Source: Candidatus Gastranaerophilales bacterium (lineage in GTDB: Bacteria > Cyanobacteriota > Vampirovibrionia > Gastranaerophilales > Gastranaerophilaceae). From it: a DNA stretch of 36,178 nucleotides. Below, one piece after another: positions 1 through 36,178 of the stretch. Position 1 is the first letter of the stretch. The number at the start of each line of letters is the position of its first letter. Position numbers and translations under genes: made by a program. The stretch lies in assembly GCA_944322865.1 (NCBI GenBank), contig CALUQJ010000011.1:1-36178 (forward strand), read 5' to 3'. A model generated the notes under the pieces. That model was not told where the DNA came from. It saw only the letters and a program-made list of their open reading frames with translations, and did no database searches.

Positions 1-45
1 TTTTATCGGTTCTTTTTATTCTTTTCTTTAATTTTTTATTCATTT

Positions 46-66
46 TTTGTAATATTTCGTTACAAA
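46..66. promoter_or_regulatory. Inverted repeat in AT-rich leader
   Basis: TTTGTAA (46-52) and TTACAAA (60-66) form perfect 7-base arms around a 7-base loop. The repeat lies in the 211-base AT-rich stretch before the first gene, where nothing else is recognisable. It could be an operator, or the end of a transcript from outside the window. Function is not known. Confidence 0.25.
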
Positions 67-211
67 TATCATTCAAACGCTTGATATAACACGTTTTTTC
101 TACAAAAAACAATATGTAACATTTTATTGATTAAATCTTCACAATGTATTTTATTTAAATTTTGTTCGGGGTATATTCTATTGGTTGAGAAAATCAAATC
201 GGAGATATGAA

Positions 212-1585
212 ATGTACAATGTTGCGATAGTCGGAGCGGGTCCTGCGGGAATTTTTGCGGCTCTGGAAATAACGAAATTAAGACCTGAATGGAAAGTTAT
301 TCTTGTTGAAAAAGGACAAAAAATAGAAAATCGTAAGTGTCTTTTGCGTGAAGGTTATGAAAAATGTCCTTCCTGCAAAAAATGCGGTTTGCTTTGCGGC
401 TGGGGTGGTGCTGGCGCTTTTTCTGACGGAAAATTAACGCTTACGCCTGACGTCGGCGGGCATCTGGTTGATTATATGAGCAGGCAGAAGGTTGAAGAAT
501 TAATTGATTATGCTGATCATTTATATCTTGATTTCGGGGCTACAGATGAAGTTTTCGGTACTGATATGAAAACTTTTCATGAACTTGAAAGACAGGCTGC
601 ACTCGCTGAATTAAAGCTTGTTCATTCTCCGGTTCGCCATCTTGGTACAGAAAGAAGTCTTGATGTATTAAAAAATATGCAGGACTATTTAGATGAAAGA
701 ATTACTATATTAAATAATGTATCGGCGAAGCATTTGATTGTGGAATGTGAGCAGGTTAAAGGTCTTGTTCTTGATAATGGAGAAACAATAAGAGCTGATT
801 ATACTATTATAGCGCCGGGACGTGAAGGGGCTGATTGGCTTACTCATGAATTTGCGGAAAATAAAATAGGTATGGTGAACAATGCAGTTGATGTCGGTGT
901 TCGTGTTGAACTTCCGGCCCCTGTATTCCAACCATTGACTGATAAATTATATGAATCAAAACTTGTTTACTATTCACCGACTTTTGGAGATGAAGTCAGA
1001 ACTTTCTGTATGAATCCAAATGGTGAAGTTGTTCAGGAAAATTACAATGGCATCGCTACCGTAAACGGTCACAGTTATGCTGAAAAAACAACAAATAATA
1101 CAAACTTTGCACTGCTTGTAAGTAAAAAGTTTACAGAACCATTCAAGGAACCTATTCAATACGGGCAGCATATTGCAAGTCTTGCTAACATGCTTGGCGG
1201 CGGAATACTTGTTCAGCGCTTTGGTGATTTACTCGAAGGGCGCCGTTCTACACCTGAAAGAATTAATTCAAGCATTATCAGACCAACACTTGCCTGTGCA
1301 ACTCCGGGGGATTTAAGCCTTGTTATTCCTTACCGACAGATGTTAAGTATAATAGAAATGCTCTATGCGCTTGACAAAATCGCTCCTGGTACGGCTTCCA
1401 GATATACTTTATTATATGGTATAGAAGTTAAATTCTACTCTGCACGGGTAAAATTAACAGAAGAATTGGAAACCGAAAATGTTAAAAATCTTTTTGCTAT
1501 AGGGGATGGTGCAGGTGTCACCAGAGGACTTATTCAGGCTTCTGCCTCAGGTGTACATGTCGCTAGAACTATCTGCTCAAGATAA
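212..1585 (+). CDS. FAD-dependent oxidoreductase (COG2509-like)
   Basis: Soluble flavoprotein of 457 residues. A Rossmann dinucleotide motif VAIVGAGPAG lies at residues 4-13, and a C-terminal FAD-contact segment AIGDGAG at about 429-435. Between them is a conserved stretch GWGGAGAFSDGKLT (about 63-76), typical of the uncharacterised FAD/NAD(P)-dependent dehydrogenases of COG2509. A cysteine cluster CPSCKKCGLLC (C52, C55, C58, C62) could bind an iron-sulfur cluster; this is inference. I chose ATG 212 because GGAG at 201-204 sits 7 bases upstream; an in-frame TTG at 185 has no comparable ribosome site. The substrate cannot be told from sequence. The gene is followed closely by a histidine kinase gene that appears to have its own -10 element, so co-transcription is uncertain. 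Confidence 0.85.
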   Translation: MYNVAIVGAGPAGIFAALEITKLRPEWKVILVEKGQKIENRKCLLREGYEKCPSCKKCGLLCGWGGAGAFSDGKLTLTPDVGGHLVDYMSRQKVEELIDYADHLYLDFGATDEVFGTDMKTFHELERQAALAELKLVHSPVRHLGTERSLDVLKNMQDYLDERITILNNVSAKHLIVECEQVKGLVLDNGETIRADYTIIAPGREGADWLTHEFAENKIGMVNNAVDVGVRVELPAPVFQPLTDKLYESKLVYYSPTFGDEVRTFCMNPNGEVVQENYNGIATVNGHSYAEKTTNNTNFALLVSKKFTEPFKEPIQYGQHIASLANMLGGGILVQRFGDLLEGRRSTPERINSSIIRPTLACATPGDLSLVIPYRQMLSIIEMLYALDKIAPGTASRYTLLYGIEVKFYSARVKLTEELETENVKNLFAIGDGAGVTRGLIQASASGVHVARTICSR

Positions 1586-1611
1586 TTTTTGTTTGTGATT
1601 TTGACTTTAAG

Positions 1612-1620
1612 TGTTATAAT
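1612..1620 (+). promoter_or_regulatory. Extended -10 promoter for the histidine kinase
   Basis: TGTTATAAT matches the extended -10 consensus TGnTATAAT, with TATAAT at 1615-1620. Transcription would begin near 1627, which is the A of the kinase ATG. The TTGACT at 1601-1606 is only 8 bases from the -10, too close to act as its -35. Confidence 0.5.
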
Positions 1621-1626
1621 GCAGGT

Positions 1627-3420
1627 ATGAGCAATACAAAAGTTAATTTAACAACACAGAACCGTTTGATTATTACCGGACTTATATTAAGTACGGTTTT
1701 AATCGTGGCTATTGCCGTATTTGCAATATTTAATATACAGAAAAAACTTAATATCGGATACCAAAATTTCGGGCAGGTTATATCCAAAACCCTTGCAATA
1801 GAAAGTATTGAAATAACCCGCGGACTTAATATTGAGGAAACAAAAAGAATTCTGAAAGCGCATTCTGATGTTATTTTGAAAAGTCATAATGATATTGTCT
1901 ATATTGAATTTCGCGATGCAGCCGGTAATATAATTTATTCAGGAAGGAATCCCCACAAAGGCGAGGACAAAGTTCCGAGTATTACGGTAAATTCCCCGAT
2001 GATAACTTCTGACGGCATAAATATGGGGTCAGTCACCGTCGGGTTGTCAGGGAATATTATAAATGAGATTTCGACAACAACAAGAGCGTCTTTATTATTT
2101 GTATTTACTGTGGCGTGGGTAGTTTTTGCTTTTGTTATTCTTATAAATACTTATCTTATTACACGTGAACTCCGCATTTTACATGAAGGTGTATCAAAAA
2201 TTTCTCATGGGGCTTTTGGTTACAAAATTGAAGGAAAAGATGTCAGTACAGAAGTTCAGGAGCTTTTTGACGCGTTCAATGATATGTCTAACAGGCTTCA
2301 TATATATGAAGAACAGAATATAGAACAGCTTACGCTTGAGCGCAACAAACTTGAAGCTGTACTTCTGTGTATAGCAAACGGCGTTGTTGTATGTGATAAT
2401 TATGATAATGTTGTTCTCGTTAACAATCATGCACAGCAGCTTCTGGAAGTTGAAGAAAAACAGCTGCTGGATACGAAAATTCAGCAGTATATGGATACAG
2501 AAGGCAATTACTGTTTTAAGGATAAAATTGAAGAGTTCAAAGATACCCCGCTTGAAGAGATACAGAATAAGCCTATTGAATTTAATATAGAAATTGATAA
2601 ACGAGTAATAAAATCTGTTATTTCGCCTATGTTCACGCGTAACAATGATTATGTCGGCTATATAATAGTCCTTATTGATGTGACAAAAGAAACCGAAATG
2701 GATCAAATGCGTGCGCATTTTATCTCCAATGTTTCCCATGAATTGCGGACACCTGTCACTGTACTGAGAAGTTATATTGATACTCTTTATAATTATGGTG
2801 ATGAGTTTGATATTGCTACTAAAAAAGAATTTATAGCGACTTTAAATCAGGAGATTATCAGGCTTAACAGAATGGTGAATGATATTCTGGATTTTTCAAG
2901 ACTGGATGCAAATGCAACTCTGGAAAAATCACCTAACAATATAATGGAACTTGTTGAAAGTTGTGCAAATCAGGTTCAAGTGCTTTTAAAAGAACACAAT
3001 CTTAAAATATCTATTTCAAAAAGTGATGATATACCTGTTGCAACATTTAATTATAACAGCATTGAACGCGCTCTTATCAACTATATTTCTAATGCGATTA
3101 AATATTCTCCTGAAAACGGCGAAATAAAAATTGCAGTTACAACCTTAAACAATGATAATGATATACAAATAACAGTTACGGATCAGGGCTGCGGCATTGC
3201 CCCAGAACACCAGAAAAAAGTATTTGACAGATTTTTCCGTGTGGAAAATGATACCCATACAGTAAAAGGCACAGGACTCGGGCTGCATCTTGTTAAAACA
3301 ACAATAGAAAAACATCATGGCGGCAAAGTCTTTGTTGTATCAGAACCGGGTAAAGGCTCTACATTCGGATTTATAATACCTGTCGTTCCAATGGAAAATA
3401 AAATAAAAATGGATAAATAA
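1627..3420 (+). CDS. Membrane sensor histidine kinase (PhoR/WalK-like layout)
   Basis: Two-component sensor kinase of 597 residues. Order of parts: membrane helix about 14-36; extracytoplasmic sensor about 37-153; second helix about 154-178; HAMP linker about 178-230; PAS-like domain about 240-350; HisKA box with the phospho-acceptor histidine H371 in FISNVSHELRTP; HATPase domain with N-box around N489 (YISNAIKYS), G1 DQGCG (519-523) and G2 GTGLGL (548-553). All kinase motifs are intact. The layout resembles PhoR/WalK-type kinases, but no response regulator gene is adjacent, so partner and stimulus are unknown. No usable Shine-Dalgarno precedes the ATG (CAGG ends one base before it), and the promoter position suggests a leaderless mRNA. 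Confidence 0.93.
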   Translation: MSNTKVNLTTQNRLIITGLILSTVLIVAIAVFAIFNIQKKLNIGYQNFGQVISKTLAIESIEITRGLNIEETKRILKAHSDVILKSHNDIVYIEFRDAAGNIIYSGRNPHKGEDKVPSITVNSPMITSDGINMGSVTVGLSGNIINEISTTTRASLLFVFTVAWVVFAFVILINTYLITRELRILHEGVSKISHGAFGYKIEGKDVSTEVQELFDAFNDMSNRLHIYEEQNIEQLTLERNKLEAVLLCIANGVVVCDNYDNVVLVNNHAQQLLEVEEKQLLDTKIQQYMDTEGNYCFKDKIEEFKDTPLEEIQNKPIEFNIEIDKRVIKSVISPMFTRNNDYVGYIIVLIDVTKETEMDQMRAHFISNVSHELRTPVTVLRSYIDTLYNYGDEFDIATKKEFIATLNQEIIRLNRMVNDILDFSRLDANATLEKSPNNIMELVESCANQVQVLLKEHNLKISISKSDDIPVATFNYNSIERALINYISNAIKYSPENGEIKIAVTTLNNDNDIQITVTDQGCGIAPEHQKKVFDRFFRVENDTHTVKGTGLGLHLVKTTIEKHHGGKVFVVSEPGKGSTFGFIIPVVPMENKIKMDK

Positions 3421-3450
3421 TTTTCCATTCTGCCCTCCCAACCGCAGCTT

Positions 3451-3470
3451 TTAAACACAGATGTGTTTAA
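3451..3470. terminator. Inverted repeat between convergent genes
   Basis: The dyad TTAAACAC-AGAT-GTGTTTAA has 8-base arms and a 4-base loop and lies between the ends of the kinase and the TPR gene. It has few G-C pairs and no clear U-tract, so it is at best a weak bidirectional terminator. An operator or binding site is an alternative. Confidence 0.3.
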
Positions 3471-3551
3471 GGCTTATGTCCACAATATTATATTTAAATG
3501 TGATATGCTCTCACTTCAAAAGAATCACGCCCTCAAAAAACATAAAAAAGA

Positions 3552-5144
3552 CTAATTAAACAGAGCATTAATCTTATCAATTATTTCCTGCGGATCCATT
3601 TCATTGGTAACTTTATTTATATCTTGTGCAATTTGATATAATTTTGCGGCTTCAATCTTATCGCCGGTAATGGTAATTGCACGAGCCAGATTGAAATGCG
3701 CAAGTGCATAATTAGGGTTGCACTCAATAGATTTTTTGAATAATTCTATGGATTTTTGTACACGTCCTAAATCATCAAGATAAATTACACCAAGGTTATT
3801 ATAAGCAATATCATAATTATTATCATATTCTATTGCTAATTCATATTCTTTTATTGCTTCATCAAGATCGCCCTTACCCCAGTAAAGAAAACCTAAATTA
3901 CAATGAATTTTAGCATTATAAGGATTTAAATCAAGTGCGTTTCTGTAAACAGTAAGAGCATTATCAACATCTTCCTTGTCATAGAAGGCACTGCCGAGAT
4001 TTACATATATGTCTATATCATTCGGGGTTAAAAGATAAGCGCTCTGATAAGAACTTATTGCGGCATCAAGATCTTTTTTGGATTCCTGATAAACATAACC
4101 GAGAGTTTGATTTATAACACTTGTCCACTGCTTACGAGGATTCAGTGTTATTGCAGTTTGAAAATGCGAAATAGCGCCCTCCAAATCTCCTTTTATATAA
4201 AGAATATTAGCAAGATTTGAATGAACATCCGGCATGTTAGGCATTAACTGTATGAGTTTTTGGTAAATTTCAACAGCACTGTCATAGTCGCCAAGTTCTT
4301 CATAAGCCTGACAGAGGTGTCTGTAAGCAGGAATATTAAGACTGTCCAGCCAGATTGCCATTTTGTATTCTGTTATCGCATCGTCAAAGCGTCCCATTGC
4401 ACGGTATAAATCCCCTAAAAGGCAGTATAAATTAATCATGCCAGGAGCTTTTTCTATTGCATTAGTATAAAGCTCAATCGCTTCATTTAACTGATTTGTC
4501 TGAATATATATAAGCCCTTTCCAAAAAATCGGTGCGAATTTAAGATAAGATATAGCCTTAAATACATTATTTATTGCGACTTTATCAAAGGGTAATGTTA
4601 AAAGTGACAAAATGTATTCATATTTAGACATGAACCAGTTTTTGAAACTTCTGTAAGATGAAACCTTATAAAGATTTGATAAAAGGAAATGCGCACATGA
4701 ACTTGATAATGGTGCGTATTTTACTGCTTTTTTAGCATTCATTGATGCTTCTAAGAATCTTGCGCGTTTTGTATAAGTTTCGGCAAGCAGATAGTAGGCT
4801 CTGGCGTATTTCGGGTCTTTTGAAATAGCTGTGTCCAGATAATTAACAGCCTTATCAAGATCTCCTTTAAAATAGTGTGCCTGCCCTATTTTGAAATAAA
4901 TCTCCGGTGAATCAATATAACTTTCAAGTGCACGCTGATATTCCGTGATAGCTTCATCTACGTACTGGCATGAGTTATAAATATCCAAATGCCATTCAAG
5001 ATAAAGATCACCTAATCTCACATGCAAATCAGGATTGGTTGGATCTTCCTGCAAGCCGAGCTGGCAGAGTTCTATAGCATTTTTAACATTGCCGGTCTGG
5101 CGTTCTTTATTAATCTTTTTTTCCAGTATTTTAACGTTTGTCAT
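3552..5144 (-). CDS. TPR repeat protein
   Basis: Protein of 530 residues made almost entirely of tetratricopeptide repeats. I count roughly 13 units of about 34 residues, from about residue 18 to 510, with the usual small/aromatic pattern (for example NLGSAFYDKEDVDNALTVY and NLGFLYWGKGDLDEAIKEY). The register is broken near residues 155-205, where a less regular segment precedes YLKFAPIFWKGLIY. There is no signal peptide, membrane helix or catalytic domain, so it is probably a cytoplasmic scaffold. The repeat type resembles the TPR part of O-GlcNAc-transferase-like proteins, but the transferase part is absent. It is transcribed divergently from the synthase gene at 5272. Confidence 0.9.
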   Translation of the reverse strand: MTNVKILEKKINKERQTGNVKNAIELCQLGLQEDPTNPDLHVRLGDLYLEWHLDIYNSCQYVDEAITEYQRALESYIDSPEIYFKIGQAHYFKGDLDKAVNYLDTAISKDPKYARAYYLLAETYTKRARFLEASMNAKKAVKYAPLSSSCAHFLLSNLYKVSSYRSFKNWFMSKYEYILSLLTLPFDKVAINNVFKAISYLKFAPIFWKGLIYIQTNQLNEAIELYTNAIEKAPGMINLYCLLGDLYRAMGRFDDAITEYKMAIWLDSLNIPAYRHLCQAYEELGDYDSAVEIYQKLIQLMPNMPDVHSNLANILYIKGDLEGAISHFQTAITLNPRKQWTSVINQTLGYVYQESKKDLDAAISSYQSAYLLTPNDIDIYVNLGSAFYDKEDVDNALTVYRNALDLNPYNAKIHCNLGFLYWGKGDLDEAIKEYELAIEYDNNYDIAYNNLGVIYLDDLGRVQKSIELFKKSIECNPNYALAHFNLARAITITGDKIEAAKLYQIAQDINKVTNEMDPQEIIDKINALFN

Positions 5145-5209
5145 ATTTTTCTTTTATAAACTGCTTGACATGAAACTTAAATAGCCTCATACTAGACATT
5201 GTAAATAAT

Positions 5210-5238
5210 TTGGATTAAAAATGCAAGTTCTTTATAAT
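5210..5238 (+). promoter_or_regulatory. Sigma-70-type promoter for the synthase gene
   Basis: TTGGAT (5210-5215), a 17-base spacer and TATAAT (5233-5238). A second TATAAT at 5245-5250 has no good -35. The leader then carries AAGGAG at 5261-5266 just before ATG 5272. Confidence 0.6.
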
Positions 5239-5271
5239 AAATAGTATAATAAAATTTGGCAAGGAGTCAAA

Positions 5272-6582
5272 ATGAAAGAAAACAGAATTTATTTTGTGGA
5301 TGTAACCAACCGTGATGGTGTACAAACATCACGTCTGGGATTGGCTAAGTTAGAAAAAACGATTATTAATTTAATGCTTGATGATATGGGAATTTCTCAA
5401 TCTGAGTTCGGATTTCCGACAACCGACCACGAAATAAATTATCTGAACGGAAACCTTGAACTTGTTGAACTCGGGGTAATTTCAAAAACTAAACTTTCAG
5501 GCTGGATGAGAAGTATTGTACAGGATGTTGAACTTTCATTTAAAAATGTTCCTAAATTAAAAAATATTAATCTATCGCAGTCAACTTCAGAACAGATGAT
5601 TAACGGTAAATATCAAGGGAAAAAGACTCCTGATGATATGATTGTAATGACCCATGATGCTGTTCAGTGTGCAAGAGCAAAAGGGGCAGGGATAATAGGG
5701 GTTAATGCGGAAGATGCCTCAAGAAGTGATTTGAAATACCTTATAAAGTATGCAAAATCAGCAAAAGCAGCAGGGGCTGACAGATTTAGATACTGCGATA
5801 CACTCGGGTATGAAGATCCAAAAACAACTTATGAAAGAATTTACACTATTGCAAAAGAAACAGGAATGCCAATAGAACTGCATTTTCATAATGATTTGGG
5901 AATGGCTGTTGCCTGCTCTGTTATGGGCGCAAAAGCCGCAATAGATGCAGGTGTAGATGCTTATATTAATACTGCAATTAACGGCATGGGAGAACGCGCA
6001 GGAAATGCTGACCTTGTTTCATGCCTGCTGGCAATATTAAAATCAGCCGGTTTTAAAGAAAAATATAAAATAGATGAAAATATAGACCTGAGCAAGGCAT
6101 GGCATTTGGCAAAATATACATCCTACGCATTTGGTGTACCAATACCGATAAACCAGCCTGCTGTAGGCGACAATGCTTTTGCTCACGAATCAGGTATCCA
6201 TGCTGACGGAGCACTCAAAGACCGTCGTAACTACGAATTGTATGATTTTGAGGAACTTGGACGCGGTGAACCTGAAATTATTGAAACAGGACGTATGATA
6301 ACCACTGGTGAATACGGCGGTATTAAAGGTTTTAGAAATGTTTATGACAATCTGGAAATAGAATTTAAAGATGAACATGAAGCAAGAAATATTCTTGAAC
6401 TTGTGCGTTTTGCCAATGTTCACACTCAAAAACCGCTGACAACAAGTGAATTGAAATTCATTTATTACTATCCGGACATAGCAGCAAAAATAATGACTGT
6501 TTCACCGTATTATGAACCTGTCGGCGCTATCAAAACCCGTGTAGATGCCCATATTATAACCCACCCGGCTAAAATTGTTTAA
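5272..6582 (+). CDS. Homocitrate/isopropylmalate synthase-like enzyme (DRE-TIM metallolyase)
   Basis: Enzyme of 436 residues in the HMG-CoA lyase-like (DRE-TIM) family, which condenses acetyl-CoA or a related thioester with a 2-oxo acid. Visible motifs: NRDGVQT at 13-19 (variant of the usual LRDGEQ, catalytic R14 and metal ligand D15 present); EDASRSD near 147-153; HFHND (204-208) with the metal-binding histidines; NGMGERAGN (237-245); HESGIHADG. The segment after it (LKDRRNYELYDFEELGR) resembles NifV/homocitrate-synthase-type proteins more than long LeuA, and there is no full LeuA regulatory domain. With a LeuC-type dehydratase downstream it could act in leucine or a homocitrate-type chain-elongation route. 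A DapA gene in the window argues against aminoadipate lysine synthesis as the main role. Substrate is unresolved. Confidence 0.82.
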   Translation: MKENRIYFVDVTNRDGVQTSRLGLAKLEKTIINLMLDDMGISQSEFGFPTTDHEINYLNGNLELVELGVISKTKLSGWMRSIVQDVELSFKNVPKLKNINLSQSTSEQMINGKYQGKKTPDDMIVMTHDAVQCARAKGAGIIGVNAEDASRSDLKYLIKYAKSAKAAGADRFRYCDTLGYEDPKTTYERIYTIAKETGMPIELHFHNDLGMAVACSVMGAKAAIDAGVDAYINTAINGMGERAGNADLVSCLLAILKSAGFKEKYKIDENIDLSKAWHLAKYTSYAFGVPIPINQPAVGDNAFAHESGIHADGALKDRRNYELYDFEELGRGEPEIIETGRMITTGEYGGIKGFRNVYDNLEIEFKDEHEARNILELVRFANVHTQKPLTTSELKFIYYYPDIAAKIMTVSPYYEPVGAIKTRVDAHIITHPAKIV

Positions 6583-6587
6583 GATAC

Positions 6588-6623
6588 ATCTTAACAAATC
6601 TTAACATTATTCCTTACTATAAT
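6588..6623 (+). promoter_or_regulatory. Tandem ATCTTAACA repeats and -10 box
   Basis: ATCTTAACA occurs at 6588-6596 and again at 6598-6606, a 10-base period. It is followed by ATTCCTTACTAT (6609-6620), which overlaps a perfect -10 TATAAT (6618-6623). No good -35 is spaced correctly, so an activator bound at the tandem repeats is plausible. The layout recalls PhoB/PhoP-type direct-repeat sites, but the period is 10 rather than 11; this is inference. TCCTTACT (6611-6618) is complementary to AGTAAGGA (6666-6673) in the leader. Confidence 0.45.
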
Positions 6624-6694
6624 TAGTTAAATTTAAAGAAAATCCGGCGACAAGCCGATAACGAAAGTAAGGAAAGAAAAAAAGGGAATTTGCT

Positions 6695-7884
6695 ATGGGA
6701 ATGGCAGCTTCACAAGCACGTTTTCTCGGGCTGACAGCACGGAAAACAAATGTTGAATATGAAGGGCAGCAAGTTAATCAACAACGTACTGCTCTATCAA
6801 ATCGTTCTGCTAATTACTATACTCATATTATGTAGGTAAAGATCAATTACGTCCTCTTGGAGAAGCATTTACGACTTCAAAAAGAGCGACTAATGCCGAC
6901 GGTCAACAATTCAGATTATCACCAAGCCTCACCTATACACTAAACGGGAAAACCGTTCAGCTGGTTAAAGCCGATTATAACAAAATCTGTTCAGTAATAG
7001 GGAAAGAACCCCAAATGGCAGATTACAGTATGGCAGGGCTTGCAGCTGATTACAAGCAGACGCAGTGTTACGGGTCTGTTTATTCTGATAATCCTAATTT
7101 ACAGCAGGGACATATTGAACACAACCTGTGTAAATTAATCTGGGATCAGAACACAGTCGGAGAATCAATCACTTCTTCAAGCGGAGTTACGCTAACAAGC
7201 AACCGTGCGGCAGGGCTTACATCACTCTGTACCGACTGGGGAACTGCAAGTAATGCTCCGGACGCAACAACTAAAGCTATCAAAGATAAATTACAAAATC
7301 TCTATCCTGATGTTTATCAGGAAATGATTGATTTGTATGTTGATCTCGTTCTTTATATGAATGACAATCCGTGCGGAAGTTCAGGATATGAACCGCACGA
7401 TTATGTGCTTTCTACAGAAACTTATGATAAGAATGCAATCACTCCTGCAAGACTGCTTTCCAGATGGGAAAACTTCTGGACTACAGTAGAAAACTTAAAA
7501 CCTGAAAACTTATATAACGAAGCACATGCAAAATGGCAGGAAGAATATGATAAATATACCGATAAATATATGAATGCAGCTGATTATACTGATGTCTACG
7601 ACATTGATGAAGCTTTATATTATGACGGTCAATATGAGTATTTATCAGGTTTAACAAGCGAACAGTTAGACAAACTGTACGAAGGTGAAAAATATTACGC
7701 AACGCAGTTAAAGGTAATTCAAAATATTAACGCCAAAATAGAAATTACTCAATGCGAAGACAAAGAGCTTGAATTAAGACTCAAACAACTTGATACAGAA
7801 CAGGATGCTATCCAGACTGAAATGGATGCAGTTCAAAAGGTTATAGAAAAGAATGTTGAATCAACATTTAAAATTTTCGGATAA
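6695..7884 (+). pseudogene. Broken MAASQARF-family protein gene
   Basis: The true start is ATG 6695, giving MGMAASQARFLGLTARK and then 29 further residues before TAG at 6833-6835. Coding continues in another frame: from about 6814 to 7884 the sequence reads openly (YYVGKDQLRPLGEAF onward, about 350 residues). It ends in a charged coiled-coil-like tail finishing VIEKNVESTFKIFG. The C-terminal piece starting at ATG 7015 is therefore only part of the gene. The MAASQARF N-terminus and SFKIF-like end are, from memory, typical of a multi-copy family of unknown function in Gastranaerophilales. Members usually have a longer region between the two pieces, so a deletion plus frameshift is likely. No slippery heptamer is visible at the junction. 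An AAAGGGA ribosome site lies before 6695. A one-base sequencing error is an alternative. Confidence 0.75.
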
Positions 7885-7939
7885 TTTGTAAAATTTCTCC
7901 TATTTATGCTAAGATAATAACAAAAAATAAGGAGAAGTT

Positions 7940-9181
7940 ATGGGATTGACTTTAGCAGAAAAAATAATTTCCAACCATGCCGGAAAAGAAGTACATGCCG
8001 GAGAACTGGTTATTGCAAATGTAGATGTGTGCGCTGTTCAGGACGGTACAGGACCTCTGACTGTTCAGGAATTTAAAAAACTCGGAAAAGAAAAATTAAA
8101 AAATCCTGAACGCACTATATTGTTTATAGACCACGCCTCACCGAGTCCACGCAAAGAATTATCTAATACGCATACTGTATTACGTGAATTTTCAAAAGAG
8201 TATGGGGCTGTATTATCAGATGTAGGAGCAGGCGTTTGCCACCAAAGACTTATTGAAACTTTTGTCAATCCGGGAGAAATACTTGTCGGTGCTGATTCTC
8301 ATACCTGTACATCCGGCGCTTTAGGGGCTTTTGCAACTGGCATGGGGTCTACAGATATTGCGGTTGCAATGGCTCTTGGCAAAACATGGCTCAAAGTACC
8401 AGCAACTTTTAAAATAGATGTTACAGGAAAATTTAAGCCTGGGATTTGTTCCAAAGATTTAATGCTTCACCTTATCGGTATGATCGGAGCAGACGGCGCA
8501 ACATATAAGGCTCTTGAATTTTGCGGTGATACCATTGAAAATATGGAAATGTCAGAACGCTTTACGCTTGCTAATATGGCGGTTGAAGCTGGCGCCAAAG
8601 CAGGTTTGTTTGTCGCTGATGAAAAAACAAAAGCTTTCTTAAAATCCCGCGGACGTGAAGATAAATTCTCAACACTTAAACCTGATACCGATGCTGTTTA
8701 TGAAAGAATTATAAAAATCAATGCAGAAGATGTTCCACATACAGTATCCTGTCCGCATACTGTAGATAACACCAAAACTGTAGATGAATTAAAAGATGTA
8801 AAAGTCGATCAGGTATTTGTCGGTACCTGCACAAACGGACGTATTGAGGATTTAAGAATTGTAGCAGATATTTTGAAAGGTAAAAAAGTAAATTCCGATG
8901 TCAGAATGCTTATTTGTCCGGCGTCTAAAGATATATATCTACAGGCACTTGATGAAGGACTGATTAAAATATTTGTTGAAGCAAATGCAACTATATTACC
9001 GCCGGGCTGTGGTCCATGCGTCGGCGTTCATGCCGGTACTCTTGCTGACGGTGAAGTTTGTCTTGCAACGCAAAACCGAAACTTCCAGGGCAGAATGGGG
9101 AATACAAACGGTTTTATCTACCTTGCGTCCCCTTATGTAGCCGCTTATACTGCGCTTAAAGGTTATATTTGCGCTGATTAG
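7940..9181 (+). CDS. leuC: 3-isopropylmalate dehydratase large subunit (LeuC/HacA type)
   Basis: Aconitase-family large subunit of 413 residues, which isomerises a hydroxy-tricarboxylate such as isopropylmalate. The [4Fe-4S] ligands are present: C297 in VGTCTNGR, and C357 and C360 in PPGCGPCVG. Substrate/active-site segments DHASPSP and GADSHTCTSGALG are also seen. The length fits the shorter LeuC2/homoaconitase group rather than the roughly 466-residue enterobacterial LeuC. The small subunit (LeuD), which supplies the swivel domain, is not adjacent: the next gene is a sigma factor. AGGAG lies 5 bases before the ATG. The upstream synthase-like gene suggests a shared pathway, now interrupted by the pseudogene at 6695. 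Homoaconitase or a related isomerase is the main alternative. Confidence 0.87.
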   Translation: MGLTLAEKIISNHAGKEVHAGELVIANVDVCAVQDGTGPLTVQEFKKLGKEKLKNPERTILFIDHASPSPRKELSNTHTVLREFSKEYGAVLSDVGAGVCHQRLIETFVNPGEILVGADSHTCTSGALGAFATGMGSTDIAVAMALGKTWLKVPATFKIDVTGKFKPGICSKDLMLHLIGMIGADGATYKALEFCGDTIENMEMSERFTLANMAVEAGAKAGLFVADEKTKAFLKSRGREDKFSTLKPDTDAVYERIIKINAEDVPHTVSCPHTVDNTKTVDELKDVKVDQVFVGTCTNGRIEDLRIVADILKGKKVNSDVRMLICPASKDIYLQALDEGLIKIFVEANATILPPGCGPCVGVHAGTLADGEVCLATQNRNFQGRMGNTNGFIYLASPYVAAYTALKGYICAD

Positions 9182-9201
9182 TTATAATCTTAAACTAAAA
9201 A

Positions 9202-9221
9202 ATATACTCCTTTAAGTATAT
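9202..9221. promoter_or_regulatory. Inverted repeat upstream of the sigma factor
   Basis: ATATACT (9202-9208) and AGTATAT (9215-9221) flank a 6-base loop. On the plus strand it is not followed by a U-run, so it is not a convincing terminator for leuC. It may be an operator for the sigma/anti-sigma operon. Confidence 0.3.
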
Positions 9222-9251
9222 AGCAACGTATGAGTAAAAGAGCACTAAAAT

Positions 9252-9275
9252 TCCTTACTATGGTATTGTAAGGAG
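9252..9275 (+). promoter_or_regulatory. Hairpin covering the sigma factor ribosome-binding site
   Basis: TCCTTAC (9252-9258) pairs perfectly with GTAAGGA (9268-9274) across a 9-base loop. The right arm contains most of the Shine-Dalgarno AGGAG (9271-9275), which sits 7 bases before ATG 9283. In the mRNA this would hide the ribosome site, provided transcription starts upstream of 9252. Confidence 0.45.
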
Positions 9276-9282
9276 TGTTCTT

Positions 9283-9879
9283 ATGCCTGAAAAATTGCAA
9301 TACAAAAAAATGTCTATTGAAGAACTGGTTATCCTTTCCCAGCAGAATGACCTGAAGGCACTGGAAGAACTCATCAGGCGGGAACAAAAAAATATTTTTA
9401 CAACTTTTTCTTACCTCACTCAAAAACGGGAAAATATTGCAGATTTGACTCAGGAAGCACTTTTGAGAATCGCTAAAAATATCAGAAATTTAAAAAATCC
9501 TAAAAACTTTAAAAGCTGGCTAAATCAAATAGTAACAAATCTTTTCTATGATGAACTCAGAAAGTTTCAACGCCGCCCGGAGGTGTTGTCTATAGATGAT
9601 GAGGACAGCGAAAATCCGGCATTTTGTGCTAAATTACAGCTTCCTGATAAAAAATGCAAACCGCACGAAAAATGCATCTCATCAGAACTTGAAAAAATCA
9701 TAAAAATGGCAATACAACAGCTGCCCGAACCCTTTCGAATAGCAATAATCCTGCGGGAATTACAAGGGTTAAGCTACGAAGAAATAGCTAATGCAACTAA
9801 TTCAAGCATTGGAACTGTTAAATCCCGTATAGCACGCGCGCGGGGAAGATTACAAGATTGTTTAAAATCATATATCTAG
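9283..9879 (+). CDS. ECF-type RNA polymerase sigma factor
   Basis: Sigma-70 family protein of 198 residues with only regions 2 and 4, the ECF layout. Region 2 is seen at about 30-100 (core-binding segment DLTQEALLRIAKNI, then FKSWLNQIVTNLFYDELRKFQRR). Region 4 helix-turn-helix is at about 145-192 (LPEPFRIAIILRELQGLSY, then EEIANATNSSIGTVKSRIARAR). The linker between them is long and holds several cysteines and lysines (CKPHEKC). The gene is 10 bases upstream of a zinc-finger, membrane-anchored anti-sigma gene, so its activity is probably held at the membrane until a signal arrives. Its ribosome site is inside a predicted hairpin. The target promoters are not known. Confidence 0.93.
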   Translation: MPEKLQYKKMSIEELVILSQQNDLKALEELIRREQKNIFTTFSYLTQKRENIADLTQEALLRIAKNIRNLKNPKNFKSWLNQIVTNLFYDELRKFQRRPEVLSIDDEDSENPAFCAKLQLPDKKCKPHEKCISSELEKIIKMAIQQLPEPFRIAIILRELQGLSYEEIANATNSSIGTVKSRIARARGRLQDCLKSYI

Positions 9880-9889
9880 GAGAATAATT

Positions 9890-10444
9890 ATGCAAAAAGA
9901 ATTAACCTGTGAACAAGTCGGAGCTATAATCACTTTTTATATAGAAGGCAAACTATCTGAAACTCTGCAAAAGGCAGTAAAACATCATCTCGACATCTGC
10001 CCTGAATGCAGTGCAAAATTTGACGCAATAATGAACATGCTAAAACGCGGCGTGCAAGATAAAATAAGCGAAAATTCTGACAATGAGGCGCAAAAGAAAA
10101 TAAAAAATAAACAATACGCTGAATTTAAAGCAAACCTTTCTGCCTATATTGATAATGAATTAGATGACAGAGAAAATATACGGATAAAAAAAATAACAAT
10201 CTCAAATCCAATGGCTCGCAAGGATTTGGAGGAAATGTATGCGTTTAAAAAACTATTACACAATTCGTTTGATAAAACACGCACAGATTTACGATATGAT
10301 TTTTCTAAAAATGTTTTAAATCAAATGCACCACGCAAATGCTACTAAATTCGAGATATCCTTTAAAAAACTTGCAATAGCATATATAATAATGCTGGCTG
10401 CAATCATAGCCGGAGCAATACATTTATGGCTGTCATATTTTTAG
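9890..10444 (+). CDS. Membrane-anchored zinc-binding anti-sigma factor
   Basis: Protein of 184 residues. The N-terminus carries a ZAS/zf-HC2 signature: H33-x3-C37-x2-C40 in KHHLDICPEC, with C7 as a possible fourth ligand. A second zf-HC2-like stretch begins near residue 80 (LSAYIDNELDDREN), but it has lost its metal ligands. A single membrane helix lies near 163-182 (LAIAYIIMLAAIIAGAIHLW), leaving almost nothing outside the cell, so a separate sensor is likely needed. The gene is co-transcribed with the sigma factor (10-base gap, AGGAG before the ATG). Its last 12 bases overlap the end of the convergent gene on the other strand. Confidence 0.87.
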   Translation: MQKELTCEQVGAIITFYIEGKLSETLQKAVKHHLDICPECSAKFDAIMNMLKRGVQDKISENSDNEAQKKIKNKQYAEFKANLSAYIDNELDDRENIRIKKITISNPMARKDLEEMYAFKKLLHNSFDKTRTDLRYDFSKNVLNQMHHANATKFEISFKKLAIAYIIMLAAIIAGAIHLWLSYF

Positions 10445-11098
10445 TCCGCTGCTATTTGAAAATTTCATAGATGCCAGTTTTTGATAATCTGCAATAGAAA
10501 TTCCACGCGGATGCTGGATATTTTGCATATTATGCTGCTGCATATTTGCAATTGCTTTTTTCTGTTTTTTAGAGGCATATTGGTTACGCAGTATCGGAGT
10601 TAAGATGTTGCAGGAAATAATTGAACCGATTGTACTTGTAACAACGTCAACCCCGTTTTTAAATGATTTGTAGTGATCTGCAAGCGGACTGAAATTATCC
10701 TGTTTTGCCACATCAAAGTCCAATTTCCCGACTTTATTCATCAGTTCGTTGCGTTCAAGAAAATTCCTTATTCTTTTAGTTCTGAGTTTACCTGTAGAAA
10801 CGAGTTTTGCCCCAAAACATTTGAGTGAATATGTTAGTGCATAAAAAGAGAGTATGTTTACGGCAGCATCAGCAATTTCTTGCGGGATAAGAAAAGTTTT
10901 CTGTTCCGGAGAAATTTTATCGTTAAAAACAACAGCCCCTACCTGCGCAAGTGATGACAAGATCCAGCCTAAAGTTCCGGTATGAACAAGCATATTTCCG
11001 GGATTTTCCCCATAATTCTGCAACATGTGAACTTTGAAATTTGACCAGTTGCTTGCTATATTTTTATTCATCTTTTGAAACATTTTAGTCAAACTCAT
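10433..11098 (-). CDS. Conserved membrane protein of unknown function
   Basis: Protein of 221 residues that I do not recognise functionally. It has about three hydrophobic stretches: about 36-57 (LVHTGTLGWILSSLAQVGAV), about 76-98 (AAVNILSFYALTYSLKCFGA) and about 150-170 (VVTSTIGSIISCNILTPIL). The tail is polar and rich in lysine, glutamine and histidine. Its ATG overlaps the TGA of the upstream gene by 4 bases (ATGA), so the two are translationally coupled and probably act together. From memory, similar pairs occur in Gastranaerophilales genomes. It ends convergently with the anti-sigma gene, sharing 12 bases including both stop codons. Confidence 0.75.
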   Translation of the reverse strand: MSLTKMFQKMNKNIASNWSNFKVHMLQNYGENPGNMLVHTGTLGWILSSLAQVGAVVFNDKISPEQKTFLIPQEIADAAVNILSFYALTYSLKCFGAKLVSTGKLRTKRIRNFLERNELMNKVGKLDFDVAKQDNFSPLADHYKSFKNGVDVVTSTIGSIISCNILTPILRNQYASKKQKKAIANMQQHNMQNIQHPRGISIADYQKLASMKFSNSSGLKI

Positions 11099-11667
11099 TG
11101 TTTTTCACCTCCTGAATTTTTTACCAGAAGGTTAGTTAAGAATTTTGTGAGCGGAGCATCAATCAGGAAGTTAGAGAAAAGCATTACGACAAGTGCCGCA
11201 ACTGTTCCCATTGCATTCTGATATTGCTTAAAAGCCTCATTGTTGGTTGAACGTGCGCCTTTCGGGGTAAATAGTGTTTTGTATTTAGGAATTCCGGGTG
11301 CAGGAATTTTTGACCAAGCCTTTATTGCTTTAATGCAGCCTTTACGTATAAAATATCCGGTGAAGGTTCCTGCTATAATTTTTGCAATAGTACGACAAAC
11401 TGATACTTTACGGGTTTCTTCATCAACATTTTTGTTTTTTGCATCAATAAAAGGCTGAGTCATTAACGCAGACACCCCCAGAATAAGTCTGTTTTCGGCA
11501 GAAGATATGTCGCGCCCGATATCCCCTATAAGTTTTACGGTAGCCGGTTTGTTGAAGGTCGCGTCAGGCAAAAGGTCTAAAGCACCTTGTTCAAAACGAC
11601 GGATGTTCTTTTTTACACCTTTATATATAGGAGTATTTGTAATTCGGTTAAAAATCTTTGTAATCAC
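11095..11667 (-). CDS. Conserved membrane-associated protein of unknown function
   Basis: Protein of about 190 residues. I favour the GTG at 11667 (MITKIFNRITNTP...) over the in-frame ATG at 11697. A GGGTGA ribosome site lies 7 bases before the GTG, and the predicted transcription start falls at about 11699, leaving no leader for the ATG. It has an amphipathic stretch RLILGVSALMTQPFID, a hydrophobic segment TIAKIIAGTFTGYFIRKG, and a C-terminal membrane helix VAALVVMLFSNFLI. Function is unknown. It is the first gene of a two-gene operon, coupled by a 4-base overlap to the membrane protein downstream. Confidence 0.7.
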   Translation of the reverse strand: MITKIFNRITNTPIYKGVKKNIRRFEQGALDLLPDATFNKPATVKLIGDIGRDISSAENRLILGVSALMTQPFIDAKNKNVDEETRKVSVCRTIAKIIAGTFTGYFIRKGCIKAIKAWSKIPAPGIPKYKTLFTPKGARSTNNEAFKQYQNAMGTVAALVVMLFSNFLIDAPLTKFLTNLLVKNSGGEKQ

Positions 11668-11705
11668 GACACATTCACCCAAGAATATAAACCGCATAAA
11701 AGGTG

Positions 11706-11734
11706 ATTATTGCTAAAAATTCCGGTTTTGTAAA
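11706..11734 (-). promoter_or_regulatory. Sigma-70-type promoter for the two-gene membrane operon
   Basis: Read on the minus strand: TTTACA (11734-11729), a 17-base spacer, AATAAT (11711-11706). Transcription would start near 11699, which favours the GTG start at 11667 for the first gene. Confidence 0.5.
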
Positions 11735-11752
11735 GTTATATTAATGAAAAAA

Positions 11753-12895
11753 TTATTTGTAAGCTTTTGTATATTGCGGGTTAACAGCAAGCCATTTAAA
11801 GCTTTGAGTTTCTATTTCAGGCTTGTCAATCACAAAAGTTCCGCCATATCTGCCGCGCATAAATGTCAGATAACCTTCTTTTGCAAGATTTTCAAGAGCA
11901 CGGCGTATTGTATTAGGACTCAAATCCATTTGTTTGGACATATTCAATATGGAAGGAAGTTTGTCGCCTATTTCGTAATTTTCTGCGATTAATTTTTTGA
12001 TATGATTTTGTGTTTTTTCATAATAATAAAATGCAGTTTCGTGCGCAGGGGCAAAAATTGATGTTTCTTTTTTTATATCAACAGACTTGTCATCCGGCAT
12101 TTTGATAACAGTTGTGCCGTAGCGCCCGCGGCGCGCAAGCAAAATACCTTCATCTATAAGACTTTTTAATCCGTCATGAATAGTTTTTATACTTGCTTTT
12201 AATTCTTTTGCTAACTGTGCATGTGGCGGCATCCGGTCACCTATTGAAAGATGTTCTTTTACATAATTTTTTAAATCTAATTCAATTTGCTGAACAAGAG
12301 TCTGCATTTCTGTATCATCTGATATTTTAAATTCAGTTGATAAAACACTCCAGCCGTGTTTTGAGTTAGAACTTACACATTGTATAATCTTTTCTGTGCA
12401 AAGATAATCCAGAGCAAGCCTTGTGGTATTTGCAGAACATCCGATTAACTCAGAAAGTGCACGTGCCGAAGGGATTAACTGACCGCACTGAATCTTGTTT
12501 GATTTTATGTATTGTTTAATTTTTTCAATTGCTATTTCACGTTTTGATGTGAGTTTGCGCAGTGTTGTATTTTTATTTGAAGGATTTTTTACAAGAGAGC
12601 CTATACACTGCTTAGATTCTATATAACCCAAATCTTCAATATGGCGCAGTGCATTTTGTATTGTACCGATACTTACACCGAGAAGATAGGCAAGCTCAGG
12701 TTTTGGCGGTAAAATATTATTCTCCTGGATTTTTTCGTTTTTTAAATCATTTTCGATCCACTGTATCAACCATTTTGCTATAGCCAGTGCTTTGGGTTCT
12801 GTTATGTTCTTTAAATCAGGCAGCGGCAATTCAATATCAGAAACATTGATTCTGTTTAACGAAGATTTGCTGTGAAAAATATATTTTTTATCCAT
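11753..12895 (-). CDS. Transcriptional regulator with four tandem GntR-like winged-helix domains
   Basis: Protein of 380 residues. I see four repeats of the GntR-type winged helix-turn-helix pattern and no recognisable effector domain. Approximate positions: 36-102 (LPPKPELAYLLGVSIGTIQ), 119-185 (IPSARALSELIGCSANTTR), 198-265 (MPPHAQLAKELKASIKTIH) and 291-356 (LPSILNMSKQMDLSPNTIR). Repeats 3 and 4 end alike (GRYGTTVI, GRYGGTFVI). Usual GntR proteins have one such domain plus a ligand-binding domain, so this is an unusual DNA-binding array. I chose ATG 12895 because AGGGTG lies 5 bases upstream; the GTG at 12901 would sit on that site. Two direct repeats in its own promoter suggest autoregulation. 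Confidence 0.85.
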   Translation of the reverse strand: MDKKYIFHSKSSLNRINVSDIELPLPDLKNITEPKALAIAKWLIQWIENDLKNEKIQENNILPPKPELAYLLGVSIGTIQNALRHIEDLGYIESKQCIGSLVKNPSNKNTTLRKLTSKREIAIEKIKQYIKSNKIQCGQLIPSARALSELIGCSANTTRLALDYLCTEKIIQCVSSNSKHGWSVLSTEFKISDDTEMQTLVQQIELDLKNYVKEHLSIGDRMPPHAQLAKELKASIKTIHDGLKSLIDEGILLARRGRYGTTVIKMPDDKSVDIKKETSIFAPAHETAFYYYEKTQNHIKKLIAENYEIGDKLPSILNMSKQMDLSPNTIRRALENLAKEGYLTFMRGRYGGTFVIDKPEIETQSFKWLAVNPQYTKAYK

Positions 12896-12907
12896 ACACA
12901 CACCCTG

Positions 12908-12949
12908 ATTTGTAAATATAATAATACACTATTTGTAAAAAAACAGCAA
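12908..12949 (-). promoter_or_regulatory. Promoter and direct repeats for the four-wHTH regulator
   Basis: On the minus strand: TTGCTG (12949-12944), a 17-base spacer, TATTAT (12926-12921). Plus-strand ATTTGTAAA occurs twice, at 12908-12916 (over the transcription start) and 12931-12939 (in the spacer), 23 bases apart, about two helical turns. This fits an autoregulatory site for a multi-domain binder. Confidence 0.5.
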
Positions 12950-13023
12950 ATAATTTTTTGTCATTTTGTTAAGAAAATTTACGGATAAAAAATACTAATT
13001 TAAGTTTTAAAAAAGCCGTAATG

Positions 13024-13038
13024 TTAACAAATCTTAAC
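13024..13038 (+). promoter_or_regulatory. TTAACAAATCTTAAC element upstream of ssb
   Basis: This 15-base string is identical to 6591-6605 upstream of the MAASQARF pseudogene. It contains two TTAAC units 10 bases apart and lies 78 bases before the ssb start. The rest of the 12896-13116 gap is AT-rich; a TAAAAT at 13069-13074 could be the ssb -10, but it has no good -35. Confidence 0.35.
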
Positions 13039-13116
13039 CGGATATATATCATGCCGGCAGATTTGGTGTAAAATGTAGATAACAGGTTTTGAACGATATA
13101 TAGAAAGAGGTTATAT

Positions 13117-13452
13117 ATGAATACAGTTGTATTAGTCGGTCGTGTAGGCAGAGATGCAGAAATAAGATATTTTGAATCTGGCAAAGTTAAAGCAAACTTT
13201 TCTGTTGCAGTAAACCGCTGGGATGCAAAGACAAAATCAGAAGTTGCGGACTGGTTTAATATTGATGTTTGGGATAAACAGGCTGAATTTGCAGGAGAAT
13301 ACGTGAAAAAAGGTATTCTGGTAGCTGTAGATGGCAGAATTGATGTTAACAAATGGACTGATAAGGCAACCGGCGATGACCGCGAAAACTTCCTCGTTGT
13401 TGCAAATAATATCAGATTATTAAGTTCTAAAAGAGATGTTGAAGCAATATGA
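13117..13452 (+). CDS. ssb: Single-stranded DNA-binding protein, short form
   Basis: OB-fold SSB of 111 residues, beginning MNTVVLVGRVGRDAEIRY with the typical core NFSVAVNRWD and WFNIDVWDKQAE. SSB coats single-stranded DNA during replication and repair, normally as a tetramer. The protein ends KRDVEAI straight after the OB fold. It therefore lacks the glycine-rich linker and acidic C-terminal tip (DDDIPF-like) by which most bacterial SSBs recruit partners. AGAGG precedes the ATG. Its stop overlaps the start of the next gene by 4 bases (ATGA), so it is translationally coupled to a sugar-acid kinase, an unusual partner. A second, full-length SSB may exist elsewhere in the genome. Confidence 0.9.
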   Translation: MNTVVLVGRVGRDAEIRYFESGKVKANFSVAVNRWDAKTKSEVADWFNIDVWDKQAEFAGEYVKKGILVAVDGRIDVNKWTDKATGDDRENFLVVANNIRLLSSKRDVEAI

Positions 13453-14765
13453 TAGTAACCTCAAATATAGTCGGAATAGTCGCTGATGATTTGACTGGCG
13501 CTAATGATACCGCTTTACAATTTCATTTACAGGGAGCTAACACGCAGATATTATTATCTAACGATGTTGAACCCTTGAATATTAAAAATACCCAGACCTG
13601 GGCTGTTTCTACTGAATCGCGCAATATTTCGCAAGAAGAAGCGTTTCAGGCGGTTAAGTCTGCTGCTCAAATGCTTGTAGACAAAATTAATCCGGATTAT
13701 TTTTACAAAAAAATTGATTCAACCCTAAGAGGAAATATTGCGGTTGAAGTTTTAGCATTATTAGATACTCTTAACTGGGATGCGGCAGTTGTCGTACCGG
13801 CGTTTCCGCAAGAAGGGCGTATTACGGTCGGTGGATACCATTTATTAAAAGGGGTGCCTATTGAGCGTACGGAAATGGCACGCGATCCACGCTTCCCTAT
13901 TTTTGAATCGCATATACCGACATTATTCGACTCTCAATTGGATGATGAATGCAAAGAATTAATCGGAACAATTGAGCTTAAAACAGTTATGAACGGAGCC
14001 GGACCTATACTTATGGAGCTTAACAATCTTATCGCTTCCGGCAAAAAATTGATCATAGCTGACGCTGTATCAACTGTAGATATTGAACAACTTGCGCTTG
14101 CTATAAACAAATCCGACTACAACATTTTACCCGCTGGAACGGCTGCTTTTGCACGCTCTCTTGCTGAATTGTGGTTTGTTGATCTTGATAACAGCCATAT
14201 TGTCAAAACTTTTCCTGAATTGCCTAAATTGATTATCTCAGGCAGTGCTAACCAGATTTCTACAAATCAGATTAAAACTCTGGAAAACAGTGATGATATT
14301 GATGCCTTGGTTATTAGTTTAAACTTGGAAAATATAATGAACGGTGTAACAGATGCTCTTGTTGAACGTATAGTATCAAATTTGGGGCAAAAAAATACTG
14401 TTCTTGTTCACACATCTCAGTTAATACAGAATTTTGACGGCTTTTCCGAAGATTCTCTTAACGCAGAACTTACAAGAGAAAAATTGGCAATACTTATTAC
14501 TGATTACCTTGCAGAATTAACACGCAGAGTTATTGAAAAACGTGAAGTTATTCTTGTGACGCTCGGCGGGGAAACCTCTTACAAATGCTGTAATGCAATA
14601 GGGGCTAATCAATTGCAGCTGATTGATGAAGTCGTGCCGGCAATAGCACTCTGTATGGATCACAATGCACAATGGATTGTGACAAAATCCGGTAATCTAG
14701 GGAATGCCAATACTCTTATTGATATTCTCAAATATTTTGAATCACATGAAAGTTCGGCAGGTTAA
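13449..14765 (+). CDS. Four-carbon acid sugar kinase family protein (DUF1537/OtnK type)
   Basis: Protein of 438 residues of the four-carbon acid sugar kinase family. The N-terminal substrate domain begins GIVADDLTGANDTALQF, and the C-terminal nucleotide-binding domain includes VTLGGETSYKCC and WIVTKSGNLGN. Characterised relatives (OtnK, DtnK) phosphorylate D-erythronate, L-threonate or D-threonate at the 4-position. The gene is followed at once by a PdxA-type dehydrogenase, the known partner that oxidises the 4-phospho acid, so a tetronate catabolic pair is likely. No transporter or aldolase is seen nearby. It overlaps ssb by 4 bases. Confidence 0.87.
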   Translation: MIVTSNIVGIVADDLTGANDTALQFHLQGANTQILLSNDVEPLNIKNTQTWAVSTESRNISQEEAFQAVKSAAQMLVDKINPDYFYKKIDSTLRGNIAVEVLALLDTLNWDAAVVVPAFPQEGRITVGGYHLLKGVPIERTEMARDPRFPIFESHIPTLFDSQLDDECKELIGTIELKTVMNGAGPILMELNNLIASGKKLIIADAVSTVDIEQLALAINKSDYNILPAGTAAFARSLAELWFVDLDNSHIVKTFPELPKLIISGSANQISTNQIKTLENSDDIDALVISLNLENIMNGVTDALVERIVSNLGQKNTVLVHTSQLIQNFDGFSEDSLNAELTREKLAILITDYLAELTRRVIEKREVILVTLGGETSYKCCNAIGANQLQLIDEVVPAIALCMDHNAQWIVTKSGNLGNANTLIDILKYFESHESSAG

Positions 14766-14766
14766 A

Positions 14767-15687
14767 ATGTATCAGGACAAAATAGCAATTACAACAGGTG
14801 ATCCTGACGGGATTGGGGCAGAAGTTACAATAAAAGCCTTGAACAGGCTTGATTTACCTTTAGAAAAGGTCGTTATTATTTCTAATTCCAAAATATTAGA
14901 TTACTACGGGCATTTAAACACACCTTATGAAATAATTCAAATCCCGTATGATGCAGATATCTGCCCGGGAGAGGTAAAGGCTGAATGCGGAGAATTTTCT
15001 TTTCTTTCACTTAAAAAAGCCTGTGAAATTAGACCTGCGGCAATTGTAACCTCACCTGTTGCAAAAAATGCACTGAATCTTGCAGGACACCTGTTTAGCG
15101 GACAAACAGAAGTTTTGGAATATTTTCTGGCTCATGACGGACAAAAGGCTGAAATGCTTTTTGCTGCGGCTGATTTTCGCGTATTACTTTTAACCCGCCA
15201 TTGTGCATTAAAAGATGTTTCACTCACTCAAGAAGCTGTTATAAGAAAAATAACTAACTTAAGAGAATTTTTTATCCATAAATTAGACATCCCCAATCCT
15301 AAATTTGCCCTTTGCGGTTTCAACCCTCATGCCGGCGAATCCGGTATTCTGGGAAAAGAAGAATTGGATATTCTTGTTCCGGCAGTAAATGAACTTAGAA
15401 AAAACGGCGTTAACATAACTTTGCCGCTTCCTGCTGATACATTATTTGTCAATGCCGCAAACGCTTACCATTCACATAAAAAATTGCCATTTGACTGCTA
15501 TATTGCAAACTACCACGATCAGGGGCTTATTCCAATAAAAACAACAGCCGGCTCTAAGACTGTGAATATGACAATAGGTCTTGATATTATACGAACTTCC
15601 CCAGGACACGGCACTGCTTTTGATATTGCAGGTAAAAATATTGCTGATGAAGAAGGCATGATATCTGCTATTAAAGCAGTATTATAA
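14767..15687 (+). CDS. pdxA: PdxA/PdxA2-type 4-phospho-hydroxy-acid dehydrogenase
   Basis: NAD-dependent metal-requiring dehydrogenase of 306 residues. The start is ATG 14767 (MYQDKIAITTGDPDGIGAE), just after the kinase stop at 14765; a CAGG site lies 5 bases upstream, while earlier in-frame ATGs lie inside the kinase gene. Family motifs: TTGDPDGIGAE, LFSGQTEVL and the metal/active-site box ANYHDQGLIPIKT. PdxA oxidises 4-phosphohydroxythreonine in pyridoxal-phosphate synthesis; PdxA2 oxidises 4-phospho-D-threonate or -erythronate. Coupling to an OtnK-type kinase favours the second role, but it could serve vitamin B6 synthesis if no other pdxA exists. The operon ends at the terminator at 15705. 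Confidence 0.87.
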   Translation: MYQDKIAITTGDPDGIGAEVTIKALNRLDLPLEKVVIISNSKILDYYGHLNTPYEIIQIPYDADICPGEVKAECGEFSFLSLKKACEIRPAAIVTSPVAKNALNLAGHLFSGQTEVLEYFLAHDGQKAEMLFAAADFRVLLLTRHCALKDVSLTQEAVIRKITNLREFFIHKLDIPNPKFALCGFNPHAGESGILGKEELDILVPAVNELRKNGVNITLPLPADTLFVNAANAYHSHKKLPFDCYIANYHDQGLIPIKTTAGSKTVNMTIGLDIIRTSPGHGTAFDIAGKNIADEEGMISAIKAVL

Positions 15688-15704
15688 GAATATTTTTATA
15701 AATT

Positions 15705-15734
15705 AAAAAGTGCCTCTTTGTTGAGGCACTTTTT
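15705..15734. terminator. Bidirectional intrinsic terminator
   Basis: Left arm AAAAAGTGCCTC (15705-15716) and right arm GAGGCACTTTTT (15723-15734) form a 12-base stem with loop TTTGTT. A-run and T-run flanks serve both strands, ending the pdxA transcript and the secF transcript. Confidence 0.92.
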
Positions 15735-15751
15735 AAAATTAATGACGAAGT

Positions 15752-16735
15752 TTAAACAGACATAAGTTTTTCTGTTCTCTTGTCATTCCAGAAATCAACA
15801 AGCATACTACAGAAGAATATACTTGAATAAGTCCCTACTGCAATACCTAAAATCATTGCCAGTACAAAATCTCTTGTGGTAACCCCGCCGAAGAAATACA
15901 ATGCAAGCAATGTAATAAGTGTTGTCATTGAAGTATTAATACTTCTTGCAAGAGTTTGGTTTACAGACGCATCAACAATTTCTCCAAATGACATCTTTTT
16001 AGCGTAATACCGGAGATTTTCTCTGATACGGTCGAATACAACGATTGTATCGTGAACTGAAAAACCGATAACGGTTAACAGTGCTGTAATAAACAATCCG
16101 TCAATTTGTACATTGAATAGAAGCCCGAGGATTGAAAATACACCACAAACAAAAATGACGTCATGCACTAACCCTAAAATCGCGGCAAGAGCATAATCAA
16201 ATCGGAATCTGAAAGATAAATATGCTATTATACCTAACACCGCAAGAGATAGAGCAAGTAAAGAATTTTTGAATAACTCTTTCCCCATAGTCGGACCAAC
16301 TGAACTTACTGAAATCAATTCAGGATTCTTATATTCTTTTTGCATGACAGACATAATCTGCTGCGGAACAGTCGAATCTTTTTCAATAAATTTTGTTCTG
16401 ATAGACATAATAGAACTGATTTGATTTTTTGTATTTTTTTGCTGTGTGCTGTTTACGTTCAGCACCTGAATATAAGGATTTTCAATACCTATTTTTTCAA
16501 GTTCGGAACGGCTTTTTGCAACATCATCATTAGTAATTTTTTCTACCAGACCGTATTGCAAAATTGTACCGCCTGTGTAATCAATACCGACCTTCATCGG
16601 CGCATGGTTTGTATAAGTTGCAGATGAATATACCATTGCGATGATACCAGGCAACAACAGTATAGCTGATAATGCCATCCATACCCATCTGTATTTTACA
16701 ACATGTACTAAGTGTTTTCTTCCTGTATTTATCAT
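15752..16735 (-). CDS. secF: Protein translocase subunit SecF
   Basis: Inner-membrane accessory subunit of Sec translocation, 327 residues, which works with SecD to draw exported proteins across the membrane using the proton gradient. It has an N-terminal membrane helix (about 16-37), a periplasmic domain with the family motif GIDYTGGT near residue 49, and a C-terminal block of five helices. The last block includes FSVHDTIVVFDRIREN, the conserved SecF cytoplasmic/TM4 signature. It follows secD with a 13-base gap and GAGG before its ATG, so the two form one operon. Many short secreted proteins in this window would be its clients. Confidence 0.96.
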   Translation of the reverse strand: MINTGRKHLVHVVKYRWVWMALSAILLLPGIIAMVYSSATYTNHAPMKVGIDYTGGTILQYGLVEKITNDDVAKSRSELEKIGIENPYIQVLNVNSTQQKNTKNQISSIMSIRTKFIEKDSTVPQQIMSVMQKEYKNPELISVSSVGPTMGKELFKNSLLALSLAVLGIIAYLSFRFRFDYALAAILGLVHDVIFVCGVFSILGLLFNVQIDGLFITALLTVIGFSVHDTIVVFDRIRENLRYYAKKMSFGEIVDASVNQTLARSINTSMTTLITLLALYFFGGVTTRDFVLAMILGIAVGTYSSIFFCSMLVDFWNDKRTEKLMSV

Positions 16736-16748
16736 TTTAACCTCATTC

Positions 16749-18056
16749 CTAATCTAAGATACCAAAGCGGGCTTTTTCCCGTTTAGTTTCAATTGCATCA
16801 TAACCTTTACCAATTTCATCCGCTCTGAGTCCGAATGTACCCGGATGTTTAAGTTCTCCGGTACCGAATACAAGGTGCATAAAGTTCTTTGTTACAGTTA
16901 TTGCTGAGAACATTGATACAATAACACCGAGCGCCAGAGTCAGTGCAAAACCTTTTACTATACTTGTACCAAGCATATAAAGGATTATACAGGTTATGAT
17001 TGTCGTCATATTTGAGTCGAAAATACTTGTAAATGCTCTGTCAAAACCTGAATTGATAGCAGTAAACAGGTTACGTCCTTCACGTAATTCTTCTTTTGTT
17101 CTTTCAAATATAAGTATGTTAGCGTCAACCGCCATACCGATTGAAAGAATAAATCCGGCAATACCTGCAAGAGTAAGTGTTACAGGAATTGTTTTGAACA
17201 GTGCAAACAGTATTATACTGTAGATAATGAGCGCAATATCCGCGATTAAGCCCGGAACTCTGTAGTAGAGGAGCATAAATATCATTACTGCGCCTAAACC
17301 TATTATACCTGCGGTTTTAGATTTAGCTATACTGTCAGCCCCTAATGTAGGTCCTACAGTATTTTCCTCAACTATTTTAGCAGGAACAGGTAAAGCACCG
17401 GCATTCAAAAGATTAACCATTCTGTTCGCTTCTTCATAGGAGAACCCTGAGCCGCCGCTTGTTATTTGCGCGTTACCACCATATATAGGTTCATTTACAC
17501 GCGGATCTGATATCAAATCTTTATCAAAGAATATCGCCATTGTTTGTCCGACAAGTTCTTCGGTTAATTCGCCGAATTTTTTAGCCCCTTCTGAATTAAA
17601 TTCCAGAGAAACTACCCACTGACCTGATGCATCAGTTGTCAGTGTTGATTTGGATAAATCACGACCGGTCAAGCCTGTAGATACCCATTCTTCAACGCCA
17701 TCTGCATTTTTTGCTTTTTTCTTAAATTCAAGTTGTGCTGTTTCACCGATAAAAGATTTTGCCTCTGTTAAATCCATAACACTAGGTATTTCAATGAGTA
17801 ATCTTTTGTCACCGACCTGTTGAACAACTGTTTCAGATACTCCGAGTTTGTTAACGCGGCTTTCAATTGCATATTGCAAACGCTGCATAACTTCCGGTGT
17901 AATTTTCGCTACACTGGCGGTTGTTTCTGCCTCAAGAATCAATCTTGAACCACCCACAAGATCAAGTCCTAATTTTGCGGGTTTTGTACAAACTAATACT
18001 GCTGAAACAATAACAATTAGTACAATAACCCAGAACATAATAATTTTGTTTTTCAC
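16749..18056 (-). CDS. secD: Protein translocase subunit SecD
   Basis: Inner-membrane Sec accessory subunit of 435 residues. It has an N-terminal helix (about 5-24), the GLDLVGGSRLILE signature near 29-41, a periplasmic domain, and a C-terminal five-helix block with GMAVDANILIFERTKEEL and FDSNMTTIITCIILYMLG. The length fits compact SecD proteins, shorter than the 615-residue E. coli form. It lies upstream of secF in the same operon. dapA ends 73 bases before it; that gap holds an AT-only hairpin (18089-18110) and no strong promoter, so readthrough from dapA is likely. Confidence 0.96.
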   Translation of the reverse strand: MKNKIIMFWVIVLIVIVSAVLVCTKPAKLGLDLVGGSRLILEAETTASVAKITPEVMQRLQYAIESRVNKLGVSETVVQQVGDKRLLIEIPSVMDLTEAKSFIGETAQLEFKKKAKNADGVEEWVSTGLTGRDLSKSTLTTDASGQWVVSLEFNSEGAKKFGELTEELVGQTMAIFFDKDLISDPRVNEPIYGGNAQITSGGSGFSYEEANRMVNLLNAGALPVPAKIVEENTVGPTLGADSIAKSKTAGIIGLGAVMIFMLLYYRVPGLIADIALIIYSIILFALFKTIPVTLTLAGIAGFILSIGMAVDANILIFERTKEELREGRNLFTAINSGFDRAFTSIFDSNMTTIITCIILYMLGTSIVKGFALTLALGVIVSMFSAITVTKNFMHLVFGTGELKHPGTFGLRADEIGKGYDAIETKREKARFGILD

Positions 18057-18088
18057 TTTTATAATCCTCTTTTATACTGATTAATATA

Positions 18089-18110
18089 ATTTTAATTAAG
18101 AAATTAAAAT
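18089..18110. repeat. AT-only inverted repeat between dapA and secD
   Basis: ATTTTAATT (18089-18097) and AATTAAAAT (18102-18110) form perfect 9-base arms around AAGA. With no G-C pairs it is a weak hairpin, possibly an mRNA processing or stability element between the two genes. Confidence 0.3.
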
Positions 18111-18129
18111 AGTTTATAGCCGCCGTAGG

Positions 18130-19023
18130 CTAATCTATTTCAAAACCGTCCAATACTGCAAAAAGTTCTTCTTTTTGCGCATCATCGAGTTCGACAAGCG
18201 GACGTCTGACAAATTCTTCACACAATCCTTTATGAGCAAGTGCTGCCTTTACAGGCACTGGATTAGGCGCCATAAACATTTGCTTCATAACAGGATAGAG
18301 TTTTTTATGCATATTCATTGCCGCAATAAATTGACCGGATTTGTAATTTCTAATCATAGACTTCAATTCTTTACCCAAAAGATGTGAAGTAACAGAAATT
18401 ACCCCGCGTGCGCCAAGTGAAAGCATAGGTAATGTCAAACTGTCATCTCCTGAATATACGCTGAAATCTTCAGGAGCCTGTAATTTAATTTCTGTAACGG
18501 CATCCATATCCGGGAAACTCTGTTTTACCGCAACGATATTTTCATATTTTTGAGCAAGTGCGGCAATAGTTTTCGGCAGGATTTGAACACCTGTTCTTGA
18601 AGGAATGTTATATAAGATTACCGGCAGACTTGTGCTTTCGGCAATAGCAGAGAAATGTGCGATTAAACCTTCCTGTGATGGTTTGTTATAATAAGGTGCA
18701 ACAGAAAGAAGAGCATCGACATCTTCTTTTTCTGCTAACTTAGCTGTTCTGCAAGCGGTAGCCGTACAATTTGAACCGGCATTCATAATGACTTTAGCTT
18801 TACCGGCGACAGCACGTCTGACAGAACTTAACAATTCAAGTTCTTCTTCGTGGGTAAGTGTTGGACCTTCTCCGGTTGTTCCGGCAACAAGTAAGGCATC
18901 ACTGCCGTTTTCTGCCAGATAACCTGCAAGTTGTTCAGCTTTATTGTAGTCAATTTCTCTTTTAGAATCCATTGGCGTTGCCATTGCGGTGATAACTTCT
19001 CCGGCATCATATCTTAAAGCCAT
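18130..19023 (-). CDS. dapA: 4-hydroxy-tetrahydrodipicolinate synthase
   Basis: First committed enzyme of diaminopimelate/lysine synthesis, 297 residues, condensing pyruvate with aspartate semialdehyde. Catalytic features: Schiff-base lysine K167 in VAVKQSF, Y138 in LYNIPSRTG with R143, and GTTGEGPTLTHEEEL with T49/T50. The length is normal for DapA. AGAGGT lies 4 bases before the ATG. A good promoter in the infB-dapA gap (19064-19091) gives it its own transcription start, probably extending into secD-secF. Close relatives in the NAL superfamily (sialate or KDG aldolases) are possible, but the motifs and lysine context fit DapA. Confidence 0.93.
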   Translation of the reverse strand: MALRYDAGEVITAMATPMDSKREIDYNKAEQLAGYLAENGSDALLVAGTTGEGPTLTHEEELELLSSVRRAVAGKAKVIMNAGSNCTATACRTAKLAEKEDVDALLSVAPYYNKPSQEGLIAHFSAIAESTSLPVILYNIPSRTGVQILPKTIAALAQKYENIVAVKQSFPDMDAVTEIKLQAPEDFSVYSGDDSLTLPMLSLGARGVISVTSHLLGKELKSMIRNYKSGQFIAAMNMHKKLYPVMKQMFMAPNPVPVKAALAHKGLCEEFVRRPLVELDDAQKEELFAVLDGFEID

Positions 19024-19063
19024 AAATACCTCTTTTCTTTTATAATATCCCTTTTCAAAGATA

Positions 19064-19091
19064 ATTATACCGCAAATATGAAAATAGTAAA
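19064..19091 (-). promoter_or_regulatory. Sigma-70-type promoter for dapA
   Basis: Minus strand: TTTACT (19091-19086), a 16-base spacer, TATAAT (19069-19064), placed about 40 bases before the dapA ATG in the gap after infB. Confidence 0.6.
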
Positions 19092-19134
19092 ACTTTTTTA
19101 CAACTTGTTACGCCGATTTTAAGATTATCAGAGA

Positions 19135-21654
19135 TTATAAAGAAGTACGTTCAACTTCTTCTGTTGTAGAAACTTCGATAATATCACCTATTTCAATGTC
19201 ATTGAATTTAGCAAAAGAAATACCGCATTCAAATCCTTGCGCAACTTCTTTTACATCATCTTTAAAGCGTTTAAGCTGATCTATTACACCTTTAAAGATT
19301 TCTTTTCCGCCACGGTATACAACAGCAGTTTTACCGCGTATAATTTTACCTTCTGTCACGTAGCAGCCGGCAATTCTTGTGGTTTTACCGATAGTAAATA
19401 CCTGACGAACTTCTGCCTTACCAAGATCAACTTCTTTAATTTCAGGCTCAAGAAGAGAAAGCATTGTTTTTTCGATATCTTCAAGGATTTGATAGATAAT
19501 ATCATATTTCTTAATTGTAACACCTTCTTTTTCAGCGGCAGCAGCGGCATTCGGATCTTCTTTTACCGTGAACCCGAGAATTAAAGCACCGGATGCAGAT
19601 GCCAGCATAACATCAGCTTCTGAAATATCACCTACACCGACGTGTATAATTTTTGTTTTGATTAGATTGCTGTCAAGCTGTGCTATTGCTTGCGAAACAG
19701 CCTCTGCTGATCCGTGGGTATTAGCTTTTATAATCAAATTCAGTTCAGGAATATCGTCCTCACCTGCAACAGCTTCACGTCTAATATGTGCAGGCAGCAT
19801 TGCCTCTAAACGTTTGTCACGTTCTTTTTCTTTACGTTTTTCAACAATGGTTTTCATTTCTTTTTCGTTTTTAACGACTTCAAAGTAATCACCCGCCTGC
19901 GGGACTTCTGTCAAACCTAATATCTCAACAGGAGTAGAAGGTTCTGCTTTTTGTATTCTTTCGCCGCTGTCGGATAATAATGCTCTTACACGCCCGCATG
20001 CTGTACCGACAACAATACAGTTGCCTACACGCAATGTACCGTTTTGAACAAGTAATGTCGCAACAGGACCTTTCCCTTTATCGAGATTTGCTTCTATGAC
20101 GACACCTGATGCTTCTGCTTTAGGGTTTGCTTTCAGATCTTCAATGTCAGCTACAAGCAGAATGTATTCCAGCAATTCATCAATACCAGTTCCGTTGAGC
20201 GCTGAAACATTGACTGTAATGGTTTCTCCCCCCCAGGCTTCAGGTACCAGTCCGTGCTCTGTTAATTGCTGTAAAACTCTGTCCGGATTTGCATCAGGTT
20301 TATCAATTTTGTTAACAGCAACAATAATCGGTACATTTGCCGCTTTAGCATGGTTAATTGCTTCAATTGTCTGCGGCATAATACCGTCATCAGCCGCAAC
20401 AACAAGTATTGCAATATCTGTCGCTTTTGCTCCGCGCGCACGCATTTCTGTAAATGCTTCGTGCCCCGGAGTGTCAACAAAGACGATTTTCTTGTTCTCT
20501 TTGTCATCGTCAAGGTAGACGGTATAAGCACCGATTGACTGAGTGATGCCGCCGACTTCGGTTGCTACAATTTTGTGTTTTGAAGCTCTGATACTGTCAA
20601 GCAAAGTAGTTTTTCCGTGGTCAACGTGTCCCATAATACTTACAACAGGCGCGCGGCGTTTTAGTAATTTTTTATCAACTTCAGTCAGCGCTTTGGTTTT
20701 CTTTTCTTTTTCAAGTTCTTCTTCAATATATGCATCTAAATCTTCATCAAGAACTTCCAGCCCGTATTCTGCACAGATTTTTTTGATGACATCTATATCA
20801 ATAAGCTGGTTTACTGTTGCCATTATACCCTGAAACATAAGGTATTTAACTATTTCTGCCGGAGTTTTTTTGATTTTTTCAGACAATTCTGAAATAGTCA
20901 TGGCATGGTTGACAACAATTTGTGTAACCTGTTCTACTTCTTCTTCCTTATGAACTTTTTTCTTATGTTTTTGAGCAGCAGCTTTTTCTAAAGAAATTCT
21001 TTCCTGCTCTTCTTTTTTAGAAAACTCTTTGTCCTTACGTTTTCCGTCGCTGCGTTTTTTAGTACCGCTCTTATTTTCATATATTTCTTGCGGAATTATA
21101 TGACGCTGGATAGGGCGTTTTTCTCCGGTTTGAACAGCCGGCTTTTCAAACGGCTTTTCAAACGGCTTTTTAGCAGGACGTGCTTTATCATCTCCTTGCG
21201 GCTTGGTGAATTTTTGACCTTTGTCAGGACGATTTGAGCCGCGAGGAGGGTATTTTTTATCTGTAGGTTTTTGAATCCCTTCTTTTTTAGGAGCACGTCT
21301 TACTATTTCAAGCTTGCTTTGCGGTTTTACAACTTCAATTTTAGGACGTCTGATTTCTTCTTGTTTTACTTCTTCAGTTTCTTTTTTAACCATAGCTGCT
21401 TCGGGTTTATTTTCTTCTTTAGGTTGAATAACTTCCGGCGGTTTTGCCTTTTTAACAACAAAAGCTTTTGGCTTTTTGTTAACAGCGCTGCCTGATGCTA
21501 TAAAATCTTTCAGTCTTTTTATCTGATCAACAGTTACAGAACTTGCATGTGTTCTGACTATTATGTTTATCTGGGCAAACTTTTCAATGACTTCTTTGCT
21601 TGAAAGTCCCATTTCTTTTGCTAATTCACTTATTCTTACTGTATCAGAACCCAT
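19135..21654 (-). CDS. infB: Translation initiation factor IF-2
   Basis: GTPase of 839 residues that delivers initiator tRNA to the 30S subunit. An N-terminal IF2_N helix bundle ([16 protein letters not shown], about 1-50) is followed by a long, highly charged lysine/proline linker (about 60-240, with small repeats such as [10 protein letters not shown]). A second IF2_N-like module lies near 248-300. The G domain has G1 GHVDHGKTT (342-350), DTPGHEAF and NKIDKP, followed by domains II-IV. The ATG overlaps the end of ylxR by 11 bases. In most bacteria nusA precedes ylxR-infB; here prfA does. Confidence 0.97.
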
Positions 21655-21886
21655 TTATTAATTTTCCTTTCAATTCTTCCGGTAGTGAGGTTTTCAGGGC
21701 TTTAGAAATTCTGTTCTTTTTAAAAGCAGCCTCTATACACGCATTATTATAACAAAGATATACAGATCTGCCAAATATTTTTGTGTCAGGGTTGATAAAA
21801 ATGCCGGAATGCTTATCACGAGTGATTTTTATAAGATTTTTTCTGTCTGTAATTTTGCCGCATCCTGCGCATTTTCTATCTGCCAC
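21644..21886 (-). CDS. ylxR: YlxR (DUF448) RNA-binding protein
   Basis: Small protein of 80 residues with the YlxR signature: CAGCGKITDRKNLIKI at the N-terminus and GRSVYLC in the middle, with a lysine-rich surface. B. subtilis YlxR has been reported to bind and modulate RNase P (RnpM). Translation begins at GTG 21886, whose G is the last base of the prfA TAG, so the two are coupled. Its end overlaps infB by 11 bases. Confidence 0.9.
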   Translation of the reverse strand: MADRKCAGCGKITDRKNLIKITRDKHSGIFINPDTKIFGRSVYLCYNNACIEAAFKKNRISKALKTSLPEELKGKLINGF

Positions 21887-22968
21887 TAATTCACCTCTGC
21901 CAATTTTTCTAATTTTAATTTTTGATCGTGCTCAGTGAGCAGTTTTATTAATTCATCAAGATCTCCGTCGATTACAGTCCAAACATTAAGATTGTGGTTA
22001 ATTCTGTGGTCTGTAAGACGACCTTGAGGGAAATTATAAGTTCTTATGCGTTCGCTTCTGTCGCCTGAGCCGACCTGTGAACGACGTAAGTCTGTAATTT
22101 CCTGCATTTGTTTTTGAACTTCCATATCATAAAGCTTTGCTTTAAGAATTTGTAAAGCACGTTCTTTGTTTTGAAGTTGTGAACGCTCTTCCGTACAGAA
22201 AATCATTATTCCTGTCGGCTTGTGAAATACACGTGCCGCGGTTTCAACTTTATTTACATTTTGTCCGCCTGCACCGCCTGAACGTGCGGTTGTGATTTCA
22301 ATATCGTTCATATTTAATTCAACTTCAACATCATCGACTTCCGGCATAACCGCAACTGTTGCGGTTGAAGTGTGTACACGCCCTTGTGATTCTGTTGCTG
22401 GAACGCGCTGCACTCTGTGTACACCGGATTCGTATTTAAGTTTAGAATAAATACTGTCGCCTTTAATTGAGATAATAACCTCGGCAACCCCGCCTGCTTC
22501 ACAGTCGGTTTTACTCAAAATTTGTGTCTGCCAGCCCTGTTTATCCGCATATCGCATATACATGCGCATAAGATCTCCGGCAAATATGTTTGCTTCATCA
22601 CCGCCGGCACCGCCGCGTATTTCAAGAATAATGTCCTTGTCATCCATCGGATCACGCGGAAGAAGCAGAACTTTCATTCTTTCTTCATATTCCGGAATTT
22701 TAGCCTCATTTGCCTCCATTTCGGATTTTAAAAACGCACGCATCTCAGGATCATTTTCTGAATGGATTAATTCTTTTGCCTCAGCTATTGCATCTGTTGC
22801 CTTTTTCCATTCATAATACAAATTTACGGTTTCTTCCATTGACTTACGCTGCTTTGATAAGTCTTTGAATCTGTTATAATCCTGTATCACAGCAGGGTCA
22901 GACAGTGTTTCGCCTAACTCAATATATTTCTTTTCTATTTGTAAAATCTTATCTAACATATCTTTCAT
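21886..22968 (-). CDS. prfA: Peptide chain release factor 1
   Basis: Class I release factor of 360 residues, hydrolysing peptidyl-tRNA at UAA and UAG. The codon-recognition tripeptide PAT (190-192, in [10 protein letters not shown]) marks RF1 rather than RF2, and the catalytic GGQ is at 234-236 in [16 protein letters not shown]. All parts are present. No Shine-Dalgarno precedes ATG 22968; the predicted transcription start is only about 3 bases upstream, so the mRNA may be nearly leaderless. The in-frame ATG at 22959 has only a weak purine run. It heads a prfA-ylxR-infB run with overlapping genes. Confidence 0.96.
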
Positions 22969-22977
22969 AATACTTTG

Positions 22978-23006
22978 ATTATAGCAGGAACATATTTTTT
23001 TTCAAA
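22978..23006 (-). promoter_or_regulatory. Promoter for prfA
   Basis: Minus strand: TTTGAA (23006-23001), a 17-base spacer, TATAAT (22983-22978). The transcription start is expected near 22971, almost on the prfA ATG (22968). Confidence 0.55.
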
Positions 23007-23071
23007 TTAATACCGGCAAGGTTCATTTTTAAGTGTAAGATTAACATTTGTAAAGATTAGCCGACTGGATA

Positions 23072-23107
23072 TTGTATTCTTACTTTTTGTTTGCTACATT
23101 TGTAGCA
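23072..23107 (+). promoter_or_regulatory. Promoter with TACANNTGTA dyad (BlaI/CopY-like operator)
   Basis: TTGTAT (23072-23077), a 17-base spacer and TACATT (23095-23100) form a plausible core promoter. Over the -10 lies the perfect dyad TGCTACA-TT-TGTAGCA (23092-23107), containing TACATTTGTA. TACA/TGTA half-sites separated by two bases are the known layout for BlaI/MecI and CopY repressors. The same core occurs at 32162-32171. Confidence 0.55.
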
Positions 23108-23139
23108 GTAGTAGTTTATCAGGATGTTTCGGAGGGTCA

Positions 23140-24639
23140 ATGAGAATCACACCTATACAAAATTGTAACTATTTTACCAACACTTACAATGCTGGCAGCG
23201 TAAATTACAAACCAAAAGCAGTTTATTCATCTGATGTATTTATTTCTTCATCTGCACCTAAACAGAAGAACAATGTAAATTTCACAGGTAATATACACAA
23301 TCTTTTGTCAGTAATTCCTAAAAAAGTTCAGTTAGATGATAAAATAGCGGCACTGTTTGATGAATTTAAGAGAGGGGATGTTATAACAGTAGGAAAAGAC
23401 TTTAAGGAAACCCAAAAAGCTCTAAAAGATGCTATTGGTACAGTGGATCACATCATCAAACGTGTATTTTTTATAAAAGATAACGAAATTGACGGCAGCA
23501 TCGCATTCTTTAAAAATGCAACAGGAGAAAAAGAAGTTCTGAACCTCAATAAATTCGATCTGTTTTTAAGCAGTGAACAAGGTCAGGATGCCCTTAAACC
23601 TCAAACAAGTTTTTATATAATGCCGGGCGATATATTATATGTCGGGAAAAAAGGTATTATGATAAAGGATTCCGCATCACCGGATTTAGCATCTGAAAGA
23701 CATAAATTTTCAAAAGTCTTTGACTTTACAAATGATTCAATTGATATTATCAAACGCCAGAACCAAAAACAATTAGCAACACTTGTAAGAGAAGTCAAAA
23801 CGCAAAAACAGCCTATATCATTTGCGGATGTCGGCGGACAGGACAAAGTAATTGATGAACTTAAAAAAGGTATATTATATCCTATAAAATATCCTGAGGC
23901 ATTTGAAAATGTTTCAGTAAATCACGGTACGATTTTAACCGGTCCTCCGGGCACTGGTAAAACTCTTATTGCTGAAGCCCTTGCAAACGAATCTAATGCT
24001 TATTTTAAAAAACTTAACGGCTCAGAGTTAAAATCTAAATGGATCGGCGAATCCGAAAGCAATCTCAGAGATTTGTTTGCGGAGGCAGTGGAAAAACAGC
24101 CTAGTATAATTGTATTTGATGAATTTGATTCTGTTGCCAAGAAACGTGACAAAATAGATCATTACAGTGCTGAATTTGTAAACCAGCTTCTATCAATAAT
24201 GAGTGATATTGAGAAGAACGGAGATGATGTTTATATTCTGGCAACGACGAATAAAGTTGACATGCTTGATGAAGCAATCAGACGTTCAGGACGTTTCGGA
24301 AAGCATATTGAAGTAGGTCCGCCGGATTTAAACGGTACTAAGCAAATATTAGGAATACATTCTGCAAAGAAACCGTTAGATGAATCTGTTGATATTGAGC
24401 AACTTTCAGGCAAACTTCATAAAATAAAAGCTACAGGCGCAGATATTGCAAGAATTGTATCAGATGCTCACAGTAACGCTTATCAAAGGCTCGGTATCTT
24501 TGAAAAAATGGATAACGGTACTTTTACAAGAGCTGATATAGACCGCCTTAAAATAACACCGGAAGATTTTGATAAAGCAATAAATGATTTTGTTGCGGAA
24601 AGCAAAGTTGCAGAACGTAAAAAAATCGGGTTTAATTAA
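23140..24639 (+). CDS. Stand-alone AAA+ ATPase with lineage-specific N-terminal tag
   Basis: Protein of 499 residues. The N-terminal 50 residues are low-complexity and end in NVNFTGN (45-51), a tag I associate with Gastranaerophilales. Residues about 60-200 form a domain I do not recognise (RGDVITVGKDF ... MPGDILYVGKKGIMI). The AAA module begins near 225: Walker A GPPGTGKT (268-275), pore-loop KWIGESESN (300-308), Walker B IIVFDE (323-328), sensor 1 ATTN (368-371), arginine fingers in RRSGRFG, and a C-terminal lid helix. Sequence style is closest to FtsH/Vps4/p97-type classic AAA, but there is no protease domain and no membrane helix. It is probably a protein unfoldase or remodeller of unknown substrate. 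GGAGG lies just before the ATG. Confidence 0.87.
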   Translation: MRITPIQNCNYFTNTYNAGSVNYKPKAVYSSDVFISSSAPKQKNNVNFTGNIHNLLSVIPKKVQLDDKIAALFDEFKRGDVITVGKDFKETQKALKDAIGTVDHIIKRVFFIKDNEIDGSIAFFKNATGEKEVLNLNKFDLFLSSEQGQDALKPQTSFYIMPGDILYVGKKGIMIKDSASPDLASERHKFSKVFDFTNDSIDIIKRQNQKQLATLVREVKTQKQPISFADVGGQDKVIDELKKGILYPIKYPEAFENVSVNHGTILTGPPGTGKTLIAEALANESNAYFKKLNGSELKSKWIGESESNLRDLFAEAVEKQPSIIVFDEFDSVAKKRDKIDHYSAEFVNQLLSIMSDIEKNGDDVYILATTNKVDMLDEAIRRSGRFGKHIEVGPPDLNGTKQILGIHSAKKPLDESVDIEQLSGKLHKIKATGADIARIVSDAHSNAYQRLGIFEKMDNGTFTRADIDRLKITPEDFDKAINDFVAESKVAERKKIGFN

Positions 24640-24640
24640 A

Positions 24641-24675
24641 ATTAAAAAAAAGCTGCATATCTAATATGCAGCTTT
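24641..24675 (-). terminator. Intrinsic terminator, strongest for the minus strand
   Basis: AAAGCTGCATAT (24649-24660) and ATATGCAGCTTT (24664-24675) form a 12-base stem with a 3-base loop. On the minus strand the stem is followed by a run of T, ending the secreted-protein gene at 24723. The plus side lacks a T-run but may still help end the AAA+ transcript. Confidence 0.85.
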
Positions 24676-24722
24676 GTAAATAAAAAATAGTAAAAAGTCT
24701 TCAATATAAAAATCCAAATAAA

Positions 24723-25166
24723 TTAAAACTGAACCTCAAAATAGCTTTTTATACTTTCCGCAGAACATGGAGCAGGATCTTTCATTCTGCTACTGTTGTA
24801 TTTGCAGTAAGTTTCAACGAGAAGTTTGTAATGTTCAACTTGTTTTTTATCCAGTTCAATTACAAAATCTGTAGACAACTTAGGATAATTCCCAGTATAA
24901 TCTTTTTCCAAATTATTTACCATAGGGAAAAGTGCATCACGCGTTCTGATACGTTGATAATCGTAAGTTGCGCATTCATTGTTGAAAAAGTTAAGAAAAT
25001 TGTATTCGTATTTCAACCCTGTACGAACTCGCTGACACACATTGCTCACAACCGCACCACTTGCAGAAAGAGCCTTTCTTGATGCTGTCGCACTTTTAGC
25101 ATCAACTGCAAATACAGAAGATGTTAAAAGCAACATACTAAATAATAAACAAAAAACTTTTTTCAT
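24723..25166 (-). CDS. Small secreted protein of unknown function
   Basis: Protein of 147 residues with a clear Sec signal peptide (MKKVFCLLFSMLLLTSSVFA, cleavage after about residue 20). The mature part is about 127 residues with four cysteines (in VCQRV, NECAT, TYCKY and PCSAE), so two disulfides are possible outside the cytoplasm. No known domain is recognised. The start has no Shine-Dalgarno; AATGTAT occurs three times in the 25 bases before the ATG. It lies 43 bases after the permease gene on the same strand and is followed by a strong terminator. Confidence 0.75.
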   Translation of the reverse strand: MKKVFCLLFSMLLLTSSVFAVDAKSATASRKALSASGAVVSNVCQRVRTGLKYEYNFLNFFNNECATYDYQRIRTRDALFPMVNNLEKDYTGNYPKLSTDFVIELDKKQVEHYKLLVETYCKYNSSRMKDPAPCSAESIKSYFEVQF

Positions 25167-25209
25167 ACATTATACATTAGCATACATTACAATTTTTGGC
25201 AAGTATTTT

Positions 25210-26523
25210 TTAAAAAAGAACGACCGCAAGCAGAGCAAAAACGATTAGCGCAATATTGTAGTGTAAAAAAGTAGGTATACAGGTATCTTTAATATGGTCA
25301 TGCTGACCGTCTGCATTTAATCCGGCAGTTGGACCTAAAGTTGTATCAGAAGCAGGAGATCCAGCATCACCGAGAGCAGCGGCAGCAGCCATAACGATTA
25401 CGGTTGCAGGTACACTAAAACCGAGTTTTACACAAACAGGGACAAATAAAACAGCTAAGATTGGAATTGTACCGAAAGATGTTCCTATTCCTATTGTAAT
25501 AAAAAGTCCGATTAAAAGCATAAGTAGAGCCGCGATGATTTTATTACCCATCATAAGCGGAACAAATGCGTTTACAAGTTCCTCAATTCCACCGGTTGAA
25601 TTTAAAACCATTGCAAAGCCTGCCGCAACGAGCATGACAAAAGCTACATACCCCATAAGCCCGACACCTTCATTGATAACTTTATCCATTTTATCATGGT
25701 CAATAGCCTGTGCCCCGAATATCAAACAGAGTCCCACAAGTGCACCGAGCGGTAACGAGCCTGTCCACAACTGAACGCCTAGTGTCGCAAATGCCGCCAG
25801 CAGCGTTATATAATGATTTCTGTTAAAGCGTATAGAACGGCGTTCACAACCTTCTGTATTGATTTTTAAATCCTTATATTCGCGCGGCTTGCGGTAAGTA
25901 ATAAAAACAGCAACAACAAGCCCGACAACCATTGCAAGCCCGAGAAACCACGTATATTTCCAGATATCCAGCTTTGCAACAGTTACCCCGTTCATTGATA
26001 GATTATCTGCCAGAAGTCCCTGAAAAATCAATCCAAAACCCGCAGGTATTGCGATATAAGGCGCCTTCAACCCAAAAGCTAGTGCGCATGCTACTGCACG
26101 GCGGTCAATTTTCAGTTTGTTCATTACATGCAGCAGAGGAGGTATAATTATAGGTATAAATGCAATATGAACAGGGATTAAATTTTGTGACATAACTGCC
26201 ATAATCGTAATTATTCCGATAAGCAGAAGTGCATTACTCTTTATTAAAAGTGAAATTCTTTTAGAAAGCACAAAAGCAAGACCGGTATGTGTCATAGCCG
26301 CCGCAAAAGCCCCCAGTAAAATATAACTTAAGGCGGTTTCTGAATTTCCTCCCATGCCTGTAATAAATGTAGACATAATTTCACTAACAGGCATGCCGGC
26401 AATTAAGCCCGCAGCCACTGCTGAGATAAACAGCGAAAGAAGAACATTTATTCTACATAAGCATAAAATACAGAGCAATATGACTGAAATTAATATAGGG
26501 TTTGTTAAAATCTGCCAATCCAT
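25210..26523 (-). CDS. Na+/H+ antiporter-family permease (YuiF/COG2056 type)
   Basis: Inner-membrane transporter of 437 residues with about eleven hydrophobic segments. Family marks are the N-terminal LSYILLGAFAAAMTHTG region and the conserved C-terminal box GDAGSPASDTTLGPT followed by a histidine-rich DGQHDH. These fit COG2056, annotated as Na+/H+ antiporter family; a B. subtilis member (YuiF) has been linked to histidine uptake. An amino-acid permease is therefore as likely as a cation antiporter. It is divergent from the DUF2157 gene; the gap holds an imperfect dyad around AGAC (26549) and GTCT (26562). Only a weak purine-rich site precedes its ATG. Confidence 0.82.
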   Translation of the reverse strand: MDWQILTNPILISVILLCILCLCRINVLLSLFISAVAAGLIAGMPVSEIMSTFITGMGGNSETALSYILLGAFAAAMTHTGLAFVLSKRISLLIKSNALLLIGIITIMAVMSQNLIPVHIAFIPIIIPPLLHVMNKLKIDRRAVACALAFGLKAPYIAIPAGFGLIFQGLLADNLSMNGVTVAKLDIWKYTWFLGLAMVVGLVVAVFITYRKPREYKDLKINTEGCERRSIRFNRNHYITLLAAFATLGVQLWTGSLPLGALVGLCLIFGAQAIDHDKMDKVINEGVGLMGYVAFVMLVAAGFAMVLNSTGGIEELVNAFVPLMMGNKIIAALLMLLIGLFITIGIGTSFGTIPILAVLFVPVCVKLGFSVPATVIVMAAAAALGDAGSPASDTTLGPTAGLNADGQHDHIKDTCIPTFLHYNIALIVFALLAVVLF

Positions 26524-26580
26524 CTTTTCAACTTTCTCATAGAATATTAGACTTATCGGTCTTAATATATCATAAATATA

Positions 26581-26609
26581 TTTACAAATCCTGAATGATA
26601 TTTTATAAT
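26581..26609 (+). promoter_or_regulatory. Sigma-70-type promoter for the DUF2157 operon
   Basis: TTTACA (26581-26586), a 17-base spacer, TATAAT (26604-26609). It is one of the best consensus matches in the window and lies about 30 bases before the ribosome site of the gene at 26646. Confidence 0.7.
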
Positions 26610-26645
26610 TAATAAAAATTGCAGGTTGGTTTAGGAGTGTATCAC

Positions 26646-27794
26646 ATGAAACATATTGAACGCTGGCTTAAAAAAGGACTGATAGATGAAGATTTAGCCG
26701 AAAAATTAGAACACGAAATTGATGAAGTTAATAAGCAAAAGTTTAAATTAGCAATGCAAATTACACTTTACACAATAGGGGTAATCCTTCTCGGGACAAG
26801 CGTTATCACATTTATTTCGGCAAATGATTGGATATTGCAGCTACTTAGTGATATGTATTTTTTGAAAGTGCTGCTTCTGTTATTTGTGACGCTTGCCTTT
26901 TTTCTCGGCGGCAACTATCTTGCTTATGAGAAGAAAAATCTGCCGGGGCTTGGCAATGCATTAATATTTCTCTCAACAATTTTAATCGGCGCGAATTATG
27001 CACTTCTGACACAGATTTTTAATATTGACGCTGAAGCCCTTATGGTTTTAAGCCTCTGGTTTATCAGTATATTTCCGCTTGCTTTTATATACAAAAGCAA
27101 AGCTATTAACTGGCTTTCTATATTACTGTTTATTTGTGCTTTTTGTAGTTTTTATGAGTATCTGGATTATGACACAGGTTTAATCTGGACTTTATACATG
27201 CCGTTCATAATCGGAGCAATTCTATATACAGCAGGTAATCTTACTGATATAAAGGAAAAATACTCTGGTTTTGACCTGAGTTACAAACTTACTGCCTTAA
27301 TTCCTATGTATATAACATTTTTGATTTTAATATTTTCTGCTGAAGAGTCATATCATTCTAATGAAATAAGTTATATTCTTCCGCCTGTTGTGTTAATTGT
27401 GTTTAATATAGTTAACTATATTAAAGAAAAGAATAAAAATGATTTTTTGAAAGCAGAAACGGTATTTATCCTCGGGATTACAATATTTATGCTTGCACTG
27501 CTTTTAATGCCATATGTATCCCCTGCGGGCGTTTCAACAGCAGCGCATATTTTTATCATCTATTTAATCTGGGCAGGATTTAGTTTCGGATACAAGTACG
27601 AAAATGTATCTTTAATTAACATGATTAATTTCATGCTTATTATTTATGTTTTGGCGACATACTGTCGTTTTGGCTGGTCGTTTATGGATAAGACCTTATT
27701 TTTCTTTATCGGCGGTGTTGTCCTTATTGCAATGGGAGTTTTCCTTGAAAAATACAAACGGCTGGCGCTGAAAAAATCAGAGGAGGATGTTTAA
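26646..27794 (+). CDS. DUF2157 domain membrane protein
   Basis: Protein of 382 residues. A short N-terminal cytoplasmic helix region (MKHIERWLKKGLIDEDLAEK) typical of DUF2157 is followed by about ten membrane helices. The start is ATG 26646, with AGGAG at 26633-26637; an in-frame TTG at 26619 lacks a site. The stop overlaps the next start (TAATG), and that gene encodes a GDYXXLXY protein. DUF2157 and GDYXXLXY proteins are known to occur together in many bacteria without a defined function. Confidence 0.83.
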   Translation: MKHIERWLKKGLIDEDLAEKLEHEIDEVNKQKFKLAMQITLYTIGVILLGTSVITFISANDWILQLLSDMYFLKVLLLLFVTLAFFLGGNYLAYEKKNLPGLGNALIFLSTILIGANYALLTQIFNIDAEALMVLSLWFISIFPLAFIYKSKAINWLSILLFICAFCSFYEYLDYDTGLIWTLYMPFIIGAILYTAGNLTDIKEKYSGFDLSYKLTALIPMYITFLILIFSAEESYHSNEISYILPPVVLIVFNIVNYIKEKNKNDFLKAETVFILGITIFMLALLLMPYVSPAGVSTAAHIFIIYLIWAGFSFGYKYENVSLINMINFMLIIYVLATYCRFGWSFMDKTLFFFIGGVVLIAMGVFLEKYKRLALKKSEEDV

Positions 27795-28312
27795 TGAAAA
27801 AAACGGTATATGTTATTGCAGCTATTTGGACGCTTATAACACTTGGAATTTTTGTCTGTAATGAAATGCATCTTGCCAAAGGTGAAGAAGTTATTCTCAA
27901 AGTTATACCTTATGATCCACGTGATTTTTTACGCGGCAATTATCTTACTCTGAACTACGAAATAAATGATATTGAATTTCCAGGAACAGCAATTCAAAAT
28001 ATAAATTATGAAAAACCAATTTATGTCATTTTGAAAAAGAATGCTAAAGGTGTTGCCTCTGCGGTAGATATAACTTACTTAAAACCTGAAAACAAATTGT
28101 TCATAAAAGGACAGCTGGCTCATGTAAGACTTGACAGGGATAAAGAAAAAATTTTTTATAGAATCAAATATAACAATATAGATCGTTTTTATGTTAAAGA
28201 AGGAAATGCTAAAAAGCTTGAAAAATCGTTGCAGAAAAACGGAGGGTACGCCAAAATATATCTGACACGGAACGGCAATGCAAGAATTAAAGAAATAATA
28301 GAAAACAAATAA
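27794..28312 (+). CDS. GDYXXLXY domain protein
   Basis: Protein of 172 residues with one N-terminal membrane helix (about 5-21) and an extracytoplasmic domain. The motif PRDFLRGNYLTLNYEI corresponds to the family GDYxxLxY signature (here GNYLTLNY). It is translationally coupled to the DUF2157 gene through TAATG, so the two products probably form one membrane complex. Biochemical role is unknown. A terminator follows 3 bases after the stop. Confidence 0.85.
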   Translation: MKKTVYVIAAIWTLITLGIFVCNEMHLAKGEEVILKVIPYDPRDFLRGNYLTLNYEINDIEFPGTAIQNINYEKPIYVILKKNAKGVASAVDITYLKPENKLFIKGQLAHVRLDRDKEKIFYRIKYNNIDRFYVKEGNAKKLEKSLQKNGGYAKIYLTRNGNARIKEIIENK

Positions 28313-28315
28313 ATA

Positions 28316-28344
28316 AAAAAGACCTCATAAAAAGAGGTCTTTTT
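28316..28344. terminator. Bidirectional intrinsic terminator
   Basis: AAAAAGACCTC (28316-28326) pairs with GAGGTCTTTTT (28334-28344) around a 7-base loop, between the GDYXXLXY gene and the convergent phosphate transporter gene. Confidence 0.9.
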
Positions 28345-28345
28345 A

Positions 28346-29362
28346 TTATTTAAGTATAAAATGATAAATCGAATAATAAATAATTGAAGATAAAATCATA
28401 CATGCCGGTATTGTCAAAACCCAAGCTGTCACAATATTACCAACAATTCGCCACTTAACCGCATGTGCATGCAGAGTTGAGCCAACCCCCATAATGGCGG
28501 TTGAGATTACGTGTGTTGTGCTCAACGGAATACCAAAATGAGAAGCCGTTAAAATTAATGTTGCGGCGGAAGTTTCTGCCGCAAACCCGTGTATAGGTTT
28601 AAGACGGATAATTTTGTGTCCCATAGTTTTGATAATTTTCCAGCCGCCGTTCATTGTGCCGGCTGCCATTGTGAGTGCACAAATAATAATTACATAAATC
28701 GGAATATCAAAATCGCCGCCCGGACTTTTATGCAAAACACCGCCGGCTAATAGTGCAAGTGTAATTATCCCCATTGTTTTTTGTGCATCATTTGAACCAT
28801 GGCTTATTGCCATTAAACCGGATGATATTAACTGAAGCTTTCTGAAACGTTTGTTAACTTTTTGCGGATTTGCACGATAAAAAATCAAAACAAGCAAGAG
28901 CATAAAGCTAAAACCTACTACAAAACCGAGTACCGGAGATGTAAACATAGGAATTATAACCTTTTCCATTAATGTCTTAACATGCACAACATCAGGTCCG
29001 GCTTTGACAATTGCCGCTCCGAGAAGTCCGCCGATAAGAGCATGCGATGAGCTTGACGGTAATCCTAAATACCAGGTTAATAAATTCCATAAAACTGCCG
29101 CCAGCAATGCACAAAAAATTACGGTTAAGGTAATTAATTCTGCATTAACAATCCCTGAACCAATAGTTTTGGCAACGTGAGTTCCTGTTAAGGCTCCGAC
29201 AAATTCCAGACTTGCACCAAAAAGTACAGCCTGTTTAGGAGAAAGTACCTTGGTTGATACAACTGTTGCTATTGCGTTTGCACAGTCATGGAAACCGTTT
29301 ATAAATTCAAATGCAAGAGCAACTGCAACTACTGCTATTAATATCAATATTGTAATCGACAT
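28346..29362 (-). CDS. pit: PiT-family inorganic phosphate transporter
   Basis: Low-affinity phosphate/cation symporter of 338 residues in the inner membrane. Both PHO4 signatures are present: NGFHDCANAIATVVSTK near the N-terminus and SHGSNDAQKTMGI in the middle. About ten membrane helices are visible, with the usual inverted-repeat look (GLPSSSSHALIGG and GIPLSTTHVISTA). It follows a DUF47 gene by 9 bases, the standard bacterial PhoU-like/Pit pairing. The length is typical of the short bacterial PiT group. Confidence 0.93.
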   Translation of the reverse strand: MSITILILIAVVAVALAFEFINGFHDCANAIATVVSTKVLSPKQAVLFGASLEFVGALTGTHVAKTIGSGIVNAELITLTVIFCALLAAVLWNLLTWYLGLPSSSSHALIGGLLGAAIVKAGPDVVHVKTLMEKVIIPMFTSPVLGFVVGFSFMLLLVLIFYRANPQKVNKRFRKLQLISSGLMAISHGSNDAQKTMGIITLALLAGGVLHKSPGGDFDIPIYVIIICALTMAAGTMNGGWKIIKTMGHKIIRLKPIHGFAAETSAATLILTASHFGIPLSTTHVISTAIMGVGSTLHAHAVKWRIVGNIVTAWVLTIPACMILSSIIYYSIYHFILK

Positions 29363-29371
29363 AAAATACTC

Positions 29372-30013
29372 CTAACTCTGTTTCAATACAACATTTAAAA
29401 TTGCGTCTGATACATTGAAACAAGCATCAAGAGCGTTTTCTATTTCTTTATACATATCTCTGAGTTTAATAACCGTTAAGGCATCGTATTTGCCGGAAAA
29501 AAGGTCACTCATAGCTTTATAGTGTACTTCATCACCGTGAGATTCTAATTCTTTCATTGCAATGTTTGCCTTTGTAATATCCTCAACATCACTTACTTTT
29601 TTGAATTTGGAAAGAATTATAGCAAGCTGCTCGGTTGCCTTAACCAAAGTTAAAGCTTGTTCTTTCATTTCTTCGGTATATTTAGATAATCTGTATACCT
29701 CTAAATTTAAACAAGCTTTAATAACTCTTTTATTTATTTTTCTTAATTGTACTGCAATGTATTGTATATCTTCACGTTCAAGCGGGGTAATAAAACTTTT
29801 ATTCAGCTGCTTTAAAGTAAGTTTAAAAGAAAGTTTACTTTTTTTCTTATTTTTGAATGCGGCTTCCTTTCTGTCCGGAGTTAAACCGTTTACAAGAATT
29901 TCGTCATACAAAGCAGCAGACTTTTTACATATCTCCGCGCTATCCTGAAACAAAGTGAAAAACATTTTGTCTTCAGGCGGCATAATATATGACATTAGAT
30001 TAAATTTTGACAT
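29372..30013 (-). CDS. DUF47 (PhoU-like) partner of the phosphate transporter
   Basis: All-helical cytoplasmic protein of 213 residues in the DUF47/TIGR00153 family, related in fold to PhoU. The pattern MPPEDKMFFTLFQDSAEICKK and a late ELESHGDEVHYKAM (metal-binding type acidic/histidine segment) fit. The likely start is ATG 30013 (MSKFN), because GGAGG at 30023-30019 lies 5 bases before it; the upstream ATG at 30025 overlaps this site. It heads the DUF47-pit operon and probably regulates or assists phosphate uptake. Confidence 0.9.
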   Translation of the reverse strand: MSKFNLMSYIMPPEDKMFFTLFQDSAEICKKSAALYDEILVNGLTPDRKEAAFKNKKKSKLSFKLTLKQLNKSFITPLEREDIQYIAVQLRKINKRVIKACLNLEVYRLSKYTEEMKEQALTLVKATEQLAIILSKFKKVSDVEDITKANIAMKELESHGDEVHYKAMSDLFSGKYDALTVIKLRDMYKEIENALDACFNVSDAILNVVLKQS

Positions 30014-30124
30014 ATTGACCTCCATTATTCACACATCACAAGTCTAGCAAAAAAATATCTGTTTGTATTTATTCTGTTCACAAATTTTAATATTTATACT
30101 ATTATTTAACAGGAGGTTTTTAAA

Positions 30125-31135
30125 TTGAGCGAATTATATGTGAAATTCCGCGGGTGCTGCGCACGAACCAGTAAATATTTATTTAGCCGGCTAACCAGAG
30201 ATAAACTGAGATTTAAATGGAATTACATTGAAGAATACGGGCTTGTTAATTTTTTAAGCTACACAGCCAAATGTTATCTAAACAATTTACTGCCTCCAAA
30301 TTATAAAATAAACCTTGCAATAACAGCTATTGCAAAAAATGAGGCGTCATATATAAGAGAATGGATTGAATTTCACAGACTTGTCGGTGTCGAGAAATTT
30401 TTCATATACGATAACGAAAGCACTGATAACTTGAAAGAAATATTACAGCCTTATATAGATTCAGAAATTGTAGAATATATTTGTTTTCCGGGAAAATGCA
30501 GGCAATTTGCCGCATACAGAAACTCTATTAGGCGTAACGCTAACAAAGTTAAATATATGGCTTTCATTGATTGCGATGAATTTATTACACCAATCAAGCA
30601 TAATACTATTCCAGAATTTATTGAATATTTAGAAAAGAAAATTAATCATAAAATTGATGCTCTCGGCATTAATTGGATTATGCACGGATATAACGGACAT
30701 TATGAAAAACAAGAAGGACTTGTTTGTGAAAATTATTCTAAATGCGATTTAAATACAGGCGCAAATCAGCATATAAAATCAATTGTCAGATTGAGAAGCG
30801 TAATAAGCAATAACCATCCGCATTTCTGCATACACAAATTGTTTTCAAAAATAGTTAACGCTAATGGTGAAGAGATGTATGGACCTTTTACTGAACCACA
30901 TCTTGATGAGATAGTAATACATCACTATTATACAAAATCTTATACCGAAACAAAAAATAAAATACAAAAAGGATTTGCTGATCAAACGAATAAACGACCA
31001 ATCAGTGCATTTATGCCTCCGGCAAAAGAACAGCCGAAAAAACTGGAATTTGTCCCTGATTTTTTATCTGTTGATGAGGATCATTCCATGGATAGATTTA
31101 TTCCGTTATTGAAAGAAAAGTTAGGAATTAATTAA
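30125..31135 (+). CDS. Glycosyltransferase (GT92/GT2-like, DxD type)
   Basis: Protein of 336 residues. The GT-A fold is seen from about 62: NLAITAIAKNEASYIREW, IYDNESTDN, then the metal/nucleotide-sugar motif AFIDCDEF (147-153) and a late HHYYTKSY. The pattern is that of the GT92 (DUF23)/glycosyltransferase family 2 group that adds sugars to surface glycans. The N-terminal 55 residues are basic with a mildly hydrophobic stretch and could contact the membrane. The start is TTG 30125, fixed by AGGAGG at 30111-30116, 8 bases upstream; no ATG fits. No other glycan genes are close. Its end overlaps the convergent gene by 8 bases. Confidence 0.83.
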   Translation: MSELYVKFRGCCARTSKYLFSRLTRDKLRFKWNYIEEYGLVNFLSYTAKCYLNNLLPPNYKINLAITAIAKNEASYIREWIEFHRLVGVEKFFIYDNESTDNLKEILQPYIDSEIVEYICFPGKCRQFAAYRNSIRRNANKVKYMAFIDCDEFITPIKHNTIPEFIEYLEKKINHKIDALGINWIMHGYNGHYEKQEGLVCENYSKCDLNTGANQHIKSIVRLRSVISNNHPHFCIHKLFSKIVNANGEEMYGPFTEPHLDEIVIHHYYTKSYTETKNKIQKGFADQTNKRPISAFMPPAKEQPKKLEFVPDFLSVDEDHSMDRFIPLLKEKLGIN

Positions 31136-31571
31136 ATACATTGACTACAGATAAGAGTACTTTTAAATCTTTATCCAGCAATTTGTATTCTTCGTCCGGT
31201 ACAACAATACGCTCACTCTCAAATTCTTGCAAAAATTCCCCCTTCATACTCTCTTCATCTGGATAACTTGCAACAAACATATAGAAATCTTTAAGCTGTT
31301 TTATATATTTTTGATTAATTTCTTTATTCTGAACACCTGTGCCGCTATATTTATTTTCCAAAGCAACGATTTGTGAATAAACTGTCTGCCCTTTGTTCAA
31401 TTTAGCGCTTATGTAATCCATTTTCAATGATGCGTGGTGTCTGGAAAGACGCCCAATAGGACTATTTACAACCCCGCGGATAAGATTTTCATCCTCCTGC
31501 TGCAAATTATTTGCCCCAAAAGCAACAACAGGAACTATTAACAACATTAATACAATTATAATTTTTTTCAT
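31128..31571 (-). CDS. Small secreted protein of unknown function
   Basis: Protein of 147 residues with a Sec signal peptide (MKKIIIVLMLLIVPVVAFGA, cleavage near residue 20). The mature part is helical and charged, with no cysteines and no recognised domain. It contains SPIGRLSRHHASLKMDY and a C-terminal acidic stretch. AGAGGG precedes the ATG. It lies 29 bases after the DUF2023 gene on the same strand, so co-transcription is possible. The end overlaps the glycosyltransferase by 8 bases. Confidence 0.75.
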   Translation of the reverse strand: MKKIIIVLMLLIVPVVAFGANNLQQEDENLIRGVVNSPIGRLSRHHASLKMDYISAKLNKGQTVYSQIVALENKYSGTGVQNKEINQKYIKQLKDFYMFVASYPDEESMKGEFLQEFESERIVVPDEEYKLLDKDLKVLLSVVNVFN

Positions 31572-31600
31572 AAAACCCTCTTTTATTGCTTAATATTAAA

Positions 31601-32059
31601 TTATTTACTGTGCAATTTTATAATATTATTTTTTATATTTAAATACCTTTCGCACTGTTTTACACGATCATATCCAAGCATAATACCCAGAATAAAATCC
31701 TGTTCAGCCGTAAGTTCATTAAGTTTTGGATTAAGAGTTCTGACAACATCAACGCACTGCGGAGCCCCAAAGTATACATTTATTTTGTTTTTACCGATAT
31801 CGTGTATCACATATGCTATATTTTCATTTTGCAGCCGTTCTTCTATCGGTTTACGGTACACAGCCTTTTCGGTTGTCAAAATAAGATTTCTAATCCCTTT
31901 TTTAAATTCATATATATGGTGATGGAAAACTCTTAAATCTGCATATTCTTTTTGTTTCGCATCTGTAATTTTAGGGGATTGAGCATTAAATGCAGGTTTA
32001 ATTGTGTTTTTATTCCTATTTAAAGGTGAGTAGTAAGGTATGATTGAATTAACAAACAT
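31601..32059 (-). CDS. DUF2023 family protein with lineage tag
   Basis: Protein of 152 residues. The C-terminal 110 residues match the DUF2023 pattern as I remember it: FHHHIYEFKKGIRNL (45-59), NKINVYFGAPQCVDVVR and QDFILGIMLGYDRVKQCERY. DUF2023 is a small cytosolic family of unknown function; I recall members beside flavodoxin genes. The first 44 residues are an extra, low-complexity leader with PAFNAQSP (22-29), similar in style to the NVNFTG tag on the AAA+ protein at 23140. AAAGGAG lies 5 bases before the ATG. It is divergent from the secreted-protein gene at 32211. Confidence 0.82.
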   Translation of the reverse strand: MFVNSIIPYYSPLNRNKNTIKPAFNAQSPKITDAKQKEYADLRVFHHHIYEFKKGIRNLILTTEKAVYRKPIEERLQNENIAYVIHDIGKNKINVYFGAPQCVDVVRTLNPKLNELTAEQDFILGIMLGYDRVKQCERYLNIKNNIIKLHSK

Positions 32060-32149
32060 ATGGACTCCTTTATTAGACTAAACTAACTTTAGAATACCTT
32101 ATATTTTTCTTTTGTCAAGTTTACAAAAGTTAAGAAAAAGGTTTTGCTA

Positions 32150-32178
32150 TTGACAAAATACTACAAATGTAATATGAT
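32150..32178 (+). promoter_or_regulatory. Strong promoter with TACANNTGTA dyad in the spacer
   Basis: TTGACA (32150-32155), a 17-base spacer, TATGAT (32173-32178). The spacer contains TACAAATGTA (32162-32171), flanked by ATA and TAT that extend the dyad (ATA-n-TACAAATGTA-n-TAT). A repressor bound here would block RNA polymerase directly. The core is the reverse complement of the one at 23095-23104. Confidence 0.65.
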
Positions 32179-32210
32179 TGTTAAAAATCTAATTTCACAG
32201 GGAAGGTATT

Positions 32211-32672
32211 ATGAAAAAATTAGTAGTAAGTTTTTTATTAATGACATTTATGGGAACTCAGACAGTATTTGCGATTGATACAGTAGATACAAATGATGTT
32301 CAGGCTCCTAAATGGGAAGATTATGTACCTGAAAAGTATCAAAATCCTCGTAATTTTTCACGCGGCAAATCAATAGGAGAACTTGCAACAGGTATTGTAC
32401 TGACAGATCTTATAATAACTTCTCCAATAGGAATTCCAATGATTGTACATTCTACAACGAAATTAAAAAATAAAGGTTACTACGATAAAAAGTTAAAGTT
32501 TGAACAAGGGCTTGAGGAAGCGGCTCAGATATCAGATCCACAGGAACGTCAGCTTGCCTACAATAAATTGCTCAAAGATTGTAAACTGACAGAAGAAATG
32601 CATGCAAAGCAGATGAAAAAACAGGCAAAAAAAGAAAAAAGAGAGGCTAAAAAACAAAAAAATATTAAATAA
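32211..32672 (+). CDS. Small exported protein with basic tail
   Basis: Protein of 153 residues with a Sec signal peptide (MKKLVVSFLLMTFMGTQTVFA). A hydrophobic stretch follows at about 58-80 (LATGIVLTDLIITSPIGIPM) and could anchor it in the membrane. The last 20 residues are almost all lysine, glutamate, alanine or glutamine (KKQAKKEKREAKKQK), suggesting binding to an acidic partner, membrane lipid or glycan. No known domain. GGAAGG lies before the ATG. Its promoter carries a BlaI/CopY-like dyad, so it is probably repressed until a signal is sensed. Confidence 0.75.
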   Translation: MKKLVVSFLLMTFMGTQTVFAIDTVDTNDVQAPKWEDYVPEKYQNPRNFSRGKSIGELATGIVLTDLIITSPIGIPMIVHSTTKLKNKGYYDKKLKFEQGLEEAAQISDPQERQLAYNKLLKDCKLTEEMHAKQMKKQAKKEKREAKKQKNIK

Positions 32673-32777
32673 ATTGTAAATATTTATGTTAAAAACAGCA
32701 AAAAATCATAACAAAGTTTTTTAATACAAAAACATCTTTTCCAAATGGTACTTTATTTATTATGAAAGGAGGCAATT

Positions 32778-33035
32778 ATGCCAAACATAAGCAAAGTTTC
32801 AATTTACATTCCGTCACAGCAGGAAGTTGACAGAGCAGCAAGACTTGCTATGGAAAACATAGATAAGCAACTTAAAAAATTGCCTCCGGTCAAAAAGCCT
32901 GCGAGTGCTGCCGATAATTTTCCGGGAATTTATAATGATGTTCAGGCATTCAAACCTCTTGGAATAAAAAAAATTCTACCCTTAAATAAACTTACCGTAG
33001 ACACGGCAATAAGAACTTATCGTTCAGCAGGTTAA
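32778..33035 (+). CDS. Small protein of unknown function
   Basis: Protein of 85 residues, no signal peptide or membrane helix. It has an N-terminal amphipathic helical part (QQEVDRAARLAMENIDKQLK), a proline/lysine-rich middle (LPPVKKPAS) and a basic C-terminus. A strong AAAGGAGG ribosome site precedes the ATG, which supports it as a real gene. No relative is recognised. Confidence 0.65.
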   Translation: MPNISKVSIYIPSQQEVDRAARLAMENIDKQLKKLPPVKKPASAADNFPGIYNDVQAFKPLGIKKILPLNKLTVDTAIRTYRSAG

Positions 33036-33047
33036 CAGATTAACAAC

Positions 33048-33076
33048 TTGAAAACAGAATAGATCTATTGTATATT
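33048..33076 (+). promoter_or_regulatory. gdx promoter with a 12-bp palindrome in the spacer
   Basis: TTGAAA (33048-33053), a 17-base spacer, TATATT (33071-33076). The spacer holds the perfect palindrome AATAGATCTATT (33058-33069), well placed for a dimeric repressor. The leader from about 33083 to 33124 is too short and lacks the ACGR motifs expected of a guanidine riboswitch. Confidence 0.55.
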
Positions 33077-33124
33077 GAAATCTCTAGCTTTCGCGAATTA
33101 CAAATTAAGAAAAGAGGTAACATT

Positions 33125-33442
33125 ATGCAGTGGATATTCTTATTAATAGCTGGGATTTTTGAAATAAGCTGGGCAATAGGCTTAAAACTTTCTCACGGGT
33201 TTACTCAGCCTGTAATCTCGTTTTTCACTGTAATTTGTATGATCGCAAGTTTTTATTTTCTTGCTCTTGCACTCAAGAGTTTACCGCTCGGCACTGCCTA
33301 TGCGATTTGGACAGGCATCGGCACTTTAGGCACAGTAATACTCGGCATTATTCTTTTTAAAGAACCTGCTACCGCATTACGTTTTTTCTGTATAGCTTTA
33401 ATTCTTTGCGGAATTACCGGATTAAAGTTAATAACGCATTAA
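33125..33442 (+). CDS. gdx: SMR-family exporter, Gdx/SugE type
   Basis: Four-helix membrane exporter of 105 residues. The start MQWIFLLIAGIFEISWAIGL has the essential glutamate at E13, as in SugE/Gdx (E14 in EmrE). The matches LKLSHGFTQP, LKSLPLGTAYAIWTGIG and the ending GLKLITH follow the SugE subgroup closely. Gdx proteins export guanidinium in exchange for protons as antiparallel dimers. The start is ATG 33125, with AGAGGT 6 bases upstream; an in-frame ATG at 33068 lies inside the promoter. It is a single gene, whereas two-gene SMR pairs also exist. Quaternary-ammonium export is an alternative role. Confidence 0.9.
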   Translation: MQWIFLLIAGIFEISWAIGLKLSHGFTQPVISFFTVICMIASFYFLALALKSLPLGTAYAIWTGIGTLGTVILGIILFKEPATALRFFCIALILCGITGLKLITH

Positions 33443-33502
33443 GTTTTTTTTAAAAACTTAACAATTTAGCAAAAAAATTAGCCGATAATTTTTTATATTC
33501 AT

Positions 33503-34969
33503 ATGATTAAACCGGTAACTATAGCAGAAAATATTGTTAATTCAGGAAAAGCATTGGTAAAATCCGCCAGTGAAACAGCAGAAAATATTTCGGAAGAAAG
33601 TGCAACTCTGCCGCATGCCGGCGGAGAATTGTTGCAGGCGTATTATAAAATCAATACTAAAAAATTGTTTGAAAATTTTACGGATTTTGTAACATCATTC
33701 AAGGCAAAACTTGCGGAGTACAAAGATGATATACCAGAAGAGCTTTATAGCAGGCTGGAGAAACATACTGATTTAAAAGATTTTTCTCTACAAAAAATAA
33801 TTTCAGATTACTATTCCGGCTTGAACGAGTGCAAAACTCTTAATGAGGTGCGGGAACTATATCCTGACATAAAAATTCCTGCTCTCAATATGCGTGATGA
33901 AATAGCCGAATTTGTAAAAGGTACTGTTTCCAAGGATTTTTGTAATCAGGTGGCGAAACTTAAAACTAAAGAAGAAAAACAGCATCTGATAGATGAATAT
34001 TTTGGAAAAAACATTTCAAAACAAGTTGAAAAATGGGAAATTTATCCGGAATTTAAAGCAATTCAGGATAATATAGCGCAAGAAATAGTTGAAGGTAAAT
34101 TCACCGGTAAAATAGATCACGCTCCAAAATATCCATTGTTTAATAACAAAATGCCGCTTAAATACAGGCTGTTACGCACTCAGGACAGCGAAACTGCAAT
34201 TATAGAGATTTTAAGAGAACACTATGTCAAAGGCAGAAATCTTACGGATATCAATATAAAAACCCTAGACGGTCAGGATCTGAATGCAAAAAGACTGCAA
34301 GCAACAATGCCAATTAGCGAAATGGAAAAACATTTCCGGACATTTATCAGATTTAATGAATTACAAGCTGAACATTTTAGAAAACTGTCAACTCTGGATG
34401 AGCATCAGATAAATTCCGCAATAATGACGCAAACCTGGAAAAGCAGCCGTTTAAGAGCAGATTTAGGAAATGAAACCGCATATAAAAAAGACTGGAGTCT
34501 TGTAAAACCAGTATGGCAAAAAACAATGTTTCCGGATCAGACATTTTATCCTACGGATAAACTAATAGATACATATCTGCTTGGACTTTTCAAAAACGGA
34601 AAAACAGAGCTTGTAAACAATAATCCAATATCAAAATATCAAGAAACACCATTCCTTGATAAAACAAAAATTATGCTTTTAAAACGCCTTTATAAAGGTT
34701 CAAAAGACCTGGAACTTGATAAAAATATTTTAAAAAGTGAAAAATATAAGAATTTCAAATCGCAATTCAATACAGAAGAGATGAAAAAATCAATTGAAGA
34801 GATAGAAGAGCATTACAAAAATGCGTTTTTCAAACATTTTTGGACAGACGAAAGAAAAACACGTTTTGCCAATGCACTGCGCAGAAATAATGAATTAGCC
34901 GAAAAAAACATAGAAATTTCAGAACAAATGCTTAAACAAGCTATGAATAACGTCTTTGTTGAAGGATAG
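33503..34969 (+). CDS. Large helical protein of unknown function
   Basis: Protein of 488 residues, predicted mostly alpha-helical and charged, with no signal peptide, membrane helix or motif I recognise. A short amphipathic N-terminus (VTIAENIVNSGKALVKSA) is followed by a body rich in lysine and glutamate. Aromatic/tryptophan positions near residues 310-350 (QTWKSSRL, LVKPVWQKTMFP) suggest a folded domain. No Shine-Dalgarno precedes the ATG; GATAAT (33484-33489) or TATATT (33494-33499) could be a -10, making the leader very short. The neighbours give no hint of function. Possibly a secreted effector or cell-structure protein, but this is not supported. Confidence 0.7.
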   Translation: MIKPVTIAENIVNSGKALVKSASETAENISEESATLPHAGGELLQAYYKINTKKLFENFTDFVTSFKAKLAEYKDDIPEELYSRLEKHTDLKDFSLQKIISDYYSGLNECKTLNEVRELYPDIKIPALNMRDEIAEFVKGTVSKDFCNQVAKLKTKEEKQHLIDEYFGKNISKQVEKWEIYPEFKAIQDNIAQEIVEGKFTGKIDHAPKYPLFNNKMPLKYRLLRTQDSETAIIEILREHYVKGRNLTDINIKTLDGQDLNAKRLQATMPISEMEKHFRTFIRFNELQAEHFRKLSTLDEHQINSAIMTQTWKSSRLRADLGNETAYKKDWSLVKPVWQKTMFPDQTFYPTDKLIDTYLLGLFKNGKTELVNNNPISKYQETPFLDKTKIMLLKRLYKGSKDLELDKNILKSEKYKNFKSQFNTEEMKKSIEEIEEHYKNAFFKHFWTDERKTRFANALRRNNELAEKNIEISEQMLKQAMNNVFVEG

Positions 34970-34980
34970 TCATAATTTAG

Positions 34981-34993
34981 TATTACTGTAATA
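34981..34993. promoter_or_regulatory. Inverted repeat TATTAC-T-GTAATA
   Basis: Perfect 6-base arms around one base, 70 bases before the gene at 35063. It could be an operator for that gene. It is not a terminator: the arms are AT-rich and the centre is a single base. Confidence 0.3.
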
Positions 34994-35062
34994 TTTTGTA
35001 ACAATAATATGAAATACCGTCAAATTTTATCTTCAGCAGATTTATAATCTCAGGAGGTAAAT

Positions 35063-35620
35063 ATGAGTACAAAAATTGTAAGTAGTTATGATAGATTTAT
35101 GAATTTGTTCAGCAAATCAGGACGTATAAAAAATCAGATGTATAAAACTATATACGATAGCGGACTAAATGAAATAAGAGAACGAGCAATTTCTAAAGAT
35201 AAATTTGTACTGCTGGCTTCACAGAACGAAAAAGGTAGAAGCAGTATGACATTTGGTGTAGATCTCAAAAAAGGTTATATACAAAAAGAAACAGGTGTTG
35301 CTACAATATTAGGGCTTCTAAATCGTAAAAGATCAGGTATTGTAAAATATTTTACTGACTGGAACGGCAAGCTTCTGGCAAAATTCTCTAAAAATAAAGC
35401 TTTTGAAAACGGCAAAACTGTTTTCGTCAAAAACATAACGGAAATCCCGGAACGTTATACTAAAATAAGCGAAATTAACGAATATGCACCTATCAGACGC
35501 AGTGTTAATGTAGATTATGCAAACGGAAATAAATATTCGTTTACTGAAGATGAAACCGGTAACAGAATTTATAAAAGAACTGTTAACGGTGTAGATTATT
35601 CTTTTGATAATGAAAAATAA
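35063..35620 (+). CDS. Conserved-looking protein of unknown function
   Basis: Protein of 185 residues, no signal peptide or membrane helix. The N-terminal half is helical (DRFMNLFSKSGRIKNQMY, DSGLNEIRERA). The C-terminal half reads as beta-strands with short repeats of charged and aromatic residues (NVDYANGNKYSFTEDE, RTVNGVDYSFDNEK). AGGAGG lies before the ATG, which supports the start. A strong terminator follows. It could be transcribed with the gene at 33503, but an inverted repeat in the gap suggests its own control. Confidence 0.7.
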   Translation: MSTKIVSSYDRFMNLFSKSGRIKNQMYKTIYDSGLNEIRERAISKDKFVLLASQNEKGRSSMTFGVDLKKGYIQKETGVATILGLLNRKRSGIVKYFTDWNGKLLAKFSKNKAFENGKTVFVKNITEIPERYTKISEINEYAPIRRSVNVDYANGNKYSFTEDETGNRIYKRTVNGVDYSFDNEK

Positions 35621-35632
35621 ACATTGATGATA

Positions 35633-35670
35633 AAAAGGCGGCTGAAATAATATTATTTCAGCCGCCTTTT
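35633..35670. terminator. Bidirectional intrinsic terminator
   Basis: A 38-base perfect palindrome: left arm AAAAGGCGGCTGAAATAAT (35633-35651), right arm its exact complement (35652-35670), with A and T runs at the ends. It separates the gene at 35063 from the convergent hydrolase gene. Confidence 0.93.
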
Positions 35671-35675
35671 GTATG

Positions 35676-36178
35676 TTATTTTAAATATGTATTCAAGAAA
35701 GTTTCAATTTTATCAAAAGGTATTTTTTCAAGGTTATCATATAAGTCTACGTGATTGGCACCAGGAACAATATATAATTCCTTATTATCACCTTTCAATT
35801 TTTTGAAAGCATCTTCTGAAAAGTAGCGGCTGTGCGCATTTTCTCCGTGTATCATTAACACTGCATTTCTTATTTCATTACTATAAGCTAATATTGGCAT
35901 ATTGATTAATGAGAGAGAAGAAGTCGTATTCCAGCCGCCATTTGACCCTATTGAGCGTTCATGGAAACCTCTTTGTGTCTTGTAATATCCTACATAATCT
36001 TTGACAAATTGAGGTTCTTCACCTGTCAGTTTGTCAGGCAGCCCTTGAGATTTTGCATAAGTGCCGTTTTTAAAATCTTCAGTTCTTTGCTTGTTGAGTT
36101 GTTCTTTTAATTCATATCGTGCATTTTCATCCATTGCATCAAAGTATCCTTTAGCGGTTACTCTTGTCATATCGTACA
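35676..36178 (-). CDS. Alpha/beta hydrolase, C-terminal part (cut by window edge)
   Basis: The last about 167 residues of an alpha/beta hydrolase; the reading frame stays open past ATG 36170 to the window edge, so that ATG is internal. Visible are a helical cap region (MTRVTAKGYFDAMDEN, EPQFVKDYVGYYKTQRG), a strand-turn AVLMIHGENAHSRYF of the type that places the catalytic acid, and the catalytic histidine in VPGANHVDLYD. The nucleophile serine motif must lie upstream, outside the window. Relatives are broad-specificity esterase/hydrolases; the substrate is unknown. Confidence 0.82.
   Translation of the reverse strand, partial: YDMTRVTAKGYFDAMDENARYELKEQLNKQRTEDFKNGTYAKSQGLPDKLTGEEPQFVKDYVGYYKTQRGFHERSIGSNGGWNTTSSLSLINMPILAYSNEIRNAVLMIHGENAHSRYFSEDAFKKLKGDNKELYIVPGANHVDLYDNLEKIPFDKIETFLNTYLK

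Follow-up and report, generated by a model that had tools for sequence, protein, structure and literature searches.

Introduction

BlaI-family proteins are repressors best known for their part in resistance to antibiotics and copper. BlaI and MecI recognise TACA/TGTA half-sites, the same as those in the dyads described below, and the CopY operator is RNYKACANNYGTMRNY, of which the bare 10-mer is necessary and not sufficient, as set out in the available portion of O'Brien et al. (PMC7253601). Clostridium thermocellum has small BlaI regulons with autoregulation (PMC8457756), and the mycobacterial BlaI (Rv1846c) has been studied for effects beyond beta-lactamase, on cell division and growth (PMC12565901, PMC8265638), as far as the available portions of these sources go. 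In the open-licence literature, we found none on a BlaI-type regulon in Gastranaerophilales, Vampirovibrio or Melainabacteria, and nothing relevant (titles and abstract starts) linking the BlaI family with a diguanylate cyclase.

Here, we describe two such dyads in the window (the whole 36,178-nt stretch of DNA that was analysed, from a gut bacterium with cyanobacterial relatives; coordinates in Table 1), their conservation, their positional recurrence in related genomes and their co-occurrence with a repressor gene. In our reading, to which we give a probability of about 0.78, both dyads would be operators of a single BlaI/MecI/CopY-family repressor that would also regulate itself together with a small regulon. 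The outcome is a candidate operator, a candidate regulator and a list of candidate targets that includes a diguanylate cyclase, together with a candidate new signalling partner for this repressor family.

Table 1. Coordinates of the genes, proposed promoters and predicted operators in the window
Feature	Position	Strand	Description
29-nt block upstream of AAA+ promoter	23031..23059	.	invariant in 6/6 genus genomes
Proposed AAA+ promoter	23072..23100	+	TTGTAT (23072-23077), 17 nt, TACATT (23095-23100), TG before -10
Operator 1 (predicted), TGCTACATTTGTAGCA	23092..23107	.	12/14 to TACTACANNTGTAGTA; core TACATTTGTA at 23095-23104
AAA+ ATPase gene, 499 aa	23140..24639	+	CDC48/PAN/FtsH-like AAA domain; PF00004 E 4e-40
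Secreted-protein promoter	32150..32178	+	TTGACA-17-TATGAT; scan 11/12; operator in spacer
Operator 2 (predicted), TACTACAAATGTAATA	32159..32174	.	13/14; core TACAAATGTA at 32162-32171
Small protein gene, 153 aa	32211..32672	+	signal-peptide-like start, lysine-rich end

Results

The window sequence has both dyads at the positions given in the first-pass annotation, TGCTACATTTGTAGCA before the AAA+ gene and TACAAATGTA before the secreted-protein gene. The accompanying statement that the window holds no third intergenic copy is borne out, since the third exact copy of TACANNTGTA (13122-13131) is coding, being part of the first codons in an ssb-like ORF (13117-13452). These three copies compare with 0.67 expected, and at least three are reached in 6 of 100 shuffles, so that the 10-mer by itself is not significant in the window. 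Across the genome (G000) it is mildly enriched only, with 60 sites vs 29 for the backward-read control pattern. Among the 54 of these 60 sites that were read, 51 are outside the window, of which the script's rule places 41 in ORFs (a count that includes the site before aroH, re-judged as promoter-placed), and the bare 10-mer was therefore dropped as a regulon finder. The full 16-mer TACTACA-NN-TGTAGTA is specific, and only with this larger context do the sites separate from chance. Elsewhere in the same genome, CTACTATTGTAG recurs 8 times at a spacing of 63-65 nt (G000:C16:29834-30290), like a CRISPR repeat array.

A BlaI/CopY homolog was looked for, and G000 carries a single BlaI-family (PF03965) gene (G000:C1:56061-56402; 114 aa, E 1e-16), whose Penicillinase_R domain scores 61.4 bits vs a curated cut-off of 22.6 and whose winged helix is alignable with solved BlaI/MecI structures (E 1.5e-5 to 1sd4). 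A profile built from the six genus copies (E<=1e-10) finds one copy in 98 of the 117 family genomes, hereafter BlaI+. The repressor loci compared here are the 31 closest of these copies, and the recognition-helix stretch AYTTIKTVMDRLT is present in 31/31. The half-dyad TTACANNNNTAG is found in the repressor promoter in 25/26 loci, plus 6/6 genus loci, and GTTACATTTATAGTA is invariant in these six, at the extended -10 of the gene's own promoter. The same site had been expected before the repressor gene; what is found is this related half-dyad, but with a match to the 16-mer of only 10-11/14, and autoregulation is for that reason likely but unproven.

Within about 1.5 kb of the repressor gene, the 31 loci have homologs of the G000 neighbours UP384, DN130 and, mostly, DN345, none of which has a Pfam family over cut-off in G000. 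A UP384 homolog precedes the gene in 29/31 loci, and directly 3' of it in 31/31 is a gene for a conserved 120-132-aa protein (G000 copy DN130, L016:1839-2228, G000:C1). The predicted structure of DN130 is all-helical, with seven helices and a mean pLDDT of 82. Foldseek gave no match to this structure at E<=0.001, the best VIA-align Z (6.3) is within the chance range for helical bundles, a PDB sequence search returned nothing below E 0.45, and Pfam returned weak scattered matches only (best E 0.005, none over cut-off). Among the proteins considered, this one is the best candidate for a partner of the repressor.

The AAA+ protein has the CDC48 family as its best NCBIfam match, below cut-off, and the named near-relatives of its gene are mostly from Candidatus Gastranaerophilales MAGs (7/8 loci). 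The exact 10-mer TACANNTGTA stands before the gene in all six orthologs of the genus, with differing centres (TT, AG, AG, GT, AA and AA) and with flanks that tend to CTACA..TGTAGTA. TTG is kept 17 nt 5' of TACA in the same 6/6 orthologs, which is the ground for the AAA+ promoter proposed in Table 1; TTGTAT-17-TACATT matches at only 8/12 and is not listed by the promoter scan. Conservation of the dyad upstream of orthologs also holds in a family comparison of 31 AAA+ loci (not counting the weaker AAA+ matches of another 12 genomes), where the 16-mer TACTACANNTGTAGTA occurs at >=12/14 within 400 nt in 16/21 BlaI+ vs 1/10 BlaI- loci (one-sided Fisher 8e-4) and the exact 10-mer within 160 nt in 13/21 and 0/10, respectively. 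Permuted palindromes reach 0.08 on average and 6 at most among the BlaI+ loci. In other genera the site stands about 100-320 nt 5' of the gene. The site before the AAA+ gene is very probably an operator of the BlaI-family repressor.

The invariant 29-nt block upstream of this promoter is a possible second regulatory site. With up to 3 mismatches allowed it occurs once in each of the six genomes and therefore marks no wider regulon, and it was rejected as an element of one; L060 and L061 have degenerate forms of it. In another Gastranaerophilales genome, a perfect 20-bp palindrome, CCTGCTACAATTGTAGCAGG (L058:2443-2462), is located at the AAA+ promoter.

The secreted protein matched no Pfam or NCBIfam family, and its gene was found in 4/6 genus genomes. 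TTGACA and TATGAT flanking the second dyad are confirmed by the promoter scan. Conservation here does not extend to the exact 10-mer, present in only 1/4 orthologs; the larger dyad, in degenerate form, is kept in three of the four, as TACTACAAATGTAATA in G000, TACTACAGACGTAATA in G005 (12/14) and TACTACAGGTATAGTA in G002 (13/14), with no match in G004. This site is probably an operator of the BlaI-family repressor. A DUF2023 gene (31604-32059) is divergent from the secreted-protein gene, and the gap between the two contains a TTGACA-16-TATTCT promoter-like site.

At one mismatch or fewer, the 16-mer has 128 sites in the 117 family genomes. Just four gene families account for 30 of the 50 sites read: a GGDEF diguanylate cyclase (12 sites upstream of it), an HNH-nuclease-like gene (9, upstream or at its start), a Ycf45/SpoIIIAA-like ATPase (5 upstream) and the AAA+ gene (4 upstream, a fifth AAA protein, L139, showing only a weak relationship). 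Other positions, partly within coding sequence, make up the remainder. The three read sites from BlaI- genomes (L118, L119, L126) are not before any of the four families. For the third family the search match names SpoIIIAA, and we take the gene to be Ycf45-like. Sites at >=12/14 in G000 stand before the Ycf45-like gene, the GGDEF gene, aroH, the AAA+ gene and the secreted-protein gene, all promoter-placed (3 of the 51 read outside the window and the two in it), and a site at 11/14 is before RNase Y.

The Ycf45-like gene was compared over 110 upstream regions, 30 of them from search loci and 80 fetched, in which the sites cluster near -140. They are found at >=11/14 in 56/92 BlaI+ vs 2/18 BlaI- regions (one-sided Fisher 9e-5), at >=12/14 in 38/92 vs 2/18 (0.011) and at >=13/14 in 14/92 vs 1/18 (0.25), Fisher values that here and above overstate the case because the loci are related by descent. 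As controls, 209 permuted palindromes at >=12/14 reach a mean of 0.2 and a maximum of 3 in the 92 BlaI+ regions, and permuted 16-mers at >=13/14 a mean of 0.01 of them. Counted by genus, a site at >=12/14 is present in 16/32 BlaI+ and 2/9 BlaI- genera. The predicted regulon is therefore wider than the two genes first proposed.

The association between the BlaI-type gene and the dyad rests on few independent losses. On the AAA+ tree, the BlaI state changes 4 times, 3 independent BlaI+/BlaI- pairs fall on starred branches, and the site tracks BlaI in about 2.5 of the 3, which is below significance because the independent losses are too few. Genome-wide, the 16-mer shows only a modest excess over its backward control in the 98 BlaI+ genomes (121 vs 95), with 7 vs 10 in the 19 BlaI- genomes. 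G079 has no BlaI match (E<=1e-10), yet it has 12/14 before the AAA+ gene and 13/14 before the Ycf45-like gene; it belongs to a mostly BlaI+ genus, and a recent loss or an assembly gap may account for the missing gene. G032 (84% complete), also without a BlaI match, keeps one site at 12/14.

Discussion

From these comparisons we infer binding, repression, autoregulation and a partner role for the 120-132-aa protein. The repressor would bind the 16-mer as a winged-helix dimer, one half-site per monomer, and when bound would cover the -10 or the spacer and so block RNA polymerase. Its targets would be its own gene, the AAA+ ATPase, the secreted protein, the diguanylate cyclase and the Ycf45/SpoIIIAA-like ATPase, probably also RNase Y and aroH, and in other genera the HNH-nuclease-like gene, while the protein encoded directly behind it may be its partner in signal response. 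The first-pass idea of one BlaI/CopY-type regulon with both window genes is, judged by sequence, largely supported, through the repressor gene, the half-dyad of its own promoter and the AAA+ conservation; the secreted-protein site, kept in only 3/4 orthologs and degenerate, is the less secure part. A further and tentative reading, which we would not bet on at even odds, is of a rewired BlaI-type system without BlaR1, in which the repressor and a new all-helical operon partner would link c-di-GMP synthesis, the Ycf45/SpoIIIAA-like ATPase, the HNH nuclease and the CDC48-like AAA+ remodeller in one family-wide response of gut Gastranaerophilales.

Both dyads might instead be products of chance or promoter composition, AT-rich -10-like words (TACAAT/TATAAT) occurring with their reverse. 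This would suit a 10-mer whose count in the window falls short of significance and whose genomic sites are mostly coding (41/51 by the script's rule), but it is very improbable for a AAA+ dyad that is kept in 6/6 orthologs while its centre varies, for a site that in other genera stands about 100-320 nt upstream and that recurs at four gene families, and in view of the permuted-palindrome control at the Ycf45-like and AAA+ loci. Chance could also be confined to the secreted-protein dyad, as a match within a promoter spacer, with the AAA+ site a true operator and the window genes sharing no regulon. That the exact 10-mer is in one of four orthologs, that G004 has no match and that the gene is absent in 2/6 genus genomes all lean this way; we nevertheless consider it unlikely, since the 16-mer matches at 13/14 in G000, 12/14 in G005 and 13/14 in G002, and 13/14 is a level that permuted 16-mers reach, on average, in 0.01 of 92 upstream regions.

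The dyads could finally be operators of another regulator, its family unspecified, co-inherited with the BlaI-type gene, whose product would then have other targets. G079 and G032, which keep sites without a BlaI match, and the poor fit of the BlaI-type gene's own site speak for such a regulator, which we regard as improbable because the motif has the layout known for the BlaI/MecI/CopY family (available portion of PMC7253601), the recognition-helix stretch is invariant in 31/31 loci and sites are rare where the BlaI-type gene is missing. A single BlaI-family repressor acting on both window genes thus remains our preferred reading.

As the trigger of this repressor, envelope stress, an antibiotic or a metal had been suggested, and this suggestion found no support. 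No BlaR1/MecR1-like gene was recognised beside the repressor gene (within about 1.5 kb, 31 loci), the C-terminal CXC metal motif of CopY is in 0/31 repressors, and neither a beta-lactamase nor a copper pump gene was recognised among the targets seen; no beta-lactamase/PBP target was recognised among the sites read (54/60 own-genome 10-mer sites, flanking genes partly named). A copper signal was rejected because the CXC motif is missing, and a beta-lactam signal is unsupported, no linked BlaR1 having been recognised in the 31 loci. As a CopY_TcrY equivalog, the repressor scores 39.5 bits vs a cut-off of 121.95. By alignment, the Asn position of what we take to be the Asn-Phe processing site of BlaI/MecI is His in the G000 repressor.

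The repressor is alignable over nearly the whole protein with Staphylococcus BlaI/MecI (PDB 1sd4, 1sd6, 1okr), but here no BlaR1/MecR1-like neighbour was recognised, no beta-lactamase target was seen, and the predicted targets encode c-di-GMP, ATPase and nuclease functions. It shares with the CopR/CopY copper repressors the PF03965 family, a 16-base dyad layout and a 10-mer that is insufficient in both (available portion of PMC7253601), whereas the Gastranaerophilales repressors are without the CXC metal motif (31/31) and a copper-export gene was not recognised among the targets seen. C. thermocellum BlaI resembles the system predicted here in its few target operons, its inverted repeats and, probably, its autoregulation, but there the repeats are GTCTAT/GACTAT with a linked BlaR1, as opposed to TACTACA dyads without one (available portion of PMC8457756). 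Like the mycobacterial BlaI (Rv1846c), which the available portions of PMC12565901 and PMC8265638 describe in another lineage, the repressor presented here would be a BlaI-family protein with roles beyond beta-lactamase.
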